From Mangrovihabitans endophyticus (lineage in GTDB: Bacteria; Actinomycetota; Actinomycetes; Mycobacteriales; Micromonosporaceae): a DNA stretch of 64,000 nucleotides. The position numbers and the translations under genes were made by a program. The stretch covers positions 139,832 through 203,831 of the forward strand of contig NZ_BMMX01000003.1 in the NCBI RefSeq assembly GCF_014646155.1, read 5' to 3'. Positions 1 through 64,000 of the stretch are shown here, one piece after another. Below the pieces are notes generated by a model. The model worked only from the letters and a program-made list of their open reading frames with translations, made no database searches and had not been told where the DNA came from. Position 1 is the stretch's first letter. Each line of letters begins with the position of its first letter.

Positions 1-1041
1 ACCGACGGCTGGCTGGAGTGGCCGCTGCGGCTCGGGGACCGGCTCGGCACGGTCGCGCTGGGCGCGGCGCCCGGCCAGGTGGTGGTCGCCGATTCCACCA
101 CGGTGTTGCTGTATAAGCTCGCCCGCGCCGCGGTGGACGCCCGGCCGGGCCGGCGCCGGGTGGTTCTGGACACCGACAATTTTCCGACCGACCGGTACGT
201 GCTGGAGGGCATCGCCGCGGAACGGGGCCTGGAACTGGTGTGGGTCGACACCGACCCGGACACCGGCATCCACCCGGCGCAGGTGTCCGCCGCGGTGGAC
301 GAGCGCACGGCGCTGGTGTTGTTCAGCCACGTGGCGTACCGGTCGGGATGGCTCGCCGACGCGGCGGCGATCACCGCGATCGCACACGACGCGGGCGCGC
401 TGGCGATGTGGGATCTGAGCCATTCGGTGGGCTCGGTGCCGATGCGACTGGACGAGTGGGGCGTCGACGTCGCGGTCGGCTGCACCTACAAATACCTCAA
501 CGGCGGTCCGGGCGCACCGGCGTTCGCCTACCTGCGGGCCGACTTGCAGGCGGAGCTGCGGCAACCGATCTGGGGCTGGATGGGCCATCGCGCGTCGTTC
601 GAGATGGGGCCGGTCCACGAGTTCGCGCCGGGGGTTCGTGCGTTGCTCAGCGGCACCCCGCCGATTCTGGCGATGGTGCCGCTGCACGCCAACCTGGACG
701 TGCTGTCCGAGGCCGGGATCGATGCGGTGCGCGCGAAGTCGGAGTTGCTGACCGGGTACGTCGTGGACTTCGCGGATCGGTGGCTGGCGCCGTTGGGTGT
801 CCGGCTCGCCACCTCTCGCGACCCGGCGGCCCGTGGCGGGCATGTGACGTTGAGTCGGCCCGGCTTCGAGCAGGTGCTGGAGCCGCTGTGGGCCGCCGGG
901 GTGATTCCGGACTTCCGGCATCCGGACGGCATCCGGGTCGGCCCCGCACCGTTGAGTACCGGATTCGTCGAGGTGCACCAGGGCCTGAGCCGGTTGCGTG
1001 ACCTGCTGGAGAAGGCGGACGGCGAGGCGACGCTGGCATGA
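1..1041 (+). CDS. kynU: Kynureninase, 5'-truncated by the window edge
   Basis: PLP-dependent hydrolysis of kynurenine or 3-hydroxykynurenine to anthranilate or hydroxyanthranilate plus alanine. The frame is open from base 1, so the true start lies upstream. About 346 residues are visible against roughly 400-420 in the family. Seen: the PLP-lysine block YKYLNGGPG (Lys codon 490-492), the WDLSHSVG block carrying the cofactor-binding Asp, and a typical C-terminal domain. The GTG at 79 is internal, not the start. The stop codon overlaps the next gene's ATG (ATGA at 1038), so the two genes are translationally coupled. A tryptophan 2,3-dioxygenase gene would be expected upstream but is outside the window. 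Confidence 0.93.
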   Translation, partial: TDGWLEWPLRLGDRLGTVALGAAPGQVVVADSTTVLLYKLARAAVDARPGRRRVVLDTDNFPTDRYVLEGIAAERGLELVWVDTDPDTGIHPAQVSAAVDERTALVLFSHVAYRSGWLADAAAITAIAHDAGALAMWDLSHSVGSVPMRLDEWGVDVAVGCTYKYLNGGPGAPAFAYLRADLQAELRQPIWGWMGHRASFEMGPVHEFAPGVRALLSGTPPILAMVPLHANLDVLSEAGIDAVRAKSELLTGYVVDFADRWLAPLGVRLATSRDPAARGGHVTLSRPGFEQVLEPLWAAGVIPDFRHPDGIRVGPAPLSTGFVEVHQGLSRLRDLLEKADGEATLA

Positions 1042-2123
1042 GCTCCGCGGGCTCGGGCCAGGCGGTCGAGACACCCCGCGGCATGACCGGGTGGCTGGTG
1101 GCGGAGTCGGTGTGGTGGCAGGGCCGGCTGCTGGGCCGGTCCGCGTTGTGCCTGGCCGACGGGCGGGTGGCGGACGGCCCGGTGCCGGCGGCCGGGGTGC
1201 CGCACGACGCCGGTGTGCGAGCGCTTCCGGGAACCCTGCTGCCCGGCCTGTGTGACGCCCACGTGCACTCCGATCTGGTGGACCTGGCGACCGTGCGGGC
1301 CGGTGGCATCGCCGCGGTGTGGGATCTGGGCGGCGTGCCCGACCGGGTCGCCGCCCTGCGCGAGCGGGCCGTGTCCGGGGCGTCGTTGCCGCTCGTCGAG
1401 ATGGCCGGGCCGTTTCTGACCGCGCCGGGCGGGTACCCCGCCGACCGATCCTGGGCCGCGCCCGGGAGCTGGCGGGAGCTGTCGTCGCCGGCTCAGGCCG
1501 CCGACGAGGTGGCGCAGTGCCGCGCCGCGGGCGCCACGCTGATCAAGGTGACCGCGCACACCGGGGGGCCGATGCTGGATCGTTCGGTGCTGCGGGCGGT
1601 GGTGGACCACGCACACGGCGGCTCGGCGTCCGGCGAACGGTGGCTGCCGGTCGTGGTGCACGCCGAAGGACCGGGCACGGTGGCCGCCGCCGTCGAGGCG
1701 GGCGCGGACATGTTGGCGCACACGCCCTGGACGCACCGGCTGGACGCCGGGGTGCTGCGGTCGACCGTGGCGGCCGGCATGACCTGGATCAGCACGCTCG
1801 ACATGCACGGCTGGGGGCGGGCCACCGCGGAGCACGGGGTGGCGCTGGAGAACCTTCGCCGGTTCCTGGAGCGTGGCGGAACGGTCCGGTACGGCACCGA
1901 TCTCGGCAACGGTCCGCTGGTGCCGGGCGTGAACCGGCGCGAAATCAGCGCCCTGCAACGCGCTGGCCTGACCCCCGACGAGGTGCTGACCGCGATGACC
2001 GGCGAGGGCACCGGCGTGCCGCCCTGCTGGATCGCCGGGGGACTGGACCTGTCCGCGCCGGGCTTCGCCGACCTGATGGCCACCGCGCGGGTGGTGGGTC
2101 CGGAACTGCGTCCGCGCGCGTGA
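1038..2123 (+). CDS. Amidohydrolase-superfamily metal hydrolase coupled to kynU
   Basis: Cytosolic TIM-barrel metal-dependent hydrolase of 361 aa (or 346 aa from the ATG at 1083). Seen: the HxH ligand motif in DAHVHSD; a Lys in LIKVTAHTG at the expected bridging-ligand position; His in VVVHAEG and LAHTPW; and the catalytic Asp in YGTDLGNG. This is a full type-I amidohydrolase ligand set. The ATGA overlap with kynU suggests a role in the same pathway. Inference: it may hydrolyse N-formylkynurenine or a related amide, because no classical KynB-type formamidase is visible. It could equally be an imidazolonepropionase-like enzyme acting on another substrate. The substrate is not determined by sequence. 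Confidence 0.82.
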   Translation: MSSAGSGQAVETPRGMTGWLVAESVWWQGRLLGRSALCLADGRVADGPVPAAGVPHDAGVRALPGTLLPGLCDAHVHSDLVDLATVRAGGIAAVWDLGGVPDRVAALRERAVSGASLPLVEMAGPFLTAPGGYPADRSWAAPGSWRELSSPAQAADEVAQCRAAGATLIKVTAHTGGPMLDRSVLRAVVDHAHGGSASGERWLPVVVHAEGPGTVAAAVEAGADMLAHTPWTHRLDAGVLRSTVAAGMTWISTLDMHGWGRATAEHGVALENLRRFLERGGTVRYGTDLGNGPLVPGVNRREISALQRAGLTPDEVLTAMTGEGTGVPPCWIAGGLDLSAPGFADLMATARVVGPELRPRA

Positions 2124-2194
2124 GCGACCTTAGTGGACAAGTCCGGGGAAAGACCGGATCCCGCCGGGCCGGGGTCGTTGCCAGCATCGAACGC

Positions 2195-3577
2195 ATGCCT
2201 TCGTTTGCCCTGACGGTGTCCGCCGTCCTCCTGTCCGCCACCGCACTGGCCGCCGCCCCGGCGCGCGCCGATCCCTCCACCCTGGACTGGCAGTCGTGTG
2301 CGGCGAACGCCGCCGCCCAGTGCGCCTCGTTGCGGTTGCCCGCCGACTGGGCGGACCCGCGCGGGCCGTCGTTCGATCTCGCCGTCGCCCGGCTCCCGGC
2401 CACCGATCCGGCCGAGCGGATCGGCACGCTGGTCTTCGGTCCGGGCGGCCCGGGCGATTCCGGGGTGCGGTGGGTCACCGGCGGCGCCACCCGTTTCCAG
2501 GACGACATCCGGCGGCGTTTCGACATCCTGAGCTTCGATCCGCGCGGCGTCGGTGGCAGCAATCCGGTCGTCTGCCCGCCGGATCCGCCGGGCGAGCAGC
2601 CGGCGCCGGTGCTGACCAGTCAGGCCGACTTCGACGCCCGGCTGGCGTACAACCGTCGGCGGTGGGCGCGGTGCCGCGCGATGACCGGGCCAGTGTTCGA
2701 TCATGCCGACACGGCCGGCACGGTCCGCGATCTGGAGGCGTTGCGCGTCGCGCTCGGCGAGTCGACCCTGACCTTCCACGGCAGCTCGTACGGCAATGTG
2801 CTGGGGGAGCAGTACGCCGAGCGGTACCCGAACCGTGTCCGGGCCATGGTGCTGGAGAGCGTGACCGATCACGGTGTCGTCGGCACCGCCGGTTTCCTGC
2901 GCACCCAGGCGTGGGCGCAGCAGGACGCCTTCGACGACTTCGTCGGCTGGTGCGACGCGCACCCGGAGTGCGCGCTGCACGGTCGTGATGTCCGCGCGGT
3001 CTGGGCGGACCTGTTGTCCCGGGCGCGGGCCGGCACGCTCGGCCTGACCCCCTTCGACCTGGTGGTCAACCTGCTGCGCGACACCCGGGATCCGGACTAC
3101 GCGAGGCTTGCCGAGACGATGGCCGACCCGTCGGGCGCCATCCGGGGTCTGCCGCCGCTGAACGACGCGGCGTTCTGCGGTGACTGGTCGCTGCCGGTGC
3201 GGGACTACCGTGACTATGCGGCCCAGGTGCGCCGGGCCACCGTGGTCGCGCCCGACCTGCCGTACCCGGCGGCCGTCTTCGCCCCGGCGACGTGCCTGGG
3301 ATGGCCGCAGCCGCCGGCCAACCCGCAGCACCGCCTGCGGGTGCGCACCGCGGTGCCGCTGCTCCTGCTCAACGCGCGGCATGACCCCGCCACCGGTCTG
3401 AACTGGGCCACCGACGTGGCACGCCAGCTCGGCGACCGGGGCGTGCTGGTGGTCTATCAGGGTGCGGGCCACGGGGCGTACAGCCTGAGCGACTGCATGC
3501 GGCGGATCGCCGACCGATACCTCATCGAGCGGGTGGTGCCGCGGCGCGGAACCGCCTGCGCAGCCGTTACAGGGTGA
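2195..3577 (+). CDS. Secreted alpha/beta hydrolase, tripeptidyl-aminopeptidase (TAP/SlpD-E) type
   Basis: Exported serine hydrolase of peptidase family S33, 460 aa. A Sec signal peptide of about 25 residues ends in APARA. Seen: oxyanion segment GPGGPGDSG, FDPRGVGGSNP, nucleophile elbow GSSYG (Ser near 198), the Asp in NARHDPATG (near 396) and the His in GAGHGAY (near 425). The TAP-like C-terminal region has its paired cysteines. The frame is open far upstream (from 1319), but the ATG at 2195 starts directly on the signal peptide, so it was chosen. Family members remove N-terminal peptides from substrates outside the cell. The 3' end overlaps the convergent oxidoreductase gene by 11 bp. Confidence 0.88.
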   Translation: MPSFALTVSAVLLSATALAAAPARADPSTLDWQSCAANAAAQCASLRLPADWADPRGPSFDLAVARLPATDPAERIGTLVFGPGGPGDSGVRWVTGGATRFQDDIRRRFDILSFDPRGVGGSNPVVCPPDPPGEQPAPVLTSQADFDARLAYNRRRWARCRAMTGPVFDHADTAGTVRDLEALRVALGESTLTFHGSSYGNVLGEQYAERYPNRVRAMVLESVTDHGVVGTAGFLRTQAWAQQDAFDDFVGWCDAHPECALHGRDVRAVWADLLSRARAGTLGLTPFDLVVNLLRDTRDPDYARLAETMADPSGAIRGLPPLNDAAFCGDWSLPVRDYRDYAAQVRRATVVAPDLPYPAAVFAPATCLGWPQPPANPQHRLRVRTAVPLLLLNARHDPATGLNWATDVARQLGDRGVLVVYQGAGHGAYSLSDCMRRIADRYLIERVVPRRGTACAAVTG

Positions 3578-4577
3578 CCGTCGTGCCGGTGCGGGCGCTG
3601 AGGCGGGCTGCGTCCAGCACCTCCAGCGCCCGTACCGCGTCGCTCGGGTCCACCGGCACCGGCGCGGTGCCGGCGACCGCCGCGGCGAACGACGGATAGA
3701 ACTCGTCCCACCGGCCGCGCTCGCTGCGCACGGGGGCGCCGGTGGCTCCACGGTAGAGCCGTCCCCAGGCGTGTTCCGGTTCCACACCCCAGCGTTCGCC
3801 CAGATCGGCCGGCCCCTTTCCGGCCTTGAGCACCGCCTCCTGGCCGTCCACGCCGTCCACGATGTAGGTGCCGGTGGTGCCGGTGACCCGCAGGCGCGGA
3901 CCGGGGGCGGCCTGCCGCCAACTGCCCCACAGGTGCGACTCGACGCCGCTGTCGTGGTGCACGGCAAGGAACACGTCGTCGTCCAGGTCGTCGTCGCCAC
4001 ACATCTCGGCGTGCACCCGGGCGGCCGGCCCGAACAGCGTGAGCGCCTGATCCACCAGGTGCGATCCGAAGTCCAGCAGGGTGCCGCCGCCGGCCACCGG
4101 GGGTTGCCGGTCGGGGGCGAACCGCTCGAAACGCGACTCGAAGCGCCGCACCTGGCCGAGCGCGCCCTCGGCGATCAGCTTGCGCACGGTGCGGAAATCG
4201 GCGTCCCAGCGTCGGTTCTGGAAGACGCTGAGCACCGTGCCCGCGCCACCCGCGGCCGCGACGACCGCTTGCGCGGTGTCCGCGTTGAGCGCGAACGGCT
4301 TGTCCACCACCACGGCCAGGCCCAGGCCGATGGCCTGCAGGGCCAGTTCGGCGTGGGTGGCCGCGGGAGTGGAGATGGCCACCGCCTGCGCTCCGGCCGC
4401 AGCGATGTCCGTGATGGTGTCGAACGTGGTGAGCCCGCGTTCGGCGGCCTGCGCGCGCCGCTGCCCGGAGGTGGTGACCACGCCGACGAAGTCGATCTCC
4501 GGGGCGGCGGCGATGAACGGGGCGTGGAACGTCCGGCCGCCCGACCCGTAGCCCACCAGGCCCAACATGATCGTCAT
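3567..4577 (-). CDS. Gfo/Idh/MocA-family NAD(P)-dependent oxidoreductase
   Basis: Cytosolic dehydrogenase-type protein of 336 aa, a normal length. An N-terminal Rossmann fold is shown by GYGSGGRTFHAP (GxGxxG-like) and followed by VDKPFAL, the form of the family EKP motif that positions the substrate. The GFO/IDH C-terminal sheet domain contains DFGSHLVDQALTLFG, with the conserved His/Asp. Members oxidise or reduce sugars, inositols or related polyols. No neighbour fixes the substrate. ATG start at 4577; an alternative ATG lies three codons downstream. It is the only gene on this strand between two unrelated units. Confidence 0.87.
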   Translation of the reverse strand: MTIMLGLVGYGSGGRTFHAPFIAAAPEIDFVGVVTTSGQRRAQAAERGLTTFDTITDIAAAGAQAVAISTPAATHAELALQAIGLGLAVVVDKPFALNADTAQAVVAAAGGAGTVLSVFQNRRWDADFRTVRKLIAEGALGQVRRFESRFERFAPDRQPPVAGGGTLLDFGSHLVDQALTLFGPAARVHAEMCGDDDLDDDVFLAVHHDSGVESHLWGSWRQAAPGPRLRVTGTTGTYIVDGVDGQEAVLKAGKGPADLGERWGVEPEHAWGRLYRGATGAPVRSERGRWDEFYPSFAAAVAGTAPVPVDPSDAVRALEVLDAARLSARTGTTVTL

Positions 4578-4626
4578 GGCGGCGAGTCTACGACCGGGCG
4601 GGCCCGTCTCGGCCGGACGGCGGCGG

Positions 4627-6072
4627 TCAGACTTCGACCGGGGTGAGTTCGGCCGGCGCGGCGCCCACCGTCGCCGGTGGCGCCGACGGGCGCCGGCGTC
4701 GCGACGGCGGCACCAGGAGCGCCACCGCGGCTGCGGCGGTGCTGCAGGCGGCGAGCAGGGTGAACGCGGTGACGTAACCGGATTCGGCGGGCAGGCCCGC
4801 CGGTCCCTGGTGTGCGGTGACCACCGCGCTCACCATGGCGGTGCCCATGGCCGCCCCGATGGTGCGGATGTTGGTGTTCATGCCGCTGGCCACGCCGGTC
4901 TGCGCCGCGGGCACGCTCTGCACCACCAGGTTGATCATGGCGGCGTACACCATGCCGAGGCCGAGGCCGAAGACTCCGCCCGCGATGGCGACCGGGACGG
5001 CGGAGTTGTGCAGGATCGCGAATGAGGCGCAGGACAGCGCACTGAGTGCGGCGCCGAGCGCGAGTTGTGCCCGGCTGCCGATCCACCGGGCGGCCGGGCC
5101 GCTGAGCGAGCCGGCGACCGCCATGGTGACCAGCATCGGCAGCATGATCAGCCCGGAGCGGGTCACGCTGGCGCCGAGTCCGTACCCGCCAGCGGCCGGC
5201 GTCTGCATCAGCCGGGGCAGGAAGGCGTAGACACCGAACATGCTGGCGCCGGAGAGCATCGCGGCCAGGTTGGTGGTCCAGACGCCGCCGAGCCGCATCA
5301 TGCGCATGTCGATGAGTGGATTGACGGACCGGACCTCGACGGTGAGCCACGCCGCGCACAGCGCCGCCGCGAGCCCGAAGAGCCCGAGCGTGACCGGGTC
5401 GGTCCAGCCCCACGTGCTGCCCTGACTCAGCGGCAGCAACAGGGCGACCAGCCAGGCGGACAGCAGCGAGGCGGCGAGCCAGTTGATCCGGCCGGGGGAG
5501 CGGATCGGCGAGGGCGGCACGAAGCGCGCCGCCGCCGTGGCCACCAGCAGCACCACGACCATCGGGATCCAGAACAGCCAGCGCCAGTTCAGGGCGCCGA
5601 CGATGGGCCCGGCGAGCACGATGCCGATGCCGCCCCCGGAGGCGATGACCGCGGAGAGCACGCCGACCGCGGAGGGCACCCGGTGCGGCGGGATCTCGTC
5701 CCGCACGATGCCGAAGGAGACCGGAAAGACGGCGCTGCCCACGCCCTGCACGACGCGGCCGGCGATCAGTACGCCGATGTTCGGGGCAGCGGCGGCGAGC
5801 AGGCAGCCGAGGGCGATCGCAGCGAGCGCGGCGAGCAGGGTGCGGTCCTTGCCGATCATGTCGCCGACGCGTCCCATCAGCGGCGTGGCGACCGACGCGG
5901 CGAGCAGCCAGGCGGTGAGCACCCAGGTCACCGCGGTGGCGGAGGTGTGCAGGTCGTGTTGGATGGTGGGGAGTACCGGTGTGACGAGCGATTGCATCAG
6001 CGAGAATGCGGCCACCGCCGCGGCCAGCACCGCGAAGGTGCGGCGAGGCGGCGAGAGGTAAAGTCGAGGCAT
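4627..6072 (-). CDS. MFS drug/proton antiporter, DHA2 (EmrB/QacA) type
   Basis: Inner-membrane efflux pump of 481 aa with a predicted 14 hydrophobic segments. Seen: the family segment VTWVLTAWLLAA in TM2; motif A as GRVGDMIGKDR in the first cytoplasmic loop; and a proline/arginine-rich C-terminal tail. It is divergent from a TetR gene 48 bp away, the usual layout of a drug-responsive efflux pair. The TGCCTCC palindrome in between touches the start codon. The ribosome site is odd: GGAGG lies only one base before the ATG at 6072. The true start could therefore be elsewhere, or the message could be read leaderless. Exported substrate unknown. Confidence 0.9.
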   Translation of the reverse strand: MPRLYLSPPRRTFAVLAAAVAAFSLMQSLVTPVLPTIQHDLHTSATAVTWVLTAWLLAASVATPLMGRVGDMIGKDRTLLAALAAIALGCLLAAAAPNIGVLIAGRVVQGVGSAVFPVSFGIVRDEIPPHRVPSAVGVLSAVIASGGGIGIVLAGPIVGALNWRWLFWIPMVVVLLVATAAARFVPPSPIRSPGRINWLAASLLSAWLVALLLPLSQGSTWGWTDPVTLGLFGLAAALCAAWLTVEVRSVNPLIDMRMMRLGGVWTTNLAAMLSGASMFGVYAFLPRLMQTPAAGGYGLGASVTRSGLIMLPMLVTMAVAGSLSGPAARWIGSRAQLALGAALSALSCASFAILHNSAVPVAIAGGVFGLGLGMVYAAMINLVVQSVPAAQTGVASGMNTNIRTIGAAMGTAMVSAVVTAHQGPAGLPAESGYVTAFTLLAACSTAAAAVALLVPPSRRRRPSAPPATVGAAPAELTPVEV

Positions 6073-6093
6073 GCCTCCACATTAACGGAGGCA
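6072..6093. promoter_or_regulatory. Palindromic TetR-type operator between efflux pump and regulator
   Basis: Perfect inverted repeat TGCCTCC-N8-GGAGGCA in the 48-bp divergent gap. It starts on the last base of the pump's start codon and ends 27 bp before the regulator's ATG. Size (22 bp), symmetry and place fit an operator for the adjacent TetR protein that would shut both promoters. A looser CCTCC...GAGG echo follows at about 6096-6116. Binding is inferred. Confidence 0.6.
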
Positions 6094-6120
6094 CCCCTCC
6101 ACTTCACTGTGAGGAGGATC

Positions 6121-6666
6121 ATGCCGGGAGAGAAGCCGTTGCGCGCGGACGCCCGCCGCAACCGGGACGCGTTGCTGGCCGCGGCGGCCGAAGCCTTCGC
6201 CGTGCACGGCTCGACGGCGTCGCTGGAGGACATCGCCCGCAGCGCCGGGGTCGGGATCGGCACGCTGTATCGCAACTTCCCCACCCGCCAGGATCTGTTC
6301 GACGCGGTCTACCTGAGCGAGATCGACCGGTTGTGCCGGGCCGCCGAGGATGTCGCGGAGCTGGCGCCGTGGCAGGCGCTGAGCACCTGGCTGCGCCGAT
6401 TCGTCCGGTACGCGGCCACCAAGCGGGCCATCTACGAGGCGCTCAGCCGCGACTCGGCGGCCTTCCGGGACACGCGGGAGCGGATGTACGCGGCCGGCGA
6501 GCCACTGCTGGAACGGGCGCAGAAGGCCGGTGCGGCCCGCGTCGATGTGGGCTTCGACGACGTGCTGCGGCTGGTCTCCGGAATCACCGCGGCCGGCTTC
6601 GTCGACGAGGAGCAACGCGAACGAGTCCTCGCCATCGCCTTGGACGGTGTGCGGCGGCAGGGGTGA
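6121..6666 (+). CDS. TetR-family transcriptional regulator of the efflux pump
   Basis: DNA-binding repressor of 181 aa. The N-terminal helix-turn-helix covers about residues 12-58: DALLAAAAEAFAVHG, then LEDIARSAGVGIGTLYRNFPTR. It is followed by an all-helical ligand/dimer domain of the kind found with SBP-type TetR regulators. The ATG at 6121 was chosen because GAGGAGG stands 5-9 bases upstream. The longer open frame from 5065 runs antisense through the pump gene. The divergent arrangement with the DHA2 pump and the shared palindrome suggest that it represses both genes and is released by a pump substrate. Confidence 0.92.
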   Translation: MPGEKPLRADARRNRDALLAAAAEAFAVHGSTASLEDIARSAGVGIGTLYRNFPTRQDLFDAVYLSEIDRLCRAAEDVAELAPWQALSTWLRRFVRYAATKRAIYEALSRDSAAFRDTRERMYAAGEPLLERAQKAGAARVDVGFDDVLRLVSGITAAGFVDEEQRERVLAIALDGVRRQG

Positions 6667-6773
6667 CACCTGTCCGCGTACGGGGGACGGAACTCCGGCG
6701 GCTTGCGTGCCGTCCGCTGTCGGATGAGTGACGAGGACCCGGTCCCCGGCCCACCCGGCCCCAGAATGGCCGG

Positions 6774-7595
6774 ATGGATCCCCTTCCTGCCGAGCGCACG
6801 CCGTTCGCCGACCTGGACCGGATGCCCCCTCCGGTGACGTCCACGCTGATCGACGGACTGCTCGGCATGGACCAGCATCCGGAGATCCGCCGCGTTCGCG
6901 CCGTGGCGAACGACCTGCTCGGCGTGCGCCGTGGACAGCGGCTGCTGGACGCGGGCAGCGGCGTCGGCGAGGTGGCCCGGATGCTCGGCGAGAGGGTCGG
7001 CGGTGACGGCGAAGTGGTGGCGCTGGACTACTCGGCGGCCACCACCGAGGTCGCGCGGCATCGGCACGACGGCGGCCCGGTCCGCTACCTGACCGGCGAT
7101 GTGGCCGCCCTCGACCTGCCGGACGACCACTTCGACGGGGTCTGGTGCGAGCGGGTTCTGCAACACCTCACCGACCCGGACGGCGCCATCGGCGAGATGA
7201 TCCGGGTGACCCGTCCGGGTGGCCGGATCTGCCTGATCGACACCGACTGGCGCTCGCTGGCCTTCGACGGTCTGTCGGCCGGATTGAGCGACATGATGCT
7301 GCGCCGGATGCGCGACCGGCTCACCGCCGCCCAGTTCGACATGGGCCGCACGCTGCGCGGCAGGCTGGTGCGCGCGGGTGTGCGCGACCCCGGTGCCACG
7401 CCGGTGACCTGCTTTTTCGGCACCCCGGAGTCGGCCAGCGTGGTGCTTCCGATGTTCAACCCGCGGGTGCCGCCAACCGCGTGGACGCTGCCGGAGAGGA
7501 CGCGGGACGCCTGGTTCGCCGAGGTGGCCGCCTCCGGGCAGCGCGGCGACTTCCTGGCCGCCCTGACCATCTGGGTGGTCGTGGGCAGCGTCTGA
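6774..7595 (+). CDS. Class I SAM-dependent methyltransferase (UbiE/Methyltransf_11-like)
   Basis: Soluble methyltransferase of 273 aa. The Rossmann motif I is LLDAGSGVGEVARML (about residues 56-70). It is followed by ALDYS (acidic motif II), GDVAALDLPDDHFDGVWCERVLQHL (motifs III-IV) and a post-motif region RVTRPGGRICLIDTDW. Substrate unknown: it could be a small-molecule or lipid methyltransferase. It starts 107 bp after the TetR gene, probably from its own promoter. It converges with the ATPase gene, with only 12 bp between the stops. Confidence 0.85.
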   Translation: MDPLPAERTPFADLDRMPPPVTSTLIDGLLGMDQHPEIRRVRAVANDLLGVRRGQRLLDAGSGVGEVARMLGERVGGDGEVVALDYSAATTEVARHRHDGGPVRYLTGDVAALDLPDDHFDGVWCERVLQHLTDPDGAIGEMIRVTRPGGRICLIDTDWRSLAFDGLSAGLSDMMLRRMRDRLTAAQFDMGRTLRGRLVRAGVRDPGATPVTCFFGTPESASVVLPMFNPRVPPTAWTLPERTRDAWFAEVAASGQRGDFLAALTIWVVVGSV

Positions 7596-7607
7596 GCCGC
7601 AACGGCC

Positions 7608-8852
7608 TCACGGCGTCGCGCGCCACAGCGAACTCATCGGCACGGCACGAATCTTGTCGCCGAACGGCAGAGTCTGCGTTCCGGTGTAGAGGACGTAGCC
7701 GGCGACGAACTGGTCGCCCGCGCGTTCGGCAAGATGCCGCAGCCCGCGCAGGTCTTCGGTGCGCACGGTGGCGCCGGCCTTCACCTCGACGCCGACGACT
7801 CGTCCATCGGGGGTCGCCAGTACCGCGTCGACCTCGATGCCGTCCTTGGTCCGGTAATGATGGAGGGTCGCGCGCTCCTCGCTCCAGGTGAGTTGTCGCG
7901 CCAGCTCCATGAGGACGAAATTCTCCATGATCGGTCCGGCGGCGCCGCCGGGCTCGCCGAGCCGTGCGGCATCCTGCCCGATCAGGTGACAGGCCACGCC
8001 GGTGTCCACGAAGGCGAGCTTCGGCGTACCAACCGCGCGATGCGTCAGGTTGGAGGACCAAGCAGGAATGCTCTTGGTGAGGAACACCGAGGTGAGCAAC
8101 TCAAGGTAGCGAGCGAGCGTGGTGCGGGGGATGCCAGACTGGCCCGCCAGCGCCCCAGGCACCAAGAGGTGCGCCGTGCGGCCGGCGAGAAGCGTGAGAA
8201 GTCGGCGCATGTCGCCGCGGCGTTCGATGGTGGACACGTCGAGCACATCGCGTTCGATCAGGGTCGTAAGGTACGAGTCGAAGAAGGCCGCCCGTCGCCG
8301 CGGTGTGCGGCGTACCGCCTCGGGGAATCCCCCCGCAACCGCGCGTTCCAGGTATTCCCTGCGGTGCATCGCCGAGGAGTGGACGAGGTCGGGCCCGAGC
8401 CTGAATGCGGCATCGACGAAACGGTCGGGATCTCGCTCGCGCTCGCCCTGCGCGAACGGCCACATCTCGATGATCTCCATGCGCCCAGGGAGCGCATCGG
8501 GAAGCGTACGGAGCGCGAGAATGCGAGACGAGCCCGTCAGGAGGAACTGCCCCGCCCGGGGATCGAGGTCAACGGTCAGCTTGATCGCACGCAAGAGGTC
8601 CGGTGCTAGCTGAACCTCGTCGATGACCATGAGGCCATCGTGCGCGACGAAGCCCACGGGATCATCTTGAGCAGCCTGCAACGTTGCCGGGTCGTCGAGA
8701 AGGCGCACCGTCGTATTCGCCCGTTCGGCGGTGGCGAGCCTGGTGAGAGTGCTCTTGCCGGACTGGCGTGCGCCATTGACGAGGACAACTCGGGTGTCGG
8801 CCAATGCCTCGCCGACCACTGAGACCGCATGTCGAGGGACAAGGTAGTTCAC
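7608..8852 (-). CDS. AAA (AAA_14) ATPase with DUF4143 nuclease-like domain
   Basis: Stand-alone ATPase of 414 aa. Walker A is GARQSGKST (about 27-35), Walker B is LMVIDEVQ, and sensor-like LLTGSSR follows. The C-terminal DUF4143 domain shows a PD-(D/E)xK-like core: IEVDAVL, then GVEVKAG. GTG start at 8852. The function of this abundant family is poorly defined; roles in mobile elements, toxin-type systems and cellular stress have been suggested. Codon use looks less GC3-extreme than in neighbours, and the upstream DNA is AT-richer. Both point to horizontal acquisition (inference). The tandem 23-bp repeat lies directly upstream, in its promoter region. Confidence 0.88.
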   Translation of the reverse strand: MNYLVPRHAVSVVGEALADTRVVLVNGARQSGKSTLTRLATAERANTTVRLLDDPATLQAAQDDPVGFVAHDGLMVIDEVQLAPDLLRAIKLTVDLDPRAGQFLLTGSSRILALRTLPDALPGRMEIIEMWPFAQGERERDPDRFVDAAFRLGPDLVHSSAMHRREYLERAVAGGFPEAVRRTPRRRAAFFDSYLTTLIERDVLDVSTIERRGDMRRLLTLLAGRTAHLLVPGALAGQSGIPRTTLARYLELLTSVFLTKSIPAWSSNLTHRAVGTPKLAFVDTGVACHLIGQDAARLGEPGGAAGPIMENFVLMELARQLTWSEERATLHHYRTKDGIEVDAVLATPDGRVVGVEVKAGATVRTEDLRGLRHLAERAGDQFVAGYVLYTGTQTLPFGDKIRAVPMSSLWRATP

Positions 8853-8883
8853 GGGTCAAGTATTGCTGATTTTCATGATCAAC

Positions 8884-8966
8884 GGTCATCTGGCCGCAGG
8901 GTGCGTGGTCATCTGGCCGCAGGGTTCGTGGTCATCTGGCCGCAGGGTGCGTGGTCATCTGGCCGC
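8884..8966. repeat. 23-bp tandem repeat, 3.6 copies, upstream of the ATPase gene
   Basis: Three full units at 8884-8906, 8907-8929 and 8930-8952 (one base differs in unit 2), plus a 14-base partial unit at 8953-8966. Each unit begins GGTCATCTGGCCGCAGGG. It lies 32 bp upstream of the ATPase start and about 70 bp after the GH130 stop, so it falls in a non-coding promoter region. It could be an iterated protein-binding site or a simple slippage product. No coding role is seen. Confidence 0.9.
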
Positions 8967-9033
8967 CACCCGGTGGGTCCGGGCATGCCGCCCGGACCCG
9001 CTGCGATTCGAGCAGCAGCGCACTGCTGCAGAG

Positions 9034-10518
9034 TCAGACCGGCTGCATGCGGCTCAGCAGGCGGTCCAGCGGGAAGCTCGCGAAGCCCACCCGGACGTCG
9101 CTCGCGCCGTACGGCAGCCACAACCGGCCCTCGTGCAGCACACCGCCGCAGGAGTAGAGCACGTTCGGCACGTAGCCCTCGCGTTCCACCTCGTCCGGGT
9201 CCAGTAGACCGTCCGGCAGGTCCGCGACCACCCGCGCCGGGTCCTCCAGGTCGAGCAGCATCGCGCCGATCGCGTATCGGCGCATCGGGCCCACGCCGTG
9301 GGTCAGCACCAGCCACCCGGCCTCGGTCTCCAGCGGCGATCCGCAGTTGCCCACCTGGATGAGGTCCCAGCCGCGGTGCGGCCGCAGCAACGGCGTGGGC
9401 GGCGCCCAGCGGTACTTGTCGTCGCGGATGCTCAGACCCAGCGTCTCGCCGTCGGAGCGGCAGAGCGCGACGTGCCGGCCGTTGACCGGCCGGGGGAACA
9501 GCGCCAGGCCCTTGTTGCGTGCCGCCGGGCCGCGCAGCGCGGTGACCTCGAAGTGCCGCAGGTCGCGGGTCTGGATCTCGCGCCCGCCGATGTGCCGCCC
9601 GTCGTACGCGGTGTAGGTGGCCTTGTAGATCTGCCGCCCCTGGGCGTCGGTGAATTGGACGAAGCGGGCGTCCTCCATGCCGTGGCTCTCGGCCGGTGTG
9701 GCGGGCCAGAGCACCCGCTGGTGCAACGGGATGGTGGCGGGGAAGGTGACCGCGTAGTCGCCGGCCACCACCCGGCGGATGGTCTGCAGCGTCGACTCGC
9801 TGGTGGCACGGGCCGTCAACTCGGCCGGCAGGTGCCCGAGGACCTCCTCGAACTCCTCGTCGGTGAAGCGTTCCGGCAGTTCACCCAGGACGTACGCGCA
9901 GGCCTCGTTGTCCAGGTCCTCGTCGGTGAGGGCGGCGGCGAGCAGTTCCCGGCGGTGCCGGGCGCCGACCCGGTGTCCGATCATCAGCGGTCCGTCGCGG
10001 TCCTCGATCCGGATGCTCTCGCCGGGCCCGAGCACGGCGCTGCAGAAGCCGATCGAGGAGATGTGCCCCTCGCCGATCTGCCGCAGGCTGACCGCGGCAC
10101 GCAACTGGCCGGGTTCCAGACCGCTCTGGTCGGGGTGCGGGACCATCGACGGGTTGCACAGCGCCGCGGCCTCGACGGAGAACTCGTGACTGAAGTACGC
10201 GCCGATCAGTGAGCGCGCGGCGGGGGAGAGCTCGACCCCGGCGGGCACCCGGTGGTGCACCAGGTCGTAGTGGTGCTGGAAGACCGCGCACAGGTCGTGG
10301 TGCCGGCCGGCGAAACGAGCCCGGACGTCGGCCAGCAGCCGGTCGATCTCGTCCTCGTCGAGCCGCAGGATCCGCTCGATGAGGCTGGACGCGCGGTTGT
10401 ACGGCAACTGCGCGTCCTCTCCGGGCACGAAGAGTTTGATCACCACGCGACGGGGGTCCGGGGCGAGGGTGATGTCGAACCGGGTGGCGAGCTCTTGCTC
10501 GTTCATGGTTGCGGTCAC
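9034..10518 (-). CDS. GH130-family glycosidase / glycoside phosphorylase
   Basis: Protein of 494 aa resembling GH130, a five-bladed beta-propeller family including beta-mannosyl phosphorylases and hydrolases. Seen: GMEDARFV near residue 278, matching the family ED-R signature around the catalytic acid; a repeated propeller pattern; and the end segment PNVLYSCGGVLHEGRLWLPYGASD. The first about 190 residues form an extra helical domain, as in longer actinobacterial GH130 proteins. The GTG start at 10518 overlaps the TGA of the upstream gene; an ATG (MNEQEL) lies four codons on. Last gene of a four-gene glycan operon with two GT4 enzymes. Inference: it trims or recycles a mannose-type glycan. 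Phosphorylase versus hydrolase activity cannot be decided here. Confidence 0.84.
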   Translation of the reverse strand: MTATMNEQELATRFDITLAPDPRRVVIKLFVPGEDAQLPYNRASSLIERILRLDEDEIDRLLADVRARFAGRHHDLCAVFQHHYDLVHHRVPAGVELSPAARSLIGAYFSHEFSVEAAALCNPSMVPHPDQSGLEPGQLRAAVSLRQIGEGHISSIGFCSAVLGPGESIRIEDRDGPLMIGHRVGARHRRELLAAALTDEDLDNEACAYVLGELPERFTDEEFEEVLGHLPAELTARATSESTLQTIRRVVAGDYAVTFPATIPLHQRVLWPATPAESHGMEDARFVQFTDAQGRQIYKATYTAYDGRHIGGREIQTRDLRHFEVTALRGPAARNKGLALFPRPVNGRHVALCRSDGETLGLSIRDDKYRWAPPTPLLRPHRGWDLIQVGNCGSPLETEAGWLVLTHGVGPMRRYAIGAMLLDLEDPARVVADLPDGLLDPDEVEREGYVPNVLYSCGGVLHEGRLWLPYGASDVRVGFASFPLDRLLSRMQPV

Positions 10519-11630
10519 GCTAGGCCACCTGAGGGTCGTGTCGCACCTCGGGACGCCAGCCGGCGCGCATGCTGCAGCGTGGCGAGGAGAGCGAGAGTGG
10601 ATTCGGCACCTTGGTTCACATTAGGACCATCTGGCTTCAATCCGTCATATCCGCCACCCGTGAGGGGGTCGTACATGACGGTCCCGGCATCGTTGTCGCC
10701 GAGGAACCAGTTGATCGCCTGCATCAGCGCGTCGTCCCAGCGTTCGTCGCCGGTGACGGCCGCGGCGGTGGCGCAGGCGTCCGCGGTGGCCGCCGCCTCG
10801 ATCGGCTGCTGGTCGTAGCGGTGCCGCGGGACACCGGGGCGCCAGCCCCCGACCGGCACGGTCGACAACCGGCCGTGATGGTCCTGCATGTCGCACAGCC
10901 AGTCGAGCATGCGCAGCCCGTCGCCCAGCAGCGGCTCGTCGCCGAGCAGATCACCGGCGGCGATCAGCACCTCGGCCAGGGCCGGATTCGCGTACGTGAG
11001 GTCCGGTTCCGGCCACACCCAGGCCGGGTCCGAGCCCGGCGTGCCGACCACGGTCGCCGCATCGGCCAGCAGGTGCGCCGCGGCGGCGTCGCGAGGGTGC
11101 GCGCGCAGCACCTCGGCGGCGCCCAGACCGGCGAAGGCCATCGCCCGCGACCACGCCGATCGCTGCCGGGCGCCGAGCTCGAACGCCTCCCGCGCCGCAC
11201 GCCGGATCCAGGGCACGGTGCTGCGGGCCGCCGCGGTGCCCAGGCCCCACAGCGCCCGCCCCCACCAGTCGCCGGTGGACGGCTCGTCGAGCCACCGGCG
11301 GTCATAGCCGAGCCGGTTGCGGAAACCGCCGTCCGCGCCCTGGGCGTGGGTGAGAAACGCGAGATACCGCTCGGCCAGCCGGACCACCTGCGCGGTGGGT
11401 TGCGTTTCCCGGGCCGCCACCAGCAGGCCGCGTGACACGTCGTCGACGCAGTAGCCGTGCTCGCGCCGGGCGATGGCGTGGCGCGCATGCTCAAGCAACC
11501 CCACGTCGTCGGAGAGCCGGGCGATGTGCGCCCAGCCCGGTGCGGGCGCGTCGGCGAGCCGCGCCGGCGGGGCGACGAGCCGGAGACCTGGCGCGCTGCG
11601 CTCGGTGCGGTCGCTCGCCCCGGCGCTCAT
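10515..11630 (-). CDS. Alpha-helical-barrel (six-hairpin-like) protein of the GT4/GH130 operon
   Basis: Protein of 371 aa, not assigned to a characterised family by eye. Repeated helix-pair segments such as YCVDDVSRGLLVAA, AERYLAFLTHAQG, WWGRALWGLGTAA and AINWFLG suggest an (alpha/alpha) toroid like those of six-hairpin glycosidases or epimerases. Aromatic and acidic residues (DWWGR, DGGFRN) would line a pocket. The ATG at 11630 overlaps the GT4 stop by 4 bp (ATGA); its own stop overlaps the GH130 start. Tight coupling makes a carbohydrate role likely. An open frame continues upstream to 12191 but lies antisense-free within the GT4 gene in another frame, so it was not used. Similar proteins are often annotated loosely as glycosyltransferases. 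Confidence 0.75.
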   Translation of the reverse strand: MSAGASDRTERSAPGLRLVAPPARLADAPAPGWAHIARLSDDVGLLEHARHAIARREHGYCVDDVSRGLLVAARETQPTAQVVRLAERYLAFLTHAQGADGGFRNRLGYDRRWLDEPSTGDWWGRALWGLGTAAARSTVPWIRRAAREAFELGARQRSAWSRAMAFAGLGAAEVLRAHPRDAAAAHLLADAATVVGTPGSDPAWVWPEPDLTYANPALAEVLIAAGDLLGDEPLLGDGLRMLDWLCDMQDHHGRLSTVPVGGWRPGVPRHRYDQQPIEAAATADACATAAAVTGDERWDDALMQAINWFLGDNDAGTVMYDPLTGGGYDGLKPDGPNVNQGAESTLALLATLQHARRLASRGATRPSGGLA

Positions 11631-12787
11631 GCGGAAACTCGCGTGCCGGCCCGCCGCGCGGTGTGCTCCCGCGCCCCCAGCAGCCGCTGCGCCAGTGCCT
11701 GGTATCGCGCCGCGACGGCCGGCCAGCGCAGCGTCGGCCCGGCCGTGATCCGGCTGAGTCGCCCGGTGGTGTCGCGGTCGTCCAGCATCCGGCGGATGCC
11801 CGCCGCCATCACCTCGGGCGCCTGATGCGGCACCAGCATGCCCGGCCCGTCGCTGAGCAGCTCCACGGCGTGCGGGAACTCGGTGGCCACCACCGGCACC
11901 CCGGCGCCCACCGCCTCGATCAGCACACCCGAGGTGACCTGCTCGGTGGAGTCGTAGGGCAACACCACCAGGTCCGCCGAACGGATCAGCCGGTTCAGCT
12001 CGGACTGCTCCATGTAGGAGTCCTCCCAGCGCACCCGGTCGGTCACGCCCAGGTCGGCGGCCAGCTCCCGCAGCGACTCCCGGTAGCGGTCGCCCTGCTG
12101 CTCCAGCACCTTGGGATGGGTGCGGCCGGCGATCGTGTACACCGGTGCCGGATCCAGGTCGCCGAGCAGGGCCACGGCGCGCAGCGCCCACTCGATGCCC
12201 TTGCCCGGCCCGAGCAGTCCCCAGGTGAGCAGGTGCGGCCGGGCGTTGCGGTCGCGCGGAGCTCCGCAGTGACCGGCGGCGCCGTGCGGGATCACCGAGA
12301 TCTTGGACGGGTCGACGTGGTAGTGGTCGGTCAGCCGCTGCCGCGCGGTGTCGGTCATGGTGACCACGGCGTCCGCGGCGGCCACCACCCGTTCCAGCAC
12401 CGAGCGCTGCAGCGGGTCCGGGGTGCTCAGCACGGTGTGCAGCACGACGATGGTGGGCGCCTTGACCGCGCGCAGCAGCGGCAGCACCTCCTGACCGGCG
12501 TCACCCGGGTAGATCCCGTACTCGTGCTGCACGATCACCACGTCGAAGCGGTTCAGGGCGTTGGCGGCGGCCACCCATCCGTCGGGCCGGTCGGTCGGCC
12601 AGGTGTGCACCACGCGCGGGGCGCTGCGGTCGACGGTCAAGCCACCCTTGTCGTCGCCGGCCAGCAGGCGCACCACGCCGCTACGCCCGGACCCCGCGTT
12701 GAGATGCGTGCCCAGGGCGGCGTTGAAGGTTGCCAGCCCGCATTGCGTGGGTGGGTAGGTGCTGAGAAAGCCGTACGTCGCAGGCAT
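11627..12787 (-). CDS. GT4-family glycosyltransferase (second of operon)
   Basis: GT-B fold retaining glycosyltransferase of 386 aa. The N-terminal domain begins STYPPTQCGLATF, a start seen in glycosyltransferases linked to GH130 genes. The sugar-nucleotide domain contains the EX7E-like segment IEAVGAGVPVVATEFP and TWGLLGPGKGIE at the nucleotide-binding turn. Cytosolic; it probably transfers a mannose- or glucose-type unit (inference). ATG start at 12787, with AGAAGGGA a few bases upstream on the coding strand. It is separated from the first GT4 gene by 120 bp of AT-rich DNA holding a dyad, so a second promoter is likely here. Confidence 0.86.
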   Translation of the reverse strand: MPATYGFLSTYPPTQCGLATFNAALGTHLNAGSGRSGVVRLLAGDDKGGLTVDRSAPRVVHTWPTDRPDGWVAAANALNRFDVVIVQHEYGIYPGDAGQEVLPLLRAVKAPTIVVLHTVLSTPDPLQRSVLERVVAAADAVVTMTDTARQRLTDHYHVDPSKISVIPHGAAGHCGAPRDRNARPHLLTWGLLGPGKGIEWALRAVALLGDLDPAPVYTIAGRTHPKVLEQQGDRYRESLRELAADLGVTDRVRWEDSYMEQSELNRLIRSADLVVLPYDSTEQVTSGVLIEAVGAGVPVVATEFPHAVELLSDGPGMLVPHQAPEVMAAGIRRMLDDRDTTGRLSRITAGPTLRWPAVAARYQALAQRLLGAREHTARRAGTRVSA

Positions 12788-12854
12788 GACAGTCCCTTCT
12801 GCTCGGCGGCTGCCTCCCCGCAGCGCAAAATCCGCACATCACTCCAGTGCAGAT

Positions 12855-12885
12855 AAATGTGACGATTAACGACTAATTCACATTT
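12855..12885. promoter_or_regulatory. AAATGTGA/TCACATTT dyad between the two GT4 genes
   Basis: Perfect 8-bp inverted repeat AAATGTGA-N15-TCACATTT within a 120-bp AT-rich gap. The spacer holds a second, smaller dyad (ATTA...TAAT). The TGTGA/TCACA half-sites look like CRP/FNR half-sites, but the spacing is far longer than the standard 6 bp. It sits 70-100 bp upstream of the GT4 start at 12787. The position suggests an operator controlling the three downstream genes apart from the first GT4. Confidence 0.5.
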
Positions 12886-12907
12886 CGACCGTAGCAAAAA
12901 GGTCTGA

Positions 12908-13909
12908 TCAGCGGCCGAGTTTGCGGTAAATGCTCAGGTAGTCCTCGACCATGCGGTCCGCGCCGAAACGGTCCCGGGCCCGCTGTCGGCACCGCTGCCG
13001 GTCGATGCCGCCGACCCGGGCGACCGCCGCCACCGCCTGGTCGACAGTGTCCACCAGATGCCCGGTGATTCCCTCGTCGACAACCTCCGGCATGGATCCC
13101 TTCCGGTACGCGACTACGGGCGTCCCGCACGCCATCGCCTCCACCACGGACAGCCCGAACGGTTCCGCGAAGGAGATCGGATGCAGCAGCGCCGCCGCGC
13201 CGCCGAGCACCCGCGCACGCTGCTCCGGCCCGACCGAGCCGTGATAGACCACGCGGTCGTCGTCGATGTGCGGCTCCACCCGCTCGGCGAAGTAACGCCG
13301 GTCCTGCACGATTCCGCAGAGGATCAACCGCCGGCCGGCGCGCCGGGCGATCTCGATCGCCACGTGCGTGCCCTTGTCCGGATGGATGCGGCCGAACGCC
13401 ACCAGGTCGTCACCGCCGCGCGGGTCGAAGGGCAGCCCGCCGAAGTCCACACCGTGGTAGACCGTGCCGACGTAGTCCAGCTCGGGTGCCCGGTCGCTGT
13501 CCGAGATCGACACGAACGACGAGCGTGACCGTGCGTACGCGGGAAGGATGGCCGGGCCGGAGAATCCGTGCACGGTGGTGAGCATCGGCGCCCGGCAGTG
13601 TTCCGAGAAGGCCAGCGGCAGCCAGTCCAGATGGTTGTGCACCAGGTCGAATTCCGCCGAGCGGCGCAGCGCGTGCGCGACGTGGATCGCCTCCCACACG
13701 CGGCCGTCGATCCGCGGATCCTCCTCGTAGCCGGCGGGCACCACGCCGTCCAGCTCGGCCTTGGTGAGCGAGTCCAGCGTGGCGAACAGCGTCACGTCGA
13801 CACCCCGCTCGGTCAGCCCCTCGGCAAGCAGGCTGGTGATCAGCTCCCACGGGCCGTAGTGCACCGGCGGCGTACGCCAGGCGATGGGCCCCAGCAGCGC
13901 GACTCTCAT
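12908..13909 (-). CDS. GT4-family glycosyltransferase (first of operon)
   Basis: GT-B glycosyltransferase of 333 aa. N-terminus MRVALLGPIAWRTPP; N-terminal domain LVHNHLDWLPL and LTTVHGFSG; C-terminal sugar-nucleotide domain with VAFGRIHPDKGTH and the EX7E segment EAMACGTPVVAYRKGSMPE. The ATG at 13909 was chosen over an upstream frame start at 13942 because it begins the first beta strand and has a G-rich site upstream. It is divergent from the GH13 gene with 91 bp between. Together with the next GT4 it probably builds a storage or surface oligosaccharide that the GH130 and GH13 enzymes process (inference). Confidence 0.87.
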   Translation of the reverse strand: MRVALLGPIAWRTPPVHYGPWELITSLLAEGLTERGVDVTLFATLDSLTKAELDGVVPAGYEEDPRIDGRVWEAIHVAHALRRSAEFDLVHNHLDWLPLAFSEHCRAPMLTTVHGFSGPAILPAYARSRSSFVSISDSDRAPELDYVGTVYHGVDFGGLPFDPRGGDDLVAFGRIHPDKGTHVAIEIARRAGRRLILCGIVQDRRYFAERVEPHIDDDRVVYHGSVGPEQRARVLGGAAALLHPISFAEPFGLSVVEAMACGTPVVAYRKGSMPEVVDEGITGHLVDTVDQAVAAVARVGGIDRQRCRQRARDRFGADRMVEDYLSIYRKLGR

Positions 13910-14000
13910 CGGAAAACCCCCGTATCGGCCGAAAACTCGCAATCAGTATGCGACGGTGATCCTCGTTTGAGCGTCCGGTTCGCGTGTTAAAGAAGGTGCC

Positions 14001-15737
14001 ATGACGGATTCGTGGTGGAAGAACGCGGTGGTGTACCAGATCTATCCCCGCAGCTTCGCCGACTCCGACGGCGACGGCATGGGTGACCTGCGCGGCATCA
14101 TCGCGCATCTGGACTACCTGGCCGGGCTGGGCGTGGACGTGCTGTGGCTGTCGCCGGTCTATCCCTCACCCCAGGACGACAACGGCTACGACATCAGCGA
14201 CTACCGCGACATCGACCCGGTCTTCGGCTCGCTGGCGGTCTTCGACGACCTGCTCGCCGGGGTGCACGAGCGCGGCATGAAGCTGATCATGGACCTGGTG
14301 GTCAACCACACCTCGGACGAGCATCCGTGGTTCGCCGCGAGCCGGTCCTCGACCACCGACCCGCGGCGCGACTGGTACTGGTGGCGCCCGGCGCGCTCGG
14401 GCATGACCCCCGGCACGCCCGGTGCGGAACCCACCAACTGGGGTGCCACCTTCGGCGGCCCGGCCTGGGAGTACGACGCGGAAAGCGGGGAGTACTACCT
14501 GCACCTGTTCTCCCGCAAACAGCCCGACCTCAACTGGGAGAACCCGGACGTGCGCGCCGCGGTGCACGAGATGATGCGCTGGTGGCTCGACCGGGGCGTG
14601 GACGGGTTCCGGATGGACGTCATCAACTACATCTCCAAGGACCCGGCCCTGCCCGACGGTCCGCAACGGCCCGGTTTCTCGTACGCGGACGGCTCCGCCG
14701 CCTACATCGACGGCCCCCGCATGCATGAGTTTCTGCACGAGATGCACGAGAAGGTCTTCGCCGGGCGCGATGCGCTGCTGACCGTCGGCGAGATGCCCGG
14801 CGTCACCGTGGACGAGGCTCGCCTCTACACCGACCCGGCGCGGGCGGAGGTCGACATGGTCTTCCAATTCGACCATGTCTGGGTCGACCGCGGGCCGGAC
14901 CCGTGGCGGCTGGAGCCGTTGCGGTTGACCAAACTCAAGGGCATCCTCGGCCGCTGGCAGGCGGGCCTGGCGGACACCGGATGGAACAGCCTCTATTGGA
15001 ACAATCACGACCAGCCCCGGGTGGTGTCCCGCTTCGGCGACGACGGACAGTTCCGCGTGGAATCCGCGAAGATGCTCGCCACCGTGCTGCATCTGCACCG
15101 CGGCACGCCGTACGTCTATCAAGGTGAAGAACTCGGCATGACGAACGCGCCGTTCGAGTCCATTCACGACTTCCGCGACATCGAGGCGCTCGGCCAGTAC
15201 GCGCAGGCGGTCACCGAGGAGGGCCGTGATCCCGAGGACGTGCTGACGGTGCTGCGAGCACGGGGTCGCGACAACGCGCGCACCCCCATGCAATGGGACG
15301 GCTCGGCCCAGGCGGGCTTCACCACTGGCATGCCCTGGCTGGCGGTCAATCCGAACCACAAAGAGATCAACGCGATGGCTGCGGTGGCCGACCCGGACTC
15401 GGTCTATCACCATTACCGCAAGCTGATCGAACTGCGGCACACCGAACCCGTGGTGGCGCACGGCGACTTCCGCATGCTACTGCCGGACGATGAGCGGCTG
15501 TACGCCTTCACCCGTACGCTCGGCGACACCCGGTTGCTGGTGATCGGCAACTTCTCGGCGGACACGGTGAAGGCGGAACTGGACGACGCCGCGGAGTGGG
15601 CCGCGTCCGAGCTGGTGCTGACCAACACCGCGGCGCCGTCCGGCGACCTGATGATCGGACCCGACCTGACGAGCGGACCCGACCTGACGATCGGCCCGTG
15701 GCAGGCCGTGGTCTACCGCCGGGCGCTGGGCGGCTGA
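14001..15737 (+). CDS. GH13 (subfamily 31-like) oligo-1,6-glucosidase / alpha-glucosidase
   Basis: Cytosolic alpha-glucosidase of 578 aa with the full GH13 barrel. Seen: WWKNAVVYQIYPRSF, DLVVNHTSDEHPWF, nucleophile DGFRMDVI (Asp near 205), acid/base VGEMPG (Glu near 264) and transition-state Asp in NNHDQPR (near 337). In GH13_31, Val after the nucleophile goes with alpha-1,6 specificity, and here it is Val. QPDLNWENP is also family-typical. The C-terminus carries a duplicated 18-bp unit (15654-15689, SGPDLT) before the last strand. Divergent from the GT4/GH130 operon. It could degrade isomaltose-type or branched oligosaccharides. Confidence 0.92.
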   Translation: MTDSWWKNAVVYQIYPRSFADSDGDGMGDLRGIIAHLDYLAGLGVDVLWLSPVYPSPQDDNGYDISDYRDIDPVFGSLAVFDDLLAGVHERGMKLIMDLVVNHTSDEHPWFAASRSSTTDPRRDWYWWRPARSGMTPGTPGAEPTNWGATFGGPAWEYDAESGEYYLHLFSRKQPDLNWENPDVRAAVHEMMRWWLDRGVDGFRMDVINYISKDPALPDGPQRPGFSYADGSAAYIDGPRMHEFLHEMHEKVFAGRDALLTVGEMPGVTVDEARLYTDPARAEVDMVFQFDHVWVDRGPDPWRLEPLRLTKLKGILGRWQAGLADTGWNSLYWNNHDQPRVVSRFGDDGQFRVESAKMLATVLHLHRGTPYVYQGEELGMTNAPFESIHDFRDIEALGQYAQAVTEEGRDPEDVLTVLRARGRDNARTPMQWDGSAQAGFTTGMPWLAVNPNHKEINAMAAVADPDSVYHHYRKLIELRHTEPVVAHGDFRMLLPDDERLYAFTRTLGDTRLLVIGNFSADTVKAELDDAAEWAASELVLTNTAAPSGDLMIGPDLTSGPDLTIGPWQAVVYRRALGG

Positions 15738-15742
15738 CCGGC

Positions 15743-15773
15743 CCGGTGCCGGCATCGGACGCGCCGGCACCGG
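15743..15773. terminator. Stem-loop terminator between convergent genes
   Basis: Perfect 11-bp stem CCGGTGCCGGC / GCCGGCACCGG with a 9-base loop, starting 6 bp after the GH13 stop and ending 19 bp before the stop of the convergent small membrane gene. There is no clear T-run, as is common for hairpin terminators in high-GC actinobacteria. It probably serves both strands. Confidence 0.65.
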
Positions 15774-15791
15774 CCGCACCTGCCGGCGGGG

Positions 15792-15938
15792 TCAGCCGGT
15801 GATGGTGTTCCACGAGTAGCCGAGCAGCGCGAACGCGGCGCCCAGCAGCGCGAGCGACACTCCGCGGGTACCGATCGGCAGTGCCGCCAGCACGAGAAGA
15901 ATGACCGCGATGAGATAGAAGAGACCCTGTATGGACAT
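15792..15938 (-). CDS. 48-aa membrane protein with two hydrophobic helices
   Basis: Very short gene read directly from the sequence: 48 residues, starting MSIQGLFYLIAVILLVLAAL. A second hydrophobic stretch VSLALLGAAFALLGY is joined by a PIGTRG turn, giving a helical hairpin in the membrane. The start is well supported: GAGGAG lies 7-8 bases upstream of the ATG at 15938. A SigB-like promoter stands about 36 bp further up. Similar tiny two-helix proteins are common in actinobacteria, but I do not know a function. It may belong to a general stress response (inference from the promoter). Confidence 0.75.
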   Translation of the reverse strand: MSIQGLFYLIAVILLVLAALPIGTRGVSLALLGAAFALLGYSWNTITG

Positions 15939-15973
15939 CTGAACTCCTCGATATCGGTATGACCGGCGCGCTC

Positions 15974-16000
15974 ATACCCGAGGAATGCGGGTGCCCAAAC
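15974..16000 (-). promoter_or_regulatory. SigB/SigF-like promoter of the 48-aa membrane protein
   Basis: On the minus strand, GTTT (16000-15997) and GGGTAT (15979-15974) are separated by 17 bases. They match the general stress sigma pattern GTTT ... GGGTAT (GNNT-N14-16-GGGTAY in Streptomyces), with spacing one base longer than usual. The -10 box is 36 bp from the ATG, a suitable leader length. Confidence 0.5.
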
Positions 16001-16004
16001 CAAT

Positions 16005-18092
16005 TCATCGCAAGATGACGAGTCCGTCGATCACCACGCCCGGACGTCCCGCGCTGCCCTCGACCGCTACCCGCACGGTGTGCCGGCCGCTGCTGCCCCA
16101 ATAGGTCACCCACGCCGACCGCCGGTTCTGCACGCCCCGCGCCCGCAAGTCGACAACACCCACGTAGCTGCCGTCCACGTACATCTTGACTCGGCCGGAC
16201 ACCCCCGTGCGGCTTACCGCCAGGGCCGCCGCTCGGCCGGTGAATCGCCAGGTCAGCGTCGAGTTGCGAGTGGTGCTGTGGAATGCCTGGCCGGCCAGGA
16301 ACGCCGTGCTCCGCAAGGTGCGCCACGAGCCGGTCCGGGCCGCGTCACTTTCCGCGGCCACCGAGGCGGTGCGGGTCACCGAGCCGAAGCCCGCGTTGCC
16401 CGCTTCGTCGTTGGCGCGCAGGGTGAAGGTGGTCGCGTGACCGGCGGGCATCGTGGTCGCCAGCCGCGTTGCGGTGCCCGACAGGCGTACGCCGTCCGGC
16501 TCGATGAGGGCCTGTGACGCCAGTTCGCCGGCGTCGGCGGCCCGCCAGCCGAGCCGCACCGGCACCCGGCTCTGCAACGATCCGGTGGCCAGGGCGGCCA
16601 CCGGCCCGGCGGTGAACTCCGGTGCGGTGGTGTCGGCCACCACCACTCGGGCGAAGCTGCGGGAGATCCCGTTCAACCCCACCGCCCGTACGGTGATGGT
16701 GTGCCGGCCCGGCGTCAGGCGCAGGGTGGTGGTGCGGTGTGCGGCGGGCGTGGACGTCGCGAGCCGACCGTCGACGAGCACGTCGAAACGCCACAGCATG
16801 GTCGTCGACGTGCCGATGGTCCAGTGCGGCGCGATGGTGCCGCGGGTGTAGTACGCCGACGAGCCCTTCGCCGCGCCCCCGATGCGGGACAGCCGCAGAC
16901 CGGCCGGCGCCGCCGCCGCGAGGGAGCGGATCGAGCCGAGCTGGCCGTACAGCGTGGTCCCCGGGCACGCGGTGTACCCCGTGTCGCGGTGGCCGGAGAT
17001 GCGGTTCAGCACGGCGGCGTGGCCTTCGGCGTACCGGTCGCTGCCGCTGGAGACCAGGGTGACGGTGCCGGCCGCGGTGGTGCCGTAGGTGCCCAGTTTC
17101 CAGGCGGCCACCCGGGCGATCATCGCGCGGACGGATGCCGGGGCGCCGATGGAGGTGTAGTCGCCGATCACCGCGATCGCCGCGCTGTGCGAGTTGAAGC
17201 CGAGGGTGTGCGCGCCGAGCACCGGCTGGTCCGCGCCGCCGCCGCGGCCTTCGAAGAGGGTGCCGCACTTGTCGACCAGGAAGTTGTAGCCGATGTCGTT
17301 CCAGCCCTTGCTGTGGACGTGATAGCGCTGGATGCCACGGATGATGGCGGCCGACTGCGCGCAGCCGTAGTTGTTGCTGCCCGCCGTGTGGTGTACGAAG
17401 ATCACCTTGACGTCGCTGGTGTACTGCGGCTCGCCCTTGACGATCGACTCGTCGGCGCCCCAGCCCGCCCGGGTGACCATCGGTGGCAGGGGCCGGGCGC
17501 GCGACGCGGCGCGGGCCGACGGCGCGGCCTGGGTCGCCGCCCGTGGTGCCGCGGTGACGCCGGGACCGGTCGCCCCGCCGGCCGCGGCGGGCTCCGGCGC
17601 GGCCGGGTTGATCAGGTCGAGCCGCATCCCATCGGGCAAGGTGCCGGTGCGCCCCGGCGCGGTGATCACCTGGGCCGCGACGCCGTCGGAATCGCCCACC
17701 CAGACCGGGTCGGTGCCACCGCGCCGGCCGTCCGGCTCGGTGCCGGGTTCGGCCGCGTCCGGCTCGTCCGCGTCAAGGGTCCGCCACGCGCTCCAGGCCC
17801 CGGTGACGGCCGAGCGGGTGCGCACCCGGATGGTGCCGGGCGGCTTCGCCGCCGGGTCGGTCCAAGTGGCACCGATCAGGCTGAACGGTTGGGTGGTGCG
17901 CGGCGCCACGGTGCCGGATGCGGTGGCCGCCGCCGCGCCGGAGACCTGCGCGAGGGCCACGGTCTGCAGCCCGGGGGCATCGGCGGGAGCGGCGTAGGCC
18001 GTGGCCGGTCGTGGCGTGACGACGCCAGGAACCGCGAGCGCGATGCCGGTCAGCACGACAAGCGTACGGGTGAGTGTCCGGTTCAGGTGCAC
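16005..18092 (-). CDS. Secreted PGRP-type N-acetylmuramoyl-L-alanine amidase, multidomain
   Basis: Exported cell-wall hydrolase of 695 aa. The GTG at 18092 begins a Sec signal peptide (LVVLTGIALAVPGVV) and follows a GGGGGA site. Domains: signal; an N-terminal beta-rich region of about 180 aa (GATWTDP, RVRTRS, WSAWRTL); an Amidase_2/PGRP domain at about 215-400 with Zn ligands His in VHHTAGSN (near 235) and His and Cys in SGHRDTGYTACPG, plus Tyr in GYNFLVD; then Ig-like/adhesive repeats; and a C-terminal beta-sandwich ending VVIDGLVILR. It cleaves the amide between MurNAc and the stem peptide. Divergent from the GGDEF-EAL gene with 232 bp between; no riboswitch-like consensus was recognised there. 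Confidence 0.9.
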   Translation of the reverse strand: MHLNRTLTRTLVVLTGIALAVPGVVTPRPATAYAAPADAPGLQTVALAQVSGAAAATASGTVAPRTTQPFSLIGATWTDPAAKPPGTIRVRTRSAVTGAWSAWRTLDADEPDAAEPGTEPDGRRGGTDPVWVGDSDGVAAQVITAPGRTGTLPDGMRLDLINPAAPEPAAAGGATGPGVTAAPRAATQAAPSARAASRARPLPPMVTRAGWGADESIVKGEPQYTSDVKVIFVHHTAGSNNYGCAQSAAIIRGIQRYHVHSKGWNDIGYNFLVDKCGTLFEGRGGGADQPVLGAHTLGFNSHSAAIAVIGDYTSIGAPASVRAMIARVAAWKLGTYGTTAAGTVTLVSSGSDRYAEGHAAVLNRISGHRDTGYTACPGTTLYGQLGSIRSLAAAAPAGLRLSRIGGAAKGSSAYYTRGTIAPHWTIGTSTTMLWRFDVLVDGRLATSTPAAHRTTTLRLTPGRHTITVRAVGLNGISRSFARVVVADTTAPEFTAGPVAALATGSLQSRVPVRLGWRAADAGELASQALIEPDGVRLSGTATRLATTMPAGHATTFTLRANDEAGNAGFGSVTRTASVAAESDAARTGSWRTLRSTAFLAGQAFHSTTRNSTLTWRFTGRAAALAVSRTGVSGRVKMYVDGSYVGVVDLRARGVQNRRSAWVTYWGSSGRHTVRVAVEGSAGRPGVVIDGLVILR

Positions 18093-18324
18093 GTGTCCCC
18101 CCGAGTGACGGTCCGGGCCGCCCGGCCGGATGACCGGCGAGGCCGAGCCTTCGGCCGCGGTCCGGCTCGTCCCGGTGGTACCAGCCGTCACGCGGATGCA
18201 CCGCAGCCTCGCAGATGCCGCCTGGCCCTCGTGGCAATTCACCGAAACTCCGGCGTAACCGCTCGGTTCCGGCTTTTCCGCGCTTAGTGGTAAGTCTGGC
18301 GGTGAACGTGCCGATGGGGAGGAC

Positions 18325-20652
18325 GTGACACTCGCCCCACCGGTGCACCGGGAACGTGCCGCGCCCGCGGTATCGCCCGCACCGCCGCCGCTGCGGCGGC
18401 GCGAGACGCTGCTGTTCCTCGGGGTGATGGCGGTCGCGGTGCTGGCCCTGACGATCGGGCCGCTGTGGCTGCAGACGTCGGCGACCGCGGTGATCGTGGT
18501 CGGGAGTTTCTGGGCGCTGATCCGCGGCACGCGCCGCAATGCGATCCCCGGCTGCCGTGCCCCCTGGTGGGCGATGATCGTCGCGGCGACGCTGTTCATC
18601 GGCGCCGTGGTGGTGCGCCTGGTGGTGCCGGGCGCGGATGCGTCCCCGCCGGGCGCGGTCGCGCTCATCCCGAACCTGATGGTTCTTCCCGCGTACGCGG
18701 CGCAGGCCTGGGCGTACGCGCAGATGCTGCGCCGCCGCCGGGCGGTCGAGGACGACCCGGCCGGGACCGACGCGCTGCTGGTCGGCCTGACCAGCGCGTA
18801 CGGCGTCTGGACCCTGCTGATCGTGCCGGCGCTCGGGCCCGGCAACGAGACCCTGGTCTACATCACCAACCTGTTCTTCCCGGTCATCGACGTGATGCTG
18901 CTGGTCTTGGTGACGCAACTGGCCCTGGCCGGCGGGGCGCGGGCGCCGTCGTTGTGGCTGCTGCTCGGCGGCTCCGGGCTGATGTTCACCGGCGACACCC
19001 TGTACGCGCTGAGCGACGGGCAACTGGCCGACGTCCCGATGCACCTCATCGATGTGCTGTTCATGGCGTCGCTGGCGGTGTTCGGCGCGGCGACGCTGCA
19101 TCCGTCCATGCGCACGCTCACCGAAGCGCAGTCGATCGAGGTGCGCCGGCTCAACCCGTTCCGGATCACCGCCATCGCCCTGCTGGTCATCCTGCCGCAG
19201 GCGCTCACCGCGTTCCTGCCCCCGAGCAGCCTGCTGGACAGCCTGGTCCGGGCGGTGCTGTGCGTGTTGCTGATCGTCACGGTCTTCGTCCGGGTGGTGC
19301 GCTCCAACAACTCGCGGGCGCAGGCCGAACGGGCGTCTCGCCACCGTGCCACCCATGACGTGCTCACCGATCTGCCCAATCGTGAGCTGCTCGCCGAGAC
19401 GGTGGCCGCCTGGGGCGAGCGTGCGGCGACCGAGGAGCAGGAGATCAGTCTGCTCTTCATCGACCTGGACCGGTTCAAGATGGTCAACGACCACTGGGGA
19501 CACCGGGTCGGCGACGAACTGCTCTGCCAGGTCGCCGGCCGGCTCGCCGGGCATGTGCGAGAGGGTGATCTGGTGTGCCGCATCGGCGGGGACGAGTTCG
19601 TCATCGCCCTGTCCAGCCGGTCGCATTCCCGGGTCGCCGAGTCGCTGGCCGACCGGGTGCTCGCCGCGCTCGCCCGGCCGTTCGACCTGAGCGTGGGCAG
19701 TGTGGTGATCTCCGCGTCGATCGGCGTCGCGAAGGCCGTGGGCGGAACCCAGGCCCTGGAACTCATCCGGGACGCGGACACCGCCATGTACAAGGCCAAG
19801 GGTTCGGGGCGCAACGGGTACGCCCTGTTCGACACCTCGCTGCGCGACCGGGTCCGCGACCGGGTCCGGCTGGAGCAGGCGTTGCGCGGCGCGCTCGACC
19901 GCGGCGAACTGGCCGTGTACTACCAGCCGATCGTCGACCTGGAATCCGACGAGCTGGACGGTTTCGAGGCGCTGATGCGGTGGCAGTCGCCGGAACTGGG
20001 CTTCGTCTCGCCGATGGACTTCATCCCGATCGCCGAGGAGACCGGCCTGATCGTGGAGGTCGGCGCGTGGCTGCTCCGCGATGCGGTCCGCGAGCTGGTC
20101 CGCTGGACCGAGCGGCGGCCGGACGGCGCGCGCCGCCTGCACGTCTCGGTCAACGTGTCGGTCCGTCAACTGCGCGGCGGCGCGCTCGTGCGTACGGTGC
20201 GCGACACGCTGGCCGAGACGGGTCTGCCGCCCGAGGCGCTGTGGCTGGAGATCACCGAGTCCGGCGTGATGGAGGACGTGGACACCGCGCTGCAGACCCT
20301 GAACGAGTTGCGCGATCTCGGGGTGACGCTGTGCGTGGACGATTTCGGCACCGGCTACTCCTCGCTCAGCTACCTGCACCGGCTGCCCGTCGGCATCGTC
20401 AAGATCGACCGCTCGTTCGTGGCCGGTGTCGGTGAGGACGACTCGACCAACGAGCCGATCGTGCGCGCGGTGCTGGCGATGACCCACGCCATGGGCCAGC
20501 GTGTGGTCGCCGAGGGCGTGGAGACCGCGGTGCAACGCGACTGGCTCCGGGCACAGGACTGCGACCTGGTGCAGGGATGGTTCTACGGCAAGCCGGAGCC
20601 GCCCGCCCGCCTGGAGGACTGGTTGCGCCGGGACACCGCGACGGCCGGCTGA
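18325..20652 (+). CDS. Membrane GGDEF-EAL c-di-GMP cyclase/phosphodiesterase
   Basis: Bifunctional-type c-di-GMP enzyme of 775 aa. About 330 N-terminal residues form 8-9 hydrophobic helices (a MASE-like sensor). The GGDEF domain (about 345-505) has DLDRFKMVND, an intact inhibitory RxxD (REGD) five residues before GGDEF near 420, and GDELL. The EAL domain (about 520-770) has FEALMRW, NVSVRQL, LEITES, DDFGTGYSSL, KIDRSF, VAEGVE and QGWFYGKP, so all metal- and substrate-binding residues are present. GTG start at 18325 after GGGGAGGA. By sequence both activities could be real; many such hybrids act mainly in one direction. In mycelial actinobacteria c-di-GMP controls development through BldD. Confidence 0.93.
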   Translation: MTLAPPVHRERAAPAVSPAPPPLRRRETLLFLGVMAVAVLALTIGPLWLQTSATAVIVVGSFWALIRGTRRNAIPGCRAPWWAMIVAATLFIGAVVVRLVVPGADASPPGAVALIPNLMVLPAYAAQAWAYAQMLRRRRAVEDDPAGTDALLVGLTSAYGVWTLLIVPALGPGNETLVYITNLFFPVIDVMLLVLVTQLALAGGARAPSLWLLLGGSGLMFTGDTLYALSDGQLADVPMHLIDVLFMASLAVFGAATLHPSMRTLTEAQSIEVRRLNPFRITAIALLVILPQALTAFLPPSSLLDSLVRAVLCVLLIVTVFVRVVRSNNSRAQAERASRHRATHDVLTDLPNRELLAETVAAWGERAATEEQEISLLFIDLDRFKMVNDHWGHRVGDELLCQVAGRLAGHVREGDLVCRIGGDEFVIALSSRSHSRVAESLADRVLAALARPFDLSVGSVVISASIGVAKAVGGTQALELIRDADTAMYKAKGSGRNGYALFDTSLRDRVRDRVRLEQALRGALDRGELAVYYQPIVDLESDELDGFEALMRWQSPELGFVSPMDFIPIAEETGLIVEVGAWLLRDAVRELVRWTERRPDGARRLHVSVNVSVRQLRGGALVRTVRDTLAETGLPPEALWLEITESGVMEDVDTALQTLNELRDLGVTLCVDDFGTGYSSLSYLHRLPVGIVKIDRSFVAGVGEDDSTNEPIVRAVLAMTHAMGQRVVAEGVETAVQRDWLRAQDCDLVQGWFYGKPEPPARLEDWLRRDTATAG

Positions 20653-20730
20653 CCCGGACGGCCGCCCGCGACATCCGACCGGCAGGCCCTCTGCACGCGT
20701 GCTGCACGCACCGCCGGGGACGGTGGCCGC

Positions 20731-21783
20731 ATGACCACTACCGAGTACTCCCGTGACCTGCTCGCCCAGCGGCTGTTGGACAGCCTGCTCGGCGCCGTCG
20801 AACTGCTCACCTGCGAACTGGGCCGCCAGCTCGGGCTTTACGACGCGCTGCGCGGCTGCGCCCGGACCGCGGCGGAGCTGGCCGAGGCCACCGGCATCGA
20901 CCGCCGGTATGCCCGCGAATGGCTGGAACAGCAGGCCGCCGCAGGGCTGCTGGCGGTGCATCCCGGACCGGCCTTCACCCTGCCGGAGGAGCACGCGGCG
21001 GTGCTGCTCGACGAGGGCGACGCCGCCTACCTGGGCACCGCCGGCCAGTTCGCGCTCGGGGTCGGGCTGACCACCCCCGCGGTCGTCGCGGCGTTCCGCA
21101 CCGGCGCCGGCGTCCCGTACGCGGACTTCGGGCACCACCTTCGGCACGGCATCGCCGCGTTCAACCGGCCGATGTTCATCCATCAGCTCACCGCGCAGTG
21201 GCTTCCGGCCGTACCGGACATCGACCGGACGCTGCGGTGCGGCCCGGCGCACGTGCTCGACCTGGGCTGCGGTCTCGGGCATTCATCGGTGGCCCTGGCC
21301 CGCGCCTATCCGTCGATCACCGTGCGCGGCGTCGACCTGGACGAGGCGTCAATCGTGGAAGCCCGCAAGACGGCAGCCGCGGCGGGCGTCGCCGACCGGG
21401 TGAGTTTCACCGTGGGCGACGCTTCGGGCCGGCACGGTCCGGCGGACCTGGTCACCATCTTCGAAGCGCTGCACGACATGGCCGATCCGGTCGCCGTGCT
21501 GTCCGCAGCGCGGGCCGCGCTGACCGAGGGCGGCAGCGTCTTCGTGGGCGACGAGCTGGTGGCCGACGAGTTCGCCGTGCCCGCCGCAGAGATGGAGCGG
21601 CTGCAATACGCGTTCAGTGTGCTGCATTGCCTGCCGGCCACCCGGGCCGAAGGGACCGAGTCCGCCAACGGCACTGTGCTGCGCGCGCCCACGCTGCTCG
21701 GCTGGGCGCGGGAAGCCGGTTTCGCGGCTCCCGAGGTCGTGGACATCCCGCACGACATCTGGCGGTTCTATCGGCTTCGGTGA
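20731..21783 (+). CDS. SAM-dependent methyltransferase with N-terminal winged-helix dimerisation domain
   Basis: Soluble methyltransferase of 350 aa. The first about 90 residues (ELLTCELGRQLGLYDALR, TAAELAEATGIDRRYAREWLEQQAAAGLL) form the winged-helix dimer domain typical of small-molecule O-methyltransferases. The catalytic domain has DLGCGLGHSS near 176 (motif I), GVDLDEAS, GDASGRHGPADLVTIFEALHDM and a late HCLPA segment. Such proteins also occur as transcription-linked methyltransferases. Substrate unknown. It starts 78 bp after the GGDEF-EAL gene on the same strand. Confidence 0.86.
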   Translation: MTTTEYSRDLLAQRLLDSLLGAVELLTCELGRQLGLYDALRGCARTAAELAEATGIDRRYAREWLEQQAAAGLLAVHPGPAFTLPEEHAAVLLDEGDAAYLGTAGQFALGVGLTTPAVVAAFRTGAGVPYADFGHHLRHGIAAFNRPMFIHQLTAQWLPAVPDIDRTLRCGPAHVLDLGCGLGHSSVALARAYPSITVRGVDLDEASIVEARKTAAAAGVADRVSFTVGDASGRHGPADLVTIFEALHDMADPVAVLSAARAALTEGGSVFVGDELVADEFAVPAAEMERLQYAFSVLHCLPATRAEGTESANGTVLRAPTLLGWAREAGFAAPEVVDIPHDIWRFYRLR

Positions 21784-21919
21784 TACGACTCTCGCGGCCG
21801 CGCTGAACCGTTCCGGCGCTTCGGGCGTACCACCCTCTGTGCCCGTCGTGGGCGCCGTGCCGCGGTGGGCGCTTCCCCTCCGGGCGCGCGGGGGAACCGT
21901 CCGGGAGAGGAAGACCGTC

Positions 21920-21994
21920 GTGTCCGAGGCGAACGTGTCCGAGGCGAACCCGTCCGAGGCGAACCCGTCCGAGGCGAACCCGTCCGAGGCGAAA
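21920..21994 (+). repeat. Five 15-bp in-frame units at the sulfatase-like gene start
   Basis: Five tandem units of about GTGTCCGAGGCGAAC (third to fifth units begin CCG) at 21920-21934, 21935-21949, 21950-21964, 21965-21979 and 21980-21994. They encode (V/P)SEAN repeats, the last as PSEAK. Because the first units contain GTG codons, copy number could also move the translation start. Confidence 0.95.
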
Positions 21995-23641
21995 GGGGGA
22001 CGCGTGCGTCGCGCAGCCGCGATCGTCACCACCGTCCTGGCCGCGCTGCTGGTCTTCCTCGCCCTGGTCACCCCGGACCAGGTCAGCCGGCTGCCGGCCG
22101 GCTCGTATCTCCCGGCGGCCTTCGTCCGGGTGCCGATCGACGGGGTGATCGTGATCGCCATCCTGCTGGTTCTGCCCCGGCGGGTCCGCCGCCCGGCGGC
22201 GGTGGTGCTCGGTGCCCTGCTCGGCCTGCTGACCGTGATCAAGCTGATCGACATGGGCTTCTTCGCGGTCCTCGCCAGGCGATTCGACCCGGTTCTGGAC
22301 TGGCCGCTGTTCGCCGACGGCTACCGGTTCGTCAAGGACTCGTTCGGCCTGCCCGGTGCGATCGGCGCGGTGATCCTGGCCGTTCTGCTCGCGGTGGGAC
22401 TGGTGCTCGCCATCACCTTCGCGGTGATGCGGCTGACCGCTCTGGCGGCCCGGCACCGCAAGGCGGCGGCCGGGTCGGTCGCCGCGGTCGCCGCCGCCTA
22501 TGTCGCCGTGGTGGCGTTGAGCGCCACCTTCATCCCCGGCGTCTGGGTGGCCTCCTCGGCCGCGGCGGACCTGGCCTACGACACCGCCCTGAAGATTCCG
22601 GAGGACATCCGCGACCGGGACGCCTTCGCCACGGAGGTGGCTCAGGACCGGTTCCGCGACGTGCCCGGCGACCAGTTGCTGACCGGCCTGCGCGGCAAGG
22701 ACGTGGTGGTGGCCTTCGTGGAGAGCTACGGCCGCAGCGCGATCGACGACCGCGGGCTGGCCGCCGAGGTCGCTCCGGTGCTGGACGCCGGGACGCGGCA
22801 GCTCACCGCGGCCGGATACACCGCGCGCAGCGGATATCTCACCTCGCCCACCGCCGGCGGCGGTAGCTGGCTGGCGCACTCCACGTTCCTGTCCGGTGTG
22901 TGGATCGACAACGAACAGCGGTACCGCAGCCTCGTCTCCGGCGACCGGTTCACCCTCACCCGGTCCTTCGGCCGGGCCGGGTTCCGCACCGTCGGCTTCG
23001 AACCCGGTGTCACGTACGCGTGGCCGGAGGCCGAGTTCTACGGCTACGACAAGGTCTACGACTCGCACACGATGGGTTACCGCGGTCCGAGCTTTAGCTG
23101 GTCCACCATGCCCGACCAGTTCGTCCTGGAGGCGCTGCAGCGCGCCGAGCTGGGCCGGGCGCAGCACGCGCCGACGCTGTCCGAGGTCACGTTCACCTCC
23201 AGCCACACGCCGTGGGCGCCGGTGCCGCGCATGGTCGACTGGGACACGATCGGTGACGGCTCGCTGTACGGCCCGATGGTGGCGAACCAGGAGAAGGCCG
23301 GTTCGGTGTGGAAGGACCACGCCAAGATCCGTTCCGCGTACGCCCGGTCGATCGGCTATTCGGTGCAGAGCCTGGTGTCCTGGCTGACCACGTACGGCAC
23401 GCCGGACACCGTGGTGGTGTTCCTCGGCGACCACCAGCCCGCGCCGATCGTCACCGGCGAGAACGCCAGCCGGGACGTTCCGGTGACGCTCGTCGCCCAC
23501 GATCCGGCGGTGCTGAAGCGGATCGACGGATGGGGATGGCAGGACGGGCTGAAGCCCGGCCGGGACGCTCCGGTGTGGCGGATGGACCAGTTCCGGGACC
23601 ATTTCCTGACCGCCTTCGGCCCGGCCGGCGACCCGCACTGA
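21920..23641 (+). CDS. Membrane-anchored sulfatase / phosphoglycerol-transferase-like enzyme
   Basis: Alkaline-phosphatase-superfamily protein of 573 aa. It has a repetitive cytoplasmic N-terminus, about five membrane helices (to residue about 210), and an external catalytic domain. Seen: VVVAFVESYGRSAIDD (metal-site strand and Glu), GGSWLAHSTFLSG (likely nucleophile Thr/Ser loop), TFTSSHTPWAP and FLGDHQPAPIV (metal Asp-His). This layout matches LTA-synthase-like and polyol-phosphate transferases. Inference: it decorates a cell-envelope polymer or lipid. The GTG at 21920, after GAGAGGAAG, was chosen; it starts on the first repeat. A GTG at 21935 or 22003 would shorten the repeat tract. Confidence 0.83.
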   Translation: MSEANVSEANPSEANPSEANPSEAKGGRVRRAAAIVTTVLAALLVFLALVTPDQVSRLPAGSYLPAAFVRVPIDGVIVIAILLVLPRRVRRPAAVVLGALLGLLTVIKLIDMGFFAVLARRFDPVLDWPLFADGYRFVKDSFGLPGAIGAVILAVLLAVGLVLAITFAVMRLTALAARHRKAAAGSVAAVAAAYVAVVALSATFIPGVWVASSAAADLAYDTALKIPEDIRDRDAFATEVAQDRFRDVPGDQLLTGLRGKDVVVAFVESYGRSAIDDRGLAAEVAPVLDAGTRQLTAAGYTARSGYLTSPTAGGGSWLAHSTFLSGVWIDNEQRYRSLVSGDRFTLTRSFGRAGFRTVGFEPGVTYAWPEAEFYGYDKVYDSHTMGYRGPSFSWSTMPDQFVLEALQRAELGRAQHAPTLSEVTFTSSHTPWAPVPRMVDWDTIGDGSLYGPMVANQEKAGSVWKDHAKIRSAYARSIGYSVQSLVSWLTTYGTPDTVVVFLGDHQPAPIVTGENASRDVPVTLVAHDPAVLKRIDGWGWQDGLKPGRDAPVWRMDQFRDHFLTAFGPAGDPH

Positions 23642-23695
23642 CATCCGTCCCGATGGTGGACCCGGTGCGGCACCGACCTGCCGTAGTGTCAGGGC

Positions 23696-26542
23696 GTGTT
23701 GGTCCGGCTGCTGGGGCCCTTCGAGGTGCGCGATCCCACCGGGCCGGTGGTGGTGCGCAGCACGCGCCAGCGCACCGTGCTCGCCGCGCTGGCGATGCAC
23801 GCCGGGCGCCCGGTCGCGGTTGCCGACCTGGTCGATGCCGTTTGGCCGGATGATCCGCCCGCCTCGGCGCGTAACAGCCTGCAGTCGCACATCGCCCGGC
23901 TGCGCGGCGTGCTCCGGTCGTCCGGGGCGATCGTGCTGGATCCGGCCGGATATCGCCTGACGGCCGACGTCGACGCGGGCCAGTTCGAACGGCTGGTGCG
24001 CCGCGGCGAGCATGCCGCCGCGCTGGAACTGTGGCGCGGTCCGCCGTTGCGGGAGTTCCCGGACAGCCCGTTCCGCGAGTGGGCGGTGCGGCTGACCGAA
24101 ATGTACCGCGCGGTTGTCGCATCCGGGTCGGACTCGGTGGCGCTGCGCACCGAAGTGCATGCCGACCCCTGCTGGGAGGCCGGTGCGGTGGCGCTGGCCC
24201 AGTCGTTGGTCGCGTCCGGCTCCATCGCCGACGCCGCCGCGGCGCTGCGCCGGCACTGCGAAGCGGTGGTGGAGCGGCTCGGCGTGGATCCATCACCCCG
24301 GGTGCGTCGGCTCCAGGCGGAGATTCTGCGTGGCGGCGCCCCGGAGCGCGCCGGCCGTCCGGACGGCGGCGGGGAGTTCCGCAGCACGGTGCCGTTGCGG
24401 TTCTCTTCCTTCGTGGGGCGGGTCGCCGAGAAGGCGCAACTGGCCGCGCTGTTGCGCGAGCCGGGCCTGGTCAGCGTGGTGGGGCCGGGCGGAGTGGGCA
24501 AGACCCGGCTGGTGGCCGAGACGACCGGTGCGTCCGGGCGGACCGCATGGGTGGACGCCGCCGACGTCCGCGACGGCCGGGAGTTCGTGCAGGCCGCCGC
24601 CGTGGTGCTCGGCGCGCGGCTGGGGCCACGGGACGATCCGCCGCCGGCGCTGGCACGTGCCGCGGCGCGCCTTGCCGCGCCGGTGGTGCTGGACAACTGC
24701 GAGCACGTGCTGACCGCCGTGGCCGCGGTGGCCGAGGCGTTGCTCGTCGCGGGCGTACGCGTGGTGGTGACCAGCCAGGAACGTCTGCGGGTGGACGGCG
24801 AGGCGGTGCTGACCTTAGGTCCGATGCCCACCGCCGATGGCGTACGGCTGTTTCACGACCGCTGTCCCGGCGGGGACGACGACTCCGCACCGGCCGAGAT
24901 CGTCACCGCGCTGGACGGCCTGCCGCTGGCCATCGAATTGGCCGCTACCCAGGCGGCCGTGCTCGGTGTCGAGGCCGTCCGGGACCGCCTGGACGACCGG
25001 CTCGACCTGCTCGATCGCGGTCGGCGCACGGGCGCCGCGCGGCATCGCACGCTGCGCGCGGTGGCGGAGTGGTCATACCGCCTGTTGCCGGCGTCGGAGG
25101 CGGTGGTGCTGCGCCGGCTCTCGGTGTTCGGCGGCTCGTTCACGATGTCGCTGGCCGAGCAGGTGGTCGCTGTCGAACCGGTGTCCCGCGGCCGGGTCGC
25201 GCCCCTGCTGGCATCGCTGATCGAGCGTTCCCTGGTGGTGCGGCACGGCCCGCACCGATACCGTCTGCTGGAAACGGTGCGGATGCTGGCCGCGCAACGA
25301 TTGGACTCTCCAGACACCGAACGGCCGGGCGCGGCTGGGCCGGGCACGGCTGGGCCGGACACGGCTGGTCCGCAGGCCGCGAGCGCGGGACGGGCCGGCT
25401 CCGGCGACGGGGATCGCATCCGGGCCAGGCACGCCGTCGCGGTGGTCGCCGCCGCCGAGGACCTGGACGTACGCATGCACGGCCCGGACCAGGCAGCGGC
25501 GGTGCGCGAGTTCGACGATCTGCTGCCGGACCTGCGCCGCGCCCGTACGCTTCGCGACCCCGGCCTCGTCGTGCGCTTGGCCGCGGCAATGTACCGATAC
25601 GGCTATCACTGCCAGCAGTACGAAGTGCTGGCCTGGGGGCACGATGCCGTGCCGGTGGCCGGCCATCCGCGGCGCTCGGTGGCGCTGGCCGCGGCGGCGA
25701 CCCATGAATGGGGACGCGGTGACCTCACGACGGCCCGGGACCTCGCGGCCCGAGCCGGAGAGTCCTCGGCAGCGCACGAGGTGCTCGGCGACGTGGCGCT
25801 GGTGTCGTGTGACGCTCCGGTGGCGCTGGCGCACTACCGGGCGATGGCCGGCTCGGCCGTACCGGCAGTGCGGGTGTCCGGGCTCTGCGGCGCGGCGCTG
25901 GTGCTCGCCTGGACCGGGTCTGTGGCCGCGGCGGTCGCGGAGGCGGAGCGCGCGCGGCAGATCGCCGACGACTGTGCCAATCCCAGTGCCATGGCCGAGG
26001 CCCGTTACGCACTGGGAGAGGCGCTCGCGGACACCCGGCCGGAGGAGGCGTTGGTCCTGCTCAGCGAGGCGGACCACCTCGCTCGGGAAGTGGACGACAG
26101 GCTGTTCCGGGGCGCTTCGCAGACGGCCGCAGTGGCCATTCGCAGCCGCCACGGTGATCCGGCGCCGGCCCTCGCCAGCTTCCGCGAGGTGTTGCGGCTG
26201 TGGCGGCGGGCCGGCAACACCACCCTGCAGAGCAACGCGTTGCGCAATCTGATCGTGCTGCTGGCGCGGGTGGGGGAGGACGAGACCGCCGCGCTGGTGG
26301 ATGCGGCGCTGCCACCCTCGGCCGCGTTCCCGGCGCAGGCGGCGCGGCTGGCCCGCGCCCGCGCCGCGGTGGCCGAACGGCTGGGCGCCCGGACCGAGGC
26401 GTGCCACCGACGCGGCGCCGCGATGAGCGCGGTCGCCGTGACGGATGCGGCACTGAGCGCGATCGAGTCGGCGACCCGGCGGCAGACCGGTCACGATGTT
26501 CCCCACGCCGGTGAGTCGCGTGCCGGGCATCGCTACGGTTAG
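23696..26542 (+). CDS. AfsR/SARP-like transcriptional regulator with NB-ARC ATPase and helical repeat C-terminus
   Basis: Large regulator of 948 aa. Domains in order: OmpR-type winged helix (1-90; MLVRLLGPFEV, then NSLQSHIARLRGVL); bacterial transcriptional activation domain (about 95-215; FERLVRRG, ALELWRG); NB-ARC-type ATPase with Walker A GPGGVGKTRL (near 265) and VVLDNCEH as Walker B; a helical winged region; a GTAGP-repeat linker (near 545-560); and a TPR-like C-terminal half. AfsR relatives activate secondary metabolism or stress genes, often after ATP-driven assembly. No biosynthetic cluster is adjacent, so the target is unknown. GTG start at 23696. The next gene begins 3 bp after the stop. 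Confidence 0.9.
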   Translation: MLVRLLGPFEVRDPTGPVVVRSTRQRTVLAALAMHAGRPVAVADLVDAVWPDDPPASARNSLQSHIARLRGVLRSSGAIVLDPAGYRLTADVDAGQFERLVRRGEHAAALELWRGPPLREFPDSPFREWAVRLTEMYRAVVASGSDSVALRTEVHADPCWEAGAVALAQSLVASGSIADAAAALRRHCEAVVERLGVDPSPRVRRLQAEILRGGAPERAGRPDGGGEFRSTVPLRFSSFVGRVAEKAQLAALLREPGLVSVVGPGGVGKTRLVAETTGASGRTAWVDAADVRDGREFVQAAAVVLGARLGPRDDPPPALARAAARLAAPVVLDNCEHVLTAVAAVAEALLVAGVRVVVTSQERLRVDGEAVLTLGPMPTADGVRLFHDRCPGGDDDSAPAEIVTALDGLPLAIELAATQAAVLGVEAVRDRLDDRLDLLDRGRRTGAARHRTLRAVAEWSYRLLPASEAVVLRRLSVFGGSFTMSLAEQVVAVEPVSRGRVAPLLASLIERSLVVRHGPHRYRLLETVRMLAAQRLDSPDTERPGAAGPGTAGPDTAGPQAASAGRAGSGDGDRIRARHAVAVVAAAEDLDVRMHGPDQAAAVREFDDLLPDLRRARTLRDPGLVVRLAAAMYRYGYHCQQYEVLAWGHDAVPVAGHPRRSVALAAAATHEWGRGDLTTARDLAARAGESSAAHEVLGDVALVSCDAPVALAHYRAMAGSAVPAVRVSGLCGAALVLAWTGSVAAAVAEAERARQIADDCANPSAMAEARYALGEALADTRPEEALVLLSEADHLAREVDDRLFRGASQTAAVAIRSRHGDPAPALASFREVLRLWRRAGNTTLQSNALRNLIVLLARVGEDETAALVDAALPPSAAFPAQAARLARARAAVAERLGARTEACHRRGAAMSAVAVTDAALSAIESATRRQTGHDVPHAGESRAGHRYG
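25328..25372 (+). repeat. Three 15-bp in-frame units in the AfsR-like linker
   Basis: Three tandem 15-bp units (25328-25342, 25343-25357, 25358-25372) encode GAAGP, GTAGP and DTAGP. They lie in a flexible Pro/Gly/Ala linker between the ATPase and the helical C-terminal half of the regulator. Confidence 0.9.
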
Positions 26543-26545
26543 CGG

Positions 26546-27130
26546 GTGTCTGAGATCCCGTGGTGGGGGCTGCCCCTCATCGCCGCCGTGTTCGCCCTGG
26601 CCGGAGCCGGGACTGCGATGATCGTGTCGGCGCGCAACGACTACGCGCGCGGCCGGGTGCGCAAGACCCGGCGGTGGTACGAGGAACGGATGTCCGCGTA
26701 CACCGAGCTGATGGCCGCCTTCGACCGCGTCGTCTACCGGTTGCGCACGGGGTACGCCGCGCGTGGTCGGCAGCCCGACCCGATGGCATACCTGGACGAA
26801 GTGGGCCCGGCGCTGATGCGGGTGCGCCTGCTCGCCTCGGGGCCGGTGCGCAGCGCCGCGCTGGCCGCCCACCTGCTGCTGGAGAAGCTGCACGAGACGG
26901 GCAAACCGGCGGCGGTGCCGGGGGTGGATCCGGAGAAGCACGGCCGGGAGTTGCTCGCCCAGGTGCCGTTGGTGCTGCAGGAGTTCGAGGCCGCGGCGCG
27001 CGAGGAGCTGGAGATCACGCCGCAGCCGCCGGCCGTGCTGACCGGTTTCGGACGGACCCGGCTGATCACCCTGCGCCGCCCGGCGCGCATCGCCGAGGTC
27101 CCGGAGAAGGAGCCGCACGCGGCCCGCTGA
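26546..27130 (+). CDS. Single-helix membrane protein of unknown function
   Basis: Protein of 194 aa that I do not recognise. One N-terminal membrane helix (about residues 6-27, LPLIAAVFALAGAGTAMIV) is followed by a basic, mostly helical cytosolic part (RKTRRWYEERMSAYTELMAAFDRVVYRLR), so topology is probably N-out/C-in. The tail is proline-rich and ends in charged residues. GTG start at 26546, 3 bp after the AfsR-like stop, so the two genes are very likely cotranscribed. That would make it a membrane partner or target of the regulator (inference). Confidence 0.7.
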   Translation: MSEIPWWGLPLIAAVFALAGAGTAMIVSARNDYARGRVRKTRRWYEERMSAYTELMAAFDRVVYRLRTGYAARGRQPDPMAYLDEVGPALMRVRLLASGPVRSAALAAHLLLEKLHETGKPAAVPGVDPEKHGRELLAQVPLVLQEFEAAAREELEITPQPPAVLTGFGRTRLITLRRPARIAEVPEKEPHAAR

Positions 27131-27177
27131 CCGGCGCGGGCTCGTCATCGGCGGCGATGTCCCGCAGGATGGTGGTC

Positions 27178-27816
27178 ATGCCGGACTCAGTGACCTCAGC
27201 CATCATCCGCAGCGGCGTCGTCGCGGTTCTGCGTGCGCCGTCCGCCGATGCGTTCGCCGCCGTGGCCGACGTGCTGGTCGGCGCCGGCGTCACGGCGATC
27301 GAAGTCACGCTGACCTCCCGCGGCGCCATGGACGCGCTGGCCGGGCTGCGCCGCCAGCTCCCGCCGAGCGCGGTGGTCGGTGCCGGCACGGTGCTCACCC
27401 CGGACGACGCCAAGGCGGCGCGGGACGCCGGTGCGGCGTTCCTGGTCTCACCGGTGGCCGATCGGCTGGCTCAGATGATCGAGGCTGCCGGCGACGTGCC
27501 GTTCTATCCGGGCGCCTTCACCCCGACCGAGATGCTCACCGCGCATCGTGCCGCCGCACCGCTGGTCAAGTTGTTTCCCGCGGGCGGGCTCGGACCGGCG
27601 TACCTGAAGGATCTGCGAGGGCCGCTGCCGGACCTGCGAGTGATGCCGACCGGAGGGGTCGAGATCGCCGACATCGCGGCCTGGTTGCAGGCTGGGGCTT
27701 CCGCGGTGGGGCTGGGCGGCCCGCTTCTGCAGGACGCGGCGCGCGGCGGAAGCCTTACGGAGTTGGCCGAGCGGGCCCGCCGCGCGGTCGACGCGGTCGC
27801 GTACGCGCGCTCATGA
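27178..27816 (+). CDS. eda: 2-dehydro-3-deoxy-phosphogluconate (KDPG/KHG) aldolase
   Basis: Class I aldolase of 212 aa that cleaves KDPG to pyruvate and glyceraldehyde 3-phosphate. Seen: AIEVTLTS (catalytic Glu strand), GTVLTPDDAKAARDAGAAFLVSP, PFYPGAFTPTE, the Schiff-base Lys in KLFPAGGLGP (near 130) and the phosphate-binding PTGGV. Three in-frame ATGs are possible. The one at 27178 has AGGA 8 bp upstream; 27157 and 27169 have poor sites. ATGA overlap with the kinase gene links the last two steps of 2-keto-3-deoxygluconate breakdown. Confidence 0.92.
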   Translation: MPDSVTSAIIRSGVVAVLRAPSADAFAAVADVLVGAGVTAIEVTLTSRGAMDALAGLRRQLPPSAVVGAGTVLTPDDAKAARDAGAAFLVSPVADRLAQMIEAAGDVPFYPGAFTPTEMLTAHRAAAPLVKLFPAGGLGPAYLKDLRGPLPDLRVMPTGGVEIADIAAWLQAGASAVGLGGPLLQDAARGGSLTELAERARRAVDAVAYARS

Positions 27817-28742
27817 GCTCGCTGTTCACCGTCGGCGAGACGATGGGGCTGTTCGGTGCGCTGGCGATCGGCCGGATCGAGCACGTCGCCTCGTTCGGCT
27901 TCGGCATCGGGGGTGCCGAGTCCAATGTGGCCATCGGGGTGACCCGGCTGGGTGGCGCCGCGACCTGGCTGGGCCGGCTCGGCAGCGACGCGACCGGTGA
28001 CATGATCGCCCGTCGGCTGCGCGCCGAGGGCGTGCACACCATGGACATCCGCGACGAATCCTTCACCGGTCTGATGGTGAAGCACCGCCGCACCGGCGAG
28101 ACCATGCAGGTCGACTATCACCGCGCCGGATCGGCGGGTTCCCGTCTGACTCCGGCGGACATCCCGAGCGACCTGGCCGGCGCGTCGCTGTTGCACCTCA
28201 CCGGGATCACCCCGGCGCTGAGCGACTCGGCGCGGGCCGCGGTGTTCCATGCGGCCGAGACCGCCCGCGCGAGCGGGGTGGCGGTGTCCTTCGACCTCAA
28301 CTACCGCAGCAAACTGTGGTCCCGGTTCGACGCCGCCCCGGTGCTGCGTGACCTGGCCACGCGCGCGGACGTGCTGTTCGCCGGCCCGGACGAGGCGGAG
28401 CTGATCGTGGGCGCCGCGGGCACGGATCTGCCGGCGGCGCTGGCCGCCCTGGGGCCTGTCGAGGTCGTGGTGAAGGACGGCGCGCGGGGGTGCACCGCGC
28501 TCCTGGACGGCGTGCCGGCGAAGCTGCCCGCCCTCCCGGTGACCGTGGTGGACCCGGTTGGTGCGGGCGACGCGTTCGTCGCCGGCTACCTCGCGGCGCG
28601 TCTGGCCGGGTGGGCGGCGCCGGACCGGTTGCGCCAGGCGGTGGCGGCGGGCGCCTTCGCGGTGACCGTGCCGGGCGACTGCGAGGGGCTGCCGTCGACG
28701 TCCGAACTGGACGACATGTCGTTCGTGGACGTGCGGCGCTGA
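27813..28742 (+). CDS. kdgK: 2-dehydro-3-deoxygluconokinase (PfkB family)
   Basis: Ribokinase-fold kinase of 309 aa that phosphorylates 2-keto-3-deoxygluconate to KDPG, the substrate of the aldolase encoded just upstream. Seen: the N-terminal FTVGETMGLF; first PfkB region GGAESNVAIGVTRLGG; and second signature DPVGAGDAFVAGYLAARLAG with the catalytic Asp in GAGDA. It overlaps the aldolase by ATGA at 27813, so translation is coupled. No dehydratase or uronate importer is adjacent, so the source sugar acid is not shown. Confidence 0.91.
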   Translation: MSSLFTVGETMGLFGALAIGRIEHVASFGFGIGGAESNVAIGVTRLGGAATWLGRLGSDATGDMIARRLRAEGVHTMDIRDESFTGLMVKHRRTGETMQVDYHRAGSAGSRLTPADIPSDLAGASLLHLTGITPALSDSARAAVFHAAETARASGVAVSFDLNYRSKLWSRFDAAPVLRDLATRADVLFAGPDEAELIVGAAGTDLPAALAALGPVEVVVKDGARGCTALLDGVPAKLPALPVTVVDPVGAGDAFVAGYLAARLAGWAAPDRLRQAVAAGAFAVTVPGDCEGLPSTSELDDMSFVDVRR

Positions 28743-28769
28743 CGGCTCGACCGGGACGACGAATGCGGC

Positions 28770-29630
28770 CTAGAGCTGGGGGTGGCCGAACAGTCCGGGC
28801 AGCCCCCCGGTGTGCAGGAAGACCACCCGGCCCCGGTGGGGTCCCGCGGCGATCAGCCCGGCCAACGCCCGGCCGGTGTAGGTGGGGTCGAGGAAGAGCC
28901 CCTCGGTGCGGGCAGCCAGTTTCAGCGCGTCCCGGACACGTTCGGTGAAATCGTGATAGCCCGGTCCGACCTGGCCACGGTCGATGGCGAGCCGGTCTGC
29001 GGGCACGCCGGGTGCCAGGGCGGCGATCGCGGCGCACGGATCGGGTAACGCGCCGGTGTCCACGCCCAGCACCCGTTCGGGGCCGAGCCCGGTCACCAGC
29101 CCCGCCATGGTGCCGCCGGACCCGACCGCCGTCACCACCTGGTCGACGTTCGGCAGTTGCTCGGTGATCTCTCGCGCGCAGTCCACATAGGCCTGCACCG
29201 ACGACGGCGTCGACCCGCCGAGCGGAATGACGTGTGGCCGGTCGCCGGTGGCCCGCAGGCTGTCCGCGATGGCCTCCGGGTCCGCGTTCCACACCACCTG
29301 CGCTCCGGCCAGATGGTCGAGCACCAGGTTGCCGCTCAGCCGCGACGGCGGTTCGCCGTGCAGCACCAGGACCGACCGCAAGCCGAGCCGGGCGGCCGCC
29401 GCGGCGGTGAGGCGGGCGTGGTTGCTCTGCGGCGCCCCCACGGTGATCAGCGTGGTGGCGCCGGCCCGCAGCGCCTCCGCGCACAAAAACTGCAGTTTGC
29501 GCACTTTGTTGCCACCGCCACCGAGTCCGGTGAGGTCGTCGCGTTTGATCCACAATTCGCCGATGCCGAGCGCGGCGGCCAATCGCGGCGCCGGTTCCAG
29601 GGGTGTCGGCCAGGTGCCCAGACTGATCAC
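28770..29630 (-). CDS. PLP-dependent D-cysteine desulfhydrase / ACC deaminase homologue
   Basis: Fold-type II PLP enzyme of 286 aa. Seen: LWIKRDDLTG, the PLP-lysine block GGNKVRKLQF, GAPQSNHARLTAAAAARLG and the phosphate loop GSGGTMAGL. The C-terminal FLHTGGLPGLF has Thr after His. That Thr is typical of D-cysteine desulfhydrases, whereas ACC deaminases usually have other residues in their substrate-defining positions. D-cysteine desulfhydrase activity is therefore favoured (inference). At 286 aa it is somewhat shorter than the usual 320-340, mainly in mid-protein loops. Convergent with kdgK, with 27 bp between. Confidence 0.82.
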   Translation of the reverse strand: MISLGTWPTPLEPAPRLAAALGIGELWIKRDDLTGLGGGGNKVRKLQFLCAEALRAGATTLITVGAPQSNHARLTAAAAARLGLRSVLVLHGEPPSRLSGNLVLDHLAGAQVVWNADPEAIADSLRATGDRPHVIPLGGSTPSSVQAYVDCAREITEQLPNVDQVVTAVGSGGTMAGLVTGLGPERVLGVDTGALPDPCAAIAALAPGVPADRLAIDRGQVGPGYHDFTERVRDALKLAARTEGLFLDPTYTGRALAGLIAAGPHRGRVVFLHTGGLPGLFGHPQL

Positions 29631-29743
29631 GATCGGACCCTACCCATCTGTCGGTCTCGGCTGCGTCTCGCTGTCCGGCCGGGTCCGCGCAACGCCGCCT
29701 GGGGAGAGTCTCGCAGCAACACCACCTGATCGCCCGGCGTGCC

Positions 29744-30682
29744 TCAATGCTCGTCGGCACCGCGGTGACCGCGTCGCCACACCAGGCGCTGGACGAGCAG
29801 GGTCGCCACCCCGGCGAGCACGATCGCCGCGAGGTTGATCACCAGTTGCAGCGCCGAACCGGCCGCCTCGTCGGGCACCCCGTAGGCCAGCGCCACGGCC
29901 GCGTTCCCCGCCGCTGGAATCGTGGTGACCGAGATGAGCACCCCGACCAGCGTGGTCGACTTGGCCGAGGTCAACGACAGCATCCCGGCGATGCCGGCGA
30001 GCACGCCCACCACCCAGCTCAACGCGTCCGGCTGCCAGATGAAACTGGTCAGCGGCCGGGGAGCCAGCAGCATCGAGCGGTCCACCACCCCGATCGCATC
30101 CAGCAGCCAGGTGGCCAGCACGGTCACCGCCGCAGCCGCCGAGAACCCGGCCACCAGCGCGACAAGCGCTCGCCGGGCCAGCCGGGGACGGCGCCGCACC
30201 AGGCCCACGCACAGCCCGGCCAGCGGGCCGTAGTCCGGGCCGGCGGCCATCGCGCCGACGATCAGGATCGGCAGGTCGCGCAGCACACCGATGGCGGCCA
30301 CCACGGTCGCGACGATCATGAAGGTGAGGAACGCGCCGGACAGCGTGCTCTCCTCGCCGGTGTTGTGCTCGATCTCCTGCCACACCACCGCGTCCACGCC
30401 CAGTCCGGGCACCAGCCGTTCGGCGCGGTCCACCGAGGCGGACAAGGCGATGTCGACGTGTTCCAGCATGATCGCGCCGTCGCGCTGGATGTCCAGGTCG
30501 CCCAGCCGGTCGATGACGCCGCTGGCACCCTCCCGGACGACGTCACAGAACACCAGGTCGCCGTCCGGTTCGCGGGCGGCGCCGGGCACCACGGCCACGT
30601 TGGTCACCGCGTCACTGTCGGCGAGGATCTGCGCCAGGCGTGCGGTGCGGTCCGGCGGGACGATGATCCGCATGTGCAGCAC
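29744..30682 (-). CDS. DUF389 (TIGR00341-like) membrane protein
   Basis: Integral membrane protein of 312 aa. The first about 105 residues form a soluble alpha/beta domain (MRIIVPPDRTARLAQIL). About six helices follow: FLTFMIVATVVAAIGVLRDLPILIVGAMAAGPDYGPL is characteristic of DUF389, as is SLTSAKSTTLVGVLISVTTIPAAGN. The family is widespread, and its transport or channel role is not well established. The GTG at 30682 gives the usual family N-terminus; an ATG sits three codons downstream. A single gene, flanked by a 113-bp gap and a divergent protease gene. Confidence 0.87.
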   Translation of the reverse strand: MLHMRIIVPPDRTARLAQILADSDAVTNVAVVPGAAREPDGDLVFCDVVREGASGVIDRLGDLDIQRDGAIMLEHVDIALSASVDRAERLVPGLGVDAVVWQEIEHNTGEESTLSGAFLTFMIVATVVAAIGVLRDLPILIVGAMAAGPDYGPLAGLCVGLVRRRPRLARRALVALVAGFSAAAAVTVLATWLLDAIGVVDRSMLLAPRPLTSFIWQPDALSWVVGVLAGIAGMLSLTSAKSTTLVGVLISVTTIPAAGNAAVALAYGVPDEAAGSALQLVINLAAIVLAGVATLLVQRLVWRRGHRGADEH

Positions 30683-30925
30683 GGGCGGACTTTACCGATG
30701 GCGGCCGGACAAGTAAGACCGAGGACCCGTGGCGGCGGATCCCCGGCCTGACTTCGAGGACAGGCTACTCGCCCCGGCACCCGGGCGGCAGCCCCACCAC
30801 CGGTCCGGCACGGGAGACCGTTCGTCGTGCTCATCGCGCGAATGACCACCCGGCTCGCCTCAGATCGGACCGGTCGTGGCCGAACTGGGCGGCCGTAGGG
30901 ATCGATACGGCTGAAGGGCCACCAC

Positions 30926-32353
30926 ATGCGCACCGTCCCCCGGCCGACCAGCCGCACCGCGGCGGCGGTGGTCCTCGGCCTGATCGCCGCCGCGCTCGCG
31001 GTGCCCGCACCGGCCGCCGCGGGCGCGACGCCCGGCCGCTACATCGTGACCCTGTCCGTGGCGGCCACCGCCGGTCGCTCGGCGGTCGCCGCCGACGCGG
31101 TCGCCGGGAAGGTGCTCACGGCCGGGCACATCGTCAAGACCTACCGCAGCGTGCCCGCGCTCGCCGTACGGATGACCGCCACCGAGGCGCGCCGGGTCGC
31201 GGCCGATCCCGCCGTCGCGGCCGTGGAGCCGGACCAGCGCGTACGCATCGAGACCGTGCAGCGCGGCGCGACGTGGAACCTGGACCGCATCGACCAGCGT
31301 TCGCGTGCCCTGTCGCGCAGCTACACGCCGACCGACGACGGCAGCGCGGTGCACGCGTACGTGATCGACACCGGCATCCGGATCGGGCACGACGAGTTCC
31401 AGGGCCGTGCCTCGTACGGCTACGACTTCGCCGGCCACGACAGCGCCGCCGCCGACTGCAACGGACACGGCACGCACGTCGCGGCCACCCTCGGCGGGCG
31501 GCGGTACGGCGTCGCCAAGCAGGTGCGCCTGGTGGCCGTGCGGGTGCTGGACTGCGCCGGTGAGGGATACCTGTCGGACGTGCTGGACGGCGTCGACTGG
31601 GTGACCCGGCACGCGATCAAGCCGGCGGTCGCCAACATGAGCCTCGGCGGGTTCGTGTCGCCCGCTCTCGACGCGGCGGTGCGCACCTCGATCAGCAGCG
31701 GCGTCACGTACGTGGTGGCGGCCGGCAACAGCGCCGACGACGCCCGCTACTACAGCCCCGCCGGTGTGCGCGCGGCGATCACGGTGGGCGCCACCGACGT
31801 CCGCGACCGGCGCGCTAACTGGTCGAACTGGGGACCGGCAGTGGACCTGTTCGCCCCCGGCGTGGGCATCTGGTCGGCGTGGCGCAGCGGCGACTCGTCG
31901 CGTGCCGTGCTCAGCGGAACATCCATGGCCGCGCCGCACGTGGCGGGCGCCGCGGCGCTCGTGCTGGACGCGTACCCGGCGTACACGCCCGCCGAGGTCT
32001 CCGCGTACCTGGTGCGCGGGGCGACCGTGGGCCGGGTGGTCAACCGGGGCGCCGGCTCGCCGAACCGGCTGCTGTTCGTCCCGCCGCCGCCGCGCCGGCC
32101 GGTCATCCGGACGGTGTCCCTGCCGGCCGCGTCGGTGGGGGAGCCGTACCGGGCCCGGCTGCGGCTCGCGGCCACCCGGCGGGGTACGTGGAGCGTGGCG
32201 TCCGGAACGTTGCCCGAGGGACTGCGCCTCTCGGGCGCCGGTTACCTGTCCGGCACGCCTATCGAGGCGGGCACCGGCCGGGTGCTGATCCGGTTCACCG
32301 ACTTCGTCCCGCACCGAGTGAATCGTGCCTACACCCTCGCGGTCGGCGAGTAG
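30926..32353 (+). CDS. Secreted subtilisin-like protease (S8A, proteinase-K type)
   Basis: Exported serine protease of 475 aa. A signal peptide (to about residue 33) is followed by an inhibitor-I9 propeptide (RYIVTLSV ... VAAVEPDQRV) and the catalytic domain from WNLDRIDQ. Triad: Asp in VIDTGIR (near 148), His in GHGTHVA (near 181), Ser in SGTSMAAPHVAG (near 331); oxyanion Asn in AAGNSADDA. After about residue 390 a putative-Ig/cadherin-like module follows (SVGEPYRARL, GLRLSGAGYLSGTP). ATG at 30926 with GAAGGG upstream. Followed on the same strand by a second secreted protease. Confidence 0.93.
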   Translation: MRTVPRPTSRTAAAVVLGLIAAALAVPAPAAAGATPGRYIVTLSVAATAGRSAVAADAVAGKVLTAGHIVKTYRSVPALAVRMTATEARRVAADPAVAAVEPDQRVRIETVQRGATWNLDRIDQRSRALSRSYTPTDDGSAVHAYVIDTGIRIGHDEFQGRASYGYDFAGHDSAAADCNGHGTHVAATLGGRRYGVAKQVRLVAVRVLDCAGEGYLSDVLDGVDWVTRHAIKPAVANMSLGGFVSPALDAAVRTSISSGVTYVVAAGNSADDARYYSPAGVRAAITVGATDVRDRRANWSNWGPAVDLFAPGVGIWSAWRSGDSSRAVLSGTSMAAPHVAGAAALVLDAYPAYTPAEVSAYLVRGATVGRVVNRGAGSPNRLLFVPPPPRRPVIRTVSLPAASVGEPYRARLRLAATRRGTWSVASGTLPEGLRLSGAGYLSGTPIEAGTGRVLIRFTDFVPHRVNRAYTLAVGE

Positions 32354-32522
32354 CCGCCTCCGCGGTGGCGTCGGCGGGCATCCCGAATCGGTGATAGCCC
32401 GGTGTTATGTAAGCCGTGAAACCGCAGCTCAGCACCCCTAGAGAAGGCTTGTGCGGTGGTGATCGGGCGGGGGCGGACACCCTTGAGTCGGGATCGAAAA
32501 TTGTAAATACTTCGAGCCAATG

Positions 32523-32542
32523 GTGCGCCTGTCACGGCGCAC
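32523..32542 (+). promoter_or_regulatory. Hairpin just upstream of the S1 protease ribosome site
   Basis: Stem GTGCGCC / GGCGCAC with a 6-base loop, 11 bp before the GGGAGGA ribosome site at 32554. Upstream lie a possible promoter (TTGAGT at 32483, TAAATA at 32504, 15-bp gap) and a small dyad TCGAA-N12-TTCGA (32494-32515). The rest of the 211-bp gap shows no gene. The hairpin may affect message stability or translation. It does not match a riboswitch class I know. Confidence 0.35.
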
Positions 32543-32564
32543 ACCATCCCCCTGGGAGGATCCC

Positions 32565-33599
32565 GTGCTCAACCGGAAGCTTCGCCGACCGATCGTCGGC
32601 CTGGCCGTCGGCATCCTCGTGGGCAGCGGTTTCGCGGCGTCATCCGCCGCGGCGGCCCCGAGCGCATCCGCTGACCCCGCAGCCCCCATCGCCCTCGCCG
32701 CCAAGCTGGACAAGCAGCTCGGCGCGGTCAGCGCGGGCAGCTACATCGACGCGGCCGGAAAGGTCGTCGTCAACGTCACCGACGCGGCCGCCGCCAAGTC
32801 GGTGAGCGCCGCCGGCGCGACTCCCCGATACGTCGCGCGTTCCGGCGCGGTGCTGGCTGCGGCCAACGACGCCCTCGCGGCGAAGCTGACGACCCCCGGC
32901 ACCTCCTTCGCCGTCGACCCGGTCGGCAACCAGGTCGTGGTGACCGTGGACAGCACCGTCTCCGGCGCGAAGCTGGCCGCGGTCAAGGCGCTCGTCGCCG
33001 GCCTCGGCTCGGCCGCCCGGATGCAGACCGCCCCCGGCACCATCAGCACCACGATCAGCGGCGGCGACGCCATCTACACCAGCAGCGCGCGGTGCTCGCT
33101 CGGCTTCAACGTGCGCAGCGGCAGCACGTACTACTTCCTGACCGCCGGGCACTGCACCAACATCGGCTCGACGTGGACCAACGGCTCGACCACGCTGGGC
33201 ACCCGGGCCGGCACCAGCTTCCCGGGCAACGACTACGGCATCGTGCGGTACACCAACAGCTCGATCACCAAGTCCGGCGCGGTCGGCTCGCAGGACATCA
33301 CCTCGGCCCGCACCCCGTCGGTCGGCGAGACCGTGTACCGGCGCGGCTCCACCACCGGCATTCACTCCGGCCGGGTCACCGCGCTCAACGCCACGGTCAA
33401 CTACTCCGAGGGCCGGGTCTCCGGCCTGATCCAGACCACCGTGTGCGCCGAGCCCGGCGACAGCGGCGGCTCGCTCTACTCGGGCACCTCGGCCCTGGGT
33501 CTGACCTCGGGCGGCAGCGGCAACTGCAGCTCCGGCGGCACGACCTTCTTCCAGCCGGTCACCGAGCCGCTGAGCGTGTACGGCGTGTCCGTCTTCTGA
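32565..33599 (+). CDS. Secreted S1E chymotrypsin-like protease (streptogrisin / alpha-lytic type)
   Basis: Exported serine protease of 344 aa. The GTG at 32565 (GGGAGGA upstream) starts a signal peptide of about 33 residues ending SSAAAA. A pro-region of about 140 residues ([21 protein letters not shown] resembles the alpha-lytic pro-domain) precedes the mature enzyme from about residue 170. Triad: His in TAGHCT (near 194), Asp in NDYGIV (near 222), Ser in EPGDSGGS (near 299). Cysteine pairs are conserved. The pro-region would act as a folding chaperone and then be removed. Ends in a strong hairpin terminator. Confidence 0.94.
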
Positions 33600-33643
33600 T
33601 CGACCCTGGCGACCGGCGACCCCGGTCGTCGAGGCCCCCCGCG

Positions 33644-33688
33644 ACGACGGCGGGCCCCACCCGAGGATCGGGTGGGGCCCGCCGTCGT
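33644..33688. terminator. Perfect 19-bp stem-loop, bidirectional terminator
   Basis: Stem arms at 33644-33662 and 33670-33688 are exact complements over 19 bp (ACGACGGCGGGCCCCACCC and its partner), with a 7-base loop. It lies 45 bp after the S1 protease stop and 42 bp before the stop of the convergent coiled-coil gene. There is no T-run. Its symmetry suits termination of both transcripts. Confidence 0.85.
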
Positions 33689-33710
33689 GCTGGGCGCCGT
33701 CGTGCTGGGA
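33681..33710. repeat. 15-bp direct duplication at the terminator edge
   Basis: Two adjacent copies of GCCGTCGTGCTGGG(C/A), at 33681-33695 and 33696-33710. The first copy overlaps the right arm of the terminator stem. Probably a slippage product; no function seen. Confidence 0.85.
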
Positions 33711-33729
33711 TGCGGCGCGTCGCCAGGGT

Positions 33730-34410
33730 CTAGCGGCCGGCCGCCGCGTCGTCGTCCACCCGCTCCTCACCGCGCCGGCGCAGCATGCGCAGGCCGGGCA
33801 GCCCGGCGATGGCCAGGTGCAGATCCCGGGTCACCTCCAGCAGGGCGTGCAGATCCGGGCCGACCTGGTCGAGCTTGCCGAGCAGCGGCAGCACGTCCTC
33901 GCTGAGGTGGGTGCGCAGTTTCGGCAGCTCGTCCACCATGCGGATGGCCGCGGTGACCTCGTCCGGCGAGAGCTCCTCGACGAAGCGCTGAGCCAGCGGG
34001 GCCGCCTTGGACAGCGTGTCCGCGTACGCGTCGAGCAGTCCCGCCGCCTGGTCGGTCGCGGCGGCGGCCCGGCGGACCACGGCGGTTGCCCCGTCGGCGG
34101 TCGCCTCGGCGCGCTGCACCACCCCGGCGGCGGCGCCCGCGACCGCGGTGGCTTCCGCGGTGATCGCGCGGGCTTCGGCGACCGTCTCCTCGGCCGCCGC
34201 CGTGATCGACTCGATGCGCCGGATCAGCGCCTCCGCGGTGTCTACGGTTACTGTGATTCGATTCACTATCAGCTCTGCCTGGCCGAGCAAGCCGGCCGCG
34301 CGGACCGGGATCGTGGCGACCGATGCGACGGTCTCCACCGCCTGCCCGACGGCGTACCGGCCGAGCTCGACGAGGGCGGAAGGCGACGGGAGAAAGGCCA
34401 TGTGCACCAT
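33730..34410 (-). CDS. Alanine-rich coiled-coil protein of unknown function
   Basis: Protein of about 226 aa that I do not recognise. A short hydrophobic N-terminal part (FLPSPSALVELGRYAVGQAVETVASVATIPVRAAGLLG) leads into a long amphipathic helix (residues about 50-150) rich in Ala, Glu and Thr. This is apolipoprotein- or MCP-like and suggests a coiled coil or membrane-surface helix. The C-terminal part (LPKLRTHLSEDVLPLLGKLDQVGPDLHALLEV) resembles segments found in actinobacterial proteins linked to membrane or phasin-like functions. Start uncertain: ATG at 34410 or 34401 (GTG at 34446 is also possible), none with a strong ribosome site. Confidence 0.65.
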   Translation of the reverse strand: MVHMAFLPSPSALVELGRYAVGQAVETVASVATIPVRAAGLLGQAELIVNRITVTVDTAEALIRRIESITAAAEETVAEARAITAEATAVAGAAAGVVQRAEATADGATAVVRRAAAATDQAAGLLDAYADTLSKAAPLAQRFVEELSPDEVTAAIRMVDELPKLRTHLSEDVLPLLGKLDQVGPDLHALLEVTRDLHLAIAGLPGLRMLRRRGEERVDDDAAAGR

Positions 34411-34550
34411 TCTGCGCCCCGGCCGCAGCTTCCCGCGCCGGCTCACCGACCGTGAGAACGATCATGCAATGGGTCGATCTCGTCGGCGGAGTTTGCGCGG
34501 ACTTCGGATCCGGGAGGCATCCACCGGGTTCGGCACGGCACTATGCATGG

Positions 34551-35462
34551 GTGCACTGGAAGCGAAACGGGATTCTGGCCCTGGCCGCCGTCGGCGTGCT
34601 GGGCGGTACCGCCCTGGTGGGGGTCGGCATGATGAGTGACGACGGTGCCGGTTCCCTTCCGCTGGCGGGCAATTTCGCCGAGGTGCCCTCCGCCTCACCT
34701 TCGCCGACCGGGCCCAGCCCGGAGGAGTTGGCCGCGATCGAGCGCGCCAAGAAGGAGAAGGAGCTGACCACCGCCCTCACCGAGTACGCCGAGTCGGTTC
34801 CGGAGTTCTCGGTCGCGGTGCTGGACCGCAACACCGGGCAGGACTATTCCTTCCGGGGGAGCGAGAAATACGAGACCGCCAGCGTGGTCAAGGTGCAGGT
34901 GCTGGCCTGCCTGCTGCTCACCGCCCAGGACGACGACCGGGACCTGACGTCCAGCGAGCTGTCCCTGGCCAAGCGCATGATCAGGGCCAGCGACAACGAC
35001 GCGACCACGTCGCTGTTCTCCCGGCTGGGCCGGTCCTCGGCCGTCGCCGCCTGCAACAAGCGCCTGGGACTCAAACAGACGAAGGTGAGCAGCTCCTGGG
35101 GCCTGACCCGGACCACTGTCGACGATCAGGTGCGGTTGCTCGCCGCGCTCGTCGACACGGACGGGCCGTTGGACGCCGACTCACGCGACCTGGCGTACGA
35201 CCTGATGAGCACCGTGGAGAAGGACCAGGACTGGGGTGTGCCCGCAGCGGCGGCCACCGGCGAGAAGTTCACCGTGAAGAACGGCTGGCTGCCGCGCTCC
35301 AGCGAGGGCGGACGCTGGATCGTCAACAGCGTCGGGCGGATCACCGGCGACGATGTGGACGTCTCGATCGCGGTGCTCTCGCACGATCACACGACCATGG
35401 ACGGCGGCATCGGAGTGGTGGAGAAGGTCGCGAAGATGACCCGGAAAGTCCTGGAATATTAG
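34551..35462 (+). CDS. Membrane-anchored or secreted serine hydrolase, class A beta-lactamase fold
   Basis: Protein of 303 aa. One N-terminal hydrophobic helix (ILALAAVGVLGGTALVGVGM), a Pro/Ser linker and a charged helix precede a penicillin-interacting domain. Seen: SxxK as SVVK (near 111), SDN as SDNDATTS, and KNGW in the place of KTG. This is the beta-lactamase/D,D-peptidase triad with Asn for Thr. The GTG at 34551 fits the signal-anchor best; an ATG at 34464 would add 29 residues without a signal character. It could be a wall peptidase-like enzyme rather than a true lactamase, as no clear Glu166 loop is evident. It overlaps the convergent dedA gene by 4 bp. Confidence 0.8.
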   Translation: MHWKRNGILALAAVGVLGGTALVGVGMMSDDGAGSLPLAGNFAEVPSASPSPTGPSPEELAAIERAKKEKELTTALTEYAESVPEFSVAVLDRNTGQDYSFRGSEKYETASVVKVQVLACLLLTAQDDDRDLTSSELSLAKRMIRASDNDATTSLFSRLGRSSAVAACNKRLGLKQTKVSSSWGLTRTTVDDQVRLLAALVDTDGPLDADSRDLAYDLMSTVEKDQDWGVPAAAATGEKFTVKNGWLPRSSEGGRWIVNSVGRITGDDVDVSIAVLSHDHTTMDGGIGVVEKVAKMTRKVLEY

Positions 35463-36049
35463 GCGGATTCCGGAGTGCCGGAAGGCTCCTCGACGGCCTC
35501 GCGGCGCTTGTTCCACCAGTTCACCGCCTGGTTGACCACCAGGATGAGGATCACTGCGGCAACCACGCCCTCCCAGGGCTCCGGGAAGATCGACCCGCCG
35601 GCCACGCCGATGCCCGCATAGACGGTCGACCACAGCGCGCACGCCGGAAGGTTGGCGATCACGAAGGTCCGCCACGACATGCCCAGGAACGCCGCGGCCA
35701 GCAGCACCGGCACCCGGCCACCCGGGATCAGCCGGGACATCAGCAGGACCGGAACCTGGCTGCGGTTCAGCCGCTCCTTCACGGCGCTCAGGCGTTCCTC
35801 GTCCCGCAACCAGCGCAGCCGCCGGGCGAGCTGTTCACCCCCGGCGCGGCACATCGCATACATCACCAGGTCGCCCAGGTACGCGCCGGCGGCGCCGGCC
35901 GCCACCACGAACACGATCATCAGCGGGTGCTCGTGGAAGGTGAGCGCGGCTGCTCCGCTGACCGCGGCCCCGGTCGGCACGATCGGTACGATCGCGCCGA
36001 ACGACACCACCAGGAACAGCCAACCGAGCGTGCCGAGCTGATCGATCAC
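35459..36049 (-). CDS. DedA/VTT-family membrane protein
   Basis: Integral membrane protein of 196 aa, a typical length. Hydrophobic re-entrant segments include VPIVPTGAAVSGAAAL and the conserved GDLVMYAMCR. The DedA signature appears as SRLIPGGRVPVLLAAAFLGM, and terminal helices follow. DedA proteins are linked to polyprenyl-phosphate and phospholipid translocation and to membrane-potential balance. The ATG at 36049 overlaps the metallo-hydrolase stop (ATGA), so it is the second gene of a two-gene operon. The stop overlaps the convergent serine hydrolase gene. Confidence 0.88.
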   Translation of the reverse strand: MIDQLGTLGWLFLVVSFGAIVPIVPTGAAVSGAAALTFHEHPLMIVFVVAAGAAGAYLGDLVMYAMCRAGGEQLARRLRWLRDEERLSAVKERLNRSQVPVLLMSRLIPGGRVPVLLAAAFLGMSWRTFVIANLPACALWSTVYAGIGVAGGSIFPEPWEGVVAAVILILVVNQAVNWWNKRREAVEEPSGTPESA

Positions 36050-36867
36050 GAAGGCTCTCTCCCGGGCAGGTCGCGGCGCTCGACGCCGTCCGCCGCCGGC
36101 ACCTCAATGGTGAGCGTGTCACCGTGCCGCAACACCCGGACCCGGGAGTCCGGCGCGACGACGGCGGCGTGCTCGGCGAAGGTGTCCCCGGGCGTGTGGA
36201 ACATGTGCCGGCGCACCCGGCTCATGCCGGCCGGCCAGAAGGTGCCGTAGTGCACCGGCACCGCCCACGTTGCCTTGACCCGGTGCAGCGCCTCGGCCGC
36301 CTGCACCGCGTCCAGGTGCTCGTGGGTGTGCAGCGACGGGCCCCAACCGCCGACCGGGATCAGCGCCAGGTCCAGCGGCGCCAGGTCGGTCATCTCGTCG
36401 AACAGTCCGGTGTCACCGGCGTACCAGGTCCGGGCCGCGCCCTCCACCACGAAGCCGACCGCCGTCGCGTTGCGTCGTGACCAGGGACCACGTCCGCCGG
36501 GGTGGGCCGCCTTCACCGCCCGCACCCGGACCGCGCCGACGCTGGTCTCCTCGCCCGGCGCCAGCTCCACGCAGCGTCGCGCGTAGGACCGGCCCAGCCC
36601 GTCGGCCACCAGCCCGGCCGCGCCGCGCGGCACCACCAGGCACGGCTCACCCGGGACCGCGCGCAGCGACGGCAAGTGGAAGTGGTCGGCGTGCAGGTGC
36701 GACAGCAGAACCGCGTCCGGCGCGCCGGGCAGGCTCGGCGTCGGGCCGGCCATCCGGCGCAGGTGCGCCAGGCGATTGGTCAGCAGCGGGTCGGTGAGGA
36801 GCTGGACGCCCGAGTCGCTCAGCCATGACGTGCTGTGCCCCCACCAGGTCACACTCGTCGCGCTCAT
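36046..36867 (-). CDS. Metallo-beta-lactamase-fold hydrolase (NAPE-PLD/UlaG-like)
   Basis: Cytosolic zinc-dependent hydrolase of 273 aa. The HxHxDH ligand motif appears as SHLHADHFH. Further ligands are His in VKAAHPGG, Asp in YAGDTGLFDE and His in VPVHYGTFW. The pattern WWGHSTSWL at the N-terminus and YAGDTG place it with MBL proteins like NAPE-hydrolysing phospholipase D and UlaG. ATG at 36867 chosen; the frame extends to 36909 without a better site. ATGA overlap with dedA and divergence from the diacylglycerol kinase gene suggest lipid-related work (inference). Confidence 0.85.
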   Translation of the reverse strand: MSATSVTWWGHSTSWLSDSGVQLLTDPLLTNRLAHLRRMAGPTPSLPGAPDAVLLSHLHADHFHLPSLRAVPGEPCLVVPRGAAGLVADGLGRSYARRCVELAPGEETSVGAVRVRAVKAAHPGGRGPWSRRNATAVGFVVEGAARTWYAGDTGLFDEMTDLAPLDLALIPVGGWGPSLHTHEHLDAVQAAEALHRVKATWAVPVHYGTFWPAGMSRVRRHMFHTPGDTFAEHAAVVAPDSRVRVLRHGDTLTIEVPAADGVERRDLPGREPS

Positions 36868-37046
36868 GACGGTCGGCCGGGTCGCCGGCGACCGAGCGTG
36901 CCGGTCCACCGGGATCGCTGTCTCACGGCTTCACGGTACGCTGTGGGCGCTCCGGGCCGGGCGCAGGTCAGCTCGTTCATCGTCGTCCGATACCCCTGGC
37001 GAGCGCCCGACATGCCGCCGTGATCTGTCTCGGGCAGACTGGCCGC

Positions 37047-38015
37047 GTGACCGGACCTCGTTCTGCCGTTGTGGTGAATCCCGTCAAGGTGCCCGACATG
37101 GACATGCTGCGCCGCCTGATCTGCGGCGGGCTCTCCGACGCCGGTTGGCCGGAACCGGCCTGGCTGGAGACCACGCCGGAGGACCCGGGCCGGGGCATGG
37201 CCGCCCAGGCTCGCGAGGACGGCGCCGAGGTCGTCTTCGCCTGCGGCGGGGACGGCACGGTGATGGCCTGCGTCACCGCGCTTGCCGGCTCCGACGTGGC
37301 CATGGCGGTGCTGCCCGCCGGCACCGGCAACCTGCTCGCCGCCAACCTGGGCCTGGCCACCGACGCCGCCACCGGCGTGCAGGTGGCGCTGGAGGGCGGT
37401 CGCAAGCGCATCGACGTCGGCATGGTCGACGACCGCTGCTTCGCGGTGATGGCCGGGATGGGCTTCGACGCGCAGATGCTGGAGGGCACCTCCGAGGCGG
37501 CGAAGAAGCGGATCGGCTGGCTGGCGTACCTCGGCGGGGCGATCAAATATCTGCGTGACCGGCCGATGCGGGTGCGGATCGTGGTGGACGACGGCCCGCC
37601 GATGCCCCGACGGCCACGCACGGTCATCGTGGGCAATGTGGGTCGGTTGCAGGGTGGTGTGCGGCTGCTGCAGGACGCCGAGCCGGACGACGGCAAGCTC
37701 GACGTCGCGGTGCTCAGCCCGAACAGCCTCGGGCACTGGGCGCGGCTCGGGTGGGCGGTGATCCGCCGCCGCAAGCGGGTGCCCCTGATGGAGACGTTCA
37801 GCGCGGAGCGTGTGGAGATCATCAGCAATCGCGTGCAGCCCCGCCAGCTCGACGGCGACCTGATCGACCCCGGCAAGCGACTGAAGATCCAGGTGCGGCC
37901 GCGGGCGCTGCTGCTGTGCGTGCCGCAACCGGCCGGCGATCCGGACCTGGCCTACGACAGCGAGAGCGCGCGGCGGGCCGCCGAGAAGATTCGGGCGCGC
38001 GCGGGTCAGCTGTGA
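37047..38015 (+). CDS. Diacylglycerol/lipid kinase (DagK/YegS family)
   Basis: Lipid kinase of 322 aa. Seen: VVVNPVKV at the N-terminus; the nucleotide-binding GGDGTVMA (near 65-72); LPAGTGNLLAANLG; DVGMVDDRCFAVMAGMGFDA; DGKLDVAVLSP; and QLDGDLID. This is the complete pattern of bacterial DAG kinases, which phosphorylate diacylglycerol or related lipids to phosphatidate. The GTG at 37047 was chosen for agreement with family length; a GTG at 37020 is possible. GTGA overlap with the next gene starts a four-gene run: kinase, YihY, PAP2, EEP. Confidence 0.9.
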   Translation: MTGPRSAVVVNPVKVPDMDMLRRLICGGLSDAGWPEPAWLETTPEDPGRGMAAQAREDGAEVVFACGGDGTVMACVTALAGSDVAMAVLPAGTGNLLAANLGLATDAATGVQVALEGGRKRIDVGMVDDRCFAVMAGMGFDAQMLEGTSEAAKKRIGWLAYLGGAIKYLRDRPMRVRIVVDDGPPMPRRPRTVIVGNVGRLQGGVRLLQDAEPDDGKLDVAVLSPNSLGHWARLGWAVIRRRKRVPLMETFSAERVEIISNRVQPRQLDGDLIDPGKRLKIQVRPRALLLCVPQPAGDPDLAYDSESARRAAEKIRARAGQL

Positions 38016-39001
38016 GCTCCACGGAGCCGGTGCCCGAGACACAGACCATGTCCGGCGACGAGTTGTCCGCCGACGACGCCTTCCACGCGCTGCGCCACTA
38101 CGGCCGGTGGCCGCTGCTGCGGGACGCCTTCGTGCGTTTCCGGTACGGCGACGGCTTCAGCCACGCTCGGGCGCTCGCGCTGCAACTGTGCCTGGCCCTG
38201 GTCCCGTTCCTGATCGCGCTCAGCGGCCTGGCCGCCGATCTGGGCGCCGAGGAGGGCGGCCAGGTGGTCGCCGATTCGGTGGTGGCGCTCACGCCCGGCG
38301 CCAGTGAACCGCTGGTGCGGGACCTGCTCTCGGACGCCGTCGACGAGGACGCCGGCGAGCTGGCGCTGGTGCTCGGTCTGATCACCGGCCTGGTGGCGCT
38401 GACCAGCGCGATGGCGCAGATCGAGCGGGGCGCGAACCGGATCTACGGCGTGGAGCGGGACCGTCCGGTGTTCCCCAAGTACGTGCGCGCAGCGGTGCTG
38501 GCGGTGGTGGCCGGACTGCCCGCCCTGGCCGGTTTCCTGCTGCTGGTGGCCGGCCGGCCCGCCGGTGACTCGGCGGCCGAGCATTTCGGCTGGAGCGACG
38601 GGATGCGCACCACATGGGACGTGGTGCGCTGGCCGGTCAGCCTGGTGCTGATCGTGTTCGCCGTGGGCCTGTTGTTCGAGCAGTCGCCGCGACGCCGCCA
38701 GCCGGGACTGTCCTGGCTGCTGTTCGGCGCCGCGGTGTCCACAGTGCTATGGTGGCTGGCCAGCCTGCTGCTTGCCGGATATGTCCGGTTCAGCGACGCG
38801 TTCGGCGCCACCTACGGCCCGCTGACCGCGGTGATGGCGTTGCTGCTCTGGGCCAACCTCACCGGCATCGCCTTGTTCCTGGGCATCGCGTTCGCCGCCC
38901 AGTTGGAGGCGCAGCGCGTCGGGGTGTCCCGGCCCGCGCTGCATGACCGCTGGCGGCCCTGCGGCGACGACGAGCGTGTGACGCCGGACGCCTCGGGGTA
39001 A
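38012..39001 (+). CDS. YihY/BrkB-family membrane protein
   Basis: Integral membrane protein of 329 aa with about six long helices. Seen: the N-terminal amphipathic segment DAFVRFRYGDGFSHARALALQL; VALTSAMAQIERGANRIYGV; YGPLTAVMALLLWANLTGIALFLG near the end. All are characteristic of YihY/BrkB (once wrongly called RNase BN). The function is not firmly known; roles in envelope integrity and lipid handling have been proposed. The GTG at 38012 overlaps the kinase stop (GTGA). The PAP2 gene follows 33 bp later. Confidence 0.88.
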   Translation: MSSTEPVPETQTMSGDELSADDAFHALRHYGRWPLLRDAFVRFRYGDGFSHARALALQLCLALVPFLIALSGLAADLGAEEGGQVVADSVVALTPGASEPLVRDLLSDAVDEDAGELALVLGLITGLVALTSAMAQIERGANRIYGVERDRPVFPKYVRAAVLAVVAGLPALAGFLLLVAGRPAGDSAAEHFGWSDGMRTTWDVVRWPVSLVLIVFAVGLLFEQSPRRRQPGLSWLLFGAAVSTVLWWLASLLLAGYVRFSDAFGATYGPLTAVMALLLWANLTGIALFLGIAFAAQLEAQRVGVSRPALHDRWRPCGDDERVTPDASG

Positions 39002-39034
39002 ACCCGGCGGACCACCGACGGAAGCGAGTCCCCG

Positions 39035-40588
39035 ATGGTCACCGAGCAGCGCACGGCCACGGACGCCAGCCCGGAACACGCCGGCCGGGAACACGCCGGC
39101 CGGGAACACGCCGGCCCGGAACGCGACGGCCCGGAACGCGACGGCCGGTTGCGGGAACGCGCCGGCTGGGCGCCGCTGCGGCATTTCGCCGAGCGCAGCG
39201 TGCTGGGCCTGCTGGCGGTGGTCGCGGCCGGCCTCGGGTTCGGCCTCCTGCTGCTGCTCGTCCGCTGGCACTGGACACCCCTGCAAGATCTCGACACCGG
39301 CGTGGCGGACGGCCTCAACCGTCTCGTTGCGCCGCGCCGCTGGGCGGTGGACACCGCCACCCTGGTGTCCCGCGCGGGCGGCCGGCCGGTGATGATCTGG
39401 CTTGTCGCGTTCGCGGTGATGCTGCTGCTGGTGCGCCGGCGCACCCGGCTCGCGCTCTACCTGGTGGTCACCGGAGTGGGGGCGCTGCTGCTCGACCCGT
39501 CGGTGAAGACGCTCGTCGGCCGGCTGCGGCCGGTGGTGGACGTGCCGGTCGCCAGCGCGCCGGGCAACAGCTTCCCGAGCGGGCACGCCCTAGGCTCCAT
39601 GGTGGTCTACGGCTCCCTGGTGCTGGTCTTCCTGCCCGCCGTGCGCGCGCGGTGGCGGCCCCTGCCGGCCGCCGCGGCGGCGCTGGTGATCGCGGCGGTC
39701 GGGCTGACCCGGCTGATGCTCGGCGTGCACTTCGTGTCCGACGTGCTGGCCGGATGGTTGCTCGGCGTGGCGTGGCTGGGCGCGACCGCGTACGCGTTCC
39801 GGCTCTGGCGGCGCGAGGCCGGTCACCCGGTCGGGCCGCTGCCGCAGGGATTGGAGCCGGAGGCCGCCCCGGAGTTGAGGCCCGCGCCGGACGAGACCCG
39901 GTTGCTGCCGCACCCATGGGTCAAGGGCGCCGAGATCGTCACCGGATGGGTTCTCACGTTCGGCCTGCTCTACCTGGTCGGCTACCTGCTGACCCACGTC
40001 GTCGAGCCGACCCCGCTGGGCGCTGCCGACAACGCCGTGCCGCGCTGGCTGCAGGGCTTCCGGTCGGACACCCTCGACCGCCTCTCGTACGCGTGGAGCA
40101 AGGCCGGCGACACGCACGCGATCCTGACCGTCTGCCTGGTGTTCTGTCCGGTCGCGCTGGCCGTCTGGCGGCAGTGGCGCCCGGTGTTGTTCGTGGTGCT
40201 CACCATGCTCGGTGAACTGACCCTGTTCCTGTGCGTCTCGGCCGCCGTGCAGCGGCCCCGGCCGGATGTCGAGCATCTGGACGGCACGCTGCCCACCTCC
40301 TCGTTCCCGTCCGGGCACATCGCGGCGACGCTGTGCCTGTGGGTGGCGATCGCGCTGCTGGTCACCGGCCGGGTGCGTGCCTGGTGGCGGTGGATCTTCG
40401 TGGCGCTGGCGGTGATCATGCCGGTGGGCGTGGCGGTGTCCCGGATGTACCGCGGCATGCATCATCCCAGCGACGCGCTCGGCGCCGCCCTGCTCACCGC
40501 CTGCTGGGTGGGGCTGCTCTGGTGGGTGGTGCGCCCGCAGGCGGAGGCGCCCGCCACGGCCCCGGCGGGGAGGCCCGCGTGCGGGTGA
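39035..40588 (+). CDS. Tandem PAP2-domain phosphatase (two fused PAP2 units)
   Basis: Membrane protein of 517 aa with two complete-length PAP2 units. Unit 1 (about 40-265) has the full acid-phosphatase signature: KTLVGRLRP (KX6RP), FPSGHA and TRLMLGVHFVSD. Unit 2 (about 300-500) has VQRPRP, in which the motif-I lysine is absent (Ser or Cys at that place), then FPSGHI and SRMYRGMHHPSD. PAP2 enzymes dephosphorylate phosphatidate, undecaprenyl pyrophosphate or related lipids at the outer membrane face. Position after DagK and YihY suggests recycling of phosphatidate or prenyl phosphates (inference). The N-terminus starts with a 15-bp repeat tract. The stop lies inside the start region of the EEP gene. 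Confidence 0.88.
   Translation: MVTEQRTATDASPEHAGREHAGREHAGPERDGPERDGRLRERAGWAPLRHFAERSVLGLLAVVAAGLGFGLLLLLVRWHWTPLQDLDTGVADGLNRLVAPRRWAVDTATLVSRAGGRPVMIWLVAFAVMLLLVRRRTRLALYLVVTGVGALLLDPSVKTLVGRLRPVVDVPVASAPGNSFPSGHALGSMVVYGSLVLVFLPAVRARWRPLPAAAAALVIAAVGLTRLMLGVHFVSDVLAGWLLGVAWLGATAYAFRLWRREAGHPVGPLPQGLEPEAAPELRPAPDETRLLPHPWVKGAEIVTGWVLTFGLLYLVGYLLTHVVEPTPLGAADNAVPRWLQGFRSDTLDRLSYAWSKAGDTHAILTVCLVFCPVALAVWRQWRPVLFVVLTMLGELTLFLCVSAAVQRPRPDVEHLDGTLPTSSFPSGHIAATLCLWVAIALLVTGRVRAWWRWIFVALAVIMPVGVAVSRMYRGMHHPSDALGAALLTACWVGLLWWVVRPQAEAPATAPAGRPACG
39074..39148 (+). repeat. Five 15-bp in-frame units at the PAP2 N-terminus
   Basis: Five tandem 15-bp units (39074-39088, 39089-39103, 39104-39118, 39119-39133, 39134-39148) encode EHAGR, EHAGR, EHAGP, ERDGP and ERDGR. 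The tract is charged and cytosolic, before the first membrane helix. Confidence 0.95.
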
Positions 40589-41406
40589 TGACCTGGAACA
40601 TCAAGAACGGCGGCGGGGACCGGCTCGACGCGGTGCTCGCCGTCGTGCATCGCCATCGCCCGGATCTGCTGGCGTTGCAGGAGCTGCGCGGCTTCGCCCG
40701 GCGCGGTGGCCTGCGGATGCAGCGGTTCGCCGCGTCCGCGGGCATGCACGCGCACCTGGCCCCGTCGGTGTTCGGCCAGCCGGTGGCGGTGCTGGCCCGG
40801 CCGCCGTTGCGGCTCGCCGGCGATGCGCGCGTGCGCTGGCGGCTGCACCACGCCGCGTCGGTGGCCGTGGTGCCCACTGGCGCCGGACCGTTGACTGTGG
40901 TCAGCACCCACCTGAATCCGTTCTCCCCGGAGCGCCGTCGGCGTGAGGCGCGATGGCTGGCGGCGCGCTACGGCGGCACGCGCCGGCTGACCCTGCTGGC
41001 CGGCGATCTCAACTCACTGGCGCCCCGCACCGACCACACCGCGACCATCGAGCGCCTGGCACCGGCGTACCGCGGACGGCACGTCGGGCCGGACGGCCGG
41101 GCCGACACGCGGGCCGTGGCGGCCTTCGCCGCGGACGGGCTGGTCGATCTGTGGACGGTGGCCGGATCGGGGGATGGCCGCACCGTGCCGACCACCGCGG
41201 GCGGCGGCGCCGAGTTCTCCGGCATGCGGCTGGACTACGTGCTCGGCACCGCGGACGTCGCGCGCCGGGTGCGGCGCGTCACGGTGCTGCGCGGGGCCGA
41301 GACGGAGTATGCCTCCGATCACTATCCGGTGCTCGTCGAGTTGGACATCAACCCCGGCGCGGCATCACGCACCACCCGGTCCCGGCCGTCCCGCTTGGCC
41401 GCATAG
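40579..41406 (+). CDS. Endonuclease/exonuclease/phosphatase (EEP)-fold hydrolase
   Basis: Mg-dependent phosphodiesterase/phosphatase-fold protein of 275 aa. Seen: MTWNIKNGGG, LLALQEL (metal Glu), VSTHLNPF (His), LLAGDLNSL (Asp/Asn) and SDHYPVLVEL (Asp-His). The complete EEP active site is present. The GTG at 40579 was chosen because GGGGAGG ends 5 bp upstream; ATG at 40588 is the alternative. It overlaps the PAP2 stop. The family includes DNA repair nucleases, sphingomyelinases and inositol-phosphate phosphatases. Gene context favours a lipid or phosphoester substrate (inference). The last about 20 residues run antisense to the TPR-GGDEF gene (85-bp overlap). Confidence 0.86.
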   Translation: MRVMTWNIKNGGGDRLDAVLAVVHRHRPDLLALQELRGFARRGGLRMQRFAASAGMHAHLAPSVFGQPVAVLARPPLRLAGDARVRWRLHHAASVAVVPTGAGPLTVVSTHLNPFSPERRRREARWLAARYGGTRRLTLLAGDLNSLAPRTDHTATIERLAPAYRGRHVGPDGRADTRAVAAFAADGLVDLWTVAGSGDGRTVPTTAGGGAEFSGMRLDYVLGTADVARRVRRVTVLRGAETEYASDHYPVLVELDINPGAASRTTRSRPSRLAA

Positions 41407-42944
41407 AGGTTGCGGTCGGCCTGGGACAGCAGCGCCGACACGCTGCTGCGGCCGGAGTCGGCGGTGGTCACGCCGATGCTCGTGGTCACCGGCAGACCGC
41501 CGGTGATCGGCGTCCAGTCGTGCTCGCGGATGCGCCGGCGCAGCCGCTCGCAGCGCTCGACCGCCTCCGCCGCGCCGACGTCCGGCAGGATCAGCAGGAA
41601 CTCCTCGCCACCCAGACGAGCCGCGATCTCCGATCCGGTCGCTGCCTCGGCCAGCAGCCGGGCGAGTTGCTGCAGCACCTCGTCCCCGACGCTGTGCGAC
41701 AGCGTGTCGTTGATCTGTTTGAAGTGGTCCAGGTCCAGGATGGCCACCGAGATCGGGGCGTCCCGCGCCGCCGCGTCGCCGAGCAGCGCGGGCAGCCGAT
41801 CGTTGACGTGGCGACGATTGTGCAGCCCGGTCAGCGCGTCCCGGTGGGCCATCTCCCGGAAGTGCTCGCTGGCGCGGCGGGCCTCCGTCGCCTCGAAGAC
41901 CGCCTGCAACGCCCCGGCGCGGGCCTCCCGCTGGATGCAGTGCAGCGCGGTGGCGTCGGCGTGGAAGGCGCGGTGTTCCTCGTACGCCTCCCGGAACCGG
42001 CCGGTGCACGCGTACAGGACGGCCTGCTCCTCGCGGGCCCGGGTGCGCACGCCCTGCAGCCCGCGCTCCTCGCACATCCGCACCGCGGCGTCCAGGGCCA
42101 GTTGGGCCTGCGGGAAGTCTCCGGCCACGCGGCGCGCCTCGGTCAGGGTCAGCAGGCATTCGGCGAGCGCGTCGCCCTCGTTGCTGACCAGCGCCGACTG
42201 CCCGGCGTCCAGCACCGGATGCAGGGCCGTCTCGACGTCGGCGTACCGGCCCGCCATCAGATGCACCCGCGCGATGGTGTCCAGCTCGTTCGCGCTGAAC
42301 GGCCGTTCCAGCCGGGACCGGGCATCCTCCATCCGGCCGATCAGACGTGTCGCCGCACCTTCGTCACCGTTCTCGTACGCGGTGTAGGCCATGTTGTTGA
42401 GCAGGCACAGCGTCAGGTCGTGGTCGGCCGTGGCGACGGCGATGTCCAGTGCCTCGGCGTATCGGCGCTGCGCCTCGGCGTGCGAGCCGTTGTCGTCCAG
42501 TGCGACGGCCAGCGACATCAGATGCCGTGCCCGAATCGACGGGGTCACCGCATCGGCGAGGTGCGCGACCCCTTGCAGGGCGTGCGTCAGCGCGTCGGTC
42601 AGGCTGCCTACCTGCCGGAAGAAGACGCACAACTCGCGATGCGCGCGAGCGGTCAGGTAGGCGTCGCCGTGCTGCTGCGCCCAGGCGAGGATCTGGTGGG
42701 CGCGCCGTCCGCCGTCCGCCGAGCGGCCCAGCCGCAACAACACGCCGACCTCAAGCAGCCGTGCCCGCTGCACCAGTTCCGGCGCGTCCAGTTCCGCGGC
42801 GCGCATCGCGATGGCCTCGGCGGGTGCGCTCAGGTCGCGGAAGTCGGACACCGGCCGGCTTTCCAGCCCGGTCAGCTCCGCGGCCAGCGCCGCGCGCTCG
42901 CCGTCGGCCCGTGGCCGGGCCGGTGCTGCCGCCTCGGTGGTCAC
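41322..42944 (-). CDS. Cytosolic TPR-GGDEF diguanylate cyclase
   Basis: Protein of 540 aa. About residues 30-340 are tetratricopeptide-like helix pairs (ELCVFFRQVGSLTDALTHALQGV, AEAQRRYAEALDIA, LCLLNNMAYTAYENGD). A short coiled linker leads to the GGDEF domain (370-530): HRDALTGLHNRR, LDLDHFKQINDTLSH, GDEVL, active-site GGEEF and NLYAAKRDGRDRV. The inhibitory RxxD is missing (TGSE at that place), so no product inhibition by that site is expected. GTG at 42944 with GAGG upstream; the open frame continues further 5' as antisense to the MCP. Divergent from the MCP gene with 256 bp between, which hold a TTGCGCAA palindrome near 43029. Confidence 0.87.
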   Translation of the reverse strand: MTTEAAAPARPRADGERAALAAELTGLESRPVSDFRDLSAPAEAIAMRAAELDAPELVQRARLLEVGVLLRLGRSADGGRRAHQILAWAQQHGDAYLTARAHRELCVFFRQVGSLTDALTHALQGVAHLADAVTPSIRARHLMSLAVALDDNGSHAEAQRRYAEALDIAVATADHDLTLCLLNNMAYTAYENGDEGAATRLIGRMEDARSRLERPFSANELDTIARVHLMAGRYADVETALHPVLDAGQSALVSNEGDALAECLLTLTEARRVAGDFPQAQLALDAAVRMCEERGLQGVRTRAREEQAVLYACTGRFREAYEEHRAFHADATALHCIQREARAGALQAVFEATEARRASEHFREMAHRDALTGLHNRRHVNDRLPALLGDAAARDAPISVAILDLDHFKQINDTLSHSVGDEVLQQLARLLAEAATGSEIAARLGGEEFLLILPDVGAAEAVERCERLRRRIREHDWTPITGGLPVTTSIGVTTADSGRSSVSALLSQADRNLYAAKRDGRDRVVRDAAPGLMSNSTSTG

Positions 42945-43200
42945 TGCGCCGCCTCGTCTCGATCGCCGGTGTGCCCCCTTCATCGGCGCGCGGATCGCCG
43001 GTCTCAGCCGACCCTCGGTTGCAAAACGGTTGCGCAAACCCGCAAAGCGGACACACGGGACCGGTCGGAAGCGCACCGTGAAGACCCGGGCCCGCTCGCG
43101 AGACGGGTGCCGCGGGCAACGCATGGAAGCGGCGTGCGACGCAGTTCGCGGTGGAACTCGACCCGGATCCGCCGCACCTTGACGTGACACGGAGGCCTGA

Positions 43201-44763
43201 ATGTCTGGACTAGCCGACCTCAGCGTGGGGAAGCGCTTGGGGCTGGTGGTGACCATCGGTGTGGTGATGGTCGGAACCCTGTTCACCATCATGATCATCG
43301 GCCAGAAGGCCGTGGTGCAGGCCGCCAGCGACGTGGAACACCTGAAGGCCGGACTGGCCGCGTTGAACCATCTGGACACGCGGCAGAGCGAGCTCAAGGT
43401 GGACGCCTACCGGTCCGCCCTGGGCCAGGACGTCAGCCAGGACACGGTGGACGACATCCAATCGGCGAACGAGGCGGCCGACGGGGTGGTGGCGGCCGAG
43501 CTGCCCGCCGAGTTCGCGGACAAGTTCGCGTCCAACCGGCAGGCCTTCGTCGACTTCGGCAACTTCATCACCCAGTTCGTCGCGGACGCCTCCGCGGACC
43601 CGGACGCGGTGCAGTCGCGGCTCGACGAGATCCAGGACCGCAACCACGCCACCGACGACTTCCTCGGCGGCCTGGTCGACGAGGTGCAGGCGGCCTCGCA
43701 GGCACGCAGTGCGGACATCACCAGCACCGAGTCGACGGTGCAATGGCTGAGCCTGGCGGTCGCCCTGGCCGGTATCGCGCTGCTGGTCGGGCTGTCGGTG
43801 CCGCTGGCGCGGTCGATCGTGCGGCCGGTCGGCCGGCTCGGCGCGGTGGTGGAGGCGCTGTCGCGCGGTGACCTGACCCGGCGCGCCGACATCACCAGTC
43901 GCGACGAGCTGGGGCGGATGGCCCGCGGCCTGGACGCGGCCATCGAGTCCATCCGCCAGTCGCTGTCCACCATCGGCGGCAACGCGCAGACCCTGTCCGG
44001 CTCCGCCTCGCAGATGTCGATGGTGGCCGGGCGGCTGGCCGACGCCACCCAGTCCACCGGAGGCCAGACCTCCGCGGCGGCCAGCGCCGCGGACGAGATC
44101 TCCCGTAACGTGCAGACGGTGGCGGCCGGCTCCGAGGAGATGGGCCTGTCCATCCACGAGATCTCGAAGAACACCAGCGAGGCGGCGCAGATCGCGGCGG
44201 TCGCGGTGAACGAAGCCGCGCGGGCCACCAGCACCGTGCGTCAGCTCGGCGAATCGTCCGCGGAGATCGGCAACGTGATCAAGCTGATCACCTCGATCGC
44301 CGAGCAGACCAACCTGCTGGCGCTGAACGCCACCATCGAGGCGGCGCGGGCGGGTGACGCCGGCAAGGGGTTCGCGGTGGTCGCCTCCGAGGTCAAGGAC
44401 CTCGCCCAGGAGACCGCGCGGGCCACCGAGGACATCGGCACCCGGGTCAACGCCATCCAGGCGGACACCGCCGGCGCGGTGGACGTGATCAGCCGCATCA
44501 GCGAGGTCATCGCGAAGATCAACGACTATCAGACCACCATCGCCAGCGCGGTCGAGGAGCAGACCGCGACCACCGCGGAGATGAGCCGCGGCATCAACGA
44601 GGTGTCCCAGGGCAGCAGCCGCATCGCGGCCAGCATCTCGGACGTCTCGGCGGCCGGCGCGACCACCTCCGAGAGCGTGGAACAGACCCGTCGCAGCAGT
44701 GCCGAGGTGGCGCGTGCGGCCGAGGAGTTGCAGACCCTGGTGGCGGCGTTCCGGCTGTCCTGA
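43201..44763 (+). CDS. Methyl-accepting chemotaxis protein
   Basis: Membrane chemoreceptor of 520 aa. TM1 is about 13-34. A four-helix-bundle-type sensor (35-180) follows, then TM2 (about 182-205), a HAMP domain (ARSIVRPVGRL ... ELGRMARGLDAA) and a cytoplasmic signalling domain. The hairpin tip IAEQTNLLALNATIEAARAGD is intact, so it can contact CheA/CheW. No che genes are visible in the window. GGAGG lies just before the ATG at 43201. Chemoreceptors are uncommon in non-motile actinobacteria, so this fits a lineage with motile spores (inference). A hairpin separates it from the kinase gene. Confidence 0.92.
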   Translation: MSGLADLSVGKRLGLVVTIGVVMVGTLFTIMIIGQKAVVQAASDVEHLKAGLAALNHLDTRQSELKVDAYRSALGQDVSQDTVDDIQSANEAADGVVAAELPAEFADKFASNRQAFVDFGNFITQFVADASADPDAVQSRLDEIQDRNHATDDFLGGLVDEVQAASQARSADITSTESTVQWLSLAVALAGIALLVGLSVPLARSIVRPVGRLGAVVEALSRGDLTRRADITSRDELGRMARGLDAAIESIRQSLSTIGGNAQTLSGSASQMSMVAGRLADATQSTGGQTSAAASAADEISRNVQTVAAGSEEMGLSIHEISKNTSEAAQIAAVAVNEAARATSTVRQLGESSAEIGNVIKLITSIAEQTNLLALNATIEAARAGDAGKGFAVVASEVKDLAQETARATEDIGTRVNAIQADTAGAVDVISRISEVIAKINDYQTTIASAVEEQTATTAEMSRGINEVSQGSSRIAASISDVSAAGATTSESVEQTRRSSAEVARAAEELQTLVAAFRLS

Positions 44764-44768
44764 CCGGC

Positions 44769-44806
44769 CCGGGTCGTCTCGCGCGGTGCGGTTCGAGACG
44801 ACCCGG
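44769..44806 (+). terminator. 13-bp stem-loop between MCP and histidine kinase genes
   Basis: Arms CCGGGTCGTCTCG (44769-44781) and its exact complement (44794-44806), with a 12-base loop, 5 bp after the MCP stop. The kinase GTG is 33 bp beyond. It may be a terminator that insulates the kinase or a partial attenuator within one operon. Confidence 0.6.
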
Positions 44807-44839
44807 TGGGCCCGGCACCGGGTCGGGAGGGGTGACGAC

Positions 44840-46666
44840 GTGATCCGCATGGTCGGTCGACCGCGCCTTCCCGGGCGTAGGTCCCTCGTCGCAGTCGGGC
44901 TTGTGGTGCTGATCGGCCTGACCGGGACGGCGCTGGCTGCCGGGGCGTTCCGGATGGCTGGAGACGCTCGCACGGCCCAGGCGATGAACCAGCGGACCGA
45001 ACTGGTGGTGCGGGCCATCACCGCGGAGATCGGCCGCTACCGGACGGTCCTCGCCGACCTGGCCGCCGCCGTGGGCGCCCAGTCGGATCTCACCGCGGCC
45101 GAGTTCACCGCGATCACCCGGCCGGTCGACCGGCAGCGGTTGCCCGGGGCCACCGGCGTGGTCTACGTGGTGCCGGCCACCACCGATCAGGTGCCGCGGC
45201 TGCAGGCGTACTGGCGGGCACGCGGCAACACCGCGCTGCGGTTGCGACCGGCCGCCGGCCGTGAGGACCACTACTTCGGCGTGCTGCGCCGCACCCTCGA
45301 CGGCCGGCCGGTGGACGGCGGCACCGACATCGCCCAGGCCCCGGAGGCGGCCGAGGCGCTGCGCACCGCACGCACCAGCACGCAGGCCGCGATCAGCAGC
45401 TCGTACCGGCTCCTCCGGGACGCCGGGCTGCCGCCGCAGCGGCAACAACTGTCCGCCGTGCTGGCGGCGCCGGTGATCGCGAGTTCGCCGCCGGCCCGGG
45501 TGGGTGCCTTCCGCGGCTGGATTCTGATGGGCCTGCGCAACCAGGACTTCCTGCGGCAGACCATCGGCCGGGAGGCCGGCGACCAGGTGCGGGTCGCGTT
45601 GTACGACACGCCGTCCGGGCTGCGAGCCCCGGTGGCCCGGTGGGATCCCGGCATCCGGGTCGACCCCGGCCGGGCGGCTCGGGACGTCGGCGTGGTGGTG
45701 GTGCAGCGCACCTGGGACCTGACCGTACGGCCGACGCTGCGCCTGGTGCGGGACACCAACGGGCACGCCGACGACGCGGCCTGGGCGGTCGGCGGCCTGA
45801 TCACCGGGCTGCTGGTGTTGTTGACCGTGGTCGTGGTGACCTCGCGCGACCGCGCGGTGCGCCGGGTCGCCGAGGCGACCGCCGCGTTGCGGACCGACAT
45901 CGCCCGCCGGGAGGAAGTGGAGTCCCGGCTGCGCAGCCGGGAGAAGGAGCTGATGGGCTTCGCCGGCATGGTGGCCCACGATCTGCGCAGCCCGCTCGCG
46001 CACGTCTCCGCGTACGCGGAACTGCTGCGCGAGGAGGCCGCCGAGCAATGGGCACAGACGCACCGGGGTTTCCTGGATCGGCTGCGCGCCGCCGCGGCCC
46101 GCATGCAGGAGCTGATCGACGACCTGCTCACCTATGCCACCGCGGACAGCAGCACGCTGCGCACCGCCGATGTCGACCTCGGAGACCTGATGGCGGGCAT
46201 CCGGGCGGATCAGATGGCGGCGGACGACCCGCCGCACATCGAGGTGGCCGAGCTGCCCGTGGTGACCGGCGATCCGACGCTGCTGCGCCAGGTGCTGGAG
46301 AACCTGATCGGCAACGCGGTCAAGTACAGCCCACCCGGCCGGCGTGCCGAGGTCCGGGTCCGCGCCACTGCGGAGCGGCCCGGCTGGCACCGCATCGAGG
46401 TCGCCGACCGCGGCATCGGCATTCCCGAGGACCAGCGGGTCGAGGTCTTCGACGCGTTCACCCGAGCGCGGGGCAGCGAGGGTTACCCGGGCACCGGCCT
46501 GGGCCTGGCCATCGTGCAGCGGGTGGTGGACCGGCACGGCGGCGTGGCCGGGGTGGAGCCGAACCCGGGCGGCGGCAGCCTGTTCTGGTTCACGCTGGCG
46601 TCCGGGGCCGCCGCGACGCCGGCCGACAGCGACACCATGGCGTCGCTGTCCGGGAGTCGAGCGTGA
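44840..46666 (+). CDS. CHASE-type hybrid-free sensor histidine kinase
   Basis: Membrane histidine kinase of 608 aa. TM1 is about 10-32. An extracytoplasmic CHASE-like domain (35-300; GATGVVYVVPAT, YFGVLRRTLDG, FRGWILMGLRNQDFL) precedes TM2 (about 310-335), a short coiled coil, HisKA with AHDLRSPLAHV (phospho-His), and HATPase with ENLIGNAVKYS, DRGIGIPEDQ and GTGLGLAIV. GTG at 44840 after GGGAGGGG; a nearby ATG at 44849 is the alternative. GTGA contact at 46663 and a short gap link it to the response regulator gene. Ligand unknown; CHASE domains bind small molecules. Confidence 0.9.
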   Translation: MIRMVGRPRLPGRRSLVAVGLVVLIGLTGTALAAGAFRMAGDARTAQAMNQRTELVVRAITAEIGRYRTVLADLAAAVGAQSDLTAAEFTAITRPVDRQRLPGATGVVYVVPATTDQVPRLQAYWRARGNTALRLRPAAGREDHYFGVLRRTLDGRPVDGGTDIAQAPEAAEALRTARTSTQAAISSSYRLLRDAGLPPQRQQLSAVLAAPVIASSPPARVGAFRGWILMGLRNQDFLRQTIGREAGDQVRVALYDTPSGLRAPVARWDPGIRVDPGRAARDVGVVVVQRTWDLTVRPTLRLVRDTNGHADDAAWAVGGLITGLLVLLTVVVVTSRDRAVRRVAEATAALRTDIARREEVESRLRSREKELMGFAGMVAHDLRSPLAHVSAYAELLREEAAEQWAQTHRGFLDRLRAAAARMQELIDDLLTYATADSSTLRTADVDLGDLMAGIRADQMAADDPPHIEVAELPVVTGDPTLLRQVLENLIGNAVKYSPPGRRAEVRVRATAERPGWHRIEVADRGIGIPEDQRVEVFDAFTRARGSEGYPGTGLGLAIVQRVVDRHGGVAGVEPNPGGGSLFWFTLASGAAATPADSDTMASLSGSRA

Positions 46667-46743
46667 ACGCCCGGCTGGACCGTCGCGACGGGGCACGCGG
46701 CACGGGACGCGAGGAAACAACGGGCGGGGACGACGGAGGCGAC

Positions 46744-47991
46744 ATGAGTGCTGCCGGTGACCATGCGACGGTGCTGCTGGTGGACGACGAGGAATCCGTG
46801 CTGCTCACGCTGACCCTGCAGCTACGCAAGGACTTCCGCGTGGTGACCGCCGTGGACGGGCCGAGCGCGCTGTCCGCGCTGTCCACCCATGCGCCGGTCG
46901 CGGCCGTGGTCTGCGATCGGTGGATGCCCGGCACCGACGGCATCGAGCTGCTGCGTCGCATTCGCGACGACCATCCGTGGACCACACGCATCCTGCACAC
47001 CGGCCGGGCGGACCTGGAGACCGCGCGCGCCGCGATCAACACCGGGCAGATCTTCCGCTTCGTCGACAAGCCGGTCTCCACCGACGAGCTGCGCCGCACC
47101 GTACGGGACGCGGTGGAACAGCATCGGGTCCAGATGGCCGAACGCGACCTGCTGGACAAGACCTTGGGCGGCAGCATCACCGCGCTGTTCGGTTGCCTGG
47201 AGATGGCCAGTCCGGCGGCCTTCGCCCGCGCCGCGCGCATCCGCACCCTGGTCGGGGCGCTCTGCCGACAGTTGAACCTCACCGAGCGGTGGCAGATCGA
47301 AGTCGCCGCGATGGCCTCGCAACTCGGCGCGGTGATGCTGCCGCCGGACGTGGTGGACAAGCTCGACCACGGCGTCCCGTTGGCCGACGACGAGCAGCGC
47401 ATGGTGGACGCGGTGCCGGGGGCCGCCGTCCGCCTGCTGCGCGACGTGCCGCTGCTGGACGAGGTGGTGCAGATCATCCGGGCGCTGGAACCGGGCTTCC
47501 GCGCATCGGCGGGCACGGACGACCCTCCGGTGGTGCGGCGCGGCGCGGCAGTGCTGCGGCTGGCCCTGCGCTACGAAACGCTGCACGCCCGCGCCTACGA
47601 GCCGGACAGCATCATCGCCTCGTTGCGCTCCGAAGGCCACCACCCGGAGATCGTCGCGGCGGCCTGCCGGGTGGGCGGGCTGGCACCGGACCGGCACGTC
47701 GTCCGGGCGCTGAACGTCGGCGAACTGTCCATCGGCATGGAGATCGTCGAGGACGTGCGCGCGCCGAACGGGCTGGTGCTGGTCGGCCGGGGGATGGCGA
47801 TCACCGAGCTGCTCATCGAGCGGCTGATGAACTTCCGCGACAAGGGCATGCTCGCCGAGCCGGTGCTCGCCGCGGTGCCCGGCACACCCGACCCGGCCGC
47901 CGGCGACGGCATCGGCGAGGCCCTGGCACCCGGATGGACCCACTGGCTGCCCACCGGCACGGAGCCCACCGTGCCGGCTGGCCGGCACTGA
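46744..47991 (+). CDS. Response regulator with degenerate HD-GYP-like output domain
   Basis: Two-component response regulator of 415 aa. The receiver (10-125) has LLVDDEESV, the phospho-acceptor Asp in VCDRWMPGTDG, Thr in ILHTGRAD and Lys in FVDKPVS. The output half (about 150-390) follows the helical order of HD-GYP proteins (AAMASQLGAVMLPPDVV at the HDIGK place; RAYEPDSIIASLRSEGHHPEIV near the end). The HD, HP and GYP residues are replaced, so phosphodiesterase activity is not expected. A C-terminal segment (LSIGMEIVEDVRAPNGLVLVGRG) is as in RpfG-type proteins. Start ATG 46744 after GGAGG; a GTG at 46663 overlapping the kinase stop would add 27 residues. Confidence 0.83.
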   Translation: MSAAGDHATVLLVDDEESVLLTLTLQLRKDFRVVTAVDGPSALSALSTHAPVAAVVCDRWMPGTDGIELLRRIRDDHPWTTRILHTGRADLETARAAINTGQIFRFVDKPVSTDELRRTVRDAVEQHRVQMAERDLLDKTLGGSITALFGCLEMASPAAFARAARIRTLVGALCRQLNLTERWQIEVAAMASQLGAVMLPPDVVDKLDHGVPLADDEQRMVDAVPGAAVRLLRDVPLLDEVVQIIRALEPGFRASAGTDDPPVVRRGAAVLRLALRYETLHARAYEPDSIIASLRSEGHHPEIVAAACRVGGLAPDRHVVRALNVGELSIGMEIVEDVRAPNGLVLVGRGMAITELLIERLMNFRDKGMLAEPVLAAVPGTPDPAAGDGIGEALAPGWTHWLPTGTEPTVPAGRH

Positions 47992-48036
47992 GCCGACGAC
48001 GCCGGCTGGCCTTGAGCCGACGGTGCCGCCCGAGAA

Positions 48037-48061
48037 GTGTCACGCCGCCGAGCGCGGGTAA
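48037..48061 (+). promoter_or_regulatory. Possible SigB-like promoter of the 152-aa membrane protein
   Basis: GTGT (48037-48040), 15 bases, then GGGTAA (48056-48061) fits the GNNT-N14-16-GGGTA pattern of general stress sigma factors. It lies 28 bp before the ATG at 48090. The pattern is short, so a chance match is possible. Confidence 0.35.
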
Positions 48062-48089
48062 GTCATGCGCGTACCGGGAAGGGGTGGCG

Positions 48090-48548
48090 ATGACAGCGGA
48101 AGCCGAGCGACTCACCGCCGGCGTGGCCTTCCGCGCGGGCTGGGGCCTGGTCCTGCTGTGCGCGCCGCGGCGGGTGCTCGCGTGCGGCGGCCACCCGGCA
48201 CCCGCGGCCCCGGCGCGGGCGGTGGCACGCATCCTCGGCACCCGGCATCTGATCCAGGCCGGCCTCACCGCGCTGGCCCCCACCCGACCGGTGGTCGCCC
48301 TGGGCGCCGTGGCGGACGTGCTGCACGCCGCCACCGGCGTGGCCCTGGCGGTGACCTCGCCGCGCTGGCGTGCCGTCGCGGTGGCCGACACGGCGCTCGC
48401 CGCCGGGTTCGCCGCCTGGGGCGCACGCGATCATCGCCGGCTTCCCACAGTGTCACCATGGACAGGAAGGACCAGCAGCCATGTCAGGAAACCGGGTCGC
48501 CGTCGTCACCGGGGGCTCCGCCGGGATCGGCCGCGCCGTCGTCCGTGA
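48090..48548 (+). CDS. Small membrane protein, unknown function
   Basis: Protein of 152 aa that I do not recognise by function. Three to four hydrophobic segments (AFRAGWGLVLLCAP, RILGTRHLIQAGLTAL, VALGAVADVLHAATGVALAV, VAVADTALAAGFAAWG) suggest a compact membrane protein. The LGTRHLIQA segment recurs in small actinobacterial membrane proteins. ATG at 48090 with GGGAAGGGG upstream. Its last about 22 residues are Arg-rich and overlap the SDR gene start by 68 bp. The end may be recently extended through stop-codon loss, or translation of the SDR may be coupled. Confidence 0.65.
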   Translation: MTAEAERLTAGVAFRAGWGLVLLCAPRRVLACGGHPAPAAPARAVARILGTRHLIQAGLTALAPTRPVVALGAVADVLHAATGVALAVTSPRWRAVAVADTALAAGFAAWGARDHRRLPTVSPWTGRTSSHVRKPGRRRHRGLRRDRPRRRP

Positions 48549-49479
48549 GCTTGCCGCGCACGGCTGGGACGTCGCCGTGCTGGCCCGTGGCCGGGCCGGC
48601 GTCGACGGGGCGGTGAAGGACGTCGAGGCCGCCGGCGGGCGCGGGCTGGCCGTGCCGACCGACGTGGCCGAGCTGGCGCAGGTCCGCGCCGCGGCCGACC
48701 AGGTGGAGCGCGAACTCGGGCCGATCGACCTCTGGGTGAACGACGCGTTCGCCGGCAACCTGCGCTATTTCTGGGACACGCCCGAAGACGAATACCGGCG
48801 CATCACCGAAGTCACCTACTACGGCCAGGTCAACGGCATGCGTGTGGCCCTGGAACACATGCGCCCGCGCAACCGCGGCGTGATCGTGCAGGTCGGCTCG
48901 GCGCTGGGCTTCCGGGGCATCCCGTTGCAGTCCGCCTACTGCGGAGCCAAACACGCGGTCAAGGGTTTCACCGAGAGCGTCATCACCGAGCTCAAGCATG
49001 CGGGCAGCGCGGTGCAGGTCTGCATGGTGCAGCTCCCCGGCGTGAACTCGGTGCAGTTCGACTGGAACGCCGACGAGTTCGACGAGCACCCGCAGCCGGT
49101 CGCGCCGATCTTCCAACCCGAGCTGCCCGCGCGGGCGATCCGCTTCCTCGCCGACCACCCGCGGCGCAACCTCTGGGTCGGCTTCTCCACCGCCTACACG
49201 ATCCTGGGCAACCGGGTGGCGCCGTGGTTCCTGGATTGGTATCTGGCGAAGACCGGCGTCGGCGGCCAACTGACCGAGACCGACGGCCCGCGATTCGGCT
49301 CGAACGTCTTCACCCCGCGCGACGAGCAGACCGACCGGGGCGCGCACGGCATGTTCGACCGCAAGGCCGTGAGCAAGGATCCGTGGTCCTGGGCCTCGAT
49401 GCACCGCGGCGCGCTGGTCGGTGCCGCCGCAGCGGCGGCGGCCGGAGTCACCGCGCTGCTGGTGGGTCGCCGCCGCTGA
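48481..49479 (+). CDS. SDR-family NAD(P)-dependent oxidoreductase with C-terminal membrane tail
   Basis: Short-chain dehydrogenase of 332 aa, longer than the classical 250. Seen: TGGSAGIGRAVV (cofactor loop), DVAEL, NDAFAG (NAG-like), catalytic Ser in VGSALGFRG, and YCGAKHA (YxxxK). The C-terminal about 80 residues end in a hydrophobic helix (GALVGAAAAAAAGVTALLVG) followed by RRR, so a membrane anchor is likely. Substrate unknown. The ATG at 48481 starts with AGGACCAGC upstream. The end overlaps the convergent DUF421 gene by 32 bp. Confidence 0.87.
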   Translation: MSGNRVAVVTGGSAGIGRAVVRELAAHGWDVAVLARGRAGVDGAVKDVEAAGGRGLAVPTDVAELAQVRAAADQVERELGPIDLWVNDAFAGNLRYFWDTPEDEYRRITEVTYYGQVNGMRVALEHMRPRNRGVIVQVGSALGFRGIPLQSAYCGAKHAVKGFTESVITELKHAGSAVQVCMVQLPGVNSVQFDWNADEFDEHPQPVAPIFQPELPARAIRFLADHPRRNLWVGFSTAYTILGNRVAPWFLDWYLAKTGVGGQLTETDGPRFGSNVFTPRDEQTDRGAHGMFDRKAVSKDPWSWASMHRGALVGAAAAAAAGVTALLVGRRR

Positions 49480-49981
49480 GATCGGAGTCGCTGGAGGGGC
49501 CGGTGCCGGATTGCACCGACACCGACCCCTTGGCCTCGAACAGCGCCAACGCCACCGTGTCCGGGCTGGAGTGGCCCTGCTGGCGCAGGACGCTGTCCAG
49601 ATCGGCGCGGGTGATCCCGCACAACCGCAGGTTCCGCTGGTTCACCTCGCCGTCGCGGATCAGCTCGCGCACCGGCGGATCCACCAGGTGGCGAAACGCC
49701 GGCAGGAACCGCAGCCGGGCGATGAGGGAATGCGCGAGCAGGAGCACCACCAGAGCCACCGCGCCGGTCAGCCAGGACGAGTCCGACGCGGTCGCGGTGC
49801 GGCCGATGATGGCGCCCACCGCGACCGCGACCGCCCAGTCGAACGGGGCGAACTGCGCGATGGTCCGGCGCTCGGTGAGCCGGAACGCCGCCGCCGCGGT
49901 CAGGAACAACGCCAGTGCCTTGACCCCGGCGAAGGCGGCGGAGCGCCAGTCGCCGATGAGCGCATCACCGAGGCTGTGCAT
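49448..49981 (-). CDS. DUF421/YetF-like membrane protein
   Basis: Protein of 177 aa. Three N-terminal membrane helices (VKALALFLTAAAAFRL, FDWAVAVAVGAIIGRT, GAVALVVLLLAHSLIARL) are followed by the soluble YetF domain: PVRELIRDGEVNQRNLRLCGITRADLDSVLRQQG, then VALALFEAKGSVSV. This is the standard layout of the family, whose function is unknown but often stress-linked. ATG start at 49981. A tail of about 20 residues after VSVQ is antisense to the SDR end, with 32 bp shared. Confidence 0.86.
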   Translation of the reverse strand: MHSLGDALIGDWRSAAFAGVKALALFLTAAAAFRLTERRTIAQFAPFDWAVAVAVGAIIGRTATASDSSWLTGAVALVVLLLAHSLIARLRFLPAFRHLVDPPVRELIRDGEVNQRNLRLCGITRADLDSVLRQQGHSSPDTVALALFEAKGSVSVQSGTGPSSDSDLSGGDPPAAR

Positions 49982-50088
49982 GACGGCCCGTGGGCGCCGG
50001 CGAACCGGCGATCAGAGAAACAACCATGCAGCCGCTCCTACCCAGCATCGGCCGGGCCATGCGCCCGCGCCGGACCGGCCGATGCGCG

Positions 50089-50463
50089 TCAGGGCCAGAG
50101 CGCCTGCGCCACCGCGACGCCGCAGAACGCCGCGCCGAGCCCGGCGACGATGCTCGCGGCGACATTGAGCACCGCGTACGCCCGGACCCGGTCCTCCAGC
50201 AGACGCAGCGTTTCGAACCCGAACGTGGAATAGGTGGTCAGCGCCCCGCACAGGCCGGTGCCCAGCAGCGACCCGACCGCGCCCGACACCCGATGCTCGG
50301 CGGCGCCCTGGATGAGGACGCCGAGCAGGAACGAGCCGATCACGTTGACGGTGAAGGTGCCCCACGGAAACACCGAGTCGTGGCGCGCCTGCACCGCTCG
50401 GTCGGCGAGGTAGCGCAGCGGGGCGCCCACGGCCGCCCCGAGCATCACCAGCAGCACGGTCAT
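50089..50463 (-). CDS. crcB: Fluoride exporter subunit CrcB/FluC (copy 1)
   Basis: Four-helix membrane protein of 124 aa forming dual-topology or paired fluoride channels. Seen: [30 protein letters not shown] and the pore signature [19 protein letters not shown] at 50463 overlaps the DUF190 stop (ATGA). It is the third gene of crcB-DUF190-crcB. Gram-positive bacteria often use two different subunits in a heterodimer, which fits two copies here. No fluoride riboswitch was recognised upstream of the operon. Confidence 0.93.
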
Positions 50464-50810
50464 CGCCGGCTCCCCGCAGGGCGGCCCACGTACCGGATGA
50501 CCTCGACCGGGTCGATGATGACCAGACCCTCGGTGACCAGTTCGTCGAGCGCGGGGAGGAACTCGCGCACCCGGTCCTCCTGGTCCACGATGATCACCGC
50601 GATCGGCAGGTCCTCGGACAGCGACAGCAGCCGCGTGGTGTGAATCCGCGACGAGGCGCCGTAGCCTTCGATGCCGCGCAGCACGGAGGCGCCGGCCAGG
50701 CCCGCGTCGTGCGCCCGGCGCACGATCTCGTGATAGAGCGGCTTGTGATGCCAGACGTCGTCCTCGCCCACGAAGATGGTCAACCGGACGGCCGGTCCTT
50801 CGATCTTCAC
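50460..50810 (-). CDS. DUF190 protein encoded between two crcB genes
   Basis: Small soluble protein of 116 aa with the DUF190 pattern ([44 protein letters not shown], in parts). It has a PII-like ferredoxin fold, ends in VEVIRYVG, and binds no known cofactor visible here. It overlaps both flanking crcB genes by ATGA, so the three are translated together. DUF190 proteins are repeatedly found next to crcB; a PII-like regulatory role on the channel is plausible but not established. Confidence 0.88.
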
Positions 50811-51334
50811 GTCGCCTCCTCACCTGGAGTGCCTCGATCGTCCCGGCGGCGTTCGGCGTGGGCACGTCGCCCGCGCCGGGTGATCAGGCGGGCCAGCGTG
50901 ACCCCGGCGTAGACCGCGGCCAGCGCCGCCACCACCGTGCCGGCCAGGTAGAACAGCCCGGTGCGGGCCGCCCCGGAAGCCACCAGAGCGCGCACCTCGA
51001 CCGCGTAGGTGGAGAACGTGGTGTAGCCGCCCAGCACGCCGACGCCGAGGAACGGCCGGATCAGCCGGTGTGCCGACCACACCTCGGTGATCAGCACCAT
51101 GAGCACGCCGATGAGAAAACACCCGGAGACGTTTGTCGCGAAGGTCGCCCACGGCACCTGCCCCGGGGCAGGGGTCCACGCCTGCGCGATCGCGTAGCGT
51201 CCGAGCGCGCCGAGGGCGCCGCCCGCCGCGATGGCGCCCAGCACGGCCCACGGCGCGCGGAAGATCTCCCGGCGTTGCCGGGCCACGTGCAGGTCGACAT
51301 CAGAGTCCCGGGGCAGCCGGGTGGTCTGTGACAC
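50807..51334 (-). CDS. crcB: Fluoride exporter subunit CrcB/FluC (copy 2)
   Basis: Four-helix fluoride channel subunit of 175 aa with longer charged termini than copy 1. Seen: [31 protein letters not shown] and the pore segment [15 protein letters not shown]. The GTG at 51334 was chosen because GGTGGGGGAA stands just upstream; the frame runs to 51367. The Arg-rich cytosolic C-terminus ([14 protein letters not shown]) is unlike copy 1. First gene of the operon and divergent from a sulfotransferase gene. Confidence 0.9.
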
Positions 51335-51492
51335 GAATTTCCCCCACCGGTGCCGCGAACCTCGCACCGACTCTACTCCCGCCCCGGCCGGGCGGCCGTG
51401 CAGGCCGCGTCACCGGGTGTTCACGTGCTCCCCGCTGCCCGCACACATCGGGCACGGCTGATGCTCACCACCCCGGCGCAACATGCGCTGCC

Positions 51493-52404
51493 ATGGTGAA
51501 GGTCTTGTACATCGCGGGCTGGGGGAGAAGCGGGACGACGATCGTCGACAACGTCCTCAACTCCTACGATGCGGTCTTCTCCACCGGGGAGCTGAGCTAC
51601 CTCTGGTCGCGGGGCGTGGGGATGCGGCGCAGGTGCGGGTGCGGCGAGACGTTCGACGAGTGCCCGCTCTGGCAGAAGGTGCTCTCGGTCGCGTACGGCG
51701 GACGGGTCCCGGACCCGCGGCACGTCATCGGCCTGCAGCAACGGGCGGTCCGGGCCCGGCACACCAGGTCCCTGCTCAACGGGCCGCTGCCGGCGGACGC
51801 CGCGGAGTATCTGGCCATCACCGCCCGGCTTTACAACGCGATCGCCGAGGTCACCGGCGCGGGGCTGATCGTGGACTCGTCCAAGACGCCGTCCGGCGCG
51901 GCGCTGCTGTCACGCATGCCCGGCATCCGGCCATACCTGCTGCACATGGTCCGCGATCCGCGGGCGGTGGCGCACTCCTGGACCGGCGCCGCGCCGCCGC
52001 CGGAGACCCGCGGCGGCGCCCCGATCAAGCAGCGACCCGCCTCCAGCACCGTGCACTGGGTGGTCCGCAACGCGATGACCGAGCGGGTCGCCGGCGCGTA
52101 TCCGCAGCGGCATCTGCGCCTGCGCTACGAGGATTTCGTGGCGTGGCCCCGGCCATCCGTGCGGCGCGTGCTCGACCTGACCGCGACCGGCGACGAGGGC
52201 GATCCGTTCACCGGCGCGGCGACCGTCGCGCTGCGACCCAACCACAACGTGGCGGGCAACCCCGGACGGCTGCGCAACGGCGAGATCGAGTTGCGGCTCG
52301 ACAACCGGTGGCGGGACGCCCGGCGACGCGGCCTGTGGCTCACCTCCACCGCGCTGGCCATGCCGCTGCTGCACCGGTACGGCTACCACCTGCGCCCTCT
52401 ATGA
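51493..52404 (+). CDS. Sulfotransferase-family protein
   Basis: Cytosolic PAPS-dependent sulfotransferase-type protein of 303 aa. The 5'-phosphosulfate-binding loop is GWGRSGTTIVDNVL at residues 8-21. A CXCGETFDECP cysteine-rich insert lies near 50-60, the 3'-phosphate motif RDPRAVAHSW is near 155, and RYEDFVAWP follows. It would move a sulfo group from PAPS to a hydroxyl or amine of an unknown acceptor. ATG at 51493 begins directly at the loop-bearing strand. The next gene on the same strand, 39 bp on, is the aminotransferase homologue. Confidence 0.87.
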   Translation: MVKVLYIAGWGRSGTTIVDNVLNSYDAVFSTGELSYLWSRGVGMRRRCGCGETFDECPLWQKVLSVAYGGRVPDPRHVIGLQQRAVRARHTRSLLNGPLPADAAEYLAITARLYNAIAEVTGAGLIVDSSKTPSGAALLSRMPGIRPYLLHMVRDPRAVAHSWTGAAPPPETRGGAPIKQRPASSTVHWVVRNAMTERVAGAYPQRHLRLRYEDFVAWPRPSVRRVLDLTATGDEGDPFTGAATVALRPNHNVAGNPGRLRNGEIELRLDNRWRDARRRGLWLTSTALAMPLLHRYGYHLRPL

Positions 52405-52443
52405 TCCCCTCGCGTGGCGTGCAGGTGACCGGGAGGCGAGCCG

Positions 52444-53367
52444 ATGCTGCAGACCTACGACGAGCGCAACGCGGACATCCACTACTGGGTGGACGGGACG
52501 CTGCGGCACCGCAGCGAGCCGGGGCTCTCGCCGTTCGATGCGGTGGTGCAGGGTGGCGATGCGGTCTGGGAGGGCCTGCGGCTGTACGCGGGCGCGGTGT
52601 TCGGCCTCGACGAGCACCTGGCCCGGTTGCGCCGGTCGGCCACCGCCCTGAACTTCGCCCAGATCCCCGGGGACCGGCAGATCACCGAGGCGGTGGCCGC
52701 CACCCTGCGGGCGAACCGGATGTTCGACGGCGTGCACATCCGGCTGACGCTGACCCGCGGCGTGAAGATCACCAGTGGCATGGACCCGCGACTCAACGCG
52801 TCCGGTCCCACGCTGATCGTGCTGGCCGAGCACAAGGCCCCGGTCTACGACACCGGAGGGTTGCGGCTGGCCACGGCGAGCGTCCGGCGGCCCGGCCCGG
52901 ATGTGCTCGATCCCCGGATCCACCACGCGAACCTGCTCAACTCGATCCTCGCCAAGATCGAGGCGAACGCGGCGGGTGCCGACGACGCCCTGATGCTCGA
53001 CCAGCGCGGATTCGTCGCGGAGACCAACGCCACCCACTTGTTCGCGGTGGTCGCGGGCGTGCTGGTGACGCCTTGCACGTACGCGTGCCCGGAGGGCATC
53101 ACCCGGCGGACCGTGCTGGACCTCGCGGACGGTGACTCCGTCCCGGTGCGGGTGCGCGACGTGTCGCTCACCGAGATGTACACCGCGGACGAGGTGTTCT
53201 GCACCGGCACCATGGGGGAGATCGCCGGCGTCACCACGATCGACGGGCGGACCATCGGCGCGGGGCGGCCGGGCCCGCTGACCCTGCGCCTGGCCGAACT
53301 GTACCGGGAGCATGCCCGCACGCACGGCACCCGGCTGGTGGACCCGCCGGACCCGGGCGGCCGGTGA
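52444..53367 (+). CDS. Fold-type IV aminotransferase homologue lacking the usual PLP lysine
   Basis: Protein of 307 aa in the branched-chain/D-amino-acid aminotransferase family. Seen: GGDAVWEGLRLY, the first-domain Arg in HLARLRRS, ITRRTVLDLA, and FCTGTMGEIAGV (phosphate site). Aligned by eye with D-amino acid transaminase, RIHHANLLNS falls on DIKSLNLLGN. The catalytic Lys is thus replaced by His, followed by the conserved LAKIEA. Either the family uses PLP differently or it has another activity. Starts with GGGAGGCGAG before ATG 52444. It lies between a sulfotransferase and a convergent sulfotransferase-like gene. Confidence 0.82.
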   Translation: MLQTYDERNADIHYWVDGTLRHRSEPGLSPFDAVVQGGDAVWEGLRLYAGAVFGLDEHLARLRRSATALNFAQIPGDRQITEAVAATLRANRMFDGVHIRLTLTRGVKITSGMDPRLNASGPTLIVLAEHKAPVYDTGGLRLATASVRRPGPDVLDPRIHHANLLNSILAKIEANAAGADDALMLDQRGFVAETNATHLFAVVAGVLVTPCTYACPEGITRRTVLDLADGDSVPVRVRDVSLTEMYTADEVFCTGTMGEIAGVTTIDGRTIGAGRPGPLTLRLAELYREHARTHGTRLVDPPDPGGR

Positions 53368-53374
53368 GCCCGCG

Positions 53375-54076
53375 TCACAGGCGGTGGGCCGACAACCCTT
53401 CGTAGTACGGCCGGGCGGCGGCGACGAGCGGCCGGAGCCGGGCGGGCACGTCGGCCGGCGCCGGATCGTACGCGGCGAAGCCGGTGGACTCGTTGACCGC
53501 GGCGTACCAGTGCGGCGCCCACACCCCGTCGGTGTCCCGGGGGCCGGGCGGCCAGGACAGCATCGCCGGATCGAAGCCGATGCCGAGCGCGTCGCACAGC
53601 CGCCGCAACACTCTCGCCGGGTCGCGCAGCACGTCCGCGGCGTCGATCACCGGTCCGCCGTACCGGCGAAAGATCTCGGCCTGCTGCGGATAGCCCAGAT
53701 CGGCCATCTCCGGTTCGCCGCGCACTCGCGCGTACGACGAGACGACGTGTTCCGGGTCGCGGATGAGGTAGGCATGGGTGAGCGCGCCCAGCCAGGAACG
53801 GCCGACACCGGGCAGCAGGTGGTGGGCCATGTGTTTCTGATAGAACACCGTGGCGTCGCCGGGGACCGGGCCGGTGAGCGCCGCGGCCACGTCCTGCCAC
53901 CGGTGCGGCTGGCCGGCGAGCACCGCGTCGCGGCCGGGGTGGTCCAGCCCGGTGACGGCAAGGTAGTGCGCATACAGCGGCTCGTCGACCACCACCGTGT
54001 CAGCACGCGACCCGAAGCTGCGCATCATCGCGGTGGAGATGTTGCGCGGCCCGGACCACATCGCCACTCGTCGCAT
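53375..54076 (-). CDS. Sulfotransferase-like protein of the aminotransferase-associated type
   Basis: Protein of 233 aa. N-terminal loop MWSGPRNISTAMMRSFGSR is a sulfotransferase 5'-phosphosulfate loop variant, and LIRDPEHVVSSYARV matches the 3'-phosphate site. Proteins of this type are frequently mis-annotated as branched-chain aminotransferases, in my recollection because they occur fused or adjacent to such domains. Here the aminotransferase homologue ends 8 bp away on the other strand. ATG at 54076 chosen; the frame runs on to 54190. Substrate unknown. The pairing suggests a shared pathway (inference). Confidence 0.8.
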   Translation of the reverse strand: MRRVAMWSGPRNISTAMMRSFGSRADTVVVDEPLYAHYLAVTGLDHPGRDAVLAGQPHRWQDVAAALTGPVPGDATVFYQKHMAHHLLPGVGRSWLGALTHAYLIRDPEHVVSSYARVRGEPEMADLGYPQQAEIFRRYGGPVIDAADVLRDPARVLRRLCDALGIGFDPAMLSWPPGPRDTDGVWAPHWYAAVNESTGFAAYDPAPADVPARLRPLVAAARPYYEGLSAHRL

Positions 54077-54085
54077 CACCCGCCC

Positions 54086-54294
54086 ATGGTCACACCAGGA
54101 CCCCGCCCGGACCTCGACGACCTGTCGAAGGGCGAGTGGAAGAAGTACGCCGCCATCTGCGGGCGCACCCTGGCGCACGCGCACGCGCACGCGCCGCCGG
54201 GGAAGCGGCCGACCGGGTGCGGCGCGACCACGAGATGTTCCGCGCGGACCACGAGCTGGGCGCGTTTCTCAGCGTCGACATGGTCTATCGCTGA
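54086..54294 (+). pseudogene. Possible frameshifted gene remnant
   Basis: An ATG-started frame from 54086 reads LSKGEWKKYAAICGRTLAHAHAHA and then loses protein character. The next frame over continues GEAADRVRRDHEMFRADHEL and ends LSVDMVYR-stop at 54292-54294. The switch lies in a GCGCAC repeat near 54176-54195. The first part resembles the late block of DUF2252 proteins (YA..CG.TLARAHARSGD). It therefore looks like a decayed C-terminal fragment. It also overlaps the ABM gene by 10 bp. Identity is uncertain. Confidence 0.35.
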
Positions 54295-54650
54295 CCCGCC
54301 GGACGCGGCCCGGTGCCGTCGTGCATCCCGTATTCGCGTTCGACGGTGGCCACGCGCACGCGATAGTCCCGATACCACGCCTCGCGTCCGCGTCGCTGCG
54401 CGACCAGATGCGCGGACACCTGCTTCCAGTCCCGGGCCGCCTGCTGATCCGTCCAGTAGGACACGGTGATTCCGAGCGCGTCCCGCGCGGCTTCGATGCC
54501 GAGAAATCCGGGCTGCTTCCCCGCGAGCGTCACCATGGCGTCCGCCATCGCCGCATATCCGTGGTCGCCCTCGGTGCGGGTGGAGGTGAAGATGACCGCG
54601 ACGTACGGCGGTTGCGGGGTGTCGGCTATCGGGTCGGTGGACGATCTCAT
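54285..54650 (-). CDS. Antibiotic biosynthesis monooxygenase (ABM)-family protein
   Basis: Small dimeric alpha/beta-barrel protein of 121 aa. Seen: YVAVIFTSTRTEGDHGY, QPGFLGIEAARD, ITVSYWTDQQAARDWKQV and the end WYRDYRVRVATVEREYGM. This matches ABM-domain monooxygenases, which act on aromatic or haem-type substrates without metals. AGGGAGG is well placed before the ATG at 54650. ATGA overlap with the TetR gene shows they are one unit. With the divergent LLM oxidoreductase it may form an inducible detoxification module. Confidence 0.86.
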   Translation of the reverse strand: MRSSTDPIADTPQPPYVAVIFTSTRTEGDHGYAAMADAMVTLAGKQPGFLGIEAARDALGITVSYWTDQQAARDWKQVSAHLVAQRRGREAWYRDYRVRVATVEREYGMHDGTGPRPAGQR

Positions 54651-55249
54651 GCTGCCTCCCTGCCCGCCCGGAGCCCGCGCAGGAGCAACGCGACGACGCG
54701 GCGAGCGTCGTACCGGGAATCCCGGCCGGAGCCGATGCACAGGTTCCCGACGGCATGCATCAGTTCCAGCGCTTCGACGTCGCTGCGGACCTCGCCCGCT
54801 GCTGACGCCGCGTCCAGCAGGTCGGCGCAGACGGGCACCAGGCGGTCCAGGAAGTAGGTGTGCAAGCTCTGGAACGTCGCGTCGTCGGATCGCAGGGCTT
54901 CGGCGAGGCCGTGCTTGGTGACGAGGAAATCGACGAAATGGTCGACCCACTGGACCAGGGCGGCATGCGGCGAATCGTTGCCCGCCAGGAGCGCCGGACC
55001 CGCTTCGACGCACGCCTCGACCTGGTGCCGGTAGACGGCGACGACGAGATCGGCGCGCGTCGGGAAGTGGCGGTAGATCGTTCCCACGCCCACGCCGGCC
55101 TTCGCCGCGATGTCGCGGACGGGCGCGTCGACGCCGGACGCGACGAACGCCGCGGCAGCCGCCCGCAGCAGCGTCTCCTCGTTGCGCCGGGCGTCGGCTC
55201 GCTTGCGTGGGGAGCGTCGTTCGGGCGCGCCGCCGTCGTCGTCAGGCAC
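54647..55249 (-). CDS. TetR-family regulator of the ABM/LLM module
   Basis: Repressor of 200 aa. An N-terminal basic arm (RRSPRKRADARRNEE) precedes the helix-turn-helix (PVRDIAAKAGVGVGTIYRHFPTRADLV), followed by a helical ligand domain (FVDFLVTKHGLAEALRS), typical of regulators near ABM and LLM genes. GTG at 55249 with GGAGG 9 bp upstream; the frame extends to 55306 through the operator region, which argues against the longer form. Two CGGAAC operators lie 34-74 bp upstream, between it and the LLM gene. Confidence 0.89.
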   Translation of the reverse strand: MPDDDGGAPERRSPRKRADARRNEETLLRAAAAAFVASGVDAPVRDIAAKAGVGVGTIYRHFPTRADLVVAVYRHQVEACVEAGPALLAGNDSPHAALVQWVDHFVDFLVTKHGLAEALRSDDATFQSLHTYFLDRLVPVCADLLDAASAAGEVRSDVEALELMHAVGNLCIGSGRDSRYDARRVVALLLRGLRAGREAA

Positions 55250-55282
55250 GGTGCTGTTGCCTCCATCACTCGGCTTGATAAG

Positions 55283-55323
55283 CGGAACAAAGTTCCGTAT
55301 CGTCAAAACGGAACAACGATCCG
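55283..55323. promoter_or_regulatory. Tandem CGGAAC operators between TetR and LLM genes
   Basis: Site 1 (55283-55297) is a perfect dyad CGGAAC-AAA-GTTCCG. Site 2 (55309-55323) is CGGAAC-AAC-GATCCG, with one arm mismatched. Centres are 26 bp apart. They lie in the 161-bp divergent gap, upstream of both genes, as expected for a TetR repressor controlling both directions. Confidence 0.65.
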
Positions 55324-55410
55324 CTCAACCATCATGCCTGACCCGGCGCTCCCTGACCACGCCATCCCGCTCGCGTACGCGCTTCACCGCCGGTGGAAAG
55401 GACACACACC

Positions 55411-56271
55411 ATGCCCAGCTTCGGCATCATGACCCCTCCCATGCAGGTCGACTACTCCGACATCCGGCGAGTCTGGCGGGAGGCGGACGCCATCGACGAG
55501 ATCGAGCACGCCTGGCTGTTCGACCACCTCATGCCGATCGGCGGCGATCGCAACGGTCCCGCGTACGAGGGATGGACGCTGCTGTCCGCCCTCGCCGCGC
55601 AGACCCGGCGGCTGCGCCTCGGCCTGCTGGTGACGAGCAACCGTTTCCGCCCGCCCGCGATGCTCGCCAAGATCGCCACAACCGTCGACATCGTCTCCGG
55701 CGGACGGCTCGACTTCGGCATCGGCGCGGGCTCGCGTCCCGGCCATCCGCTGGCGAGGCGTGAGTACGCCGCACACGGCTTGCCCTATCACGACTTCGCG
55801 CACTCGGTCGGCAGTCTCGCCGAGGCGTGCACCGTCATCCGTCGACTGTGGACGGAACTCGAACCGTTCGACTTCGACGGCGAGTTCGTCCGGCTCACCG
55901 ATGCCTTCGGCAATCCCCAACCGATTCAGCGCCCGCATCCACCGATCATGATCGGTGGGCGTTCCTCGGCCACCCTGCGGGTCGTCGCCGAGCACGCCGA
56001 CCTGTGGAACATACCGGGCGGGGACATCGACGACGTGATCGGCCGCAGCGCGCTGCTGGATCGCTACTGCGCCGACATCGGCCGCGATCCGGGCACGATC
56101 ACCCGATCGATCCACCTCCCCGTCTCGTACGACCGGCCGAAGGTCACGAGGGAGGCGATCGCCGAGGCGGTGGCCGGCGGATTCCAGCATGTCGTCCTCA
56201 GCCTGCCATCGCCGTACCCCGCGGGCGTGGCGCGGTGGGTGGCCGACGAGCTTGTCGCCGGTCAGCGTTGA
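55411..56271 (+). CDS. LLM-class (F420-dependent type) oxidoreductase
   Basis: Luciferase-like TIM-barrel oxidoreductase of 286 aa. Seen: SFGIMTPPMQVDYSDIRRVW, AWLFDHLMPIGGD, LRLGLLVTSNRFRPPAMLAKIATTVDIVSGGRLDFGIGAGSR (in parts), HPPIMIGG and HADLWNIPGGD. It has the segments common to F420-dependent actinobacterial members; FMN use cannot be excluded. ATG at 55411 with AAGGA upstream; a GTG at 55393 is possible. Probably induced when the divergent TetR releases the CGGAAC sites. Confidence 0.9.
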   Translation: MPSFGIMTPPMQVDYSDIRRVWREADAIDEIEHAWLFDHLMPIGGDRNGPAYEGWTLLSALAAQTRRLRLGLLVTSNRFRPPAMLAKIATTVDIVSGGRLDFGIGAGSRPGHPLARREYAAHGLPYHDFAHSVGSLAEACTVIRRLWTELEPFDFDGEFVRLTDAFGNPQPIQRPHPPIMIGGRSSATLRVVAEHADLWNIPGGDIDDVIGRSALLDRYCADIGRDPGTITRSIHLPVSYDRPKVTREAIAEAVAGGFQHVVLSLPSPYPAGVARWVADELVAGQR

Positions 56272-56295
56272 CGCTCAGACCAGGCGGGAACCGGG

Positions 56296-57117
56296 TCAGG
56301 CGGACCGGTACGCCGTTCCCGCCTCGGTCAGCCGGCCTCGCTCGTCGTACAGGCCGGTGCGATAGTCGCTGTCCCGGTCGGAGAGCGCAAACCACGCGTA
56401 CCGCTCGACGTACGGCAGGCTCTCCAGCATCGGGATCGCCGCCGCGACGAAGGCTGCCTGGTCGGCCCGGGGCGCGTACCAGGCGGCCTCGACGCCGGCG
56501 GTGAAGTCGGCGAGTGCGAACTCGGTCAACCATATCGGCAGCCGGTAGCGGTCGTGGACGGCCTCCAGGTACGCGCCGAGTTCCGCGGTCGCGGTGGCCG
56601 GGTCGGCACCGTACCAATGCAATGCGACGAAGTCGACGCGGTGGCGGCGGGTTGCCGTGCCGGCCAGAAATCGGTCCAGCCAGCCGCCCGGGGTGTCCGC
56701 TCCGGCGGAGACCGCCGGACTGCCCAGCCGGCGGCCGGTGGCCTGAAGACGCGGCCACAGATCCAGCGCCTCCTCCACGCGGAGGTTGGCTTGCTCGCGT
56801 ACGTCCGGCTCGTTGAAGCCGAGGATCGTCTGCCCGGTCTTGGCGGCTCGCTCGAGTGCGGCAGGCTGAGTTTCCTCCGCGCCCCAAACCATCGGCACGA
56901 ACTCGGCCCGGCCCGGGGCGGTGATGCGCCCCGGGCCGACCGACCATGTGTAATACCAAGCGACGTCGATCTGTGCGAGCGCCTGGTCGACGTCCGCGAA
57001 GTACCAGGTGCCGATTCCCCGCTTGCGACCGGCTGATGCCGGGGCGCGCTCCCTCGCCGTGCCGCAGCCGGCCAGCGTCGCCGCCACGGCCGCCGCGAGC
57101 AGCCGTCGGCGGGTCAC
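56296..57117 (-). CDS. GH128-like lipoprotein glycosidase
   Basis: Exported lipoprotein of 273 aa. Signal with lipobox LAGC (Cys at residue 18), so it is anchored on the outer face. The TIM-barrel domain shows GIGTWYF, ILGFNEPD (acid/base Glu), FVALHWYG and IWLTEFALADF (nucleophile Glu), the order seen in GH128 beta-1,3-glucanases (Glyco_hydro_cc). The GTG at 57117 overlaps the UDP-glucose dehydrogenase stop (GTGA). Last gene of a five-gene polysaccharide operon. It may trim or release the polymer made by the GT2 synthase. Confidence 0.85.
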   Translation of the reverse strand: MTRRRLLAAAVAATLAGCGTARERAPASAGRKRGIGTWYFADVDQALAQIDVAWYYTWSVGPGRITAPGRAEFVPMVWGAEETQPAALERAAKTGQTILGFNEPDVREQANLRVEEALDLWPRLQATGRRLGSPAVSAGADTPGGWLDRFLAGTATRRHRVDFVALHWYGADPATATAELGAYLEAVHDRYRLPIWLTEFALADFTAGVEAAWYAPRADQAAFVAAAIPMLESLPYVERYAWFALSDRDSDYRTGLYDERGRLTEAGTAYRSA

Positions 57118-58433
57118 GCCGCGGGGCGGCCCAGCGCGCGGACCGTCCATCCGGCATTCCGCCAGTGCGGAAGGTCGAGCGCGTTGCGGGCGTCCAGCAG
57201 GCGTGGCGTCCGGGTCACCGCCGCGAGTCGCGCCGGGTCGAGCTCGCGGTACTGCCGCCATTCGGTCAGGTGCAGTACAGCGTCCGCGCCTTCGCATGCC
57301 TTGGCAGGTTCGAGCGCGTAGTCCAGGTGGGGGAATGCGGCACGGGCGTTGTCCACGGCCTCCTCGTCGTGCACGGTGATGTGCGCGCCCTGCAGCTTGA
57401 TCACGGCAGCGACGTTCAGCGCGGGCGAGTCCCGAATGTCGTCGCTGTCCGGCTTGAACGCCGCACCCAGCACGGCGATTCGCTTGCCCAGGAAGGAACC
57501 GCCGACGAGATCGCGTGCGGCGTCGACGGTCCGCTGCCGGCAGCGCATGTTGATCTCGTCGACCTCGCGCAGGAACCGCAGCGATCGTTCGACGCCGAGC
57601 TCTTCGCCGCGGGCCAGAAACGCGCGGATGTCCTTGGGGAGGCATCCGCCGCCGAACCCGAGACCGGCGGACAGGAAGCGCGAGCCGATCCGATCGTCCA
57701 GGCCGATCGCCTCGGCCAGCCGGGTGACATCTGCGCCGGTCGCCTCACAGATCTCGGCCATCGCATTGACGTAGGAGATCTTCGTGGCCAGGAACGAGTT
57801 CGCCGCCACCTTGACCAGTTCCGCGGTGGCCAGGTCGGTGACCAGGTACGGCGTTCCGGCCTCGATCATCGGCGCGTACACCTCGCGCAGCATGGCGTCC
57901 GCGCGTGCCGACCCGGTGCCGACGACCAGCCGGTCGGGTTCGAGCGTGTCCCGGACGGCCGTGCCCTCGCGGAGAAATTCTGGATTCCACGCCAGCTCGG
58001 CGGCATCGCCCGCCGGAGCCAGATCCGCGACGCGGCCGGCCAGCCGGGCCGCGGTGCCGACCGGAACCGTGGACTTGCCCACCACCAGGCAGGGCTCGCT
58101 CAGGTGCGGACCGAGCCCGTCGACCACGGCGTCGATGTGACTGAGGTCAGCGGCGAACGAACCGCTGCGCTGCGGCGTGCCGACGCAGACGAAGTGAACC
58201 TCGCCGAACTCGGCCGCTTCGCGCAGCGATGTGCTGAAGCGCAGCCGTCCTCCCGCGTGGGTTCGGGCCAGCAGGTCGGCCAGACCCGGTTCGAAGAACG
58301 GTGGCCGGCCCTCGGCCAACGCGGCGATCTTCAGCTCGTCGACGTCGACGCCCAGCACCTCGTGGCCGATCTCGGCCATGCAGGCGGCGTGCACGGCGCC
58401 CAGGTACCCGGTCCCGATAACGGTGATCCGCAT
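57114..58433 (-). CDS. ugd: UDP-glucose 6-dehydrogenase
   Basis: NAD-dependent enzyme of 439 aa that oxidises UDP-glucose twice to UDP-glucuronate. Seen: N-terminal ITVIGTGYLGAVHAACMAE, VCVGTPQ, STVPVGTA, NPEFLREGTAV, the catalytic Cys in GFGGGCLPKD, AFKPDSDDIRDSPAL and TEWRQY. AAGGAG precedes the ATG at 58433. Its product is the substrate of the decarboxylase at the head of the same operon. The galE gene ends 14 bp upstream. Confidence 0.93.
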   Translation of the reverse strand: MRITVIGTGYLGAVHAACMAEIGHEVLGVDVDELKIAALAEGRPPFFEPGLADLLARTHAGGRLRFSTSLREAAEFGEVHFVCVGTPQRSGSFAADLSHIDAVVDGLGPHLSEPCLVVGKSTVPVGTAARLAGRVADLAPAGDAAELAWNPEFLREGTAVRDTLEPDRLVVGTGSARADAMLREVYAPMIEAGTPYLVTDLATAELVKVAANSFLATKISYVNAMAEICEATGADVTRLAEAIGLDDRIGSRFLSAGLGFGGGCLPKDIRAFLARGEELGVERSLRFLREVDEINMRCRQRTVDAARDLVGGSFLGKRIAVLGAAFKPDSDDIRDSPALNVAAVIKLQGAHITVHDEEAVDNARAAFPHLDYALEPAKACEGADAVLHLTEWRQYRELDPARLAAVTRTPRLLDARNALDLPHWRNAGWTVRALGRPAA

Positions 58434-58447
58434 GGTTTTCTCCTTGC

Positions 58448-59464
58448 TCAGGCCGCGTAGCCGGCCGGATTGAGACGCTGAAAGCGCCACGCGTCGTGGC
58501 ACATGTCGGCGAGGCCGCGGGTGGCCCGCCAGCCCCAAAGACGCTCGGCTCGGCCGGGGTCGGCGATCAGCGTGGGCACGTCGCCCGGCCGCCGGTCGGC
58601 GACCACGTAGGGCAGTTCCCGCCCGCACGCCTCACTGAGTGCGTTCACGAGCTGCAGCACCGACGTGCCGACGCCGGTGCCCAGGTTGAGCACCCGCAGG
58701 CCGCGTTCGTCGTCGAGATGCTCCATCGCGACGCGGTGCCCGGCGACCACATCGAGCACGTGGATGTAGTCCCGCACCGCGGTGCCGTCCGCGGTGGCGT
58801 AGTCGCCGCCGAACACACTGAGCCGTTCCAGCCGGCCGACGGCCACCTGCATCAGGTACGGCACGACGTTGTTGGGAACTCCGGTGGGCACCTCACCGAG
58901 CAGACCGGACGGGTGCGCCCCGATCGGATTGAAGTAGCGCAGCGCGATGGCGGACAGGTCGGGATATCGTTCGCAGGCGTCACGCAGGATCTGCTCGCAG
59001 ATCCACTTCGAGCGGGCATAGGGATTGGTGGGCCGGGCTTCGTCCTCCTCGGCCAACGGCACCCGGACCGCGTCGCCGTAGATGGAGCACGACGACGAAA
59101 AGACGATCTTACGTACGCCGTGGGCCTGCATGCTGCGCAGCAAGCTGGTGGTGCCGGCCAGGTTGACGTCGTAGTAGTCGATCGGGAGACGCATCGACTC
59201 GCCGACCGCCTTCTTCGCGGCGAAGTGGATGACCGCGTCGATCGGATGCCGCTCGAAGACGCCATCCATCGCGTGCCGGTCGCGCAGGTCGGCGACGTAT
59301 CCGACGAGTGGTCGTCCGGCGATCTTCTGCACTCGGTCGAGAGCCGTCGGGGACGAGTTGGTGTAGTTGTCGACCACGATCGTCTCGTAGCCGTGTTCCA
59401 GCAGGTCGACACACGTGTGACTGCCGATGAATCCGGCGCCACCGGTCACCAGGACGGTTCGCAC
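58448..59464 (-). CDS. galE: UDP-glucose 4-epimerase
   Basis: Extended SDR of 338 aa, the standard GalE length. Seen: TGGAGFIGSHTCVDLLEHG, DNYTNSSPTALDRV, HFAAKKAVGES, SSSCSIYG, YARSKWICEQI (YxxxK), RYFNPIGAHPSG, VRDYIHVLDVVAGH and NLGTGVGTSVLQLV. It interconverts UDP-glucose and UDP-galactose; some members also accept UDP-xylose/arabinose or N-acetylhexosamines. GTG at 59464 follows GGAGGAAAGGA. A GTG at 59485 overlapping the GT2 stop is the alternative. Mid-operon. Confidence 0.93.
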   Translation of the reverse strand: MRTVLVTGGAGFIGSHTCVDLLEHGYETIVVDNYTNSSPTALDRVQKIAGRPLVGYVADLRDRHAMDGVFERHPIDAVIHFAAKKAVGESMRLPIDYYDVNLAGTTSLLRSMQAHGVRKIVFSSSCSIYGDAVRVPLAEEDEARPTNPYARSKWICEQILRDACERYPDLSAIALRYFNPIGAHPSGLLGEVPTGVPNNVVPYLMQVAVGRLERLSVFGGDYATADGTAVRDYIHVLDVVAGHRVAMEHLDDERGLRVLNLGTGVGTSVLQLVNALSEACGRELPYVVADRRPGDVPTLIADPGRAERLWGWRATRGLADMCHDAWRFQRLNPAGYAA

Positions 59465-59481
59465 GGCTGTCCTTTCCTCCG

Positions 59482-61329
59482 TCACCAGGCAAAGGCGCGG
59501 ATTGCGTAGGCGGGGTACGACACGAGAGCCAGCGTCAGCGGCAGCGTTGCCGTGATGCCGAGCATCAGCGGACGGGCGGCGGTCGCGCGCAGCGCATGTC
59601 CGAAGTGGACTTTTGTGGCTCGGGCGACCTCGTGGGCGTGCAGCAGGGCGATGGCCAGCGCCACGACGGCGTACGTCGTGCCGGCGAGCAGGCAGAGAAA
59701 GACGTAGCCCGCGGCCTGGTCGGTGCGCTCGCCGGCAAGTGCGGCGCCGCTCATCATCAGGACGATGACCGCGTACGGCAGGATCAAGCGGGGCGCGAGT
59801 GGTTCCATCCCGTCCCGGCTCTTCGGGGTCACCTTGAAGGTGATCGTTCGGGGCCGCACCCTGGCGAGAGTGGCCGCCGTGACGCCCCAGGCGACGTACG
59901 GCCATCGGCTCAGCGCGCCGAGCCAGGCCTCCCAACTGAGCACCGGGGCGGTGGCGGGCCGCATGAGACCACGGCGGCGCAGCAACAGGGCGATGGCCAG
60001 CGGCCACACCGCGACGCTGCCCCAGCGCAGCAGGAATTCGAGATAGTTGACGTGCACCCAGTCGAGCCCGGTCACGGCAGCCGTCGGTGGCAGACACAGC
60101 CCGGCGATCGTTGCGCCGGCCAGCGATCCGTAGTGCAACAGCGCATGTGCGTACCGCACCCGGAGCCGCCAGGGCAGCCGCCTGAGATGTCCCGGCACCA
60201 TGCCGTAGAGCAGCGTCTGGAGGCTGCGCGACCATTGGAACTCCTGGGTGACCATCGCGGCGAAAGTGAGCGGGCCGTCGCCGCCGGCCGCGGCCTCCAA
60301 CGCGAAGGCGCCCTGCCACCCGGCCGCGGTGAGCAGAAAGCTGGTGGAGAAGTCCTCGGCGAGTTCTGGCCCGACTCCACCGATCTCGGCCAGCGCCGCG
60401 GTGCGGACCGCGTAGTGCGACCCGATGCAGACCGGCGCGAGACCGCCGTTGTGACCGGCCTGGAAGGCGCCGTGAAAGAACGCTTCCCGGAAGAGGCGGC
60501 TGCGCGCGGCCCAGGAACCGGCCGCGTTGGCGTCGCAGACGCTGGGTGCGCCGACGAATCCGACGGCCGGGTCGGCGAACGGGCGGACCATCTCGGCCAG
60601 ATAGGTCGGGGTGGGCACGTGGTCGCAGTCGAGCTGGGCGACGACGTCGTAGCTCTCGTATCCCCGGGTGTCGTAGAACCAGGCCAGGTTGCCCTCCTTG
60701 CACCGGGTCCGGCGTGGCCAGTCGAGCCGGTGGTAGCCCGGTTCGTCCTCCCGGGTGGACAGCGAAACCCCGTTCGCGGCGCACCAGCCCCGGATCTCCT
60801 CGGTGGGTTGTTCGTCGCACAGCCAGACGTCAAACGGATGCGGGTAGCGCTGGCCGAGCATCGCCGCGAGGGTGCGGCGGGCTACCGGCCACGGTTCGGA
60901 CGGTGCCCGGGTCACCACGAACGCGACGCGCAACCGAGGCATCTTGAGCGCCGGATTCACCCGCCGCAGACGGTTGACGGTGATCAGGAATGAGGCGGGG
61001 AGCAGCGAGAGATACAACAGCAGGGCACTGTTGACGATGAGGCCGACCCAGCCCGCACGATGCTGGGGCGCCAGCCACCAGATCCAGAAGGCGACCAGGA
61101 AGGCGACCCAGCCGGCGGTGGCCGTCGCAACGAGAAGCCGGTCCCGTCCACCCAGCACGGGCCGGAACGTGTCCGGGCGGGCACGCCGGTGCTGCGCGGG
61201 CCGTCGCAACACCGGACCGTCGGGCGGAATCGCCAGGACGTTGCCGGCGGAACGCCGGATCAGCTCGGCGTGGATGCGCGACCGGTCGCCGACGTCGGGA
61301 TCGCTGCGAACCGGGGCGAGCTCGCTCAT
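59482..61329 (-). CDS. Membrane processive GT2 glycosyltransferase (cellulose/hyaluronan synthase-like)
   Basis: Integral membrane polysaccharide synthase of 615 aa. Two N-terminal helices (about 65-115) precede a GT2 catalytic domain. Seen: VWLCDEQPTEE, CKEGNLAWFYD, LDCDHVPTP (DxD-type, near 235), the ED acid in ELAEDFSTSF and QEFQWSRSL in the QxxRW place. At least five C-terminal helices would form the export channel. It would polymerise UDP-sugars made by the neighbouring enzymes. ATG at 61329 overlaps the decarboxylase stop (ATGA). Product not known. Confidence 0.9.
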   Translation of the reverse strand: MSELAPVRSDPDVGDRSRIHAELIRRSAGNVLAIPPDGPVLRRPAQHRRARPDTFRPVLGGRDRLLVATATAGWVAFLVAFWIWWLAPQHRAGWVGLIVNSALLLYLSLLPASFLITVNRLRRVNPALKMPRLRVAFVVTRAPSEPWPVARRTLAAMLGQRYPHPFDVWLCDEQPTEEIRGWCAANGVSLSTREDEPGYHRLDWPRRTRCKEGNLAWFYDTRGYESYDVVAQLDCDHVPTPTYLAEMVRPFADPAVGFVGAPSVCDANAAGSWAARSRLFREAFFHGAFQAGHNGGLAPVCIGSHYAVRTAALAEIGGVGPELAEDFSTSFLLTAAGWQGAFALEAAAGGDGPLTFAAMVTQEFQWSRSLQTLLYGMVPGHLRRLPWRLRVRYAHALLHYGSLAGATIAGLCLPPTAAVTGLDWVHVNYLEFLLRWGSVAVWPLAIALLLRRRGLMRPATAPVLSWEAWLGALSRWPYVAWGVTAATLARVRPRTITFKVTPKSRDGMEPLAPRLILPYAVIVLMMSGAALAGERTDQAAGYVFLCLLAGTTYAVVALAIALLHAHEVARATKVHFGHALRATAARPLMLGITATLPLTLALVSYPAYAIRAFAW

Positions 61330-62312
61330 CGCGTCGCGCCGTCGAGCTGACCGCCCACGAGGGCCGGGGCCGCATGGCTCAACTCCGCCGGACGCCCGGC
61401 GAACCACATGATGGTCCGGCGCAGCCCCTCGGCCAGATCGATCCGTGGCCGCCAGTCGAGCGCCTGGGTCGCGCGACGGATGTCGGGACGCCGCCGGACG
61501 GGATCGTCCGTGGGCAGCGGATGATATTCAACAATCGATTCCGATCCGGTGATCTGCAACACCAGTTCGGCCAGTTCCGCCACGGTGAACTCGGTCGGGT
61601 TGCCGAGGTTGATCGGTCCGGGCACGGAGCTGTCCAGCATCGCGACGACGCCGCGGACGAGGTCGTCCACGTAGCAGAAGCTGCGTGTCTGTGAGCCGTC
61701 GCCGTAGCATGTGAGCGGCGCTCCGGTGAGAGCTTGCGCGATGAAACTGGAGACCACTCGGCCGTCGTGCGCCCGCATCCGTGGTCCGTAGGTATTGAAG
61801 ATCCGCAAAATGCCGGCGTTGGTCCCGTAGGTGCGTGCGTACGCCGCGGTCACCGCTTCGGCGTATCTTTTTGCTTCGTCATAGACGCTGCGCGGGCCGA
61901 TCGGATTGACGTTGCCCCAATAGTCTTCGGTCTGCGGGTGGACGAGGGGATCGCCATAGACCTCGCTGGTCGAGGCGAGCACGAAGCGCGCCGAGTGCTG
62001 TTGTGCCAGGCGCAGCATGGTCTCCGTGCCGCGGCTGCCCACGGCGAGTGTCGCCAAAGGCCGACGATGATAGTCCGGCGGAGAGGCGGGGCTGGCGAAG
62101 TGCGCCACGGCGTCCACGTGGCCGTCGATGTCCAATCCTTCGCTGACGTCCGCCGCCACGACGTCGAGGCCGCGGCGGACGAGGTCGGCGACATTGTCCG
62201 GCGACGAGGTCGACCAGTCGTCGACGCACACCACCTCGTCGCCACGATCGAGCAGCGCCTCACAGATGTGCGAGCCGAGAAAACCGGCCCCACCACTGAC
62301 AACGATCCGCAC
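61326..62312 (-). CDS. UDP-glucuronate decarboxylase (UDP-xylose synthase type)
   Basis: Extended SDR of 328 aa. Seen: VSGGAGFLGSHICEALLDRG, DDWSTSSPDNV, STSEVYGDP, the typical segment EDYWGNVNPIGPRSVYDEAKR (in parts; YxxxK as YDEAK) and RIFNTYGPRM. These match bacterial UXS enzymes, which convert UDP-glucuronate to UDP-xylose. The GTG at 62312 follows GGAGGG. First gene of the operon UXS-GT2-galE-ugd-GH128. Codon use looks a little less GC-rich than in the rest of the window. Confidence 0.9.
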   Translation of the reverse strand: MRIVVSGGAGFLGSHICEALLDRGDEVVCVDDWSTSSPDNVADLVRRGLDVVAADVSEGLDIDGHVDAVAHFASPASPPDYHRRPLATLAVGSRGTETMLRLAQQHSARFVLASTSEVYGDPLVHPQTEDYWGNVNPIGPRSVYDEAKRYAEAVTAAYARTYGTNAGILRIFNTYGPRMRAHDGRVVSSFIAQALTGAPLTCYGDGSQTRSFCYVDDLVRGVVAMLDSSVPGPINLGNPTEFTVAELAELVLQITGSESIVEYHPLPTDDPVRRRPDIRRATQALDWRPRIDLAEGLRRTIMWFAGRPAELSHAAPALVGGQLDGATR

Positions 62313-62333
62313 AGCACCCTCCTGACCGAAGTC

Positions 62334-62360
62334 ATGCAATGCAAGCGCGCCGCATTGCAT
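62334..62360. promoter_or_regulatory. Perfect 9-9-9 inverted repeat in the polysaccharide operon leader
   Basis: ATGCAATGC, 9-base spacer, GCATTGCAT. It lies 22 bp upstream of the operon's first start codon and downstream of the GAGAGCGCTCTC box, so it is likely in the transcribed leader or over the start site. It could be a repressor site or an RNA hairpin. Confidence 0.55.
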
Positions 62361-62398
62361 CGACTGTCGACAATGTCAGGAGACAATCTCGACCCATG

Positions 62399-62410
62399 GA
62401 GAGCGCTCTC
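62399..62410. promoter_or_regulatory. LacI/CebR-like palindrome GAGAGCGCTCTC
   Basis: Perfect 12-bp palindrome with the AGCGCT core of actinobacterial LacI-type sugar regulators (CebR/CelR box TGGGAGCGCTCCCA). It lies 87 bp before the UDP-xylose synthase start and overlaps a possible -35 (TTGTGA on the minus strand). It suggests sugar control of the polysaccharide operon. Confidence 0.55.
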
Positions 62411-62762
62411 ACAAGTCCAGAAAAGAACTTTTAACCTTGTTTCCTTGATGAGAACGGCGCGGACGGCTGCACGGACCGATTGGCAAGAGCCGGCGGATCA
62501 GAGAATCCTGGGAATCTGCTCGCAGAACGATTCCGGCACGTTACGTCAGTGCGCCCGGAGAGCATTTCGTGGCGCCGCCCGGGTGTGTCGATCTTGCGGT
62601 TCGGGCGGTCCGGGTGGGCCGATCTTGCTGTCGGTCCCTCGTGCTGGTCGATCGTGAACCTCCCGGTCCGACTCGTCAGGCACGTCCCCGCGAATCGGGC
62701 ACCTGCGCCCCGGCGACCGGGCCGTTGCCCTCGCTTCCCGGCCATCCCCGTCGATGCCTGCG

Positions 62763-62860
62763 CTAATACCTATTAGTGCTGGACTTTTGGGTTTCCCGCT
62801 CTTGACGCGACGAAGAACGCGGCGACACGATGTCATCGCAACGCAACTAATGCGTATTAG
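62763..62860. promoter_or_regulatory. Two CTAAT...ATTAG operators upstream of the lacI gene
   Basis: Site 1 is CTAATA-CC-TATTAG (62763-62776), a perfect 14-bp dyad. Site 2 is CTAATG-CG-TATTAG (62847-62860), with a central CG and 5-bp arms. Centres are 84 bp apart, near eight helical turns. Site 2 is 26 bp before the lacI ATG. Layout fits autoregulation by looping. Confidence 0.65.
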
Positions 62861-62885
62861 CGGTGAAACGTTGGGGAGGTCTGCC

Positions 62886-63917
62886 ATGACGGCCACGCGC
62901 AGACGCGTGACGCAGCAGGACATCGCCCGGATGACCGGCGTCAGCCAGGCCACCGTGTCGCTGGTGCTCAACGGGCGCGACGGCGCGGACGTCCGGATCG
63001 CTCCGGAGACCCGGGAGAGGGTGCTGAGCGCGATTCGCAGCACCGGCTATATCGCGGACCCGGTGGCCCGGCGGCTGGCCGCCCGGCACAACCGGATCCT
63101 CGGCGTGTTCACCTACGAACCGGTGTTCCCTGCCGAACTGGGCAACTTCTACCACCCGTTCCTGGTCGGCATCGAGGAATGCGCGGAACGGATCGGCTGT
63201 GACCTTCTGCTGCTCACCAGCGCGCCGGTGGTGGACGGGCGGCGCCGCATCTTCCATCATGACAACCGGCTCCGCCTGGCCGACGGCTGCATCCTCCTCG
63301 GCCAGTGGCTGGACCCGGCCGAGCTGACCCGGCTGGTGACCGAGGGGCTTTCGTTCGTCAGCGTCGGCCGGCGCGACGACGCGGGCGGTCCGGTTCCCTA
63401 CGTCGGCGCCGATTATCCGGCCGCCACCGCCGTCCAGGTGCGTCGTGCCGTCCGGCTCGGTCACCGGCGCATCGCCTACATCGGGCAGGGCGGTGGACCG
63501 GAGTCGCACGCCGACCGCCTGCGCGGCTTCGCCGCCGCGGCAGCCGAGGCGCGCGTCGACGGCCGGCACCTGACCATCGCCGACCGCGGCCCGGCCCGCG
63601 TCCTCGACGAGATGGTCGAGGAACGGCGCACCTGCGCCTTCGTCGAGGAGTACGCGGACGGGGTGGCGCTGGCGGAATGCGCCGCCGCCCGGGGGTTGCG
63701 GGTGCCCGACGACGTGTCGTTGGTGGCCCTGGGCGATCCGACGCGTCCCGCCGCCACCGAGCTGGACATCACGGGCTTCCGCATCCCCCGGCGGGACATG
63801 GGCTGGCAGGCGGTCGAGGTGCTGTCCGGCCTGTTGGAGGGCGACGTGTCGGCGATGCAGCGACTGCTGCCGTGCGAGGCCGTCGACGGCGCGACGCTGG
63901 CGGCGGCCGATGTCTGA
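62886..63917 (+). CDS. LacI-family transcriptional regulator
   Basis: Sugar-responsive repressor of 343 aa. N-terminal helix-turn-helix VTQQDIARMTGVSQATVSLVLNG, then hinge-region helix DPVARRLAARHN. The periplasmic-binding-like core has ILGVFTYEP, GCILLGQWLD, RAVRLGHRRIAYIGQ and DDVSLVALGD. GGGGAGG precedes the ATG at 62886; the open frame from 62754 is rejected. The stop overlaps the following oxidoreductase start by 8 bp (ATGTCTGA). The effector is probably a sugar or its derivative. Confidence 0.92.
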   Translation: MTATRRRVTQQDIARMTGVSQATVSLVLNGRDGADVRIAPETRERVLSAIRSTGYIADPVARRLAARHNRILGVFTYEPVFPAELGNFYHPFLVGIEECAERIGCDLLLLTSAPVVDGRRRIFHHDNRLRLADGCILLGQWLDPAELTRLVTEGLSFVSVGRRDDAGGPVPYVGADYPAATAVQVRRAVRLGHRRIAYIGQGGGPESHADRLRGFAAAAAEARVDGRHLTIADRGPARVLDEMVEERRTCAFVEEYADGVALAECAAARGLRVPDDVSLVALGDPTRPAATELDITGFRIPRRDMGWQAVEVLSGLLEGDVSAMQRLLPCEAVDGATLAAADV

Positions 63918-64000
63918 GCTGCGCGCCGAGATCCTCGTCGTGGGCGGCGGGCTGGGCGGTGTGGCGGCGGCGCTCGGCGCGCTCCGAGCCGGCCGGTCGG
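63910..64000 (+). CDS. FAD-dependent oxidoreductase, 3'-truncated by the window edge
   Basis: Only about 30 residues are visible: MSELRAEILVVGGGLGGVAAALGA. They show the beta-strand and GxGxxG-type loop (GGGLGG) for FAD. It overlaps the lacI stop by 8 bp, so it is under the same promoter and operators. Such FAD-dependent oxidoreductases next to LacI genes often act in sugar breakdown (family knowledge). The rest is outside the window. Confidence 0.7.
   Translation, partial: MSELRAEILVVGGGLGGVAAALGALRAGRS

Follow-up and report, generated by a model that had tools for sequence, protein, structure and literature searches.

The closest described relative of the aminotransferase-fold protein discussed here is an aminotransferase-like protein of Variovorax paradoxus (PDB 7z79), which has the same class IV fold, is about 40% identical, and has no PLP-binding lysine. 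A further entry, 9j32, is according to its title the N174K mutant of this Variovorax protein. In plants, the branched-chain-amino-acid aminotransferase-like (BCAL-like) proteins 1 and 2 carry a PF19798 (Sulfotransfer_5) domain and a PF01063 domain in one chain, with the motif IHHNN and a His at the lysine site. A literature search made mostly without subscription journals found no publication that deals with the Variovorax protein, the chemistry of PF19798, or the function of the plant fusion, and none that couples the loss of the lysine to PF19798; in the accessible parts of two papers (PMC12506393; PMC11625862), PF19798 is merely listed among Pfam numbers. The archaeal branched-chain aminotransferases 5cm0, 5e25, and 5mqz have the same fold as our protein, and 5cm0 also shares its phosphate-binding residues but, unlike it, keeps the lysine. 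For the sulfotransferase half, the nearest solved structures in a profile search are 4gox (1.3e-7) and CurM (4gbm; 6.4e-7), but these are polyketide synthase domains, and we know of no aminotransferase-fold partner for either. Sulfotransferases of the CurM type convert a hydroxyl to a leaving group by sulfonation. The sugar 3-dehydratases ColD and E1 are relatives of other aminotransferases, of fold type I. These enzymes have a His in place of the PLP lysine, as is found at His160 of the protein described below, and use it as both acid and base with a PMP cofactor (PMC8987622).

In the window (the whole stretch of 64,000 nucleotides of Mangrovihabitans endophyticus that was analyzed), a lysine-less class IV aminotransferase homologue of 307 aa is encoded at 52444–53367 on the forward strand. 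The class IV (fold type IV) domain and fold are recovered both by the PF01063 profile (9.5e-42) and in an AlphaFold model; in a Foldseek search with this model, all 50 top matches shown are aminotransferases, and VIA-align concurs. In sequence alignments, the codons of His160-His161 (52921–52926, forward strand) stand at the place of the Lys-Ser of PLP-binding homologues, and the canonical PLP-binding lysine position is His160. The alignment rows were grouped by the site residue itself (277 His, 38 Asn, and 11 Lys rows, with two rows cut at the site), and the residues that we take, from class IV transaminases, to be the remaining phosphate and pyridine contacts are otherwise kept in the His type. 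Arg46 (52579–52581, forward strand), by analogy presumably the PLP phosphate contact, is Arg in 277/277 His-type, 38/38 Asn-type, and 11/11 Lys-type rows; Thr220 is present in 277/277 and Thr256 in 273/277 His-type rows. Glu193 (53020–53022, forward strand), by the same analogy presumably the contact to the pyridine nitrogen, is Glu in all 277 His-type and all 11 Lys-type rows and Thr in all 38 Asn-type rows. Transamination via the canonical lysine is excluded for the window protein, from which that residue is absent, and the best reading of the alignments is that the His-type fold IV domain in general no longer transaminates with it. Since the Asn type has lost Glu193 too, PLP use is less likely there, and this type may have drifted further than the His type.

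The convergent partner, at 53375–54076 on the reverse strand, encodes a PF19798 sulfotransferase of 233 aa (5.2e-69; 232.5 bits against a cut-off of 23.2). Both PAPS-type motifs, SGPRNIST and IRDPxxxxxS, are present with their invariant residues. The former lies within WSGPRNISTA (54029–54058, reverse strand), which we take to be a motif of the 5'-phosphosulfate loop type and in which W7, P10, R11, S14, T15, and A16 are invariant in 18/18 aligned family members; the latter is IRDPEHVVSS (53735–53764, reverse strand), presumably of the 3'-phosphate binding type, in which Arg106, Pro108, and Ser114 are likewise invariant in all 18. The original prediction, made from the letters of this stretch, had proposed a fold-type IV homologue with His for the PLP lysine and a convergent neighbor with sulfotransferase loops, and the profiles, alignments, and motifs given above confirm both. 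Distant sulfotransferase matches also occur in two plasmid records.

The two genes occur together well beyond this strain. Among 396 Actinomycetota genomes, the same 26 hold a lysine-less aminotransferase and a PF19798 protein of at least 137.8 bits (the 137-bit line was chosen after a gap from 137.8 to about 82 bits had been seen in the PF19798 scores), and the two genes are adjacent in 26/26. The site residue of these 26 aminotransferases is His in 8 and Asn in 18. Lower-scoring PF19798 places (45 listed at 52–83 bits and 7 below that) are not counted as partners. Thirty Actinomycetota aminotransferase loci were read (26 lysine-less, four with Lys); among the matches beyond these thirty, which comprise lower-scoring ones and a second copy in genome G308, a distant lysine-less copy without a PF19798 partner may exist. 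The four Lys loci, which are the next aminotransferase matches (L058–L061), have no PF19798 protein in either the locus or the genome. Within the Micromonosporaceae sample, 13/61 genomes carry the sulfotransferase and the same 13 carry the aminotransferase, as a close His-type match in 12 and as an adjacent Asn-type copy in the 13th (G457). The pair abuts in the family genomes except in G445, where its members are 1.06 kb apart.

Genomes with the pair also tend to encode an APS kinase: a match is found in 25 of the 26 pair genomes versus 221 of the 370 others (Fisher p 8e-5, with kinship not corrected), and the one pair genome without a match, G394, is 60% complete. This excess, confounded as it is by kinship, backs PAPS use by the PF19798 partner indirectly. 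A second, divergent PF19798 group (52–83 bits), whose members are not aminotransferase partners, has an APS kinase match within about 7 kb in at least 14 of the 45 listed places, as counted by eye (e.g., G119:C129, G087:C6, and G098:C5). The proximity of these genes backs PAPS use by the PF19798 family.

A third gene, of the PF13469 (Sulfotransfer_3) family, lies 39 bp upstream of the aminotransferase at 51493–52404 on the forward strand (PF13469 1.9e-11). In 11 other family genomes that have a close aminotransferase match, no PF13469 match at E <= 1e-30 stands beside the aminotransferase, and the best match to the gene in another family genome is 50% identical. The original prediction had joined all three genes in one sulfo-transfer pathway. 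The 39-bp spacing and the shared strand in the window speak for such an arrangement, but the absence of the gene beside the aminotransferase in 11 relatives and its 50% best outside match make a pathway that unites both sulfotransferases with the aminotransferase very unlikely; judged from these comparisons, the PF13469 gene probably stands outside the PF19798/aminotransferase system. What stands of the earlier proposal is the tie between PF19798 and the aminotransferase, for which co-occurrence, adjacency, and fusion all speak; the co-occurrence of the His-type aminotransferase with an SGPRNIS-type protein, offered with that proposal as a check, extends far wider than the window. Farther upstream, at 50012–51367 on the reverse strand, two putative fluoride channel ORFs flank a third ORF; we take these to be two CrcB/FluC genes with a DUF190-like gene between them.

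The wider range of the pair was surveyed by scanning a genome collection with an alignment of aminotransferase-linked sulfotransferases; the best 80 of at least 583 stretches were used, a sample that leans to that clade. The record titles of these best 80 of at least 583 loci span about a dozen phyla, naming Actinomycetes, Planctomycetota, Chloroflexota, Poribacteria, Latescibacterota, Gammaproteobacteria, and Bacteroidetes, together with Balneola, Verrucomicrobia, Trueperaceae, Calditrichia, Neomarinimicrobiota, and Bryobacterales. In 58/80 of them, PF19798 has an aminotransferase frame next to it (59 when L083 is included, a locus of genome G404 in which the start of an aminotransferase directly follows the sulfotransferase and is cut off by the contig end). 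Two of the adjacent copies are cut short, and the site is readable in the other 56, where it is His in 22, Asn in 34, and Lys in none. In 19 more of the 80 genomes a lysine-less copy is found elsewhere in the genome (15 His, 4 Asn), and the 11 further class IV copies read there have Lys. All 75 readable sites among the best 80 loci are thus His or Asn and none is Lys. A lysine-less aminotransferase was not found in two of the 80 PF19798 genomes, G408 and G414, both of which are metagenome bins. The order of the genes follows the site residue: the Asn type lies upstream of the sulfotransferase in 34/34 cases, and the His type lies downstream in 20/22, upstream in one, and fused in one.

No third gene conserved across phyla was found among the clustered ORFs of at least 100 aa of the 80 loci, and the ORF clusters listed besides the pair and antisense frames are mostly local to one clade. 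An ABC-type ATPase found at 19 loci was rejected as a third member: its distances are scattered and the family is very common. In eight Acidimicrobiia-type loci (L085, L101, L110, L120, L122, L126, L129, and L132), an ABC permease of the branched-chain amino acid type lies upstream on the strand opposite to the pair (PF02653 in L101, the one tested), and in seven of these eight an aconitase X protein lies downstream (PF04412 in L129, the one tested). The permease beside the Acidimicrobiia-type pair possibly serves clade-local import of the substrate. Ten gammaproteobacterial loci (L070, L073, L093, L098, L099, L103, L121, L124, L135, and L136) have a glutamate-cysteine ligase on the opposite strand, whose start lies 1.7–6.3 kb beyond that of the sulfotransferase frame (PF04262 in L136, the only locus tested).

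In the window the pair consists of two convergent, unfused genes. The planctomycete locus L064 has both halves in one frame, PF19798 followed by PF01063, and is the single such fusion (1/80) among the best 80 of at least 583 bacterial loci. A search with this fusion returns 836 proteins, of which the 120 listed all carry both Pfam domains and have His at the site (120/120). The named organisms among these listed fusions are plants, ranging from mosses and liverworts through a lycophyte to flowering plants; a few rows come from EukProt, and many are without a name. Many of the listed plant fusions are named or annotated as branched-chain-amino-acid aminotransferase-like proteins. Identity to the planctomycete query is 50–55% from row P0251 on, with the exception of P0255, which reaches 64% over 55% of the query. 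A PF10294 methyltransferase domain is added in five listed plant fusions (P0281, P0305, P0338, P0354, and P0359) and is N-terminal in P0305, the one tested. A structure model of the fusion has a pTM of 0.69 and a pLDDT of 91.5, with the relative placement of the domains unsure.

A tree of 78 aminotransferase rows, made by a quick method with long branches flagged, only 13 Lys rows, and the root placed on the Lys rows by assumption, resolves the His (47), Asn (18), and Lys (13) sequences into three groups with a total of two changes. The plant and EukProt fusions fall inside the bacterial His type. Six residues (Asn9, Arg23, Trp42, His98, Glu129, and Asn195) are common to both lysine-less types and unusual in the Lys type, being present in every His-type row and missing from at most one Asn-type row; Asp156 and Thr197 belong to the same signature and occur in all but one His-type row. 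With the root assumed on the Lys rows, the His and Asn types are probably sisters. Because of the shared residues and the three-group tree, the loss of the lysine is an old one that has been retained, and a loss in one strain only is ruled out by the 277 His-type rows and by the His in 120/120 listed fusions.

At the level of sequence, the near-obligate pairing and the absence of Lys are established, as is the retention, in the His type, of the remaining PLP contacts. We propose, with moderate confidence, that this aminotransferase-fold protein and its PF19798 neighbor form one enzyme system in two halves, encoded by separate genes in the window and joined in a single chain in plants, that would combine sulfo transfer from PAPS with PLP or PMP chemistry on the same compound. 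The sulfotransferase half would pass the sulfo group to a small compound of the amino or hydroxy kind. The fold-type IV half would hold PLP or PMP with no lysine bonded to it, His160 being a candidate acid/base. Sulfonation could make a hydroxyl a leaving group, which the PLP/PMP half would then eliminate; this sub-step is speculative and put forward tentatively, and is the likeliest chemistry since ColD/E1 eliminate a hydroxyl with His for Lys and CurM-type sulfotransferases activate one. A B6 chemistry divided between two proteins (fused in plants), in which PAPS sulfonation is followed by the action of a His-for-Lys fold IV protein with free PLP or PMP that either eliminates the sulfo group or supplies an enamine for C-sulfonation, is likewise a conjecture of modest weight. 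A new chemistry of the aminotransferase fold is plausible. Somewhat doubtful is the idea that the fold IV half is a pseudoenzyme that performs no PLP chemistry and serves to bind the substrate or stabilize the sulfotransferase; Lys is indeed present in no paired copy read and 38/38 Asn-type rows have Thr in place of the pyridine Glu, but Arg46, Glu193, and Thr220 are unchanged in 277/277 His-type rows and the site His is kept from actinomycetes to plants, both of which go beyond the needs of a scaffold.

Two further accounts involve conserved basic residues. Lys108 (52765–52767, forward strand) and Lys131 (52834–52836, forward strand) are invariant in both lysine-less types (277/277 His-type and 38/38 Asn-type rows, or all 315), and K131 (or K108) might form the Schiff base from a different side of the pocket, as a relocated lysine that would leave a PLP enzyme of the ordinary kind. 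In one alignment the K131 column holds a Trp in 5cm0, and in E. coli IlvE a Trp of this kind is part of the pocket lining; another alignment, however, places a Lys of ordinary enzymes in the K108 and K131 columns, such that the match shifts with the alignment. The title of 9j32, moreover, describes a Lys restored at the old site of an Asn-type relative (N174K), suggesting that its crystallographers saw no substitute, and we regard a relocated lysine as improbable. Apart from a Schiff base, K108 and K131 could provide sites for an anionic (sulfo) substrate. PLP enzymes make aminoacrylate, and in a C-sulfonation the fold IV half would make or hold an enamine (e.g., 2-aminoacrylate) to whose carbon the sulfotransferase adds the sulfo group, giving cysteate; the pair would then supply the 2-aminoacrylate sulfotransferase that taurine and DHPS synthesis are assumed to use. 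The basic K108, K131, and H98 would suit a sulfonate, and a diatom metabolic model that includes a hypothetical DHPS pathway assumes such a step (PMC7990286). Against this, no gene cluster recurring beside the pair in different phyla hinted at cysteate or taurine, as judged from the clustering of the neighbors. Land plants, to our knowledge, are not known as major makers of taurine, and we consider C-sulfonation, and with it the identity of the pair with the assumed enzyme, unlikely.

Compared with the described systems, the preferred reading of a two-part sulfotransferase and fold IV enzyme differs in several respects. The Variovorax protein, the top match by both sequence and structure, shares the AEHK motif and the D-x-R-N start of the window protein, but has Asn at the Lys site and a replaced pyridine Glu. 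As in the BCAL-like proteins of plants, PF19798 goes together in the window with a class IV domain that has His where the lysine would be; the plant proteins are fused, some with PF10294, whereas the window has two convergent genes. The pieces were already in databases (the 7z79 and 9j32 entries, the plant names, and the Pfam domain pairs), and what is added here, relative to the literature found, is the link between the loss of the lysine and PF19798. A protein of plants and many bacterial phyla is called an aminotransferase yet lacks the defining residue, and its near-obligate pairing points, as a pattern of genes, to a widespread two-part enzyme in many bacteria and plants. The tie to one sulfotransferase family points to sulfur metabolites that require PAPS and opens the function to tests in Arabidopsis, Physcomitrium, or Actinoplanes. 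If His indeed works in place of Lys, the system would be a rare example in nature of PLP chemistry that does without a Schiff-base lysine, and we know no worked-out example of this in fold type IV. ColD and E1 differ in fold and have no sulfotransferase, so their likeness to the class IV window protein is one of analogy only; were that analogy to hold, the ColD/E1 trick would have arisen a second time, independently, in a different fold and across about a dozen bacterial phyla and plants.
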